Source of the DNA: an uncultured Flavobacteriales bacterium
Lineage (GTDB): Bacteria > Bacteroidota > Bacteroidia > Flavobacteriales_D > Parvicellaceae
DNA length: 47,569 bases
Direction: 5' to 3'
Assembly (NCBI GenBank): GCA_913030835.1
Contig: CAJWDP010000022.1
Location: forward strand, 1 to 47,569
Shown here: in pieces, positions 1 to 47,569 of the stretch
Numbering within the stretch: position 1 is the stretch's first letter
Layout of the letters: each line of letters starts with the position of its first letter
Made by a program: the position numbers and the translations under genes
Notes under the pieces: generated by a model
What the model saw: the letters and a program-made list of their open reading frames with translations, nothing else
The model's database searches: none
Told to the model about the DNA's origin: nothing

Positions 1-101
1 CTTTCGCTCCCCTTGCCTAACCATAAAACTACTTTCTTACTACTTAATTTTGCCTAACTCGAATGTATAGACAAAAAGTGTAATCGCATTGGTGCTTTCG
101 G
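1..101 (-). repeat. Tandem unit copy C, cut by window edge
   Basis: This is the leftmost of three related units read on the minus strand. Positions 1-55 are identical to 500-554 (copy A). The unit keeps the same landmarks as the other copies: CCGAAA (minus strand, 96-101), then 41 bases, then GGCAAAA (48-54), then a block containing TATGGTTAG and the start of a GC-rich hairpin (1-12) whose other arm lies outside the window. No conserved reading frame is shared by all copies. It could be a small RNA or a 3'-end/terminator repeat. Confidence 0.75.
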
Positions 102-240
102 CAAGTGGCAGTAAATTGTCGTTGAATACAATCGATATTGCGATGTCCTAAAATCCTCTACTTTCGAGGTGTATTGTTTAACTATAAAATGACGGTGGTT
201 GAGAAAAGGGCCAGATGAATTGGGATAAATTATTAGGGCA

Positions 241-267
241 AAAGAAAAGGGAAGATTGCCCTTCCCT
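241..267 (-). terminator. Intrinsic terminator of unit B
   Basis: On the minus strand GGGAAG (262-267) pairs with CTTCCC (250-255) across a six-base loop, followed by TTTTCTTTT (241-249). The stem is kept while the loop differs from copy A, as expected for a selected RNA structure. Confidence 0.65.
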
Positions 268-353
268 GATCTAACCATAACCACTTTTATTCCTACTTAT
301 TTTTGCCTGTATTGAAACTACGCTTTATTACTGTTTCACGTCTATTCTTTCGG
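241..353 (-). repeat. Tandem unit copy B (diverged)
   Basis: Middle copy, more diverged. On the minus strand it has CCGAAA (348-353), a 40-base spacer, GGCAAAA (301-307), ATAAGTAGG and TATGGTTAG, then the hairpin at 250-267. The spacer sequence differs from copies A and C but its length is kept. The GCCT landmark lies 253 bases from copy C and 246 from copy A, so the units repeat with a period of about 250 bases. Confidence 0.7.
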
Positions 354-484
354 TGAATGACATAAAATAATCGATAAAGCGCATAATTTATCGACGAATG
401 GTTTTGGGAAAAGTTCTCAATTCAGGAGGTTTTATTGTTTTCATACACAATTTTACCTTTTCTCGATGTAAATTAAAAGATTAC

Positions 485-511
485 AAAAAGAAAGGGAAGC
501 TTTCGCTCCCC
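485..511 (-). terminator. Intrinsic terminator with GAAA tetraloop
   Basis: On the minus strand GGGGAGC (505-511) pairs with GCTTCCC (494-500) across a GAAA loop (501-504), one G-T pair in the stem, followed by a T-rich run (486-493). This fits a rho-independent terminator for transcription coming from yggS or from repeat unit A. Confidence 0.7.
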
Positions 512-599
512 TTGCCTAACCATAAAACTACTTTCTTACTACTTAATTTTGCCTGACTTAAAACTAGGAAACATAGCAATCTGATTGTATAAGTTTCGG
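485..599 (-). repeat. Tandem unit copy A
   Basis: Copy closest to yggS. On the minus strand it shows CCGAAA (594-599), a 40-base spacer, GGCAAAA (547-553), AAGTAGTAAG, TATGGTTAG and a terminator hairpin (494-511). Upstream similarity to copy B (ATCGA followed by an AT-rich stretch) extends to about 640. A read-through transcript from yggS (same strand, ending at 667) could include it; I found no exact Bacteroidota promoter directly upstream. Confidence 0.75.
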
Positions 600-666
600 T
601 AAGTCGACAGAATTATTCGATAAGTTACTGTTCAGAGGTTGGTTGTTTTGATCTATGCTGAAATCC

Positions 667-1329
667 TCAGATTCTACTGCCAAATATCAAAGAACCCACG
701 CGTACCATAGTACTTCCTTTTTTGATCGCTAATTTGTAGTCACCGCTCATACCCATTGAGACCTCCTTGAATTGGTTGTCATCCTGGAAAAATTCATCTT
801 TCATTTCTTGAAATGTGTTGTGCAAAGAATCAAATTCCATGCTAATTTGGTTCTCGTCCTGTGTAAAAGAGGCCATGCCCATAACTCCACAGATTTCAAT
901 ATGCTGCATACTTTTGTATTCAGCGCTGTTCAGTATGATCTTTCCTTCTTTTCGACTTAAACCAAATTTTGATTCTTCTTGGCTGATATTGAATTGAAGC
1001 AAACACCGGATTGTCCTGTTGTGTTTTTTTCCATGTTTGTTAATTTCCTGAAGTAGTTTAAGACTGTCAACCGAATGGATCAGATGAACAAATTCAGCGA
1101 TGTATTTAACTTTATTTCGTTGCAAATGTCCTATGAAGTGCCATTTAATGTCTGCTGGTAGCTCACTGTGTTTCGTTACTAATTCCTGAACTTTATTTTC
1201 TCCAAAATCTCTTTGCCCCCCTTCGTAAGCGGCTTGTATGATATTGGCTGGTTTGGTTTTTGAAACAGCAATCAACAGAACATTTTCAGGAATCTCATCT
1301 TGGATATTTCTTAAATTGACTTGAATCAT
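667..1329 (-). CDS. yggS: YggS/PLPBP-family pyridoxal phosphate homeostasis protein
   Basis: A 220-residue cytoplasmic protein of the alanine-racemase-like TIM-barrel family that binds PLP without known catalysis and is thought to buffer free PLP. The PLP lysine is K24 in AVSKTKP; the family signatures DFGENKVQE, WHFIGHLQRNK and GMSGDY near the C-terminus are all present. Length is normal (about 220-235). The ATG at 1329 fits the usual short N-terminus. It is divergent from the sensor gene at 1404 with about 75 bases between them. Family assignment is very secure; the precise partner enzymes in this organism are not visible here. Confidence 0.95.
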   Translation of the reverse strand: MIQVNLRNIQDEIPENVLLIAVSKTKPANIIQAAYEGGQRDFGENKVQELVTKHSELPADIKWHFIGHLQRNKVKYIAEFVHLIHSVDSLKLLQEINKHGKKHNRTIRCLLQFNISQEESKFGLSRKEGKIILNSAEYKSMQHIEICGVMGMASFTQDENQISMEFDSLHNTFQEMKDEFFQDDNQFKEVSMGMSGDYKLAIKKGSTMVRVGSLIFGSRI

Positions 1330-1403
1330 GTTTCAAGTTTATGAAGAATATGCTGCATTAGACCAAATATCATATCGTTTTTCGTTACTTTTCTAATATT
1401 GAA

Positions 1404-4400
1404 ATGAAACGAATCGCGTCTTTTATATTTTTATTATTCGCTCCCTCTATTGGATTTTGTCTTGATCTGACTCCCCATACCCCCTTTTATCTTGAATCGT
1501 GGTTCTTTGCTTTGGTTGCTGGGTTTGTAGTGCTTATAGTGTTTTTTCTTTACCGTCTAGGCTCCTCTGTACAATCGGTTACGGATAACTATTCTTTGTT
1601 GGAACAACCATTGGGTATCAATCGTTTGATCTTACTTTTTTTTGGTTTTGTTTATCCTATAGGCACGGTTGTGAATACCATTATTGATACAAAACTGAAA
1701 ACGTCGCAACCTGAATTGGCAATTGCAATTGGAGTGCTTAGTCTGGGAGCTCTTGCTGGGAGTTACCGAATTAGATTATTAAAACGCTATATAGCTATGA
1801 GTGTTTTGCTCGGTTATCTGCTGATTGTGATTCACATCCTAACGCTAATTCTATTAAATGACGCAAGCCGAGTTCATGTAAATGCCTTTATTCTGTCCGT
1901 GGTATTTGGAAGCGTTTTGTTTGGTTCATTGAAAAAGTTCTATCTGTTTGCCATGGTTGTTTTCTGCGCTATGATTGGCATTGCTTTTATGATAGATAAA
2001 GAGTACGCTGGAAAGGTTCAATTGGTAATTGTTTCGTTCTGGACCTTGCTGGTAGCCGCAATGCTTATAGTCGTTAAACTCAATTTGATACAGAAATTAA
2101 GATTATCTGATACGATTTTAAAGAAAGGAGACTCTATTATATTGGTTTGTGACTCTAAGTACAAAATAATTTACGCAAGCAATAGTATTGAAGAAAAACT
2201 GGGGTATGCCTTGGAAGACGTGTATGGTGAGGGGTGGTGGATGCTTAGAGAAAAGTACGATAACTTAAAGAGAGAAGACCTTATAGGATACGATGACTTT
2301 AAGCAGGGAACAAAATTGTACACCAATACCATAACAGATTCAGAAGGAGTAAAAAAATATTTTAGCTGGACCGATACGAAAATCGAAGGTGGACTTATTA
2401 TCGGAGTTGGTCAAGATATAACCTCTACTCATTTGTATCAGGAAGAAATGAACCGATTGTCTTTAGTGGCCAAAAACACGGACAATTACGTCGTAATATC
2501 GGATTCCAACGAAATCGTTTTGTGGGTAAATAGTGCTTTTGAAGACATATTCAAATTCAAATCCGATGAAATTCTTGGAAAGAAAATATCGAGCATTTTC
2601 AATACAGAAGAGCTGAATCCGATGCTTTATAAAAAGGTTCAGAAACATGTTTTCGAAGAAAAAATGCCCTTTCGTGGTGAATTAACGGAAATGGATGCTA
2701 ACGGCAACCATTTATGGTTATCGGTTAACATAACACCCATTCTAAGTGAGGACGGGGAATTGGAACAACTGATTACCGTAGGATCTGACATAACGGATAA
2801 CAAATTGGACGAATTCCAATTGAATGAATATTCAAAGAAATTGGAATTGATGCATGAAATCGACAACATTCTTATTGAGGAGAACACAGAGTTGGTAATG
2901 ATCAATGACTTGCTCAAGGTCATTAAATACAGTAATAGTATGTATACAAAGGTGTCTATCATGCTATTTGACGATGAATTAAAAAATTGTAATAATTATT
3001 TTCTGGATGACAATAGCACGGAGATTTCATTTGAAACTGATCTAGACCTTACTACTTTTGGATCACTTGAAAAACTAAAATCCAATAAATCGTATTTAGT
3101 AGATGATCTGGAAGCAAGTGCAAGTTCTGCATCTGATATGCAATTATTGCAAGAAGGGATAAAGAGTTATTTGATGGTTCCATTGGTAGTAGGAGATAGG
3201 ATTCTAGGCACATTAAACGTCGGTGGATCAATGCCGTTCATTTTTGTTGATGATGAGATTAGCCTGATTGAAGAAATTGCAGACTCAGTAACGGTTTCTT
3301 ACAAACAAAGAGATCAGTCGAGTAAGATCATGGAGAGCGAAGAGAACTTCCGGCAGTTGAATGAATCGTTGAAGGAGGTATTCTGGTTTTTTGATCAGGA
3401 AAATTCCAAAATGCTCTATCTAAGCAAGGCGTTTAACACGATCTTCGGTATTCCTCAAGAGAAAATGTTTGAAAACCCTATGATCTGGATGGAGTCGGTA
3501 ATTGCGGAGGATCGGGTTAGGATACAGCGGACCTATTTAGCGGAAGTTTTTGCTGATGGTTTTGACGAGCAATTTCAAATCATCCATCCTGAAGTGGGAA
3601 TCAAATGGGTGCATGCCACTTCGGTACCCATCAGGAATGCTGATGGTGAGGTGGTCCGAATATCGGGGTTTGTTGAAGATATTACTGAGCTGAAGAACAA
3701 AGAGGAGGAGCTGGGCAAACTAAACACGAAACTAGAATCCATTAATAACATCAATGAAAGTATTCTGGGAAATGAGCCTTTCGGGAAAGTCTTGCTTACA
3801 TCGCTAAAACGATTGGGATTTGTTCAGAGTGATATTCATCAATTGAGCATATTCCTATTCAACTTTGAAAAAAACGAATTTGTTCGGTTTATGATAGATA
3901 ACCAGCTGATCAGTTTCAATAGATCGAGCGAAAGATTTTCTATTAATTCAATTGTTCAACTCGATAAGCTTAGAAGTGGAAAAACAAATGTACTTGACCG
4001 TGAGGATGTGATCGATTATGCAGAATCGGGTATTCCATTTTCTGAAAATGATTTAATTCAACACATTGTTCAGGTACCGCTAATATTTGATCGTGAGCTT
4101 ATCGGAACACTGAATTTAGGATTAAGTGAAGGTGAAGATATAAATGAAACCTTTTTAAGAGGACTGGAGGATATAGCGAAAGGTATGTCACTTTCCATTC
4201 ATCAGATGCAATTGAAGGCAGTAATTGAATCGGATAAAGAAGAGCTGACCTCAAAAAATCGAGACATTACCGCTAGTATTAATTATGCAAGTAGGATTCA
4301 AAAAGCTCATCTACCGGATCTTCAAGTAATTCGTCAGAATTTCGCAGATGCACAGCTTTACTATGTGGCTAAGGATATTGTTTCCGGCGACTTTTATTGG

Positions 4401-5018
4401 TGGGATATTAAGGATGAAAAATTGATAATCGTAGTTGCAGATTGCACCGGACATGGCGTTCCCGGTGGTTTCATGACAATTCTTGGCGCTCAAACAATTG
4501 ATAAGATTGTCCATAACTTGGGAATTACCAACCCAGGATTGCTATTGCATAAATTGGACGAAGAAATTCAATTGGTATTGGGTGATTCACAGGATACCAT
4601 GGGAGATGGAATGGATGTGGCTGTTTGTGTTTATGATCTAAATGAGCAAACAATTGAATACGCCGGAGCTAGAAGACCAATTGTTTTTCTAAAAGATGGA
4701 AAACTACAAGAGCTTAAAGGTACATTTAGGTCTATTGGTGAGCATGAGCTCGAACATGTAGATTTTGTTACGCATGAAATTGTTTTAGACAAGGGAGATC
4801 GATTTTTTCTTTTCTCTGATGGCGCTCAGGATCAATTTGGTGGTCCAGACAGACCTAGAAAGTTTTCTAAAAAGCGAATGCAGGATTTGATTCAGAATAA
4901 GCAATACCTGAATGTTACTCTCGATGAACACTTTGAGGTAATCATCAATAGCCTTAATGAATGGAAAGGAGAGCGGGAATTGACAGATGACATTACAATC
5001 TTGGCAATTGAGAATTAG
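1404..5018 (+). CDS. Membrane multi-PAS/GAF sensor with SpoIIE-type phosphatase output
   Basis: A 1204-residue signalling protein. Residues 1-20 look like a signal peptide or first helix, followed by about seven hydrophobic segments up to residue 230. Then come PAS domains (about 245-345, 350-470 and 655-770) and GAF domains (about 480-640 and 785-940). The C-terminal part (961-1204) is a PP2C/SpoIIE serine phosphatase: metal-binding acidic motifs are visible as GDF (995-997), DCTGHG (1013-1018), GMDVAV (1069-1074), SDG (1138-1140) and DDIT (1195-1198). It probably dephosphorylates an anti-sigma-antagonist-like (STAS) or other Ser/Thr-phosphorylated partner in response to ligand or redox signals; no such partner is encoded nearby. 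It converges with another PAS/GAF gene (5028-7433). Confidence 0.9.
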   Translation: MKRIASFIFLLFAPSIGFCLDLTPHTPFYLESWFFALVAGFVVLIVFFLYRLGSSVQSVTDNYSLLEQPLGINRLILLFFGFVYPIGTVVNTIIDTKLKTSQPELAIAIGVLSLGALAGSYRIRLLKRYIAMSVLLGYLLIVIHILTLILLNDASRVHVNAFILSVVFGSVLFGSLKKFYLFAMVVFCAMIGIAFMIDKEYAGKVQLVIVSFWTLLVAAMLIVVKLNLIQKLRLSDTILKKGDSIILVCDSKYKIIYASNSIEEKLGYALEDVYGEGWWMLREKYDNLKREDLIGYDDFKQGTKLYTNTITDSEGVKKYFSWTDTKIEGGLIIGVGQDITSTHLYQEEMNRLSLVAKNTDNYVVISDSNEIVLWVNSAFEDIFKFKSDEILGKKISSIFNTEELNPMLYKKVQKHVFEEKMPFRGELTEMDANGNHLWLSVNITPILSEDGELEQLITVGSDITDNKLDEFQLNEYSKKLELMHEIDNILIEENTELVMINDLLKVIKYSNSMYTKVSIMLFDDELKNCNNYFLDDNSTEISFETDLDLTTFGSLEKLKSNKSYLVDDLEASASSASDMQLLQEGIKSYLMVPLVVGDRILGTLNVGGSMPFIFVDDEISLIEEIADSVTVSYKQRDQSSKIMESEENFRQLNESLKEVFWFFDQENSKMLYLSKAFNTIFGIPQEKMFENPMIWMESVIAEDRVRIQRTYLAEVFADGFDEQFQIIHPEVGIKWVHATSVPIRNADGEVVRISGFVEDITELKNKEEELGKLNTKLESINNINESILGNEPFGKVLLTSLKRLGFVQSDIHQLSIFLFNFEKNEFVRFMIDNQLISFNRSSERFSINSIVQLDKLRSGKTNVLDREDVIDYAESGIPFSENDLIQHIVQVPLIFDRELIGTLNLGLSEGEDINETFLRGLEDIAKGMSLSIHQMQLKAVIESDKEELTSKNRDITASINYASRIQKAHLPDLQVIRQNFADAQLYYVAKDIVSGDFYWWDIKDEKLIIVVADCTGHGVPGGFMTILGAQTIDKIVHNLGITNPGLLLHKLDEEIQLVLGDSQDTMGDGMDVAVCVYDLNEQTIEYAGARRPIVFLKDGKLQELKGTFRSIGEHELEHVDFVTHEIVLDKGDRFFLFSDGAQDQFGGPDRPRKFSKKRMQDLIQNKQYLNVTLDEHFEVIINSLNEWKGERELTDDITILAIEN

Positions 5019-5043
5019 CAGCTTGAATTAGGCTAAAGTTTTT
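5015..5043. terminator. Weak inverted repeat between convergent sensor genes
   Basis: TTAGC (5015-5019) can pair with GCTAA (5032-5036), followed by AGTTTTT on the plus strand. The stem is only five base pairs, so this is a weak candidate terminator for the plus-strand sensor gene, which ends at 5018. Confidence 0.25.
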
Positions 5044-7433
5044 GATTTAAATTGACTGTTTTTGATCGCAATACAAGTATAATTCGCTAAGTTTTCCAAC
5101 ATGTCTAATTGAGAATGGTTGTACGCATTTTTGTTGTAGGATTGAACCGTTATCACCCCAAGTTTTTCGTTATTGAATAGCAGGGGTTGAAACAACAATG
5201 ATTCGGGATTTTCTATTTCCTCGTCATAGTTTTCTGACAGGACATACTTTTTGTATTCTTTGGAATTATCGTTGATAAATATGGGTTTGGCATTGTTGAA
5301 ACACCAATTAGAATATATGTTTTTATCATGCACGGAAATAAATCCATGCTGTACACGCGCTCCACTTTCAAACTCGTAATTGTATTCGAGTTCTTCCTTT
5401 TCCGAATGGTAGATTCTTATTCCAAAAATGGTCGTATCCATGAGCTGGCTGATTTGCTCATGAAGTTTGTTGAATATTGAATCAAAATCATTTGTAGTTG
5501 AGATAATTTGACCAACCTGATTGATTATTTTTTGTTGCTGATTTGTTTTCTGAAGTTTAATCTTTTGCATAATAATCTCTCTTGTTTTGTTGTCCAATAA
5601 TTTTTCATTGGTCTCAAAACGACTTGCATTATTTACCGCGATTGAAATGTAGTTGGATAGAATTTTCAGTATAAAAACATTCTTGTCTCCATATTTATTT
5701 TTGCTATACGATTGCGCTGTAATAACTCCGATTTTTTCACTATCAAAAAACATGGGTAAATAGACTAGTGATGAGGGTTTTTTTCCGGGTATTTTCCCTC
5801 GATCATAGGAGTCAACGTATTTGAAAACATCCTTTTCAAAACTGTTTACAATGATGTCCATGCCATTATTGAAACATGCTGCACCCAAACTTTTTTTATC
5901 CGAAAGATCAAAATTAAATTCTGGTAACACCTTTCCATATTCAACAACACTCTTAAATTCAAGCACGTGAGCTTTTGTATTTAGAACACCAAATCCAAAG
6001 ATTGGCGCATCCATGATTTCGTTAACCTCCTTATAGAGCTGTTTACTGATTTCTTCAATATTCAAAAATGAAAGAATCTTTGTGCCCAATTTATGAAGGG
6101 ATTCTTCAAGCTGGCCGTATTTTTTACTACGGTCGATAGAATTGTATTGATTAATAAACAAGGCCAGCGACACAGATAGGTCAATCAAAAGTCCAACAAT
6201 GCTTTCATCAAATTTGTCTTCTTCTTTATCAGCAATACTAAGGAACCCTAGAATATTATCGTTTAGACTTATCGGAATGGATAGAATTGATCTGAAACCT
6301 GAATCGTATAGCCTTTTTTCAGTTGCGGTCGTATTGTTTCCATCAATGTTAGGGTTATGATAAATGTCCCCTTGAAGCAATTGCTGCAAACCGGGAACTA
6401 CCTTGATCGGCATTTTTTTACCCTCATAGAATTTACCCGTATCATCGATCGAATAGGAATACGATGTAAGCTCCGACATTTCAGCATTTAACAAGGAAAT
6501 ATCTGTTGAATACACCGATAGGTTTAATGTGATTGACTTTAATATGTTCCTTGTTTTTTGAAGAAAATCAGTTTCTGCAATCATCAAGTGGTTGATGTCA
6601 TTGAGCAAACGCAATTGTAGGTTTTTCTTGCTTGTTCTGAATTCTTTTGTTCTTACTTCCTGCTCCTCTTCATACCGATTAGATATGTCGCTCCAAACTG
6701 CAAAATAGATACGCCTGGCATCCAGCGTTATCAGGGAGAGCGAAACATTAACAAAAAACTCTTTGCCACTTTTATCCCTATACATCCATTCAAACTTGTG
6801 ACTGCCATACTGAAGAGCTAGATTACTGATTTTCCATGCTGCCCTGACCGGATCATCGATATAGGGTTGTTCGCTTGCGGAAAAATCAGAGGGAACCAAC
6901 CCGGCTAGTTCTTTCACATCTGAAAAGCCTAAAATATCTAAGAATGCCTGATTGCAATCGATAATTCCTTTAGGGTCGTAATACACAATTGGATTTAAGG
7001 TTTTTTCGAATAGCAGCTTAAATTTTTCTTCAGACCTTACCAGTCCCTTCTTTTCCACAAATTCACTCGTTATCTCATGGAAAAGGCCTTTCAGAATAAA
7101 TTCGTCACTGTCTTTACTGATAACGCAGTTGCCATTCACAACAATCTCGGCCCCAAGCTTGGATACAAGTCGAAGGGTTACGTTTTGATGACTTGATACG
7201 ACTTCGAATAAATTTTTGAATATCCGACTGGAATCGTAGTGTAGGATGGAGATGAAATTGAGTTGCTCAATTTCTTCTTCCTTGTAATGCATTCTTTCTT
7301 GGAAATGTCTGTTTGCGAAAAGCAATCTCCCTTCTTCCGTAACGAGAAAAATGAAGTCACCTGAACTATCCATCAACTCTTCGTAGTAAACTAGGGTTCT
7401 TCGTATGTGCTCAGTATCTTTATTTGCTTCCAT
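5028..7433 (-). CDS. PAS-PAS-GAF-GAF-GAF sensor protein without output domain
   Basis: An 801-residue, apparently soluble protein. It begins with two PAS domains (about 15-125 and 130-250; the second resembles S-box PAS with the SGKEFFVNVSLS strand), then three GAF domains (about 280-420, 440-590 and 625-795) of the type seen in Bacteroidota histidine kinases (each with an LxxPL or LxxPI element followed by LGVITxQS or LGFLSI). No HisKA, HATPase, GGDEF, EAL, SpoIIE or DNA-binding domain follows; the protein ends after the last GAF. I chose the ATG at 7433 (MEANKDTEH) rather than the longer frame, because the extra 17 residues are not domain-like and would overlap bshC's upstream region. It converges with the SpoIIE sensor and may act as a ligand-binding adaptor; that role is inference. 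Confidence 0.8.
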   Translation of the reverse strand: MEANKDTEHIRRTLVYYEELMDSSGDFIFLVTEEGRLLFANRHFQERMHYKEEEIEQLNFISILHYDSSRIFKNLFEVVSSHQNVTLRLVSKLGAEIVVNGNCVISKDSDEFILKGLFHEITSEFVEKKGLVRSEEKFKLLFEKTLNPIVYYDPKGIIDCNQAFLDILGFSDVKELAGLVPSDFSASEQPYIDDPVRAAWKISNLALQYGSHKFEWMYRDKSGKEFFVNVSLSLITLDARRIYFAVWSDISNRYEEEQEVRTKEFRTSKKNLQLRLLNDINHLMIAETDFLQKTRNILKSITLNLSVYSTDISLLNAEMSELTSYSYSIDDTGKFYEGKKMPIKVVPGLQQLLQGDIYHNPNIDGNNTTATEKRLYDSGFRSILSIPISLNDNILGFLSIADKEEDKFDESIVGLLIDLSVSLALFINQYNSIDRSKKYGQLEESLHKLGTKILSFLNIEEISKQLYKEVNEIMDAPIFGFGVLNTKAHVLEFKSVVEYGKVLPEFNFDLSDKKSLGAACFNNGMDIIVNSFEKDVFKYVDSYDRGKIPGKKPSSLVYLPMFFDSEKIGVITAQSYSKNKYGDKNVFILKILSNYISIAVNNASRFETNEKLLDNKTREIIMQKIKLQKTNQQQKIINQVGQIISTTNDFDSIFNKLHEQISQLMDTTIFGIRIYHSEKEELEYNYEFESGARVQHGFISVHDKNIYSNWCFNNAKPIFINDNSKEYKKYVLSENYDEEIENPESLLFQPLLFNNEKLGVITVQSYNKNAYNHSQLDMLENLANYTCIAIKNSQFKSKTLA

Positions 7434-7497
7434 CCTGTTCTGATAAATATAATGATTTATTACCATCTTTGTGGTGCAGAACATTAGGCCTGAACAG

Positions 7498-9051
7498 ATG
7501 AAATTGGGGCATAAAATACCGTTTGAAAAAGTAAATTTTCTTCCAAAAATTACTACCGATTACATTGGGGGAGTAGGTTCGTATTTTGATCAGTCCAAAG
7601 GCTGTTCAGATGATTTGTCCACGTTATCTGTTCCCAATTTTAGCTTGTCCCAAAGGAATAAACTTGTGGATGTTTTGGTTCGCCAATATGAATCCTGCAG
7701 CATGGAAATACCTAGGGGAGTAGAGCTATTGAGGGATGCAAACACATTTACCGTTACAACAGGTCATCAATTGTGTCTTTTCGGAGGTCCAGTATATATC
7801 CTGTACAAAATTGCTTCGACTATCGCTTTCACTAGAAAACTGAATGAAGCTCATGCAGATAAAAAATTCGTGCCCGTATTTTGGTTGGCTTCTGAGGATC
7901 ACGATTTTGAGGAGGTGAGTACCCTGAATATTGGAAAGACTTCATACAAATGGAATAACGAGGAAAAGGGATGCATTGGAAGAATGACTACAATAGAATT
8001 GAAAGGTGTATTGTCTGAATTGAAGTCTTCCATGTCCTATTTGGACAATGATCTTCTGGAGGAGGTTGAGAAAAGCATGGTATACGATACTGTTTCGAAA
8101 CAGTACAGGTCGTTCATTCATGGCCTGTTTGGTTCAGAGGAATTGGTTATAGTCGATCCTGATGACAGGGATTTAAAGAAAGAGTTTCTTCCCATAGTCC
8201 GCGCTGAATTTGATGGGTTATCAAAACGGTATGTGGAACAGAACAACAAAAAATTGACGGATGCAGGCTATAAGCTTCAGGCGTTCATTCGGGATATCAA
8301 TCTTTTTTATGTAGATAAAGGAATTAGGGAGAGGATCATACTTGATCAAGACTCGGTGAAATGGAAAAGTAGCAAACAAAATTTTTCCAAAGCAGAGTTC
8401 ATGGAAATGATCGAGGAATTTCCGGAAAGAATCAGTCCCAATGTTATTTTAAGGCCGATTTATCAGCAATTGATCTTGCCAAATGCGGTTTATATAGGTG
8501 GCGGTAGCGAAATAGCATATTGGTTGCAGCTAGAGGATTTATTCTCTGAGCTCCAAATTTTCAAACCACAATTATCGGTTCGATCCAGCTTTCTGTTTGT
8601 TCAAGAAAAATTAATGAATCAATGGACAGAAATGGGTTATGATTATCAAGATCTTTTTGAAAGCCCTGACCAATTAAAAAATGAGCTGGTAATTCGAAAT
8701 GCATCTACTGATATAAGCCACGAAATAAATGCAATCGGTGAAGCTTTTGATGCAATTCAGAATAAGGTTGTAAGTCATCATTCGGAACTGGACTCTATGA
8801 TAGGGGCAGAGAGACGAAAGCTTCAAAAGCAACTGGAGTTTCTAGAAAAACGCATCTTGAAAGCTGATAAGAGTAAAAACAAGGTGAGCTTGCAAAGAGT
8901 TGACAAAATAATTGGAAAAGTCAAACCGGAAGGAAAATGGCAGGAGCGTTATAGCTCCGTATTTGATTTTTTTACCGATAAAGAAAGCATTAATGAATTG
9001 ATTGATTTTGCTGATCCATCGGCAAACAGCGTGAACATTATGCTGTTCTGA
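7498..9051 (+). CDS. bshC: BshC, bacillithiol biosynthesis cysteine-adding enzyme
   Basis: A 517-residue cytoplasmic protein of the BshC family (PF10079-type), thought to ligate cysteine to glucosaminyl-malate in the last step of bacillithiol synthesis. Family signatures are TTGHQLCLFGGPVYILYK and VPVFWLASEDHDFEE near residues 85-140, RPIYQQLILPN and GGGSEIAYW in the middle, and a long C-terminal coiled coil (about 400-480). An in-frame GTG at 7471 would add nine residues, but the ATG at 7498 gives the usual family N-terminus (MKLGHKIPFEKV). bshA and bshB are not in the window. Divergent from the 5028-7433 sensor, with only about 64 bases between starts. Confidence 0.93.
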   Translation: MKLGHKIPFEKVNFLPKITTDYIGGVGSYFDQSKGCSDDLSTLSVPNFSLSQRNKLVDVLVRQYESCSMEIPRGVELLRDANTFTVTTGHQLCLFGGPVYILYKIASTIAFTRKLNEAHADKKFVPVFWLASEDHDFEEVSTLNIGKTSYKWNNEEKGCIGRMTTIELKGVLSELKSSMSYLDNDLLEEVEKSMVYDTVSKQYRSFIHGLFGSEELVIVDPDDRDLKKEFLPIVRAEFDGLSKRYVEQNNKKLTDAGYKLQAFIRDINLFYVDKGIRERIILDQDSVKWKSSKQNFSKAEFMEMIEEFPERISPNVILRPIYQQLILPNAVYIGGGSEIAYWLQLEDLFSELQIFKPQLSVRSSFLFVQEKLMNQWTEMGYDYQDLFESPDQLKNELVIRNASTDISHEINAIGEAFDAIQNKVVSHHSELDSMIGAERRKLQKQLEFLEKRILKADKSKNKVSLQRVDKIIGKVKPEGKWQERYSSVFDFFTDKESINELIDFADPSANSVNIMLF

Positions 9052-9069
9052 TTAAAAAAAGATATTCTA

Positions 9070-11091
9070 TTAAGGTAAGCGGCTTAGTGTTATGTGCCCT
9101 GTTCGCCTGATTTGTTCTCCATGGACATCCACAAACTCAAATACATAGTAATAGACACCGTCTTTAACCATTTCGCCCGTTGATGTTCTTCCATTCCAAG
9201 AATCATCTAACCCATCCCAGTTGTAAAGCAGCTGACCCCATCTATTCCAAATGGTTCCTTTCGCACTTATTATGTTCATGTACTCAGTAAAACGAAAAGA
9301 ATCATTTAAACCATCCTGATTTGGAGTGAATACGTTAGGAATAACAATTTCGGTTGGTTCAACTGTGCAAGGATCAGTCACCAAAAACAAGGTATCTGAG
9401 TAAACGGTGGTAAAGCATAGACCGTCACCAATCAGGTAATATTCTCCAACTAATGAAACAGTTATCGTATCATTAGTGTCACCTGTATTCCAGCTATATG
9501 GGTAAGTGCCCGGAAAGTTGCTGTTGCCCACAATGGCAATACTATCACCGTCACAAATATTCAATTCACCCGCAGGCGATATGGTAAGGCTAACCGGATC
9601 AACTTGATATGCGAAAGCAGTGTCCGTGAAAAGAAATTCACCACAACCGGGAACTAAAGCACTGGCTGAAACGATCGTGTCTGAAAACACAGGAACAAAC
9701 AAAGTGTCACTGGTAGCTCCATTCCACCATAGAATGGAGCTTGTGCCTTCTATAGAAAAGCTGGCGTTTTCTCCTATGCAAACGGAGTCTGTTAAAGTAA
9801 AAAATAATGGGGGAGTAGCAATATCCACCGAAACCAAAGCAGTATCAGGGCAAATCCCGCCGCTTCCGACGATATATAGATATGTTCCGGTAGAATTTAG
9901 TCTTGGATCAAAAGTTCCCAACGAATCTCCCGATAATGTAGATGTTCCGACCCAAACACCATCCAAATCATAGGGCCCGATTAAAGAATCCTGAAGATTG
10001 AAAGATGTATCCGTGTCGCAAACCAAGAGGCTGTTTCCAGAACCTGCATTGGGAGCTGGAATGTTCGAAATCGTTGTCATTACAGTATCGGCACAGCCGA
10101 TGGAGGAGGTCACGATCACATAATAATCACCACTGCATAAACCGGAAGCTGTATCTGTATTTTGACCGATCGGAACGAATAATGAATCGGTCCATTCGTA
10201 GGTGTACCCGGGAATAGATCCTGATCCGGTTGCTACAGCTAAACCGTTGCAACCGCAGGCGTCAAAAGCAGCAGCGTTCGCTGAGATCGGAGTTAGTGCC
10301 GTACAGCCGTTATTAAATTGAGCGATGTAAGCTGCATTTGCTGGATTGTTTGGCGCTCCCGGGGTTTGTTCTTCTACACCACAAGCCGCTACATCTGCGC
10401 ACCCTATGGTCCAGTTGGATTGAACTGTAGGATCAGAGCCATTGAAAAAATACACGGTATTGGTAGCGGATGATCCTGAGGTAGAGCCACCTGAAAAGTA
10501 AATTTGTGTATTCATGTTGTTGCTTGCCCAGCATACCGAAAAAACTTCACAACCCGCCAAGTCAACAATTCGAGCACAATCGCCGGAGTTGGCCAGAACA
10601 GTGCTCGACCAATTTCCACCGGGTATCCAGCCTGTTGAAGGATATGAACACGCCACTGCACCGGGTGTGGTGGGGTTGGATTCAAATAAAGAGGTATTGC
10701 TTACAGGCGCCACAATTGCACAATTTCCATCAGAGTTAGTAAGATCATCTGGTGGCATCATGGGATTTGGGTCCGCGTCGTTGTAAATGACAATTATTGT
10801 TCCTAATTCCATACATGACCAAAGCGGATCGTTGGAGAATCGTATGGCACCCGGAGCTACTCCACCGCTTCCATGGTATCCACTGTTGTCGTCAAAAATC
10901 CATCCTCTTATATCAACACAAGGGGGGCTTGTTAGTCCGCAATCGTAAAAGGCGGCTGTATCTGCAACAAGAAATTCAACATACTCCTTATTTCCTGATA
11001 CTCCTTGTGAAACCTCATTTATGATCAGTACCTGACACACATAGGTGTCAACGAGATTCATCAATAGCAGTAAGGTAAACAGCCGGGCCAT
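9070..11091 (-). CDS. Secreted lamin-tail-like protein with T9SS type B (CHU_C) sorting domain
   Basis: A 673-residue exported protein. Residues 1-20 form a signal peptide. LIINEVSQGVSGNKEYVEF (about 22-40) starts a lamin-tail-like (LTD) domain, followed by low-complexity repeats with regular cysteines (SprB-like motifs such as GLCSGDYYVIVT). The C-terminal 90 residues are a gliding-motility-associated CHU_C domain: PNVFTPNQDGLNDSFRF, IWNRWGQLLYNW and WNGRTSTGEMVKDGVYYY. This is a signal for export and surface attachment or release by the type IX system. Rich in Asp, Gly, Thr and Ser as usual for this class. It ends 18 bases from bshC, convergent. Biological role is unknown; adhesion or extracellular DNA/mineral binding are only guesses. 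Confidence 0.9.
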   Translation of the reverse strand: MARLFTLLLLMNLVDTYVCQVLIINEVSQGVSGNKEYVEFLVADTAAFYDCGLTSPPCVDIRGWIFDDNSGYHGSGGVAPGAIRFSNDPLWSCMELGTIIVIYNDADPNPMMPPDDLTNSDGNCAIVAPVSNTSLFESNPTTPGAVACSYPSTGWIPGGNWSSTVLANSGDCARIVDLAGCEVFSVCWASNNMNTQIYFSGGSTSGSSATNTVYFFNGSDPTVQSNWTIGCADVAACGVEEQTPGAPNNPANAAYIAQFNNGCTALTPISANAAAFDACGCNGLAVATGSGSIPGYTYEWTDSLFVPIGQNTDTASGLCSGDYYVIVTSSIGCADTVMTTISNIPAPNAGSGNSLLVCDTDTSFNLQDSLIGPYDLDGVWVGTSTLSGDSLGTFDPRLNSTGTYLYIVGSGGICPDTALVSVDIATPPLFFTLTDSVCIGENASFSIEGTSSILWWNGATSDTLFVPVFSDTIVSASALVPGCGEFLFTDTAFAYQVDPVSLTISPAGELNICDGDSIAIVGNSNFPGTYPYSWNTGDTNDTITVSLVGEYYLIGDGLCFTTVYSDTLFLVTDPCTVEPTEIVIPNVFTPNQDGLNDSFRFTEYMNIISAKGTIWNRWGQLLYNWDGLDDSWNGRTSTGEMVKDGVYYYVFEFVDVHGEQIRRTGHITLSRLP

Positions 11092-11234
11092 TTCAAGTCA
11101 TATATAGTTAAGAAGAACGAAGTGGTTTTGAGTTTGGCTCAATAGGGTGTTCACCTCTGTGCTAAATATACAGAATCAATAATACATATGTATTCGAACT
11201 GGCATGAAATGATCGAAAAATAGAAATGAATGGC
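11092..11234. other. Gap upstream of CHU_C gene with 14-bp palindrome
   Basis: No gene seen. The stretch contains a perfect 14-base palindrome AATACATATGTATT at 11181-11194, about 90 bases upstream of the CHU_C gene start (11091, minus strand), where an operator could sit. A 7/8 match to the TAnnTTTG element (TATATTTA on the minus strand, near 11163-11170) lies between palindrome and gene, without a well-spaced TTG. Confidence 0.35.
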
Positions 11235-11724
11235 TCATTTCAATCCATTGGCGGCCAGCCAAACCTCCAATTCTTCAGGGTTAAACTTTCCGTAAAATTG
11301 TTTGATATGAGCGTGAGCCGATCTGGGGAATTTAGACTTGTCACATTGAGATGGAATTATTTTGAGCTCCTCCAAAAGTTCATTTGGGTTGGGAAGAATC
11401 AATTCAAACTTACTGATCAATGCAGAAGTATTTTTTGCATCATTGCGTTAAAATAAACTTATCGGGGCATGGGATGGTACTTCAACGGGAGTTCCATCGA
11501 TGGTAAAAATTGATTTTCGCTCAAATATCTGTTCCCAATGAATTTGTTGTAGACCCTCGAGAACTAATGTTGCTCATGGCAGGAATAAGATTGGATTTTG
11601 TAGAGTTGGTTTTCTTTTGAGCGAGTACAAACCGTCCCTTCGATTTGCTTATCACAGCTGCTTTAGAATCTGAATTATTGAATTTCAATTTTTGATTAGA
11701 CGCAAATTGGTCGCCTCTTTGCAT
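11235..11724 (-). pseudogene. Decayed gene of unknown family (nonsense plus frameshift)
   Basis: Reading the minus strand, one frame runs from 11573 to 11235 and looks coding on both sides of a single in-frame TAA at 11448-11450: the upstream part includes FERKSIFTIDGTPVEVP and the downstream part includes SALISKFELILPNPNELLEE, ending in EELEVWLAANGLK. An ATG-initiated frame at 11724 (67 codons, starting MQRGDQFASNQKLKF) overlaps it in a different frame and ends at 11521. One frameshift near 11560-11570 would join the two. The simplest reading is a gene of about 160 codons inactivated by a frameshift and a stop. Alternatively the downstream 61 codons are expressed from a TTG at 11420, or the 67-codon frame is a separate small gene. 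I do not recognise the family. Confidence 0.4.
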
Positions 11725-11748
11725 TTTTTAGTCCCGACCTGATGTACG

Positions 11749-11865
11749 TTATCGTGCCTTGTACTTTGATTGCCGTATATAGATCAGGGCGAGGTTAGTG
11801 GTACTTCCGGTAAGGACCAATAGGGATAGAATCACAAGGGAGCTAAGGGCGTAATTGTTCATCAT
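11749..11865 (-). CDS. Possible 38-residue single-span membrane peptide
   Basis: A short frame from ATGATG (11865/11862) to TAA (11749-11751) encodes a peptide with a short polar start (MMNNYALSS), one continuous hydrophobic stretch of about 22 residues (LVILSLLVLTGSTTNLALIYI) broken here only by small polar residues, and a basic tail ending RQSKYKAR, the positive-inside pattern of a small membrane protein with N-out, C-in orientation. No clear Shine-Dalgarno, which is common in this phylum. It lies alone between the decayed gene and the glucosaminidase gene. No family is recognised; a chance frame is possible. Confidence 0.4.
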   Translation of the reverse strand: MMNNYALSSLVILSLLVLTGSTTNLALIYIRQSKYKAR

Positions 11866-12028
11866 AATTCGTTGAATCCGGGTCAAAGGAAGATACGAAG
11901 ATTAGGCCAACAATCAATGGAAGAAGAAAACCGTTCATTCAACCTGTTCTTTCAATTATTGGTCTAAAAATTCAGCCTAAGAACCAACAAATGGTCATAA
12001 CTTCGCTGTCCATTTAAATTGCAATGGA

Positions 12029-12445
12029 ATGAGAGTTTGGATTTTATTTTTAACCATCTTATGGGTATTGCCATCGTATGCTGGCGATACTATAAAGGCT
12101 GCTGAAGACAATCAAGTGCCTGAACTTACCATCGCTAATGTGAAGAAAGTACTTAAGGAAGAAAAAATTCTTTTCCCTGAAATTGTATTGCGACAAGCAA
12201 TAACGGAAACAGGTTGGTTCAAATGCACGAATTGTTCTTTATCCAGAAACAATATTTTCGGCTTTTATTATAAAAAGAAATACCTGGTTTTTGACAACTG
12301 GGTAGAGTGTGTTCGCTACTACAAACGTTGGCAAGGTAGACATTATGTAAATGGAGATTATTATGCTTTTCTAAAGAAGGTCGGATATGCTACTAATCCT
12401 CGTTACATTGAAGACCTCAAAGCAATCAAGCTAGATAAAAAATGA
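12029..12445 (+). CDS. Small exported glucosaminidase-fold protein
   Basis: A 138-residue protein with a signal peptide (residues 1-18, cleavage near SYAG). The rest matches the glucosaminidase/lysozyme-like (GH73, FlgJ/LYZ2) core: the putative catalytic glutamate is E60 in QAITETGWFKC, followed by SRNNIFGFYY, the hydrophobic VFDNWVECVRYYKRWQ element and the closing YATNPRYIEDLKAI motif. It should hydrolyse the glycan strand of peptidoglycan in the periplasm. It is a minimal version: no LysM, SH3 or other wall-binding domain. Two closely spaced cysteines (C66, C69) in the active-site loop are of note. The start at 12029 gives a standard signal peptide. Monocistronic by appearance. Confidence 0.8.
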   Translation: MRVWILFLTILWVLPSYAGDTIKAAEDNQVPELTIANVKKVLKEEKILFPEIVLRQAITETGWFKCTNCSLSRNNIFGFYYKKKYLVFDNWVECVRYYKRWQGRHYVNGDYYAFLKKVGYATNPRYIEDLKAIKLDKK

Positions 12446-12555
12446 TCAGCAGTACGATCTGATCTGTTCTTATTCGTAAAGTCTTTTGTTTATTTGTATT
12501 TTTTGGTGGTCGAAATCATCTGATTCGGCTGGTTGACCAATTCATACCCTGTAAG

Positions 12556-14085
12556 ATGGCTGTAGATCATTTAAAATCTGTAATTCTTTCTCTTTCAGAA
12601 GAGGAAAAGAAAGAATTTCGAGTTTTTGCTCAAAGACAGAGATCTAAAGAAAATCGTCGAGACATTGCACTATTTGACATCATTTCGAAAGAGCCTGAGA
12701 AAAAACCGAGACAGATAATTACAGAGCTATACGGTAAGGAAAATCGTGAAGCATACAACATGTTGAGAAAGCGATTGATCAAACAGCTTATGGACTTCAT
12801 TTTACTCAAAAGATTAGATGAAGATCAAACGGCAGAGTCGAAAGTGATGGGTATGCTTTCATTAGCTCAGCATCTTTTTAGCAGAGATCTTAAAAAAATA
12901 GGGTGGTCCTATCTTTTAAAGGCGGAGAACCTTGCAACAAAATCCGAATTGATTGATCTTTTGGACAATGTTTACAATCTGCAAATTGAACATTGGCACC
13001 CTGATTTTGCGCCTGCAATTGAAACGATCGTTACAAAGGTGGAAAACAACAATGATCAGGCAAAGGAGGACGAGCGAGTTAGCATTCTATCTACGCGGAT
13101 TCGATTTTTGTTGCACCAGCATAAAACGGGAGTGCTAAAAGGATCTTTGAATGAACAAATCGATTTGATGTTTCGAGAAACCGGGATCGTCAGTACGTTC
13201 TCAAAGCGTCCGAAACATCTACTTAAAGTTCTTGCCATAATTAGGTCCGGAGTTCTTGCAGAAAAAGAGTTTTACAGATTTGAACCCATCATTATCGAGC
13301 AGTACGAGCGGGTGCTGTCAGAGGGCGGTTTTAACAAAAGGAATTTAAGAGTGAAAAGTGAGCTACTGTATATGATCGCTCACGTATTATACAGGAATAG
13401 GAATTTCACTGGTTGTTTGGAATATTTGGAAGAGTTTAAAGATTCCATAGAATCACACGTTCACTCGTCCCGAAATAAATTTTACCCACGATATGTCTTA
13501 CTTTATTCATCGGCCAAGAGTTACTTGGGTCAGAATAGGGAGTCTATAGATCTGATTGAAGATTACCTTAGCGAATACGAATCTCGTATTTCCGTCAATT
13601 TCACTCTTGATTTAAAACTCAATTTAACGGTATACTATTTTCAAAATGAAGAGTACTATAAGGCCAATCGTGTATTGATGAGTATCCAGCATTCGGACAA
13701 ATGGTGTGAAAAGAAGATGGGAAAAGAATGGGTGCTTAGAAAGTCTTTAGTAGATGCCATCAATCAATATGAACGGGAAAATTTTGAGATTGCATTGTCT
13801 CGAATGAATGCTATTGAGCGCTCTTTCTCTTCGTTGCTGGCTACTCCAATGTATTCCAGAGTAAAGACTTTCGTTGGATTGATTCGATACTACATCAATT
13901 ATCCTGAAAAAGTAGCTACTCAGGAATTTTATGACAAAGTGTACACAGAGATTGAGCGACTACCTACTGATCGTGAAGACCTTCTCGCCATGGCATTTTT
14001 CTGTTGGCTAAAAGCTAAAATGAAAAAGGCTTCATATTACGAAGTGCTGGTGGAAACAGTCAATGATGTTACTTTAAAAGGGTGA
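12556..14085 (+). CDS. Helical repeat protein of unknown function
   Basis: A 509-residue soluble, highly charged protein with no signal peptide. Nearly all of it is predicted by eye to be helical. The N-terminus (SEEEKKEFRVFAQRQRSKENRR) is followed by a segment resembling a helix-turn-helix (about 50-85, LYGKENREAYNMLRKRLIKQL), and then degenerate TPR-like helical pairs (about 100-490). I recognise the architecture from Bacteroidota genomes but no functional family. The C-terminus overlaps the end of the convergent CHU_C gene by 17 bases. A role as a protein-protein scaffold is inference only. Confidence 0.8.
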   Translation: MAVDHLKSVILSLSEEEKKEFRVFAQRQRSKENRRDIALFDIISKEPEKKPRQIITELYGKENREAYNMLRKRLIKQLMDFILLKRLDEDQTAESKVMGMLSLAQHLFSRDLKKIGWSYLLKAENLATKSELIDLLDNVYNLQIEHWHPDFAPAIETIVTKVENNNDQAKEDERVSILSTRIRFLLHQHKTGVLKGSLNEQIDLMFRETGIVSTFSKRPKHLLKVLAIIRSGVLAEKEFYRFEPIIIEQYERVLSEGGFNKRNLRVKSELLYMIAHVLYRNRNFTGCLEYLEEFKDSIESHVHSSRNKFYPRYVLLYSSAKSYLGQNRESIDLIEDYLSEYESRISVNFTLDLKLNLTVYYFQNEEYYKANRVLMSIQHSDKWCEKKMGKEWVLRKSLVDAINQYERENFEIALSRMNAIERSFSSLLATPMYSRVKTFVGLIRYYINYPEKVATQEFYDKVYTEIERLPTDREDLLAMAFFCWLKAKMKKASYYEVLVETVNDVTLKG

Positions 14086-17000
14086 CGTGCCCCCTCAATT
14101 CGATACGTTCTCCGGTAATTGCGTCAATTGTTGATATTCGCCATACATATACGTCTGGTTTAGCAAGCACAGAGCCTCCTTGAACCGTTCCATCCCAACT
14201 TTGGGTGTAGCTGTCTGCAAAAAACATCATGCCTCCCCAACGATCGAAGATTCGCAATTCAAAATTATCGTCGTCAATATAGCCACCCTTTACAAAGAAC
14301 TCGTCATTGTGACCGTCACCATTAGGAGAGAATGCATTCGGAACATAGAATGAAAAGATTCCATCTATAACAACATTCCAGGTAATCGAATCCTGACATC
14401 CATCAGAATTTGTAACGACCAACTCAACAGGGTAGGTTCCTGAATCACCATCAGGAAATATCATGATTGGATTTTCTTCTAACGAAGTTCCGACTGACCC
14501 CATAAAACCAAATTCCCAGGAGAAGTTGACGGCATCAATCGAAGACTGGTTCGTAAACGTAATTTCGGGTTCCAAAATATTCGTTGGCTGCGGTCCAAAA
14601 GCAAAGTTGGCTACAGGATAGTCGTATACATTAATGTATGCAGGCATCGTCGTATCTCCAACACAGCCTTCAGGAGAGGTTATTGTCAGACTAACGTCAT
14701 AAGAGCCGGGATAATCATAGGTAACAATACCCGGATTGCAGGTGTTGTCTATTACTCCGTTTCCGAAATTCCAGCTGCATAAAGCACTTGTGCCCGGTGC
14801 TGATGCATTAGTGAAAAGCACATTGATCGGATAGCACCCATCAACAATATCACTATTGATTATTGGTTCAGGGTCAGGATAAAAATAAATCGTTACCGTA
14901 TCGTATGCTGGCGGTGTTTCACAACCATCCGTGACGATTGCAATGTATTCTGTTGCATTCGCAGCCGGAGTTACTGTAATAGGAGTTCCTGATGAAATTG
15001 GAGCTCCCATAATATCAACCCACTCGTATACATACGGAGCACCTATTCCTCCCGATCCCGACACGGAAATTTCTGCATCATCACCCGCACATATGGTGTC
15101 ATTCTGTGAAGCAATTGCAGTTAGTGGGGGATTTAATGTAATACAAACAGAGTCAATTTCAGAGGTGCATCCTAAAATATCCGTGGCGGTTACAGAATAG
15201 CACTGGTCTGAGGCAGGAGTCACGTTATGTGGTCCGTTACCAACCAATCCGGTCCAGTTTAGTAGATAAGGACCTCCGTTTCCTCCTGATGCCGCAGCAG
15301 CAATAGTAGCCGTGCCATTGATGCAAATGGTCGAATCATTTGATGGCGTTATAGACATCGGATCGGGTTCTGAAAGAGTTACAATTGTATCCCTTGCACA
15401 CCCTACCGTATCCGTGACCGTGATTCTGTAGGAACCGGCGCATAAGTTAGAAAGTGTATCCGTCGAGTTGCTCGTTGTTATTGTTCCCAAAGTAGCACCG
15501 GTAGCAACATCTGTCCACGTATAAATCCATGGAGGCCCATCTGAACCAACGGCCGCTGCCGCTATGTAACCATCGCAAGATCCGGCACAAGTCACATCTT
15601 GATAAGTTGGTAGAGGAGGTGAGCACGGTGGGCAGTAAACATCGATCAAAATTGAATCCGTGAACTCACAGCCTGATGATACATCAGTAACAGTCATTAC
15701 ATAGTAATTACTTGTAATTGGGGTTGCAAAAGGATTTTGATCCGTTGATGAGCTAAGTCCCTGACCCGTCCATGAATAATTGAAAGTGCTGGTAAAAGCA
15801 CATGTTACCTGAACATCATCCAGTGACCAGTTGTCGCATCCCGTGCATGCTGAATAGTTGGGTTGGATCCACCTGAACATGGTGCTTCCGGTTAGAGCAG
15901 CTGCAGGAATTGGAATAGAAAAACACTGCCATGCATTCAACGCATCCCAGTCGGATTGAAGAAAGGTCTGAATCAGTACCCACGTTAGCCCGCCATCGAC
16001 CGAATATTCCAATACAACATCTTCGTTCAGATCGGCATTCTCGCAAGGAGCACCACCTGATCCGGAATTTCCTATGAAGAGGCAAAAATCTATTGTCGTA
16101 CAAGGAGCAGTATTGATCGGAACAGTAGTAGCTGAACGATCTCCTGTGCTACTGTCAAAGTGCAATGCCGCTGCTGAACCTCCATTGGTTCCGCATGCTA
16201 CACCCAATGTTCCATTTGAAACGGAGCTCCAGGTCAATGGGTCGATTGTACCTGATTCAAAGTCATCCGAGATACCTGCCGAAACTAGCGAAGAATCTAA
16301 CGTTGCAAACAGTTGCGTTGATGTACCGCAAATGGATGAATCCTGAGCGGTAATGATGAATACCGGCGATACAGAGTTGGCAATATTAATGGTTACTGAA
16401 TCTGTCTTTACACAACCATCGGGGCTGGTTATGTCCACGTAGTGCACAAAAGAACCCGGAGAGGTTATGTTGGCTACTGGGTTGGCAATTGTAGGGTCAT
16501 TTAAAAATGTTGCAGGCGTCCAGTTGTAGGTAAAGGCACCTGTTGGTAGAGTAGTGACATCAATTTGAACGGGATCAAACAAACAAGTGCTTGCGGAAGA
16601 TTGAGACACACTATATGTAAAGTCAGGAACCACATTTACTGTTACCGTATCCACATTAACACAGCCTCCGGACAAATTGCTAATAACCTCATAAACGGTA
16701 GTCACTGATGGATTAGCTATAGGATCCTGGCATGGATTGCAGCTAAAGTTGCCGGGAATACTGATCGGATCACCAGAGATTACGCTCCAATTGAACGAAG
16801 ATCCTCCTGTTCCATTAAGCTGCACACCCTGACCTAAGCACATGATCTCGTCGAATCCTGCCCAGGTAGAGCTGACGATTATTATTTCCACCGGAAAACC
16901 AAAAAATCCTTTAATCGGGCAAGCATTGTCTTCTGCTAAAACGGAAAACGATGTAAATGCAGGTGATCCCGGAAGGGCAGTCCAGCAGATGTTGGCTGTG

Positions 17001-18052
17001 CACTCATCTCCTGTTGCATTCCAAGATAAAGTAAACGTTGCTCCGCTTAATACAGAATCAATGTTAGAGCTAAGGTAAACAGAGTCTCCATCCGGATCAG
17101 AAAATGTAACATCAAAACAGAAATTATCTCCTTCACAGACCTGAACCTGATTCAATCCCGTTTGTGTTCCGGTACCCGAAAAATTAGTAATTCCTGTTGC
17201 TGGAGGGTCGGGATTGTTATTTCCAGGACAGGCAATGACCTCAAACTGGATATCGTGAACAATACTTCCCACCAAATCTCCGGCAGCGTTGTATTCCTCA
17301 ATTAATATGGCAACCACATAATTTCCAATCGTACTGGTGTTGAACGTAATTTGCCCGGTAGCGGGATCAATAGTTGCAGTGACTGTTCCTGTTATGGGAA
17401 CGGCTCCCGAATATCCAGCGGCATATACCACGGTTCCTCCTGCTCCGTTCGTCATGGCGGGGATAAATGAATAACTCAAGGTATGTCCATCCGGCTCATA
17501 CGCACCTAAATTGTAAGACACCAGCGAACCTGCGCAAACGTAAGGAATAGGAGGAGCAGTAATTACCGGAGAGGTGTTACAAGGTTCAGTTTGACTGTTT
17601 AATACGGATTCCCAGTAATACGATTCTCCTGTACTTGGCACATTAGTAGCACCATTTCTGCAGCATGATCCATAGGAAAACGTCCATGAATCGCATGGTC
17701 CGGGCAGGGTTACCACAGCCTGCCATTGGTGCATGTAAATCCCGGGTAATGTTCCTCCACTGCATTCCGAACTCGGCAATTGCGAATCACATAGCTGCGA
17801 AACTTCCTGTTGAAAAACAGTATTGGTTAAACTCAATGACGTTAATCCAGTATAGCCACAGTCATTTTCAATATCTATAGTTTGGTTTGTGTTAGATGTA
17901 AAAGCAGTACCACAATCTTCAAAAAGTGTCAAAGTAATTAGATACTGGTTGGGACCAATGCACTCATACGTAATGTTCCCGCCGGGAACATGAGAAGCAA
18001 AGGCAAAAGAAATAGAAAGAAAAGAGGCCAATAAAAGCGCCAGGTTTTTCAT
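14069..18052 (-). CDS. Giant secreted adhesin-like protein with PKD and CHU_C domains
   Basis: A 1327-residue exported protein. Signal peptide 1-19, then an N-terminal domain opening with SHVPGGNITYECIGPNQY, typical of large Bacteroidota surface proteins, followed by cadherin/Ig-like regions. A MAM/reelin-like beta-sandwich lies at about 600-760 (DDFESGTIDPLTW through NWSLDDVQVTC). SprB-like repeats follow (CAGSCDGYIAAAAVGS, NLCAGSYRITVTD), then two PKD domains (about 1090-1170 and 1180-1245; WNFGNG and WEFGF). The last 90 residues are a T9SS type B CHU_C domain (YVPNAFSPNGDGHNDEF, IFDRWGGMMF). Very many cysteine pairs. Probable role in adhesion or gliding at the cell surface. Convergent with the helical protein gene. 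Confidence 0.92.
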   Translation of the reverse strand: MKNLALLLASFLSISFAFASHVPGGNITYECIGPNQYLITLTLFEDCGTAFTSNTNQTIDIENDCGYTGLTSLSLTNTVFQQEVSQLCDSQLPSSECSGGTLPGIYMHQWQAVVTLPGPCDSWTFSYGSCCRNGATNVPSTGESYYWESVLNSQTEPCNTSPVITAPPIPYVCAGSLVSYNLGAYEPDGHTLSYSFIPAMTNGAGGTVVYAAGYSGAVPITGTVTATIDPATGQITFNTSTIGNYVVAILIEEYNAAGDLVGSIVHDIQFEVIACPGNNNPDPPATGITNFSGTGTQTGLNQVQVCEGDNFCFDVTFSDPDGDSVYLSSNIDSVLSGATFTLSWNATGDECTANICWTALPGSPAFTSFSVLAEDNACPIKGFFGFPVEIIIVSSTWAGFDEIMCLGQGVQLNGTGGSSFNWSVISGDPISIPGNFSCNPCQDPIANPSVTTVYEVISNLSGGCVNVDTVTVNVVPDFTYSVSQSSASTCLFDPVQIDVTTLPTGAFTYNWTPATFLNDPTIANPVANITSPGSFVHYVDITSPDGCVKTDSVTINIANSVSPVFIITAQDSSICGTSTQLFATLDSSLVSAGISDDFESGTIDPLTWSSVSNGTLGVACGTNGGSAAALHFDSSTGDRSATTVPINTAPCTTIDFCLFIGNSGSGGAPCENADLNEDVVLEYSVDGGLTWVLIQTFLQSDWDALNAWQCFSIPIPAAALTGSTMFRWIQPNYSACTGCDNWSLDDVQVTCAFTSTFNYSWTGQGLSSSTDQNPFATPITSNYYVMTVTDVSSGCEFTDSILIDVYCPPCSPPLPTYQDVTCAGSCDGYIAAAAVGSDGPPWIYTWTDVATGATLGTITTSNSTDTLSNLCAGSYRITVTDTVGCARDTIVTLSEPDPMSITPSNDSTICINGTATIAAAASGGNGGPYLLNWTGLVGNGPHNVTPASDQCYSVTATDILGCTSEIDSVCITLNPPLTAIASQNDTICAGDDAEISVSGSGGIGAPYVYEWVDIMGAPISSGTPITVTPAANATEYIAIVTDGCETPPAYDTVTIYFYPDPEPIINSDIVDGCYPINVLFTNASAPGTSALCSWNFGNGVIDNTCNPGIVTYDYPGSYDVSLTITSPEGCVGDTTMPAYINVYDYPVANFAFGPQPTNILEPEITFTNQSSIDAVNFSWEFGFMGSVGTSLEENPIMIFPDGDSGTYPVELVVTNSDGCQDSITWNVVIDGIFSFYVPNAFSPNGDGHNDEFFVKGGYIDDDNFELRIFDRWGGMMFFADSYTQSWDGTVQGGSVLAKPDVYVWRISTIDAITGERIELRGHVTLLK

Positions 18053-18242
18053 GGGAATGCAGTTTTACTCAGTTTAAAGTTACGATATTAATCCATAAAG
18101 GCATAAACTGTTGTTTTTAGTAATTGAAATCAATTAGTATATCGACGCATTAAATGAATAATAGTTGCCTTAAAATTTTACATTTCCAAAGCTAGTAATA
18201 CATTGTCGGAATTGCTTACTTTTATTTTTCAAACGCGACATT

Positions 18243-19114
18243 ATGAGGATGAAAATTGCTTTTTTAACGACTTTAGTCTGCCTAGGTCTAAATTTTAACG
18301 CACAACAATTGCCCAATTCAGGGTTTGAAAATTGGGATTCTTTTTCAGTTTTTAATGGGTTCAAAGAGGATCGAGCGACAGATTGGAATACGGTTAACGC
18401 TTCTATGCCTATTGACCTAGGAATTCCAAAAACTTGTTTTCAATCTACAGATTTCCATTCTGGTTCCAATTCGGTCCATTTGCTGACGGTGGCTTATGGT
18501 GGTGCTCCATCAGGTGTCGTTAATGGGATTGCAACGACTGGAACGGTAAATACTACTACACAAGAGATCGACGGAGGTATTGCTTTTACAGCACGGCCAG
18601 ACAGTCTTACGGGATGGTATAAAACAAATCCGCAATCCGGAGATTATGCAACGATAGAATTTGTCTTAAAAAGCGCTACAAATGATACTATTGGATGGGC
18701 TAGATTTGAAGGAGCAACATCTCCTGTATCTACCTGGACTCGATTTGCAGTTCCGGTGCAGTATTTTTCTGGAGATACACCCGATCTTGCGGTTAGTTTA
18801 TTGTCTTCGTCATTTGGATTTAGTGCGATTGCCGGTAGTGAATTGTGGGTGGATGATCTGGAGCTGATCTATAATCCTGCAGGTGTCGATGAAATTGATA
18901 ATTTGACATCTGTGTTTTACGCTAATAACCGATTGTCATGGAAAGGCGAACACAATTTTACTTCTATAAGCATATATAACCTAAACGGCCAACTTATAAT
19001 TGATCATCAAAATTTGAATGATAACAGTCTTGATGTAATGCTCAAAAAAGGCCTCTATTTGATTAACTTGAGATCGGATGAAGGCGTGTTTACGAAAAAA
19101 CTATCAGTTCGTTA

Positions 19115-19115
<1 letters not shown>
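18243..19115 (+). CDS. Secreted protein with T9SS type A sorting domain, PCMD-like
   Basis: A 290-residue exported protein: signal peptide 1-21 (ending NFNAQQ), then a beta-sandwich beginning LPNSGFENWDSFSVF, which resembles the start of the PCMD/carbohydrate-binding-like domains of Bacteroidota outer-surface proteins, with conserved DSLTGWYKTNPQSGDYA and SELWVDDLELIYNP strands. The last 75 residues form a T9SS type A sorting domain (ISIYNLNGQLI, KGLYLINLRSDEG, KLSVR). Its TAA overlaps the ATG of the TonB receptor (TAATG), so the two are translationally coupled and probably work together, for example as surface capture protein and transporter. The ligand cannot be told from sequence. The plus-strand TTG (18203) and TATTTTTC (18223-18230) upstream make a weak promoter. 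Confidence 0.85.
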
Positions 19116-23021
<3,906 letters not shown>

Positions 23022-23022
<1 letters not shown>

Positions 23023-24668
23023 TGGATTCTTCAAAGCATATCTTTTCTGCCGACCGCAGAGAATCGCTGGTGCATGAGCTAAAAAACAGAAAATTCGATC
23101 TGGTAGTAATCGGTGGCGGAATCACAGGGGCTGGAATAGCGTTAGATGCTGCTACCCGAGGCTTGTCTGTGGCATTGATCGAAAAAATGGATTTTGCTTC
23201 CGGGACTTCAAGCCGATCCACGAAACTGATTCACGGGGGATTGCGATACCTGAAGAATTTCGAATTTAATTTAGTAAAAGGCGTTGGTAAGGAGAGAGCC
23301 ATTTTGTACAGGAATGCACCTCATCTGGTCGTTCCCGAAAACATGCTGATTCCCATCTATTCTAATGGTACATTTAGCAAATTCACTACGAATGTTGGTT
23401 TGTGGTTATATGATCGGCTGGCATCTGTAAAAAAGAAAGAACGCAGGGTAATGCTCAACGCGAAAGAAACCGTTGCTAAAGTGCCGGCTTTGAGCCCAAA
23501 AGAACTCAAAGGAGGAGGGTTCTATTCCGAATACAGAACAGATGATGCTAGATTGACACTCGAGATCGTGAAAACGGCTTCATACAACGGAGCTTTGTGT
23601 ATCAATTATTTCACTTGTGTTGATCTGAAAATGGAGGGCGATTTATGTGCAGTTGCGTGCAGGGATGAGCTAAATGGTGAAACAATAACAATAAACGGCA
23701 AGCAAATCGTTAATGCTGCCGGACCGTGGGTCGATGAGGTAAGGAAGATTGATGCCGAGATAAAGGAAAAAACGATACTTCACACAAAAGGGATACATCT
23801 TGTAGTTCCCAAGGAAAGACTAAGTATAGACCAATCGGTTTATTTCGATGCAATTGATGGTCGAATGGTATTTGTAATCCCCAGATTTGGAACGACCTAT
23901 TTGGGAACAACCGACACGGTGTATTCGGGTTCACTGGACTCACCAAACATTACCACAGAAGATGTCAATTACCTGCTAGATTCCGTCAATCGTATTTTTC
24001 CGGAAGTTAATCTGAATCAAAGCGATGTGATTTCTTCATGGAGCGGTCTCCGACCCCTTATTCACCAAGAAGGTAAAACACCTGCTGAGATTTCCAGAAA
24101 AGATGAGATTTTTGTCTCCGATTCCGGTTTAATTTCAATAGCAGGGGGTAAACTGACAGGTTATCGACTCATGGCTAAAAAGACAGTTGATCTTGTTTGT
24201 AAGCGTTTGGATCTTGTGCAGGAATGCAGGACAGATTCTGTTCGGATTGTGGGTGGTGAATTTAAAACAGAAGGTTTGGTGCGGGCCTACATTACCAATC
24301 TGAAAACTAGAATGAAAAGTTTTGGTATCGAAGGGGGTGAAGCTGAAATTCTAGTAAGGGCTTTCGGGAAACAGACAGATACCATTCTTAAAAAAACAAG
24401 AGATTTTGAGGAAGATAAATTGATTCAGGCATTGGCTTGGTTTTGTTTGCGTAACGAACAGGTGCATACGCTTGCTGATTTTTATATCAGAAGATTGGGC
24501 TATTTGCATTTTTATCCAGATCGAATCAAAAGCACAATGAATTTGGTAGCATCGGTATTTGCGTCTTACCTTGGATGGGATGAAAGTCGAATTCAACAGG
24601 AGCTAAGTGATATGCAAGATCACCTGAAATCAATCACAGAATTTGAATCGGATCATGGAGAAGCGTGA
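23022..24668 (+). CDS. glpD: Glycerol-3-phosphate dehydrogenase (FAD, GlpD/GlpA type)
   Basis: A 548-residue flavoprotein that oxidises glycerol 3-phosphate to dihydroxyacetone phosphate and passes electrons to quinone at the inner membrane. The FAD dinucleotide-binding motif is GGGITG (31-36), followed by DAATRGLSVALIEKMDFA and TKLIHGGLRYL, and a C-terminal DAO_C helical domain (about 400-520). The ATG at 23022 overlaps the glpK stop (TAATG); a longer upstream in-frame start inside glpK adds nothing conserved. Its last 14 bases overlap the hydrolase gene, so glpK-glpD-hydrolase are coupled. Confidence 0.96.
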
Positions 24669-25287
24669 AATAAAAATTAGCAAAACAGCCCGTTACTTCC
24701 AGATTGGTCATCTATCGGAAAGAACAAAAGAGATTTGGTTTGTATTGCACGGATACGGGCAATTGGCGAGCTCCTTTCTAAAGTGGTTTGAGCCGATTGA
24801 TGATGGAAGCCGGTTGATTGTAGCGCCTGAAGGATTGCATCGATTTTACTGGGAAGGGTTTTCAGGGAAGGTGGTAGCGTCGTGGATGACAAAGGAAGAA
24901 CGAATATCGGATATTTCAGATTACATTGACTTCCTGGATGCCGTATATGCAGAAGTAGCAGGCGATACTGATTATCACATTCGTGTTTTAGGGTTTTCGC
25001 AAGGAACAGCAACCGCATGCAGATGGGCGCTGAATGGAACGTCAGCGATAAACAGCTTGATTCTTTGGGCCGGTGCTTTCCCCCACGATTTGGATTATAG
25101 CACATATGCGCAACGTTTAAATGAAATGGACATAAAGGTGCTGATCGGAGATGAGGATCGATTCATTACTTTAGATCAGGCCGAGGAGCACAAAAAGGAG
25201 ATGGAAGCCAAAGGGGTAAATTTTGAGCTGATTAAGTTCTCTGGAGGCCATAAAGTTTATGATGACCCTTTGATTTCTATTGTTTGA
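24655..25287 (+). CDS. Alpha/beta hydrolase (phospholipase/carboxylesterase-like)
   Basis: A 210-residue soluble serine hydrolase. The nucleophile elbow is GFSQG (113-117, Ser115); the oxyanion segment is FVLHGYGQLA (29-38); the acid is probably the aspartate in IGDEDRFIT and the base the histidine in SGGHKVYDD, the usual order of the family. No signal peptide, so it acts in the cytoplasm. ATG at 24655 lies inside the end of glpD (14-base overlap), so it is co-translated with the glycerol genes and may release glycerol or an acyl group from an imported ester; that is inference from context. Confidence 0.85.
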   Translation: MEKREIKISKTARYFQIGHLSERTKEIWFVLHGYGQLASSFLKWFEPIDDGSRLIVAPEGLHRFYWEGFSGKVVASWMTKEERISDISDYIDFLDAVYAEVAGDTDYHIRVLGFSQGTATACRWALNGTSAINSLILWAGAFPHDLDYSTYAQRLNEMDIKVLIGDEDRFITLDQAEEHKKEMEAKGVNFELIKFSGGHKVYDDPLISIV

Positions 25288-25295
25288 TCCAATGC

Positions 25296-27947
25296 TTAGA
25301 AAAGTGCAGTTAAACGTACGTTGATTCTTCTTGATGTCAAGTAGCTCGGAACAGCATACGATCTGCCAGTTACGTCCTTGATCCAGTTGTAAGCGATTAC
25401 ATTGTTGATGTCTAACAGATTGAATACCTCCACACTCAATTTTAGCTTATCTATTTTAGCGATTATAGAGTTGTTCTTTTTTCTTTCTTTTTGCGAGTTG
25501 GATAATATCTCTTTAGCAAATCCGATATCCACGCGTCGATAGGGTGGGGTTCTCAATACATCCCGCCAACGGTCATGGTTAGGAGGCCCATAGGGTAGTG
25601 ACGATCCAAAAACGAGATTCAAATTAACACTTAGTGTCTCCCATTTGATCTTGCTTCCGGGTATCAGGTTCTTCGGCATATGATCCTGAAAGAATAAACC
25701 TACGGAAATACGCTGATCTGTGGGTCTTGGTATATAGCCTGGCTGAATCAATTGACTATCCACTGCAACGTCATTCGCCGTATATCCTTGAATGATCTGC
25801 TCCCCCTGATCATTGAAGTAGTTGTAGTAAAAATCATCGTTGATGTCTTCTTCCGTTTTTAAGTAACCGATGGTCAACCATGATTCAATTCCTTTGACAA
25901 ATTCACCATTGATTTTTAGATCTGTTCCATAGGCGTATCCTCGTGAGTTATTCTCTGCAAAATACCTGAGCTTTACATTGTCCACCTCATATGGAATAAT
26001 GTCTCTCAGCTCTTTGTAGTAAAATTCTGAAGTGAGTTTGAATGGCCTGTCCCACATTCTGAATACATAATCCCCTCCAAGAACAAGATGATAAGAATGC
26101 TGTGCCCTGATTTCAGGATTAAGATCACCATTAAAGCCTCTGTATTCTCGGTAGAATGCCGGTTGAGCATAATGCCCCATGGATAATCGCAAAGAGACTG
26201 ATCTTCTGTACAGCTGACGGTCGTTCCAATAATACCACCTTGGTTTGTATTCTAGTACAGCCCTTGGACTGATTACGTTTTGCCCGTTATAGCTCCAGTA
26301 GTGTGTTCGAATTCCGGCATTGACTTTTAAATAGGCATTGCTGCTGAAGGTGGTATCTTTCACAAAGGTGGTGTCGTTGTCTGAATATTTCCCGTGGAAT
26401 GTGATTTCCTTATTTCGATGCAGGTACAGATTGCTTTGGATGTACCCCATAATCCTGTTGCTGGTTACCGAATTCTTAGCTTTTACTACTTCAAATAGTT
26501 CCAAATATTGATAAGGTTGTGCAGCCGGATCGGTATATCCAACAGAATCTTGAATGTGAGGAATTGAATAACCCGCAGAATCCAGCATATTCCATTCACT
26601 CAATTCATCTCGGATCCGCTCGTGCTTGTACGTCCCGCCCCAAAGCAATTCCCAGCTAGAAAATCGGTGCTCTCCTTTATGGGCAATGGAGAAAACCGTT
26701 CCGTTCAGCTCATTTCTCGCATGTTCAATGTAAGAGCCAACCCCGCGGGAGTATGCACTTTCTCCGAATTCCTCTGAAGTGATGTCTTTTTCCAGCTCGT
26801 CTAAAAAATACTGACCAAGTATGTCAAAGTTTTCAGATTCAATGGTCTGGAAAACGGAGCCGATAAACCGAAGCTTCGTGTTCTTTAGAGGTGAGATATA
26901 TCTGGCTCGGTAAGCTCCCAAATAGGTGTTGAATTGACTGATTTCCTGACCCTCGAAAAATACACGCAGTCGCAAGGCTTCATTAACGGTTCCAAACTCA
27001 GATTCAGCGTTTTCCGGAACAACTCGGTATTTATTCATCGCGCCATATCCCATGAAGGAATGCTCCCACTCGCCTCTGGAATAGGTGATCCTGGTTTGAA
27101 CGTCAGTAAATACAGGTCGATATTGACCTTTCGTTGGCAATGCATTGAATAGATATCCGTTGGAACGATAACGAATTCCGGTATTGTATGACCAAAGATG
27201 ATTTTTTGATTCGCTGCCGAATTGAACGTCTGCACCGAGCAGACTGGCACTGAAAACGCCCCCAAAATTGATGGGCCTTTTGTAGGTAATGTCCAAAACA
27301 GACGACATTTTATCTCCGTATCTTGCTTCAAAACCACCTGCCGAAAATCGAATATTGCTGATCATACTTGGATTGACGAAGCTGAGGCCTTCCTGCTGAC
27401 CGGAACGTGCCAAAAAAGGTCGGTACACTTCGACGTCGTTCACGTAAACCAGATTTTCGTCAAAATTTCCACCACGAACGTTGTATCCTGAACTCAATTC
27501 ATTTGAAGAGCTGACCCCTATACCCCCTGTTTTGAGCATGTCTTCAAAATTACCCATTGGCGAAGTGATGGTTCCGGGTTTTAATATTGGAAGGGTATCG
27601 AGTCCCGGCTCCTTAAGCACAGTATCAATGTAGACGGTACCCAATTCTTCCTCCATTTTGATGCGCAATTTAACCGTCTCGTCATCTTTAAGAATAAATG
27701 TTCTTGAATAGTTTTGATAACCCTCTGCTTTGATCACCAGATTGAGCTCTTGGTTAGACGGAACATTCAAATTAAATGATCCATTCAAGTCAACGTAGGC
27801 ATTTACATTGATGGATCTTATAGATAGTTCTGCATCCAACAGAGGTTCTTTCCCGTGCATTACTTTCCCCTTCAAAACCGCCGTTTGTCCGAGTGATGCG
27901 CTATGCAAAACAAACAGGAGCAGGAATATGTTAAGGATTGTTTTCAT
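25296..27947 (-). CDS. TonB-dependent receptor with CarboxypepD-like N-terminus
   Basis: An 883-residue outer-membrane receptor: signal peptide (1-20, ending SLGQ), a carboxypeptidase-regulatory-like domain (about 22-105), plug (about 125-225, with GGIGVSSSNELSSGYNVRGG and the SFVNPSMISNIRFSAGGF element) and a barrel ending in the aromatic residue of RLTALF. The plug's NVRGGNFDENLVYVNDVEVY motif is characteristic of a Bacteroidota receptor subgroup distinct from SusC. Start at 27947 gives the proper signal peptide; five codons upstream are not needed. It is the last gene of a probable minus-strand run with 28016-28681 (68-base gap). Substrate unknown. Convergent with the hydrolase gene, 8 bases apart. 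Confidence 0.9.
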   Translation of the reverse strand: MKTILNIFLLLFVLHSASLGQTAVLKGKVMHGKEPLLDAELSIRSINVNAYVDLNGSFNLNVPSNQELNLVIKAEGYQNYSRTFILKDDETVKLRIKMEEELGTVYIDTVLKEPGLDTLPILKPGTITSPMGNFEDMLKTGGIGVSSSNELSSGYNVRGGNFDENLVYVNDVEVYRPFLARSGQQEGLSFVNPSMISNIRFSAGGFEARYGDKMSSVLDITYKRPINFGGVFSASLLGADVQFGSESKNHLWSYNTGIRYRSNGYLFNALPTKGQYRPVFTDVQTRITYSRGEWEHSFMGYGAMNKYRVVPENAESEFGTVNEALRLRVFFEGQEISQFNTYLGAYRARYISPLKNTKLRFIGSVFQTIESENFDILGQYFLDELEKDITSEEFGESAYSRGVGSYIEHARNELNGTVFSIAHKGEHRFSSWELLWGGTYKHERIRDELSEWNMLDSAGYSIPHIQDSVGYTDPAAQPYQYLELFEVVKAKNSVTSNRIMGYIQSNLYLHRNKEITFHGKYSDNDTTFVKDTTFSSNAYLKVNAGIRTHYWSYNGQNVISPRAVLEYKPRWYYWNDRQLYRRSVSLRLSMGHYAQPAFYREYRGFNGDLNPEIRAQHSYHLVLGGDYVFRMWDRPFKLTSEFYYKELRDIIPYEVDNVKLRYFAENNSRGYAYGTDLKINGEFVKGIESWLTIGYLKTEEDINDDFYYNYFNDQGEQIIQGYTANDVAVDSQLIQPGYIPRPTDQRISVGLFFQDHMPKNLIPGSKIKWETLSVNLNLVFGSSLPYGPPNHDRWRDVLRTPPYRRVDIGFAKEILSNSQKERKKNNSIIAKIDKLKLSVEVFNLLDINNVIAYNWIKDVTGRSYAVPSYLTSRRINVRLTALF

Positions 27948-28015
27948 GTAAGAGCTGAGCAAAGTAAAAGAAATCGCTTCAATAGAACAGATGTAACCCG
28001 GAAATATTGTGTGAT

Positions 28016-28681
28016 TTAATCCTCTTCTTTACGCTTAAAATCTCCATTTTTCCACGCTTGAATGAACTTGGACCAGGCAATTGGGTTCAGCAATTGGATG
28101 GGAGGAGCCTGACCCGAATAGTATAGCTTTTGTTGATGCTGTGCCATTGCCCATTTGAAATTAACATCGCCATCTCCCGGTGTTCCTAGTACCCGGTCTC
28201 TCATATCTGCACGTTCTAAATTTTTTCTGGCTCTTTCGAGATCATCATCCGGAATATCAAAATCCAGAAATGCTTGTGCAAATTCTTCTTTACTGGGCCA
28301 TGGATAGATGTACACCGGTTGGAGAAGAAAAGTATCGGTTTCCATCAGAAAATACATGGTGTAGTGATCCCTAGTTATTGTGTCAGGAATGGTCAGGTAG
28401 GAGTCTTTATAACTCACGCTGGTAAAACGGATCAAGTCTCCGGGAGAAGCTACGATCGAAAAGTAACCGTAAAGGTCGGCCAATCGTCCCGATTTTTTGG
28501 ATTTGTTGTACACCCCGGCGTAAGGCACAGGCATTAAGCTATCTGAATCGATTACAAAACCCGAAAACTGAATGTATTTCGTTGTATCGCCCGAAGCGGT
28601 TGCATCGGACTGCGCAAGAATTTGCCCTGCACTCAGCAAAATGGCAAATAAAACAGCGAAATATGTAGAAATTTTCAGCAA
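28016..28681 (-). CDS. Periplasmic CarboxypepD-regulatory-like protein
   Basis: A 221-residue exported protein with a signal peptide (1-23, ending ILAQ) and a small beta-sandwich of the carboxypeptidase-regulatory-like type (about 38-120: YIQFSGFVIDSDSLMPVPYAGV, GRLADLYGYFSIVASPGD), followed by a helical, charged C-terminal region of unknown role (about 125-221). No barrel, so it is not a receptor; proteins of this type are often conserved beside TonB-receptor genes. The only in-frame starts near the signal peptide are TTG (28681) and CTG (28678); no ATG exists there. An exact TAAATTTG element (minus strand, 28694-28701) sits just upstream without a well-spaced TTG, which would leave a very short leader. 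Confidence 0.75.
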   Translation of the reverse strand: MLKISTYFAVLFAILLSAGQILAQSDATASGDTTKYIQFSGFVIDSDSLMPVPYAGVYNKSKKSGRLADLYGYFSIVASPGDLIRFTSVSYKDSYLTIPDTITRDHYTMYFLMETDTFLLQPVYIYPWPSKEEFAQAFLDFDIPDDDLERARKNLERADMRDRVLGTPGDGDVNFKWAMAQHQQKLYYSGQAPPIQLLNPIAWSKFIQAWKNGDFKRKEED

Positions 28682-28783
28682 GCCTTAAAAGTACAAATTT
28701 AAAACTCGGAAGTGACAAGTATAGTGTGCCAAAAGGATTATTTAACAAAAGTTGGAACCGAATCGGGATTCGGTAGATTGACA

Positions 28784-30514
28784 TTAAAACTCAATTTCTG
28801 ATTCAAATTTGTTGATGTTTTTTCTTTCGTCAACCACTTCAAGAACCAATTTGTGTTTCCCCTTGGTTATCGGGTTATATTGATCAAACGGAACGACCAG
28901 TAAGTTTGATTTTGGGGTATAGTAAGAATGATACCATTTGTTATCGATGAACGCCTTGTAGGAGTAGATGCCGGAAAGATCGTCTGATATCCTGAAACGT
29001 AATTTTTTTGCGGATCGATACTTATTATCCGATAAGTTGAGACCGGTAACTTTCGGCATGGTAGTGTCTATGGCAACAGCGTAGTTTCCGAATGACCGTA
29101 CTTTACTTGTGACCCATCCTTCTTCATATTCCCCACCCTTTGCACTCAAGCCTTTTAAATTTTTACTTACTTCAGCGATCAAGAGCTTGCTCTGATGTTC
29201 CGGTTTGACGGCATCAAGCTTCATTTTCAGCACAAAGTAATTCTGTAACGGCACAGAGTCTGTATTAAACCCGTAAATCGGAGATAAGCAAGCCGGATTT
29301 TTGGCAGAAAGCTCCTTTAATGATACGGATGCATCTTCATATAGAGTTTCTTTCTTAAAATAAGCTTCGAAGTCATCGGTTGCCACGGTGTTCTCGCTTG
29401 ACGCATCGAATTCATGGGTGCCTTTAGCAGACCGTTCTTCTATTTTCAGTTTGGTGTTTCCCTTCAACTCAAACTGCAGTCTGGACTGATTTCCATATAC
29501 ATCTTTTACCACATACAATAGTTTATGCAGCTGATTATCTGAGATGGAAAAGGTCCCGTCGTCTAAGCCGTTATTGTAAATTTTGAGTTTGTTGTTTTCG
29601 CAAATAAATGACTTGTGGTAGCTCTTTTTACCGTAACGATAATGCAAATAATCCATGTACGCATTAATGTATCGGTTCGTGCTGAAATTTAGTTTTTCAA
29701 GTTTTTGTTCGAAGATCAGCCTTTTGTCTAGGTAGAGCTGTATAGAATAAATCCCACATTTATTAGGTGCTGCGTTGAGTTTATCAATCGTATGTATTGC
29801 CAATCCCAATTTCCCGTGAACTTCAAGTGCTTTCCCTGAACTCAATTGATAAACTCCATTGTTTTTTGTGGCAGCTACTAATTTATCCTGATTCTTTCCT
29901 GCAATATTGGCACCGTCTAAACTGTATAGCTTTATTCCAAAAATACTAGGCGGTATGTCGTCTTTAATATCAAAATTGAATAGCAGTGGGTTAATCGGCT
30001 CCTCTGTTTTCGTATTTCTGATCTCAAAGTGCAGGTGAGGAGCCGTAGAGCTTCCTGAGTTTCCGGAATAGGCAATTACATCTCCTTTCTTTACTGGGAA
30101 CTGCTCCGGTCCCGGATATACGGTAATTACTTCTTTTTGCTTTTTGCGCTGCACTTTTCTGACAAATGCTTCAACGTTCTTTTCAAAAGCACTGCAATGC
30201 GCATAAACTGAAGTGCGACCGTCCGGATGATCTACATAGATGCAAAGACCATAGCCCCAATGAGAAACATTGATTCTGGAAATGTAGCCATCTGCTATAG
30301 ACAGTAATTTATATCCTTCCGTATTGTTTGTTTTTATATCCAATCCCGTATGAAAATGATTGGATCTTAATTCAGCAAAATTTCCTGCCAATATCAACGG
30401 TATAGCCATGGGTGGTCCGTATTGTGAATTGGAATAATCGGCTTGAGATATTCCTGCAGAACAAAGTGTTAAACAAAAATAGAGTGTCACAAGGGCTCGA
30501 ATCAATCTAAACAT
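28784..30514 (-). CDS. M23-family (LytM-like) metallopeptidase domain protein
   Basis: A 576-residue exported protein. After a signal peptide (1-24) comes a LytM/M23 domain with all metal ligands: HTGLD (H55, D59), YAHCS (H106) and HLHFE (H160, H162), so it is likely an active zinc endopeptidase of peptidoglycan cross-links or a related peptide target. The following 400 residues are beta-rich and carry no known domain I recognise (RFRISDDLSGIYSYKAFID looks like an Ig/fibronectin-like strand pattern). I chose the ATG at 30514 as it starts the signal peptide; an upstream frame to 30589 only adds a basic tail. First of the minus-strand run 30514-25296; divergent from the zapA operon. Confidence 0.85.
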   Translation of the reverse strand: MFRLIRALVTLYFCLTLCSAGISQADYSNSQYGPPMAIPLILAGNFAELRSNHFHTGLDIKTNNTEGYKLLSIADGYISRINVSHWGYGLCIYVDHPDGRTSVYAHCSAFEKNVEAFVRKVQRKKQKEVITVYPGPEQFPVKKGDVIAYSGNSGSSTAPHLHFEIRNTKTEEPINPLLFNFDIKDDIPPSIFGIKLYSLDGANIAGKNQDKLVAATKNNGVYQLSSGKALEVHGKLGLAIHTIDKLNAAPNKCGIYSIQLYLDKRLIFEQKLEKLNFSTNRYINAYMDYLHYRYGKKSYHKSFICENNKLKIYNNGLDDGTFSISDNQLHKLLYVVKDVYGNQSRLQFELKGNTKLKIEERSAKGTHEFDASSENTVATDDFEAYFKKETLYEDASVSLKELSAKNPACLSPIYGFNTDSVPLQNYFVLKMKLDAVKPEHQSKLLIAEVSKNLKGLSAKGGEYEEGWVTSKVRSFGNYAVAIDTTMPKVTGLNLSDNKYRSAKKLRFRISDDLSGIYSYKAFIDNKWYHSYYTPKSNLLVVPFDQYNPITKGKHKLVLEVVDERKNINKFESEIEF

Positions 30515-30618
30515 CAGATTTCCTATAAGAGATTTAAATTTTCTCCCGAAAATAACGGAACTGAAAACTCGATTGTTATTCACTAACACAAAGATTTTAA
30601 CAATCCCTTTGCTAAAAA

Positions 30619-30649
30619 TTTGGTTGAAATCAATTCAATCTTATTTTTG
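30619..30649 (+). promoter_or_regulatory. Bacteroidota-type promoter of the zapA-rny operon
   Basis: TTTG at 30619-30622 and TATTTTTG at 30642-30649 match the TTTG / TAnnTTTG consensus exactly with a 19-base spacer. A transcript would start about six bases downstream (near 30655), leaving a leader of about 20 bases before the ATG at 30674, so the TTG at 30656 is unlikely to be the start of the first gene. Confidence 0.7.
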
Positions 30650-30673
30650 TATTAATTGAAACGTGTAGATTCT

Positions 30674-30961
30674 ATGAGTACACCGGGGGTAGTTGAAGAA
30701 GTGAAAGCCAATGTGGAACGAATCATTGGTATTTGCGATGAGTTACGGAAGAGTAAGTCCGGTTTATTGGATGCGAATGCTTTGTTGGAGCAGACCATTA
30801 AGGAACAACAAGAGGAGATAAAAGAACTGCACGGAACAATAGAAATGTTGAAGATGGCAAAATCTTTAGCCGTAGCAGACGGAAAAACAACTGATGCTAA
30901 ACTGAAGATCAACGAATTGGTTAGAGAAATCGACAAATGTATTTCTCTGCTTAACAAATAG
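30674..30961 (+). CDS. Small coiled-coil protein upstream of zapA
   Basis: A 95-residue acidic helical protein with heptad patterns through most of its length (LLEQTIKEQQEEIKELHGT, ELVREIDKCISLLNK), consistent with a coiled-coil dimer. No signal peptide or membrane segment. It is two bases upstream of zapA and shares its promoter. Position and shape invite comparison with ZapB-like or other Z-ring organisers, but I recognise no family and sequence identity to ZapB is not evident. The ATG at 30674 is preferred over an upstream TTG because the predicted transcription start lies at about 30655. Confidence 0.75.
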   Translation: MSTPGVVEEVKANVERIIGICDELRKSKSGLLDANALLEQTIKEQQEEIKELHGTIEMLKMAKSLAVADGKTTDAKLKINELVREIDKCISLLNK

Positions 30962-30963
30962 AA

Positions 30964-31248
30964 ATGAACGAACTATCTATAAAAGTTACCATTGCTGGCA
31001 GGACTTATCCGCTCACCATAGATCGGAGCGAGGAGGAAAAGATCCGTGTCGCGGTATCTAAAATAAATGACAACATTAAGGATCTCAGGGATAATTATGC
31101 AGTAAAAGATACTCAGGATCTTTTGGCAATGACTGCACTGCAATTTTCGACGCAAAGCGAACTCCTGGATAGTTCAGTTGATGCAGATAAACTGGATAAT
31201 GCACTTAATGAAGTTAATGACCGGTTAAAATCCTATTTGACTAAATAA
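30964..31248 (+). CDS. zapA: Cell division protein ZapA
   Basis: A 94-residue ZapA-family protein that binds FtsZ filaments and stabilises the Z-ring. The N-terminal beta-strand domain (VTIAGRTYPLTID, about 8-20), the EEEKIRVAVSKINDNI linker helix and the long C-terminal helix with heptad repeats (about 55-94) are all recognisable. Length is normal for the short Bacteroidota form. It sits between a coiled-coil gene and rny, an order often seen in this phylum. The gene is two bases downstream of its neighbour and 31 bases upstream of rny. Confidence 0.88.
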   Translation: MNELSIKVTIAGRTYPLTIDRSEEEKIRVAVSKINDNIKDLRDNYAVKDTQDLLAMTALQFSTQSELLDSSVDADKLDNALNEVNDRLKSYLTK

Positions 31249-31279
31249 TCAATTCAAGCCGTCTTTTTAATTAAAAAAG

Positions 31280-32821
31280 ATGGAAATTACCAGTATAGTT
31301 TTAGGGGCTGTTGGCGGGCTCGTGTTGGGCGGAGTTCTTATGTTTTTGATCTTAGATCGAATGCTGAAGTCGCGCAAAAAGTCGATTATAGACGAAGCCA
31401 AAAAAGAAGGTCAATCGATCAAAAAGGACAAAATTCTTCAGGCAAAAGAAAAATTTCATCAGCTCAAACAGGATCATGAGCGAAAGGTGAACGAGGAAAA
31501 CAGAAAAATCCAAAGCCGAACGGATAGCATCAAGTCGAAAGAAAAAACACTTTCGCGTCAGATCGAACAAAATAAAGGAAAGGAAAAGAACCTGGAAAAG
31601 TTACAGAATCAGCTGGACGATCAATTGAATCTGGTATCCAGACAAAAAGGTGAGCTGGAAAAACTGACGGAACAATATGTAGAGCAGCTGGAATCGGTTT
31701 CAGGATTGTCGAAGGATGAAGCCAAGGAGAAAATGGTGACAACATTAAAAGATGAGGCCAAAACAGAAGCGGTAGCGCACATCAAAGACATCATGGATGA
31801 AGCCAAGATGAATGCATCTAAAGAAGCCAAAAAGATTGTGATTCAAACCATTCAGCGAGTGGCAACAGAACAAGTAATTGAGAACTCTGTGTCTGTGTTC
31901 AATATTGATTCGGACGAAATTAAAGGTAGAATAATTGGTAGAGAGGGCAGGAATATTCGAGCAATAGAAGCGGCTACCGGAGTTGAGCTGATCATAGACG
32001 ATACACCGGAAGCAATCATCCTGTCTTGTTTTGATCCGGTTAGAAGAGAGATCGCCAGACTTGCTTTGCATCAGCTGGTATCGGATGGGAGAATTCACCC
32101 CGCTCGGATAGAAGAGGTGGTGTCCAAAACGAAAAAGTCCATTGAAGAAGAAATCATAGAAGTCGGCAAGAGAACCTGTGTTGATCTTGGCATTCATGGA
32201 TTGCACCCTCAGCTGACAAAAATGGTGGGGAGGATGAAATATCGATCTTCATACGGTCAAAATTTGTTGCAGCATTCACGTGAGGTGGCGAACCTATGCG
32301 CTACCATGGCAACAGAGCTTGGTTTGAATCCGAAGGTTGCAAAGCGTAGTGGGTTACTGCATGATATTGGAAAGGTTCCGGAGGATGAACCCGAATTGCC
32401 ACATGCTATTCTGGGAATGAAGCTGGCGGAAAAATACGGCGAAAAGAAAGATGTCTGTAACGCCATTGGTGCGCATCATGATGAAATTGAAATGACCTCG
32501 CTGATTTCTCCGATTGTTCAGGTTTGTGACGCCATATCAGGTGCCAGACCAGGTGCTAGGAGAGAAATTGTTGAATCATACATACAGCGAATCAAGGATC
32601 TTGAGGGATTGGCATTAGAGTATCCGGGAGTTCAAAAATCATATGCGATTCAGGCGGGAAGAGAGCTTCGCGTGCTGGTTGAAAGTGAGAAAGTTTCGGA
32701 CAAACGAGCTGACGAATTGTCGTTTGAGATCTCACAAAAAATTCAAACTGAAATGACCTATCCAGGTCAGGTTAAAGTTACCGTGATCCGGGAAAAGAGA
32801 GCTGTAAACTACGCGAAATAG
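31280..32821 (+). CDS. rny: Ribonuclease Y
   Basis: A 513-residue membrane-anchored endoribonuclease that initiates mRNA decay. Domains in order: one N-terminal transmembrane helix (about 3-27, [18 protein letters not shown]), a long charged coiled coil (about 30-190), a KH RNA-binding domain (about 210-270, [19 protein letters not shown]), and a metal-dependent HD domain (about 325-420, with GLLHDIGKV and the HHDEIE element). Length is normal (about 510-520). A near-perfect palindrome lies just before its start (31264-31277) but has no T-run and is probably not a terminator, so it is likely co-transcribed with zapA. Confidence 0.95.
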
Positions 32822-32871
32822 CACATGACTTATCGCAATTCGGATGGCTGCGTTACGCGGCTTTGCATTCG

Positions 32872-32906
32872 TTTGTGCTTATTGCATGAACAGATGTTTA
32901 TATTTG
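32872..32906 (+). promoter_or_regulatory. Candidate promoter of the polysaccharide locus
   Basis: TTTG at 32872-32875 and an exact TATATTTG at 32899-32906, spacer 23 bases, at the upper end of the range accepted for this phylum. A start near 32912 would place the ATG at 32925 about 13 bases into the transcript. This also argues against the longer frame beginning at 32844. Confidence 0.55.
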
Positions 32907-32924
32907 TTATATAAGCAAAGCAAA

Positions 32925-33878
32925 ATGACTCAGGCCAACGCAAAAATTGCAATAGTAATTCCCGCATTCAAAGTGGTTCAGGAGATAGATCAGGTGTTGA
33001 AGGATATACCTTCCGGTATCGATCATGTTATTGTGGTGGACGACAAATGTCCTTTAGGGTCTGGAAATATTGTCGAATCAAATTCCTATCCGAACATTGA
33101 GGATTTAGTGGTCATCAGACACAGTAAAAATAAAGGAGTAGGAGGTGCTGTAGTATCGGGATACAAAAAAGCAATAGAGCTGAAGTGTGACGTGGTAATT
33201 AAAATTGACGGTGACGGCCAGATGGATGTTGATCGCATTCCTGACCTGATCAGGCCCATTTTAATTAATAAAGCGGATTACACAAAAGGCAACCGATTTG
33301 TCGATTTCAAATCGCTCAGGTCCATGCCGGCGATTCGCCTCATTGGTAACAGTATACTCTCCTTTGTCCTTAAAGTGGTGTCAGGAAATTGGAACAATAT
33401 GGATCCTACCAATGGATATACCGCAATCAACGCGCTTGCTTTAAAACGGTTGAATCTGGATAAACTCGCGAAACGCTATTTTTTTGAATCGGATATGCTG
33501 ATCAATCTGAACATTCATAATTGTGTTGTGAAAGATGTGCCAATGCCGGCCATTTACGGCAACGAACAAAGCTCACTTTCGGTTCGTAAAATTCTTTTTC
33601 AGTTCCCTTTTTATTTGTTGAAAGGCTTCTTTCGTAGGTTGCTATTGAAGTACTTTGTATATGATTTTAACATGGCTTCCGTTTACATGCTCATTGGAAT
33701 TCCAATGGTGCTTTGGGGAATTGTGTTTGGCGCTGTAGAGTGGTGGAAGCATGCGCAATTGGATGAGGTAACACCAACGGGTACGGTAATGCTCTCTGTA
33801 CTTCCACTAATTCTAGGTACTCAATTATTACTTCAGGCCATCACAATCGATATAAATTCTGTTCCAAAGAAAGATTAG
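32925..33878 (+). CDS. GT2 glycosyltransferase, polyprenyl-phosphate sugar transferase-like
   Basis: A 317-residue GT-A-fold (GT2) enzyme resembling dolichol/polyprenyl-phosphate mannosyl- or glucosyltransferases. Motifs: IAIVIPAFKVVQEID, IVVDDKCPLGS, RHSKNKGVGGAVVSGY, and the metal-binding KIDGDGQMD (about residues 90-98); C-terminal hydrophobic segments (about 240-300) anchor it to the membrane. It would load a sugar from a nucleotide donor onto a polyprenyl phosphate. First gene after the probable promoter of the surface-glycan locus. 164 bases separate it from the flippase gene. Confidence 0.85.
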   Translation: MTQANAKIAIVIPAFKVVQEIDQVLKDIPSGIDHVIVVDDKCPLGSGNIVESNSYPNIEDLVVIRHSKNKGVGGAVVSGYKKAIELKCDVVIKIDGDGQMDVDRIPDLIRPILINKADYTKGNRFVDFKSLRSMPAIRLIGNSILSFVLKVVSGNWNNMDPTNGYTAINALALKRLNLDKLAKRYFFESDMLINLNIHNCVVKDVPMPAIYGNEQSSLSVRKILFQFPFYLLKGFFRRLLLKYFVYDFNMASVYMLIGIPMVLWGIVFGAVEWWKHAQLDEVTPTGTVMLSVLPLILGTQLLLQAITIDINSVPKKD

Positions 33879-34042
33879 TCGTTCCTACTTTGTTATGAAC
33901 CTTTGGGTGTTTGTCACTATTGACTTCCTGCCAATCAACAAAGGCGAACATGTTGTATTATTGTTTTACATGATTGAAGCGGCGGACCAGGTGTAAATTT
34001 TTCAATCCTATGGTCAACTGCGTCGCACAGTTTTTTGCATAA

Positions 34043-35377
34043 ATGAAATCGCTCTCTGAATATTCAAAGAATGTGTTAACACTGCTGTCGGGGACTGTAA
34101 TTGCGCAAGCTCTTCCAATTCTGTTTGCTCCCGTATTAACGAGAATATTCTCTCCGGAAGAATTTGCGGTATATGGAGTTTACATTGCAGTAGTCATGTT
34201 CTGCACAGTGCTTTCATCAGGCCGCTACGAGCTGGCAATAATTCTTCCGGAAGACGATGAAAAAGCGATCAATTTATTGAGCCTTTCCTATCGACTATTG
34301 GCAGTGGTCAGTGCAGCTGTGTTGTTTGTGGTTTTTATTTTTCACGATCGCTTAATTGCCTTGTTGGGGCATGATGAACTCTCCGGATGGATCTATTTAT
34401 TGCCGATCGGAATATTCTTTCTGGGTAGCTTTAATATTTTGAATTATTGGAACAATCGAAAAAAGCGGTTCAAGAACCTAAGCTTAGCAAGGGTAGGACA
34501 GGCATCAACGATTCTTGCCGGGAATGCAGCTGCAGGATTTGCGAAACATGGATTCCCGGATAAAGGAGTGCTTCAAATTTTATCCGACGTTCAAACCAAT
34601 CCCGGTGTAAATACCGGTGTGTCTAAGCTGGGCGCAATTGGATTAGTAGGAGGACATGTATGCGGAGTTTTTATTTCCAATTGTGTTCTATTGTACAAAT
34701 TACTGAGCAGAGATCGATCGTTATTCAAAAAATCAAATCGTGTGCAAAGAAAAAGTGTTGCGAAAGAGTACAGGGCATTTCCCAGAGTAAATATGGCTCA
34801 TGCGTTATCAGACAAAGTTCAGGGGATGTCCATTCCATTCATTATGCTCTATTTTTTTACGGATAAAATTTTTGGATTCTATTCGTATACGATTCGAATT
34901 GTTCGCGCGCCACTGGGTATGGTTAGTAGCTCCATTGGACAGGTGTTTTATCAAAAAGGTGCCGAGCAATACAATCAGCAAGGAGATATTTCTGTGCTGG
35001 TAAAAGCCACGATGAAGAAGACTGCAATGATCGGAATTCCGTGTCTGTTGATTTTGGTTTTCTTTGGCCCCGATCTTTTTGCATTTGTTTTCAGTGATGA
35101 CTGGAGGGTTTCCGGTGAATTCGCTCGCATCCTAGCGCCTTGGCTGATCCTAAACTTTATCGTTTCTCCGGTCTCGCAGGTGCCTTTGATCGTGAACAAG
35201 CAACGTGAGGCATTTCTACTTAGCTTAATCGGTAATGGGCTTATCGTATTGTCTATTGTAGTAGGGGGAATGATGAAGGACGTTAAGATTGGATTGATGA
35301 TATTGTCAACAACTCAGGTAATCTATTACATTTGGTTAATCATTTGGACCGTGAAAATTTCGAAAAAAAGAACATGA
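34043..35377 (+). CDS. Wzx-like lipid-linked oligosaccharide flippase
   Basis: A 444-residue integral membrane protein of the MATE/MVF-like polysaccharide export family, with about twelve hydrophobic helices. The N-terminus (SEYSKNVLTLLSGTVIAQAL, FAPVLTRIFSPEEFAVYGVY) and the VNMAHALSDKVQGMSIPFIM segment are typical. An unusual hydrophilic stretch of about 30 residues (165-195, KHGFPDKGVLQILSDVQTN) interrupts a region that is normally membrane in relatives. It would flip an undecaprenyl-linked repeat unit across the inner membrane for the polymerases encoded downstream. Its last four bases overlap the acyltransferase gene (ATGA). Confidence 0.85.
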   Translation: MKSLSEYSKNVLTLLSGTVIAQALPILFAPVLTRIFSPEEFAVYGVYIAVVMFCTVLSSGRYELAIILPEDDEKAINLLSLSYRLLAVVSAAVLFVVFIFHDRLIALLGHDELSGWIYLLPIGIFFLGSFNILNYWNNRKKRFKNLSLARVGQASTILAGNAAAGFAKHGFPDKGVLQILSDVQTNPGVNTGVSKLGAIGLVGGHVCGVFISNCVLLYKLLSRDRSLFKKSNRVQRKSVAKEYRAFPRVNMAHALSDKVQGMSIPFIMLYFFTDKIFGFYSYTIRIVRAPLGMVSSSIGQVFYQKGAEQYNQQGDISVLVKATMKKTAMIGIPCLLILVFFGPDLFAFVFSDDWRVSGEFARILAPWLILNFIVSPVSQVPLIVNKQREAFLLSLIGNGLIVLSIVVGGMMKDVKIGLMILSTTQVIYYIWLIIWTVKISKKRT

Positions 35378-35940
35378 GTATAAAGGGAAAGCTGGCTAGT
35401 TGGTTTTATCGGATGCTTCGACCCGCCATGATCTACGGATACAAAGATAACAGGGGCAATCGGCTGAAAAAGGTAAGGATCGGAAGCAGTACATTTATTT
35501 ATGGAAAACAGAATCTAGACCTGGAAGATGACGTTTACATCGGTCACCACAATTTCATTGAAGCCTCTAATGGGATTTCCATTGCGACCGGTTGCCAGAT
35601 CACCAATAACGTAACGATTACTACACACTCGAGCCATACTTCTGTGCGCTTATACAGAGAAAACTATTTTGGCAATTCGGATATGGTGGGTTATTTAACC
35701 GGCTCGGTTTCAATAGGTGAATACTCCTTTGTTGGACCATATTCTACAATAATGCCGGGAACCAAATTGGGTAAAGGAACATTGATCAAAGCATACAGCT
35801 ATGTGAAAGGAGAATTTCCCGACTTTGCCATTCTCTCTGGGAATCCGGCAAAAGTAGTCGGTGATGTTAGAGATTTGGATCAGGTCTTTTTAGATCAGCA
35901 TCCGGAACTAAAAGAATCGTATGAAAAATGGACACGGTAA
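35374..35940 (+). CDS. Hexapeptide-repeat (LbH) O-acyltransferase
   Basis: A 188-residue left-handed beta-helix enzyme. Hexapeptide-like turns run from about residue 35 to 150 (IGSSTFIYGKQNLDLEDDVY, VSIGEYSFVGPYSTIMPGT, KLGKGTLIKAYSYVKGEF), ending FAILSGNPAKVVG, the closing motif of the sugar O-acetyltransferase family (colanic-acid/NodL relatives). The likely catalytic histidine is in ITTHSSH. It probably acetylates a sugar of the polymer. The ATG at 35374 overlaps the flippase stop; an upstream in-frame start inside that gene adds no conserved residues. Confidence 0.85.
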   Translation: MSIKGKLASWFYRMLRPAMIYGYKDNRGNRLKKVRIGSSTFIYGKQNLDLEDDVYIGHHNFIEASNGISIATGCQITNNVTITTHSSHTSVRLYRENYFGNSDMVGYLTGSVSIGEYSFVGPYSTIMPGTKLGKGTLIKAYSYVKGEFPDFAILSGNPAKVVGDVRDLDQVFLDQHPELKESYEKWTR

Positions 35941-35999
35941 AGGCCGATTGATCTTTTCGGTATTAGCTGGGATCGGTTCTACAATAGTTTGCAATCGTA

Positions 36000-37214
36000 T
36001 TGGGTAGACAGGGCATCGAAAATAGCATCAAGTGGTTACTCTTGGCAACGTTTGCTTTTGCCTTGCTTTTCCCACCCATATCAATTGGTGAAGGACTGCC
36101 TAAAGTTGAGTTGGGAGACGTGTCTTTTATATTGTTGATGGGGCTTGCAGCCCTTTTTTACAGGGAAGAGCTGGTTGGATTTTATCAACGGAATAAGTTT
36201 ATTTCGATTGTGCTGGTAGCAATGATCGTTGTAGCAATGATCTCAATTTTTCTGAATGGCACCTATGGCTTTTTAAGTAATTTATTTGAGCCGCTCAAGA
36301 TGGTCCGACTGGGCTGTTTTATCTTTTTGTTTTACTCGTTTTTCCGATTGGAAGAATTCATGCGCTCGATCAAATTGATCTTTCTGGCGTTGTGTGGTTT
36401 GAATGCATTGCATTATTTCGATGTGCTGAGCTTCAATACGTATGTTGAAGTTTTCTACGCTCCCCAGCATCACTTGGACTTTTTTGGATTGAATTCGATC
36501 GGCCAACCTGCGGCTAAAAGAATGCTGGGAACTTTGGGTAACCCGAACAACAATTCGGTGCTGTTCCTGTTCATGTTGCTGTTCTTCTTGCCTAAACGAA
36601 ATAAGCCCATTGTATGGGATTTTGTTTTTTCAACGTTAGCCGTTTCGGGTATTGTCATGTGTCAATCCAGAACTGGACTGTTGGCCTTTATTGTATTGTT
36701 TTTGTTTTATGCAATTTTCATTCGACCTCGATGGAAAATAATTTTGCTCTTGTCATGTATGTCCTGCGCCGTGTACGCATTGAATTATTTCGCTGGAAAT
36801 GCATATATGAGTACGGTTGGAGATATGGAAGTTTTGGCTCGAGTTAAAGAGGGTCGGATGTATCAATGGAGAAGGATCATTCAATCGGTTGAGGGAAAGT
36901 GGCTATTTGGTCGCGGAGTGGATAAAGAGTACATGCGAGCAAATGAAATTTATGGTGAAAGCGAGTATTTTCTCGGTTTATTCAGGTATGGTCTGATGGG
37001 CTTGTTTGCTCAGCTGATACTTTACGCATATCTGTTTTTTTCCTATCTCAAGAAATCCATTTCCAAGGTGGAAATTCTACTTCCCGGGGCAGTAATTATA
37101 TTTGTTGTAACGGGGATTACCAATACACCTTTGCAATCACCCAAACTGTCGATTCTTTTTGCACTTGCTGTTGGAGTCGGTTTAAGATCTTTATATGAGC
37201 CAAAGGAAATATAA
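36000..37214 (+). CDS. O-antigen polymerase/ligase-like membrane protein (Wzy-like)
   Basis: A 404-residue membrane protein with about ten hydrophobic segments and a large periplasmic loop (about residues 265-310), the topology of Wzy/WaaL proteins. The conserved RTG motif lies in CQSRTGLLAFIVLF, and the loop element GRMYQWRRIIQSVEGKWLFG is typical of PF04932-type ligases. It may polymerise the lipid-linked repeat units or attach the glycan. Start is TTG at 36000: a TAG lies in frame four codons upstream and the first in-frame ATG comes after two membrane segments. It overlaps the next gene by 20 bases. Confidence 0.8.
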   Translation: MGRQGIENSIKWLLLATFAFALLFPPISIGEGLPKVELGDVSFILLMGLAALFYREELVGFYQRNKFISIVLVAMIVVAMISIFLNGTYGFLSNLFEPLKMVRLGCFIFLFYSFFRLEEFMRSIKLIFLALCGLNALHYFDVLSFNTYVEVFYAPQHHLDFFGLNSIGQPAAKRMLGTLGNPNNNSVLFLFMLLFFLPKRNKPIVWDFVFSTLAVSGIVMCQSRTGLLAFIVLFLFYAIFIRPRWKIILLLSCMSCAVYALNYFAGNAYMSTVGDMEVLARVKEGRMYQWRRIIQSVEGKWLFGRGVDKEYMRANEIYGESEYFLGLFRYGLMGLFAQLILYAYLFFSYLKKSISKVEILLPGAVIIFVVTGITNTPLQSPKLSILFALAVGVGLRSLYEPKEI

Positions 37215-38247
37215 GATACTGGTTATTGGTCCTGGCGGCAGGCATATAGAGAATTTCATTGAGAGAATTAGGCAGGATGCACAAGAGATCGTTCTGATTA
37301 CAGATCGGGAATTCGAATCGAATGCGGTTAAAGAAAAACACCGGGTTTCATTCTCTCTTAGGCGGCTAATGAATCATGTTCAGACCCCTAAAAAAATAGC
37401 TGAAATCATCAAGTGTACCAATCCGGATATCATTCACGTGCATCAGCTAAATTCAGTAGCCTATTACAGTGTTCGGGCCAATCGAAAACACAAGCTACCA
37501 TTGGTAGTAACGGCATGGGGAAGTGATGTTTTAATCAATCCTGAGAAAAGCAGAATCTTAAAAAGTTTGGTGAAGTATGTACTGAATCGAGCCACAGCAT
37601 TTACTGCAGATGCTCATTTTGTAGGAGATACGATGCAGAAACTGGTTCCTGAGAAAAAGCTGGATGTAACGATATGTAATTTTGGAGTGAGGGAAACCAA
37701 CTTAACGATCGAAAAGAAGCAAGTGGTCTACTCCAATCGTTTGCACAATAAGCTGTACAGAATAGAGGAGGTGTTGATCGCATTTTCCAAATTTTACCAG
37801 AAGAACAAAGATTGGAAGCTGATCGTGGCGGCAACCGGCACGGAAACAGAAATGCTTCAAAAAAAGTCAATTGAGCTGGGTATAAATGAGGTTGTAGAAT
37901 TTCCGGGCTTTGTGTCTGCCGAGGAGAATAATAAGAACTATGCCAAGGCCAAAATCTATGTTTCCATACCGGAATCCGATGCTACAGCCATATCACTATT
38001 GGAGGCAATGTATTACGAATGCATTCCAGTTGTAAGTAATTTGCCGGCGAATCATGAGTGGGTGCAGGATGGTGTGAATGGTGTAATCGTCGAGCACATA
38101 AAGGATGAATTCATAAGTAAAGCGTTGCCATTGCTGGACGGGGATGCAGGTAGTAAGAACCGAAAGATCATTCTCGATAAGGGAACAGAAAATGCAAGCC
38201 GCTCTATCTTTGTAGGTTTACACGAGCGATTAATATCGATGAAATGA
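37195..38247 (+). CDS. GT4-family glycosyltransferase
   Basis: A 350-residue GT-B-fold transferase. The N-terminal domain has the IHVHQLNSVAYYS and TAWGSDVLINPEK segments; the C-terminal domain carries the nucleotide-sugar site (FPGFVSAEEN, then SIPESDATAISLLEAMYYEC with the E-x7-E motif). It would add one sugar to the lipid-linked repeat unit at the cytoplasmic face. It starts 20 bases inside the Wzy-like gene and its stop overlaps the next ATG by four bases. Donor and linkage cannot be read from the sequence. Confidence 0.88.
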   Translation: MSQRKYKILVIGPGGRHIENFIERIRQDAQEIVLITDREFESNAVKEKHRVSFSLRRLMNHVQTPKKIAEIIKCTNPDIIHVHQLNSVAYYSVRANRKHKLPLVVTAWGSDVLINPEKSRILKSLVKYVLNRATAFTADAHFVGDTMQKLVPEKKLDVTICNFGVRETNLTIEKKQVVYSNRLHNKLYRIEEVLIAFSKFYQKNKDWKLIVAATGTETEMLQKKSIELGINEVVEFPGFVSAEENNKNYAKAKIYVSIPESDATAISLLEAMYYECIPVVSNLPANHEWVQDGVNGVIVEHIKDEFISKALPLLDGDAGSKNRKIILDKGTENASRSIFVGLHERLISMK

Positions 38248-39347
38248 AAATTTGCCAGATCACATCGTTACACAAGCAGGATGACTCAAGGATTTTCTGG
38301 AAACAGTGCGTCTCTTTGGCAAAGGCCGGGCATGACGTGACGCTGCTGGTAATGGACGGAGAGAGCGGAGTGATGCATGGGGTAAATGTGCTGGGCATAA
38401 AGGGAGGATTTAATCAGCGGGTTCAGCGAATACGTAAAGCACCGGGTATTCTGCTTCATTCTGCTTTACAAGTGAATGCCGACGTCTATCATCTTCACGA
38501 TCCTGAATTACTAACAATTGCTCGCAAATTAAAAAGAAAGTCGGGCAGAGCAGTCGTTTTTGATTCTCATGAGGATGTGCCAAAACAGATCATGGATAAG
38601 CATTGGATTCCCAAATTATTTCGACCGATTATCTCTTTCTTGGTAAAGAAATATGAAAAATTCGTTACTTCCAGAATTGATGGGGTGATCAGCGTTACAC
38701 CCATTATCTGTGATCGTTTTAGAACGTACAATCCACATGTTGAAATGGTAGCAAATTATCCGGATTTGAATGAGTTCAAAAGGGTTGATGCTGAGGCAAC
38801 AAAAAAGCAAAACCAGATCTGCTACATTGGAGGGCTGTTTCCAACAAGAGGCATTCGTGAGCTGGTTCTGGCATTGGAGCACTGTGATGCCAAATTGGTT
38901 GTTGCGGGTAAATTTTCGAGTGATGATTTTGAGCAACAGATAAGTTCACTTCCCAAGTGGAATGAAGTAGATTATCTGGGACATGTAGATCGGGATCAAA
39001 TTACAAAACTACTCAGCGAATCGAATGTTGGTATCGTTACGTTGCACCCAACAAGAAGCTATATGGAGGCATTTCCCATCAAACTATTTGAGTATATGTC
39101 AGCAGGAATTCCCGTTGTCGCAAGTGATTTTCCGTTGTGGAGGACGTTGGTGATTGATAATGGGTGTGGAATAGTGGTTGATCCGATGGATGTTGAAGCA
39201 ATCGCAGCCGGCATCCAAAAATTATTGGATCATCCGAAGGATGCTGTAGGAATGGGCAAACTCGGCAAACAGGCAGTGGAAGAAAAATATTCCTGGGAAT
39301 CTCAGGCAGAGAATCTGATAAATTTTTACAAACGAATTGTCGGATGA
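38244..39347 (+). CDS. GT4-family glycosyltransferase (capsule type)
   Basis: A 367-residue GT-B-fold enzyme. Motifs include YHLHDPELLTIARKLK and VVFDSHEDVPKQ in the N-terminal half, and the C-terminal donor site CYIGGLFPTRGI, GHVDRDQITKLL and AFPIKLFEYMSAGIPVVASD. The last contains the glutamate of the E-x7-E-like motif. Related enzymes act in capsular or exopolysaccharide assembly. The 4-base ATGA overlap couples it to the GT4 upstream. 49 bases separate it from the next gene. Confidence 0.88.
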   Translation: MKICQITSLHKQDDSRIFWKQCVSLAKAGHDVTLLVMDGESGVMHGVNVLGIKGGFNQRVQRIRKAPGILLHSALQVNADVYHLHDPELLTIARKLKRKSGRAVVFDSHEDVPKQIMDKHWIPKLFRPIISFLVKKYEKFVTSRIDGVISVTPIICDRFRTYNPHVEMVANYPDLNEFKRVDAEATKKQNQICYIGGLFPTRGIRELVLALEHCDAKLVVAGKFSSDDFEQQISSLPKWNEVDYLGHVDRDQITKLLSESNVGIVTLHPTRSYMEAFPIKLFEYMSAGIPVVASDFPLWRTLVIDNGCGIVVDPMDVEAIAAGIQKLLDHPKDAVGMGKLGKQAVEEKYSWESQAENLINFYKRIVG

Positions 39348-39396
39348 TGTGGATAGGACATTTTAATTTGGAGTGGATCAGAAAAAATGAGATCAA

Positions 39397-40386
39397 ATGA
39401 AAGTGAGCATCGTTGTTCCTTGTAGAGACGAAGAAAAACACATTGTGGGATGTGTTGACAGTTTGTTCGCATTGAATTTTGATGAGAAGCTCGAGGTAAT
39501 TGTCGTCGACGGAAACAGCACGGATCGCACCCCGGAATTGCTCGGTGAACTGCAGGGTCGGTATCCTGATTTAAAGGTGGTAATTAACCCCAACGGGATT
39601 ACTCCGGTTTCTATGAACAAGGGAATTGAAGCTGCTGACGGTGATTATATTATGATTGCTTCAGCTCATTCTGATTTCGATCGGAACTATCTGGCTGTAC
39701 TGTATCAGGAGATGATCCGACTCGATGCTTCCGTGGTCGGCGGTGTGATGAATACGAAGGTGCGAAATCTGAACAAGAAAACTGCAGCTATTCTAAAGGT
39801 GCTGTCGCATCCCATGGGAGTGGGAGGGGCCAAGTTTCGAACCGGTGTAGCTGAGCTGACGAAAGTAGATACCGTTCCTTTTGGCCTCTATAAAAAGAGC
39901 GTGCTACTCAATTTGAATGGGTACGATGAACGATTGGTTCGGAATCAGGACATTGAGCTCTCAAAACGAATTCTTAAGCAAGGGATGAGCATCTATTTGG
40001 TGCCCTCAGTTTCATGCAACTATTATGCGCGAGAATCTTATCTGGAAATAGCCCGTAACAACTATCGGAACGGGTATTGGAATTTGTTGACTGTGTACAT
40101 TACGAGAAACATTGAATCATTAAGCATGCGCCATTTTGTTCCGTTGGGATTGGTCCTGGCACTGCTTTGTTCTTTTGTGCTCGGGATTTTTTGGTTTCCT
40201 AGTATTTTTGCGTTTATAGCCATTTTGCTGATCTACAGTGTTGGTGTTTTGTATGTCAGTGCGTCGATCAATGACAGGACAACATCCATCCTTCACCTGA
40301 TCTGGGGTTTTTTTACCTTGCACTTTTCCTATGGATTTGGTTCACTGGTAGGCATTTTCAGGATGGATAAAATTGGAAAGGCGTGA
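39397..40386 (+). CDS. GT2 glycosyltransferase, ExoA-like
   Basis: A 329-residue GT-A (GT2) enzyme with N-terminal catalytic domain (VSIVVPCRDEEKHI, VIVVDGNSTDRTPELL, DGDYIMIASAHSDFD, the latter in the metal-binding position) and three C-terminal membrane helices (about 245-315). The layout matches succinoglycan ExoA-like transferases that add a sugar to a membrane-linked acceptor. It overlaps the next gene by four bases (GTGA), where GTG serves as that gene's start. Confidence 0.85.
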   Translation: MKVSIVVPCRDEEKHIVGCVDSLFALNFDEKLEVIVVDGNSTDRTPELLGELQGRYPDLKVVINPNGITPVSMNKGIEAADGDYIMIASAHSDFDRNYLAVLYQEMIRLDASVVGGVMNTKVRNLNKKTAAILKVLSHPMGVGGAKFRTGVAELTKVDTVPFGLYKKSVLLNLNGYDERLVRNQDIELSKRILKQGMSIYLVPSVSCNYYARESYLEIARNNYRNGYWNLLTVYITRNIESLSMRHFVPLGLVLALLCSFVLGIFWFPSIFAFIAILLIYSVGVLYVSASINDRTTSILHLIWGFFTLHFSYGFGSLVGIFRMDKIGKA

Positions 40387-41525
40387 ATGCGGAGCAGAAA
40401 TACCTGGATGAAATTGCACTCCGGCTCGGAGCAGAAAGTGAGGGGTTGTTCCTAACCTGGAAAGGTCGTGTTGCACTTTACGCAATTCTGGAAGCAATGG
40501 AAATAGGTGAAGGGGATGAGGTAATTCTTCCGGCTTTCACTTGTGTGGTGGTTCCCAATGCTATTTTGTACCGAGGAGCGATTCCCATTTATGTAGATAT
40601 CGAAAAAGAAACACTCAATGCTTCATATGAGTCTATTGTGGCTTCCGTTTCAGAAAACACCAAGGCAATCATTTGTCAGAATACGTTTGGACTATCCAGC
40701 GATCTTGATCGAATTGCAGATTTTGCTCGGAAGAAAGGCATTTACACCATAGAGGATTGCACGCATGGTTTTGGCGGTACTTTCCATGGCGAGCCAAATG
40801 GATCGTTTTGCGATGCTGCTTTTTATTCGACACAATGGAACAAGCCATTCTCTACGGGAATAGGAGGCATAGGGTGGGTTAGGAACGATGATGTGCAAAA
40901 GCGTCTCAATGTAAGCTCCTATGCAGATCCTAGCTGGAAGTCAAGAACGAGCTTGAGCTTGCTGTTGTTTGTCCGGAAAAATATGTTGCGTGGATGGAAT
41001 TACTGGCCGGCTGTAAAGCTATACCGTTGGTTAAGTAAAAACAACCTGGTGCTGGGTTCGTCAAGTGGGTCAGAAATTTCCGATGTTCAAAAACCAAATG
41101 GGTATGAGCTTAGGTCTAGTCAGGTTCAATATAAGGCTGGTGTAAAGGCTCTTGAAGGTCTTGAAGCTGTTCTGAAGAGACGCAAACAGAATGCAATGCT
41201 ATTGACAAGGGCATTAGCCGATCTGGGCAAATACCATGTTTCGGAAGAATTACATGCCGATCATGCATTTTTAAAATACCCGATTCTGGTTAAGGACAAA
41301 AGTAAAATCGAAAGTCTGGCAGTTCAAAACCGATTAGAGCTGGGTGATTGGTTCAATTCTCAGCTGCACCCTGTCCAAAGTGATCTGATTCGCTGGGGGC
41401 TCAATGTGGAAATGTATCCGATTTCGAAGCACATTGCAACACATATTTTGAACATACCGTGCGATACGGTGAATGTTGATCGGTACGTTCGATTTTTAGA
41501 ACAATTCAATGAGGAGCTGATTTGA
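40383..41525 (+). CDS. DegT/DnrJ/EryC1-family aminotransferase
   Basis: A 380-residue PLP-dependent enzyme. The PLP-binding lysine is K154 in STQWNKPFSTGIGG, and the motif EDCTHGFGG (124-132) is the aspartate site; PAFTCVVVPNAI is typical of the DegT fold. It would place an amino group on a keto sugar nucleotide. It is a diverged member with WNK in place of the more usual SxxK context, and could act on a non-standard substrate. GTG start (40383) overlapping the upstream stop; stop overlaps the next ATG by one base. Confidence 0.85.
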   Translation: MNAEQKYLDEIALRLGAESEGLFLTWKGRVALYAILEAMEIGEGDEVILPAFTCVVVPNAILYRGAIPIYVDIEKETLNASYESIVASVSENTKAIICQNTFGLSSDLDRIADFARKKGIYTIEDCTHGFGGTFHGEPNGSFCDAAFYSTQWNKPFSTGIGGIGWVRNDDVQKRLNVSSYADPSWKSRTSLSLLLFVRKNMLRGWNYWPAVKLYRWLSKNNLVLGSSSGSEISDVQKPNGYELRSSQVQYKAGVKALEGLEAVLKRRKQNAMLLTRALADLGKYHVSEELHADHAFLKYPILVKDKSKIESLAVQNRLELGDWFNSQLHPVQSDLIRWGLNVEMYPISKHIATHILNIPCDTVNVDRYVRFLEQFNEELI

Positions 41526-42754
41526 TGAATAGGTTAAGTCAAATAGCAGAATGGTTGATTTATGGACTTTTCTTTGTGTTCTGTTTATTTCCATTGGCAA
41601 CTTCACCACTTTTGGGGGGAGTGCTGTTGTGTGGTCTGATTAGAACGAAACCGATGGATTACAGGAAATCATGGGCCAGCCATTCCAGTGTGGTTCTCTT
41701 ATTTCTTTCATTTTTTCTTATTCATCTGTTAAGCCTGTTGTACACGGAAGATTTGTCGGCGGGCTGGAAAGCGATAGAGATCAAGCTTTCTTTTGTATTG
41801 GTGCCCTTGTTGTTTCTTCAGTCGTTGCAATTTCGGTTCGATCAGCTGAGAATTGCATTTATTTCCGGACTCGTTCTGTCGAGTATCATTTGCATTGTGC
41901 ATGCTTTTTCTATTTCAGGTGAGATAGGCATCGGCAATGCTTTTGCTGTATCTCGCTTCTCGTTTTTGGTTCACCCCAGCTATTTTGGAGCCATGCTCGT
42001 GATCGGGCTTTGCACGCTCTATTGCTATCCGATTAAGCTAACTGGAAGTTGGTCGAAGGCGGTAGGGCCTCTCATCGGAATACTCTTTCTGTTTTCGCTT
42101 TATTCCACTACGTCAAAGCAGGCGTTTATTTCTTTGCTGTTGGTGGCCTTTGTAGTGTTGATCCGTGAATTCGTTCGTGTCAAGAGCAGATACTTGAAGT
42201 GGTCGTTGATTGTCATCCCTGGTGCGGTATTGTGTCTTGTATTTGGCACGGAGAATTCGATTTCCAATCGATTCAAAGAAATGTACGATGTAATTCAAAA
42301 CAGAAAAGCTGTAGATAGGGCTTCTGCGGAGAGCAATAGCACCAGAGTTTTGGTCTGGGATTCTGCGATAGAGCTGATTTGTGAGAATCCAATAGCAGGA
42401 GTAGGAGCAGGGGACGGAGTAAATGCCTTGATTCAGCGCAACAATGAAAAAGGATTTACAGGCGTGGTGGAAAAGAAATACAATGCGCACAGCCAATTCC
42501 TTACCACTGCGATATCGGTTGGATCAATCGGTTTGTTTTTGCTATTGCTGATCTTGCTATGGACGCTCTTTAAAGCCATTAAGACTCGAAATCTATGGGC
42601 GATTTTGCTAGTGGTGGTCATGGTATCCTCACTCTCTACAGAGTCGTTTCTTGAAAAGCAGGCAGGCGTAGTTCCTTTTGTTCTTTTCGTTTCTCTTGTG
42701 CTTTTTAATAAGCTGCCGATACTGCAGCAAGCTGATGAGAATAAGCAGGTCTGA
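41525..42754 (+). CDS. O-antigen ligase-family membrane protein (second Wzy/WaaL-like)
   Basis: A 409-residue polytopic membrane protein with about eleven hydrophobic segments and a periplasmic loop (about 250-330) containing SAESNSTRVLVWDSAIELI and GVGAGDGVNALIQRNN, the hallmark region of PF04932 ligases, plus HSQFLTTAISVGSIGL. The locus thus encodes two Wzy/ligase-like proteins; one may polymerise and the other may ligate, or they may serve two linkages. ATG (41525) overlaps the aminotransferase stop (TGATG). Convergent with the deacetylase gene, 12 bases apart. Confidence 0.82.
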   Translation: MNRLSQIAEWLIYGLFFVFCLFPLATSPLLGGVLLCGLIRTKPMDYRKSWASHSSVVLLFLSFFLIHLLSLLYTEDLSAGWKAIEIKLSFVLVPLLFLQSLQFRFDQLRIAFISGLVLSSIICIVHAFSISGEIGIGNAFAVSRFSFLVHPSYFGAMLVIGLCTLYCYPIKLTGSWSKAVGPLIGILFLFSLYSTTSKQAFISLLLVAFVVLIREFVRVKSRYLKWSLIVIPGAVLCLVFGTENSISNRFKEMYDVIQNRKAVDRASAESNSTRVLVWDSAIELICENPIAGVGAGDGVNALIQRNNEKGFTGVVEKKYNAHSQFLTTAISVGSIGLFLLLLILLWTLFKAIKTRNLWAILLVVVMVSSLSTESFLEKQAGVVPFVLFVSLVLFNKLPILQQADENKQV

Positions 42755-42766
42755 TTTTAGCTTTGT

Positions 42767-44122
42767 TTACAGATTGCGCAACAATTCTAAATACACTTGT
42801 TTGTGACGGGCAAAGATGTTTAGGTTGAGATAGTTGGTATGCCAAAGCAGAACGAATTGACCTTGATGTTGCTTAACCCGATTCAATAGTTCGATGATTT
42901 CTTTAAGCACAATTTCTGAATGACCCTCTTCAATTTGGTTGAAAAAGGTGCTGTCCATAATTGTCAGAGGAAGCTCTTTTAATTGTAGTGCTTTACCTGT
43001 TGATACGTTGAAAACAGGGTACGCTCTGCACGTCCCGCAGCGAAATCCAGCCTTCTCTGAATAGTACAAGGACGAATCCCAATCCATACCATGATCTTCC
43101 CATAGCTGCCAGGTTTCAGGGGTGTTAAAACGGAGATAATGCTGCCTTCCGGTAGTGACAGGCTGTGCTGTCAATTGTTCCAGCTTATTTTTTTCTTTTT
43201 GGAACAATGATTTTTTCTCTAGGGTGTTGTAGGAGGGGTGTAGCCCAATTTGATGTCCTCTGTTTTTGATGTGCTGTATTGTTTTGCGGACAACCGGATC
43301 ATCCCAGCTGTAACCGTTATCGTATTGAGAGCTGCCCTGGTGCAAAAAGAAAAAATGGGAAGTAATCCCTTTGGTTTCACTTATGTCCATGAGCTCATCA
43401 AATGTGTCGTATGGATCCTTTTGAGTCCCTTTCTTTACCGCTTTCTGCTGCTTCAGGTTCTTTTTTGCCAGCTGCAATGACTTTCGCTTGAGCACATCTG
43501 CACCAATGGTCTTTGCAAGTGTTCCGGTTCCCTTCCACTTTTCGATTTCATCAACATCGTGTGTATGCAAAAAGGTGAATTCGTTTTTCTTCCTGGGTCC
43601 ATTGTAACCCAAATGAATAAGGCATTTTAACAGTAAGTCGGCGTATTCGTCTACAACAGGTCGATGCAAAAAACCCCATTGTTCAGCAATAGAATTTGCC
43701 GCTTTGCATCTCCCATGAAGATCTCGTTTTTCATCCAGAATTTCTTCCCATCGGGTGAGCATGAAAAAGGAGGAAGCAAAAATGTCCAGGTCGATAAAAA
43801 TTCCCTCCTCACTGATTTTCATATTGCCATTCCCGAACAAAACCGGAAGGTCATTCGCAAATGGATCGAAGTGAGAAAATTTCTTTTTTTTAGGTAAGTT
43901 TTCTCGTGATAAATAAGATTTTTTAGAATTGTTAAATAAATGATTACCAATCTCCAGTGTGGAATTACCTAATTCAATAATATAGTTTTTGTTTTCCGAT
44001 GGAATTACTTGAATAGGTATCCCGAGATAATGTTCGAAAAGGATACGAACGATGTATTCCTTTTCGGTTTTGAAATCGGAGCTGATATGTACTTTTATCG
44101 GATCGACGGGCTTAGTTCTAAT
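42767..44122 (-). CDS. Polysaccharide deacetylase-family protein; start codon unclear
   Basis: The open frame runs from the stop at 42767 up to a TAG at 44132-44134, about 455 codons. An N-terminal alpha/beta domain like those preceding Bacteroidota polysaccharide deacetylases (KVHISSDFKTEKEYIVRIL, LGIPIQVIPSENKNY, NDLPVLFGNG) is followed by a deacetylase-like (NodB) barrel: FLHTHDVDEIEKW, HFFFLHQGSSQYDNGYSW, GLHPSYNT, and QHYLRFNTPETWQLWEDHG. It could remove acetyl groups from the glycan. No ATG, GTG or TTG exists between the TAG and 43840, where a TTG would delete the first ~90 residues of the conserved domain. I give the ATT at 44122 as the least damaging start; the gene may instead be broken at its 5' end. 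On the strand opposite to the rest of the locus. Confidence 0.65.
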   Translation of the reverse strand: MRTKPVDPIKVHISSDFKTEKEYIVRILFEHYLGIPIQVIPSENKNYIIELGNSTLEIGNHLFNNSKKSYLSRENLPKKKKFSHFDPFANDLPVLFGNGNMKISEEGIFIDLDIFASSFFMLTRWEEILDEKRDLHGRCKAANSIAEQWGFLHRPVVDEYADLLLKCLIHLGYNGPRKKNEFTFLHTHDVDEIEKWKGTGTLAKTIGADVLKRKSLQLAKKNLKQQKAVKKGTQKDPYDTFDELMDISETKGITSHFFFLHQGSSQYDNGYSWDDPVVRKTIQHIKNRGHQIGLHPSYNTLEKKSLFQKEKNKLEQLTAQPVTTGRQHYLRFNTPETWQLWEDHGMDWDSSLYYSEKAGFRCGTCRAYPVFNVSTGKALQLKELPLTIMDSTFFNQIEEGHSEIVLKEIIELLNRVKQHQGQFVLLWHTNYLNLNIFARHKQVYLELLRNL

Positions 44123-44219
44123 TTGATCTTGCTAATAAACGAATAATAAATGCAATATAATATAGGTCGAAATAGCTCTAAATGTTACTTTAGTCCGATT
44201 CATACTGTATCCAATTCAC

Positions 44220-44227
44220 TAAATTTG
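44220..44227 (+). promoter_or_regulatory. TAnnTTTG element immediately before an aminotransferase start
   Basis: TAAATTTG at 44220-44227 is an exact match to the Bacteroidota -7 element, and the ATG of the aminotransferase follows at 44232. No TTG lies at the expected upstream distance (44197-44203). If real, transcription would begin at or next to the ATG, giving a leaderless message. Confidence 0.3.
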
Positions 44228-44231
44228 CGCT

Positions 44232-45443
44232 ATGATTCCATTTTCTCCTCCAAGAATTGACCAAAAGATAATTGACGAAGTAGTTGATACCTTGGAAAGT
44301 GGCTGGATTACTACAGGCCCGAAAACGGCACAATTTGAGGCAAACCTGGCAAAGTACTGCGGTAATCGCGCTACCGTATGTGTAGGATCTGCTACGGCCG
44401 GCTTGCATCTTGTTTTGCATTGGTTGGGAATTGGTCCGGGTGATGAAGTCATTGTTCCTGCCTATACTTATTGCGCAACGGCCAATGTCATTGAACACTT
44501 GGGAGCTACTGTCGTTTTTGCTGATGTCAACGAGCTGGACTTCAACATTAACTTTAAAAGCATTGAGGGTCTTATCACCGAAAGGACCAAGGTAGTAATG
44601 CCGGTAGACATCGGAGGATTCCCTTGCGATTACAATGAGATCTATGAGGTGGTTGATTCAAAAAAAGCTCTCTTCAATCCAGCTAACGCCCAACAACAAA
44701 AATTGGGGAGAATAGCGGTAATTGCGGATGCGGCCCATTCCATTGGAGCAACCTATTTTGGAGATCGGACAGGTACGTGTGCCGATGTTTCCGTGTTTTC
44801 TTTCCATGCGGTAAAAAATCTATCTACAGCAGAAGGAGGGGCGATTGCGCTTAATCTTCCCGACACTTTTGACTGTGAAGAATTGAAGAAGCAGCTGAAA
44901 ACAAAGTCGTTACACGGTCAAAGTAAAGATGCTTTTTCCAAGATGCAGGTTGGCGGTTGGAAATACGATGTGATTGAAGCAGGATTCAAGTGCAACATGA
45001 CAGATATACAAGCGGCTATGGGATTGGTGGAGCTCGACCGCTATGATGGAAATCTTGAACGTCGACAGCAAATATTCGGTTTGTATACGGATCTATTAAG
45101 GGAGTATGACTGGGCGCATTGTCCTCGATTTCGGACCGGATCTAAAGAGTCTTCGTATCACTTGTATATGCTCCGCATTCGTGGAGCATCGGAGGAGGAT
45201 CGCAATGAGATCATAAAAAGGATCAGTGAGGATCAGATTGCGGTGAACGTACATTACCTGCCTGTCCCGGCAATGACCCATTACCAGGAAAAAGGATACA
45301 ACCTGGATGATTATCCTCAGGCAAAAGCCAATTACGTCGGTGAAATTTCGCTTCCGGTTTATTACACGTTAAAGAATGAGCAGGTACATGCCGTAGCAAA
45401 CAGTGTTATCCGAGCGGTAGAATCTGTTTTAGTACATGGGTAA
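44232..45443 (+). CDS. DegT/DnrJ/EryC1-family aminotransferase (amino-sugar synthesis)
   Basis: A 403-residue PLP-dependent aminotransferase close to WecE/PglE-type enzymes that aminate 4-keto-6-deoxy sugar nucleotides. The PLP lysine is K195 in SFHAVKNLSTAEGG; the aspartate is in IADAAHSIGA, and GWITTGPKTAQFE at the N-terminus is typical. An extra stretch of about 20 residues (142-160) lies before the aspartate motif. It overlaps the initiating sugar transferase gene by 8 bases, which suggests that the aminated sugar is the first sugar of the glycan. Confidence 0.9.
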   Translation: MIPFSPPRIDQKIIDEVVDTLESGWITTGPKTAQFEANLAKYCGNRATVCVGSATAGLHLVLHWLGIGPGDEVIVPAYTYCATANVIEHLGATVVFADVNELDFNINFKSIEGLITERTKVVMPVDIGGFPCDYNEIYEVVDSKKALFNPANAQQQKLGRIAVIADAAHSIGATYFGDRTGTCADVSVFSFHAVKNLSTAEGGAIALNLPDTFDCEELKKQLKTKSLHGQSKDAFSKMQVGGWKYDVIEAGFKCNMTDIQAAMGLVELDRYDGNLERRQQIFGLYTDLLREYDWAHCPRFRTGSKESSYHLYMLRIRGASEEDRNEIIKRISEDQIAVNVHYLPVPAMTHYQEKGYNLDDYPQAKANYVGEISLPVYYTLKNEQVHAVANSVIRAVESVLVHG

Positions 45444-46026
45444 ACGACTTTTTGATATTCTATCTTCTTTTTTCGTCTTGATCCACATTTGGCCGTTTAT
45501 GCTGATCATAGCCATGTTGGTAGTGTTTAGTGGGAGAGGAGGCGTCTTTTTTACGCAGAAGCGTGTGGGTCGAAATGAAAAGGAGTTCAAGCTATACAAA
45601 TTCAGAACCATGCGATTGGACAGCGAACAAAAAGGTCAGCTGACAGTAGGAGGGGATGATCCGAGAATCACGAAAGCTGGACGTTTTCTCCGCAGGTTCA
45701 AGCTAGATGAGCTTCCGCAGCTGCTGAATGTGCTTGCCGGCAGCATGAGTGTCGTGGGGCCTCGTCCGGAAGTGAGTAAATACACGAATATGTACACGCC
45801 GGAGCAGAAAAAAGTGTTGTCCGTTCGGCCCGGTCTTACCGATTACGCATCCATCGAGTACATTGATGAGAATGACCTGCTGGGTCAGTCACAAGATCCT
45901 GAGAAAACGTACATAGATGAGGTCATGCCTGCCAAGCTCAAGTTGAATCTAAAATACATTGAGGAGCAAGGTTTTCTTACCGATCTGAAGATCATTTTCA
46001 AAACCTTGGGTAAGATCATCAGCTGA
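45436..46026 (+). CDS. Undecaprenyl-phosphate sugar transferase (initiating phosphoglycosyl transferase)
   Basis: A 196-residue bacterial sugar-transferase (WcaJ/PglC type). One hydrophobic N-terminal re-entrant helix (about 8-30) is followed by the conserved catalytic region: FFTQKRVGRNEKEFKLYKFR, TMRLDSE, RFKLDELPQLLNVLAGSMS and VVGPRPEV. It moves a sugar phosphate onto undecaprenyl phosphate, the first committed step of the glycan. Short length matches the single-domain PglC class rather than the longer WbaP/WcaJ. Its stop overlaps the convergent gene's stop by 8 bases. Confidence 0.93.
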   Translation: MGKRLFDILSSFFVLIHIWPFMLIIAMLVVFSGRGGVFFTQKRVGRNEKEFKLYKFRTMRLDSEQKGQLTVGGDDPRITKAGRFLRRFKLDELPQLLNVLAGSMSVVGPRPEVSKYTNMYTPEQKKVLSVRPGLTDYASIEYIDENDLLGQSQDPEKTYIDEVMPAKLKLNLKYIEEQGFLTDLKIIFKTLGKIIS

Positions 46027-47314
46027 TGCATTCCAATTCAGCTGCGTTGAGATCTGCATTCGCAATTTCTGTTCGTTCCAAAGCAGTTTGAATGTCCCAG
46101 ATCAGATCTTCATGGTATTCAACGCCAATAGATAGTCGGACCAGCTTTTCCGTTACACCTAATGTTTCTTTTATGTCCGAGTCAACTCCCACGTGTGTCA
46201 TCGTGGCCGGGTGTTGAGCCAGACTTTCCGTACTACCCAGACTTACTGCAAGCTTGATCAGTTTGAGGTTATTCAGAAATTGAAACGCTTCCCGTTCTCC
46301 TCCATGAATATCGAAAGAGACCATGGCACCCGGAGAGCTATATTGTCTTTTGTACAGCTGATAATTTGAATCCTCCGGAGTAAGCATGCCCAGGTAATGG
46401 ACCTTTTCTACTTTAGGGTGGCCAGCAAGAAATCGGGCCACTTCCTGTGCGTTTTTGGCTTGCTGTTCCATCCGGACCTTCAGTGTTTCAAGACTTCTAA
46501 GAAGTAACCAGGCAGTATGCGGACTGATCATATTTCCCAGAAAAGTACGCAGCGTTTTTACACGACCGATTACTTCGGCAGATCCCAAAACTGCTCCGGC
46601 AATTAAGTCGCTATGTCCACCAATGTATTTGGTGGCGGAATAGAGCACAATATCCGCTCCCAGCTGGAGAGGGTGTGACCAAAGCGGTCCCATGTACGTA
46701 TTGTCAACAGCAACATAGGTAGGATGATCTTCAGATTGGAAGTGATCTGCAATTTCCCGACACATTTCAATGTCCACTATAGAATTTGTCGGATTTGCAG
46801 GAGTTTCCAGATAAATCAATGCCAGCCGTTTGGAATGTCCACTATTCTCGATCATGGCAATGATCTCTTCTTTCGTTTGATCGGGTGTGAAACCCAACGT
46901 ATTCACGCCCATTTTTGTGAGAAAATGTTGTATGAAGTGATCTGTCCCACCATAGGTAGGCGAGCTGTAGAGTAGTAGATCTCCCCGGTTTAAAAATTCG
47001 AGAAGCACTGTAGAAATGGCCGACATACCGCTTTCAAAAACCGCACATTCTTCCGCTTGATCCCAAAGACACAACCGATTCTCCAGTATTTCAAGGTTGG
47101 GATTGTTGATCCTGCTATAGATCAGACCTAAATTTTCATCGGCTCCTTTTTCTCGCAGTCCATAGGCTACTTCAAAATGGGCTTTACCTTCTTCTGCTGT
47201 ATTAAAAACGAAAGTTGATGTTTGAAATACAGGACATTTCACGGCTCCCTCAGATAGTTCAGGTTGGTATCCGTGGGTCATCATCAGGCTTTCAGGCTTC
47301 ATTTCTCTACTCAT
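46019..47314 (-). CDS. Cys/Met-metabolism PLP-dependent enzyme (gamma-lyase/synthase family)
   Basis: A 431-residue enzyme of the cystathionine gamma-synthase/methionine gamma-lyase family. The PLP lysine is K229 in YSATKYIGGHSDLIAG; YSRINNPNLEILE, ESGMSAISTV, YLETPANPT and VDNTYMGP match the fold's substrate- and cofactor-binding loops. I cannot separate methionine gamma-lyase from cystathionine gamma-lyase/synthase by eye. ATG at 47314 is chosen; an in-frame TTG at 47332 adds six residues. Divergent from an Lrp/AsnC-type regulator, a pairing that suggests amino-acid-responsive control. Confidence 0.9.
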   Translation of the reverse strand: MSREMKPESLMMTHGYQPELSEGAVKCPVFQTSTFVFNTAEEGKAHFEVAYGLREKGADENLGLIYSRINNPNLEILENRLCLWDQAEECAVFESGMSAISTVLLEFLNRGDLLLYSSPTYGGTDHFIQHFLTKMGVNTLGFTPDQTKEEIIAMIENSGHSKRLALIYLETPANPTNSIVDIEMCREIADHFQSEDHPTYVAVDNTYMGPLWSHPLQLGADIVLYSATKYIGGHSDLIAGAVLGSAEVIGRVKTLRTFLGNMISPHTAWLLLRSLETLKVRMEQQAKNAQEVARFLAGHPKVEKVHYLGMLTPEDSNYQLYKRQYSSPGAMVSFDIHGGEREAFQFLNNLKLIKLAVSLGSTESLAQHPATMTHVGVDSDIKETLGVTEKLVRLSIGVEYHEDLIWDIQTALERTEIANADLNAAELECIS

Positions 47315-47460
47315 AAAACTAATTTTCTGCAAAATTAATTAAAACAGAAAAAATTATCTTTAAAAATAATAAATGAAGTAAATAATACTATTAAAAAATA
47401 GATTAAAGGAAAAAACACTATTTTCGATTGTATTTATTATTGTGAAAAGGAAATAATCCT
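47315..47460. promoter_or_regulatory. Divergent, AT-rich control region with candidate Lrp operator
   Basis: The 146 bases between the divergent PLP-enzyme and Lrp/AsnC genes are very AT-rich. On the minus strand an exact TAATTTTG (47330-47337) lies 16 bases before the enzyme's ATG, without a well-placed TTG upstream. A 14-base interrupted palindrome CTATTAAAAAATAG (47388-47401) sits between the genes, where an Lrp-type regulator could bind; the plus strand has partial TAnnTTTG matches near 47432-47450. Confidence 0.4.
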
Positions 47461-47569
47461 ATGAAAGAACTGGATCAAACAGATGGTGCTCTATTAAGAA
47501 TGCTGCAAACTGACGCAAAAATGGATGTCAAAGAAATGGCAGAGAAGGTGAATATGACAAAAACTCCGG
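47461..47569 (+). CDS. Lrp/AsnC-family regulator, N-terminus only (cut by window end)
   Basis: The first 36 codons (ATG at 47461) encode the winged-helix start of an Lrp/AsnC regulator: ELDQTDGALLRMLQTDAK, then KEMAEKVNMTKTP, matching the usual LDxxDxxILxxLQxDAR...LAxxVxLSxTP pattern of the DNA-binding domain. The ligand-binding RAM domain lies outside the window. Divergent from the Cys/Met PLP enzyme, so it likely controls that gene and itself. Confidence 0.8.
   Translation, partial: MKELDQTDGALLRMLQTDAKMDVKEMAEKVNMTKTP

Follow-up and report, generated by a model that had tools for sequence, protein, structure and literature searches.

An array of repeated units on the minus strand of the window (the whole stretch of DNA analysed here, 47,569 nucleotides from an uncultured Flavobacteriales bacterium) probably represents a set of sibling small-RNA (sRNA) genes, whose products would act in trans and would be switched on together by one activator, in the manner of the LhrC RNAs of Listeria and the csRNAs of Streptococcus. 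This reading, to which a probability of roughly 0.7 is given, draws on features of the DNA itself: the repetition of the units, a promoter box at a fixed spacing, upstream sites in phase with one another, the conservation of the transcript, the terminators, the hairpins found in the copies of relatives, a common locus, and copies dispersed elsewhere. Transcription itself, an activator, base pairing in trans and mRNA targets would all be expected under it.

The array and its promoters

The array is located 3' of yggS, between this gene and a gene for a HEAT-repeat protein, in the genome designated G000. As the initial annotation had described, three units follow one another with periods of 246 and 253 bases, and their predicted first transcribed bases (+1) are 554 (unit A), 308 (unit B) and 55 (unit C). 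Each unit appears to hold two or three upstream sites centred on CGA, a -7 box of the Bacteroidota type, a start at AGGCAAAA, a predicted RNA of ~70 nt and an intrinsic terminator, unit C being truncated at the left edge of the window. The local alignment scores between units (A-B 71, A-C 113, B-C 42) all exceed the maxima obtained from 500 dinucleotide shuffles each (29, 29 and 30, respectively). Hairpins followed by a T-run, already noticed in copies A and B, were recovered by a terminator scan, which gave three such sites (two of them being one hairpin in A) against a mean of 1.0 (sd 1.2) in shuffles. The gene upstream of the array is taken to be yggS, a name that comes from the initial annotation and fits the family; its nearest named relatives (best 54% identity, Taibaiella), like the -7 box, point to a member of the Bacteroidota. 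The features are the following:

667-1329, minus strand: presumed yggS (PLP-homeostasis protein family), upstream of the array; ORF of 220 aa whose relatives adjoin units in other genomes
596-619, minus strand: unit A, probable activator sites with CGA at -65 and -44, read directly and in agreement with the phased peaks over 24 promoters
559-566, minus strand: unit A, -7 box TAGTTTTA at -12 to -5, at this distance from +1 in almost every copy and in agreement with the published TAnnTTTG
484-554, minus strand: unit A, predicted sRNA of ~71 nt with a type A 5' end AGGCAAAATTAAGTAGT and +1 at 554; 39/40 identical from +1 to +40 to the compared type A units of G001 and G002
492-513, minus strand: unit A, terminator hairpin (terminator scan), with the T-run downstream to ~484
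350-393, minus strand: unit B, upstream CGA sites at -85, -65 and -44, read from the sequence
313-320, minus strand: unit B, -7 box TAGTTTCA, read from the sequence
238-308, minus strand: unit B, predicted sRNA with a type B 5' end AGGCAAAAATAAGTAGG and +1 at 308; 40/40 identical from +1 to +40 to unit 4 of G001
248-267, minus strand: unit B, terminator hairpin (terminator scan)
98-121, minus strand: unit C, upstream CGA sites at -66 and -45, read directly
60-67, minus strand: unit C, -7 box TACATTCG, read from the sequence
1-55, minus strand: unit C, predicted sRNA (type A) read from the sequence and cut by the contig end; its last bases may stem from assembly overlap

The window is the whole of contig C22 of G000, and its base 1 is therefore a contig end. 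The identity between 1-55 and 500-554 covers exactly 55 bases at this end, which is typical of the k-mer overlap left by an assembler and may partly reflect assembly, so that the tail of unit C is not trustworthy letter by letter. Another terminator end (57 bases, 95%) opens contig C55 of G000, where the HEAT-repeat gene and purC come next. Since the letters of this terminator end differ from those at the edge of C22, there must be one more unit end at least, with the assembly broken off inside the array, which supports the earlier suggestion that the array runs past the left edge; no contig of G000 bridges C22 and C55. The window's genus (g1) comprises three genomes, G000, G001 and G002. The two parts of the G000 array have the same flanks (yggS on one side, the HEAT gene on the other) as in G001, where a single contig carries yggS, four complete units in the order A-A-A-B, the HEAT gene and purC, while the contig of G002 ends inside the first unit after yggS.

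The units of the window are built of TAnnTTYn, four bases and AGGCAAAA. Those of genera g2, g7 and g3 consist of TAnnTTTR, four bases (five in G004), AGGGGTAGT, a hairpin and a terminator, and those of g8 begin with TAnnTTTG, four bases and GGGGTAGT. The spacing from the -7 box to +1 is fixed in nearly all copies. TAnnTTTG at -12 to -5 has been described as the housekeeping -7 box of Flavobacterium psychrophilum (PMC9723704), and it is because the pattern of the units matches this box and its spacing that the RNA is predicted to start at window positions 554, 308 and 55. The block that runs from CCGAAA to GGCAAAA, which the initial annotation had listed among the kept parts of each unit, would consequently belong to the promoter and not to the RNA. 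Its spacers do measure 40, 40 and 41 bases as counted before, with the CGA of CCGAAA at -44, -44 and -45; the argument built on them (that the 41-base spacer breaks any shared frame and so favours RNA over protein) loses its object, since the spacer lies upstream of the predicted transcription start. A terminator stem with a T-run is present in the copies whose sequence was read, unit C being cut off; judged by sequence, each copy appears to have a promoter and an intrinsic terminator of its own.

The upstream sites were analysed in 24 non-redundant promoters, after 13 of the 37 copies known in total (close orthologues or near-duplicates) had been left out by judgement. CGA is found at about -44 in 14 of the 24 (at one position, with one base of play allowed), near -66 in eight and near -86 in ten, that is, with a spacing of 20-22 bp. 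Random rotation of the promoters (2000 times) gave a maximum of 8 and a mean of 4.3, and thus the peak at -66, which by itself only equals the control maximum, owes its weight to being in phase with those at -44 and -86. These sites, which are absent in the copies of g7 and in several of g8, are a candidate for the common binding site of one activator. A LytTR-type activator, whose sites have a similar spacing (~21 bp), was considered and set aside because the base consensus fits only partly.

Conservation, folding and coding capacity of the predicted RNA

Conservation is concentrated in the predicted transcript. Between G000 and its congeners, the segment from +1 to +40 is identical at 39-40 of 40 positions in both type A and type B units, against 12-22 of 60 in the segment from -112 to -53. 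The closer pair G001/G002 shows 40/40 in the transcript and 39/60 upstream, and two species of g7 show 36/40 and 28/60, respectively. Types A and B have both been kept even though YggS identity between G000 and its congeners is only 61-62%. The 5' end is invariant, reading AGGCAAAAnUAAGUAG in the window's genus and, in relatives, (A)GGGGUAGUnAAAUAAU or a near variant of it. The possibility that the whole unit of ~250 nt is the RNA was rejected, as the relatives show the -7 box and the start, and only the ~70 nt downstream of them are kept.

In several folds, this 5' end is unpaired and is followed by a hairpin and then by the terminator. Folds with two hairpins were obtained for eight copies of relatives, with z-scores from -3.9 to -8.6. 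In the window's genus the middle hairpin is weak (z from -1.1 to -2.1) and only the terminator is strong, which indicates that the RNA there is essentially a 5' end plus a terminator. Changes in the stem of hairpin 1 retain pairing in relatives (for example, U-A to C-G and G-U to A-U); these pairs were read copy by copy, because MAFFT alignments that include the g3 copies misplace the arms of the hairpin. Hairpin 1 is broken in one g3 copy (G019a), and the 5' end may sometimes be occupied, as its GGGG pairs past hairpin 1 in some folds of g8 copies.

The longest ORF in the 37 transcripts, on either strand, has 15 aa and none is common to the whole set, in line with the absence of a shared ORF noted from the window. 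A transcript of ~70 nt with this property is a better argument against coding than the length of the spacer. It also makes it very improbable that the units are genes for short peptides, an idea that could appeal to an ATG that follows GGGG by 10-11 nt in g7 and in some of the g3 copies, but that has to face, in addition, the 1-nt indel by which types A and B differ in the alignment.

Distribution and genomic context in relatives

A search with unit A against 60 genomes (G000 included) gave strong matches in G001 and G002 and short, weak ones in G038, G045 and G056. A covariance model built from eight units was then run over the 39 genomes of the taxonomic family, and found units at the yggS locus of g2 (E from 4e-4 to 1.6e-3) in three of its four genomes, missing that of G003. 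Among its weaker matches, L074 is a true g8 copy; L070, L072, L073, L075, L084 and L091 look like ends and terminators of other genes, and L076-L080, L083 and L085-L087 fell outside the set that was read. The core pattern of the window's genus, with two mismatches allowed, matched 65 of the 299 genomes of the order, but the reversed control also matched in many and the pattern was abandoned; its exact matches are confined to the window's genus, and those in the g2 genomes G003, G011, G018 and G024 lie at the right locus on the opposite strand and so pointed there by chance, the g2 RNA itself being identified with the covariance model and by visual inspection.

Within the order (299 genomes), a strict pattern of promoter plus 5' end gave 16 matches in 10 genomes, none of them outside this family (two of the 16 being the palindrome described below), while its reversed control gave one. 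With a looser pattern, 43 matches were obtained in 22 of the 39 family genomes; on reading, 12 were judged to be due to chance (no hairpin or terminator), two were palindromic (G025:C158) and 29 were complete. With the eight units of the window's genus, and leaving out the 12 chance and two palindromic matches, the total is 37 copies in 20 of the 39 genomes: 8 in g1, 4 in g2, 8 in g3, 3 in g7 and 14 in g8. No true copy was seen in g4 (11 genomes), g5 (2), g6 (1), g9 (4) or G034 of g8, many of these genomes being incomplete, and the pattern search over 198 genomes of the phylum gave one match, which has neither hairpin nor terminator. The RNA family thus appears so far to be restricted to relatives of the window's bacterium.

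Several homologous copies per genome, as is typical of sibling sRNAs, are found in a number of these bacteria: four in G001, three plus the further end in G000, one to three in six of the seven g8 genomes and one to three in all four g3 genomes (besides the two palindromic ones of G025). A single copy per genome was found in g2 and g7, and one is visible in G002. Tandem pairs occur also at a distance of 179 bp in G009 and of 434 bp in G025, while the g3 and g8 copies are mostly dispersed.

Counterparts lie directly 3' of yggS in 4/4 genomes of g2, 3/3 of g7 and 2/4 of g3. Position, promoter spacing and a modest covariance-model score, rather than strong identity, suggest that the RNA of the window's genus is homologous to that of the other genera. 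In g2 and g7 the single unit and its terminator are located just 5' of the HEAT gene and on the same strand, as would be the case if the RNA were the 5' leader of this gene and the terminator a regulated stop before it. Such an attenuator is improbable. In the stretches around the 22 g3 and g8 copies (~0.7-2 kb to each side, some of them shortened by a contig end), tblastn detected no HEAT gene; a leader with four terminators in a row, as in G001, would be strange; and the HEAT gene of G001 starts ~210 nt past the last of them. Moreover, no unit was seen in the g4, g5 and g9 loci that were read, where yggS and the HEAT gene are near neighbours.

The adjacency to yggS in four genera, together with the fact that terminators are the most obvious common part of the units, could likewise point to a terminator or 3'-UTR repeat tied to yggS, an option offered in the initial annotation; such a repeat would have been amplified by slippage and would have no product of its own. 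This is quite unlikely, given that hardly a letter has changed in the 5' half of the transcript, that the copies have their own -7 box at a constant distance and upstream sites in phase, and that 20 of the 22 g3 and g8 copies have no yggS nearby in the stretches fetched (the exceptions being G012a and G004). The other option it offered, a family of small RNAs, is the one favoured by the further conserved copies and by the lack of an ORF common to them.

Dispersal in several copies per genome in g3 and g8, the tandem pairs of G009 and G025 and the palindromic pair of G025 would also be compatible with a small mobile or REP-like intergenic repeat that spread without a regulatory role. This alternative is unlikely as well: genomes outside the window's genus hold only one to three typical copies, the copies are bounded by promoter and terminator with no terminal repeats seen, and the RNA is kept while the flanks diverge. 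Some g8 copies of different species share upstream DNA (52/60 between G032a and G027b), as inherited positions would.

Three further observations concern single sites. The start of contig G025:C158 (L156) carries at 43-110 a near-perfect palindrome that joins the promoter to the 5' half of the sRNA and has no terminator; it could be a chimera of the assembly or a genuine inverted pair. The gene 5' of the two tandem copies in G025:C212 (L162/L205) resembles, in our own reading, porX (a PglZ-type response regulator). In G045:C10 (L013), from another family, a terminator stem that differs very little from that of the units is found at ~1498-1530 in an unrelated place, and is a common type of terminator rather than a copy.

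Proposed regulation and comparison with known small RNAs

According to the sibling-sRNA reading, each unit would comprise a promoter with sites phased at ~21 bp, a non-coding RNA of ~70 nt and an intrinsic terminator. One putative activator would turn the copies on together by binding at about -44 and, in many of them, at -66 and/or -86 too, so that the sibling sRNAs would be made together under some condition. Their invariant 5' end would then pair with target mRNAs in trans, most likely without Hfq. Tandem duplication would raise the dosage of the sRNA, and the two types, A and B, may differ in their targets. A broader version of this model is tentative, and would hold for the Bacteroidota an Hfq-free regulon of sibling sRNAs under one activator with phased sites, in which tandem amplification in one genus both raises dosage and splits the 5' seed into the long-kept types A and B with different targets.

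Hfq, on which an Hfq-dependent sRNA would rely, was found in none of the 39 family genomes (E up to 0.001, in a search whose control rang in 5 of 14), and pairing would accordingly have to be Hfq-free or assisted by another chaperone. Exact complements of 11-12 nt to the 5' end gave no match kept between genomes, the second of these searches being confounded by promoter-like sequence.

In Listeria, the genes lhrC1-4 are placed in tandem, and the csRNAs of Streptococcus act by anti-Shine-Dalgarno pairing. LhrC1-5 are described as near-identical sRNAs with their own promoters, all of which need the response regulator LisR, the region upstream of -53 being important (PMC4132741). The array resembles them in having several near-identical copies per genome, each with a predicted promoter of its own; in contrast, it belongs to another phylum and no sequence relation is claimed, so that the likeness is one of organisation and not of family membership. 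The csRNAs are reported to number five, to be highly similar and to be controlled by a single response regulator, CiaR (PMC4507080), and here too the likeness lies in similar siblings proposed to be under one regulator, with no claim to a common family. Their mode of pairing is unlikely in the array, because mRNAs of Bacteroidota are described as having no Shine-Dalgarno sequences (PMC6847099). Mimicry of a Shine-Dalgarno sequence by GGGGU was discarded by reasoning, as it would form only ~5 pairs with the 16S end and is not kept in the window's genus. Closer in taxonomy is Rfp18 of F. psychrophilum, a conserved flavobacterial sRNA whose pairing region is placed in a third stem-loop, from the same organism in which the TAnnTTTG box was described (PMC9723704). 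Unlike Rfp18, the RNAs of the array have two hairpins and a candidate seed at the 5' end, a distinction that is drawn from its description and not from its sequence.

The known RNA motifs of Bacteroidota include Flavo-1 and Bacteroidales-1, with which the units had initially been compared. With Rfam release 15, cmscan of window positions 1-1400 gave no match to either at E up to 10, nor did four loci of relatives at E up to 2, and nothing reached the gathering score in the whole window or in those loci; matches to caiA, ctRNA and isrP were dismissed as far below their gathering scores. Membership of either motif, or of another Rfam family, is rejected. Of the initial interpretation the small-RNA family is supported, whereas the likeness to these motifs and the repeat tied to yggS are not, and the spacer argument does not apply. 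No published description of the RNA was found among the matches listed, which is weak evidence of absence, and the papers listed in a scan for the 5'-end letters were all unrelated. Our impression from the matches listed is that sRNA literature on the phylum deals mainly with Bacteroides and Flavobacterium. The RNA family offers predicted starts, an invariant 5' end, a candidate regulator site and a natural variation in copy number (from one to at least four). If real, it would make sRNA circuits testable in bacteria whose mRNAs have no Shine-Dalgarno sequences and, here, with no detectable Hfq.

Regarding the neighbourhood, yggS, a HEAT-repeat gene and purC occur in the same order, with no unit seen between them, in G040 (L118), from another family of the order, which suggests that this gene order is older than the RNA. 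Two large genes next to yggS in the window look by eye like genes for signalling proteins: one at 1404-5018 (plus strand), PAS/GAF-like with a PP2C-like end, and another at 5028-7484 (minus strand), PAS/GAF-like. Proteins similar to the product of the former also adjoin yggS, by eye, in G001 and G002.
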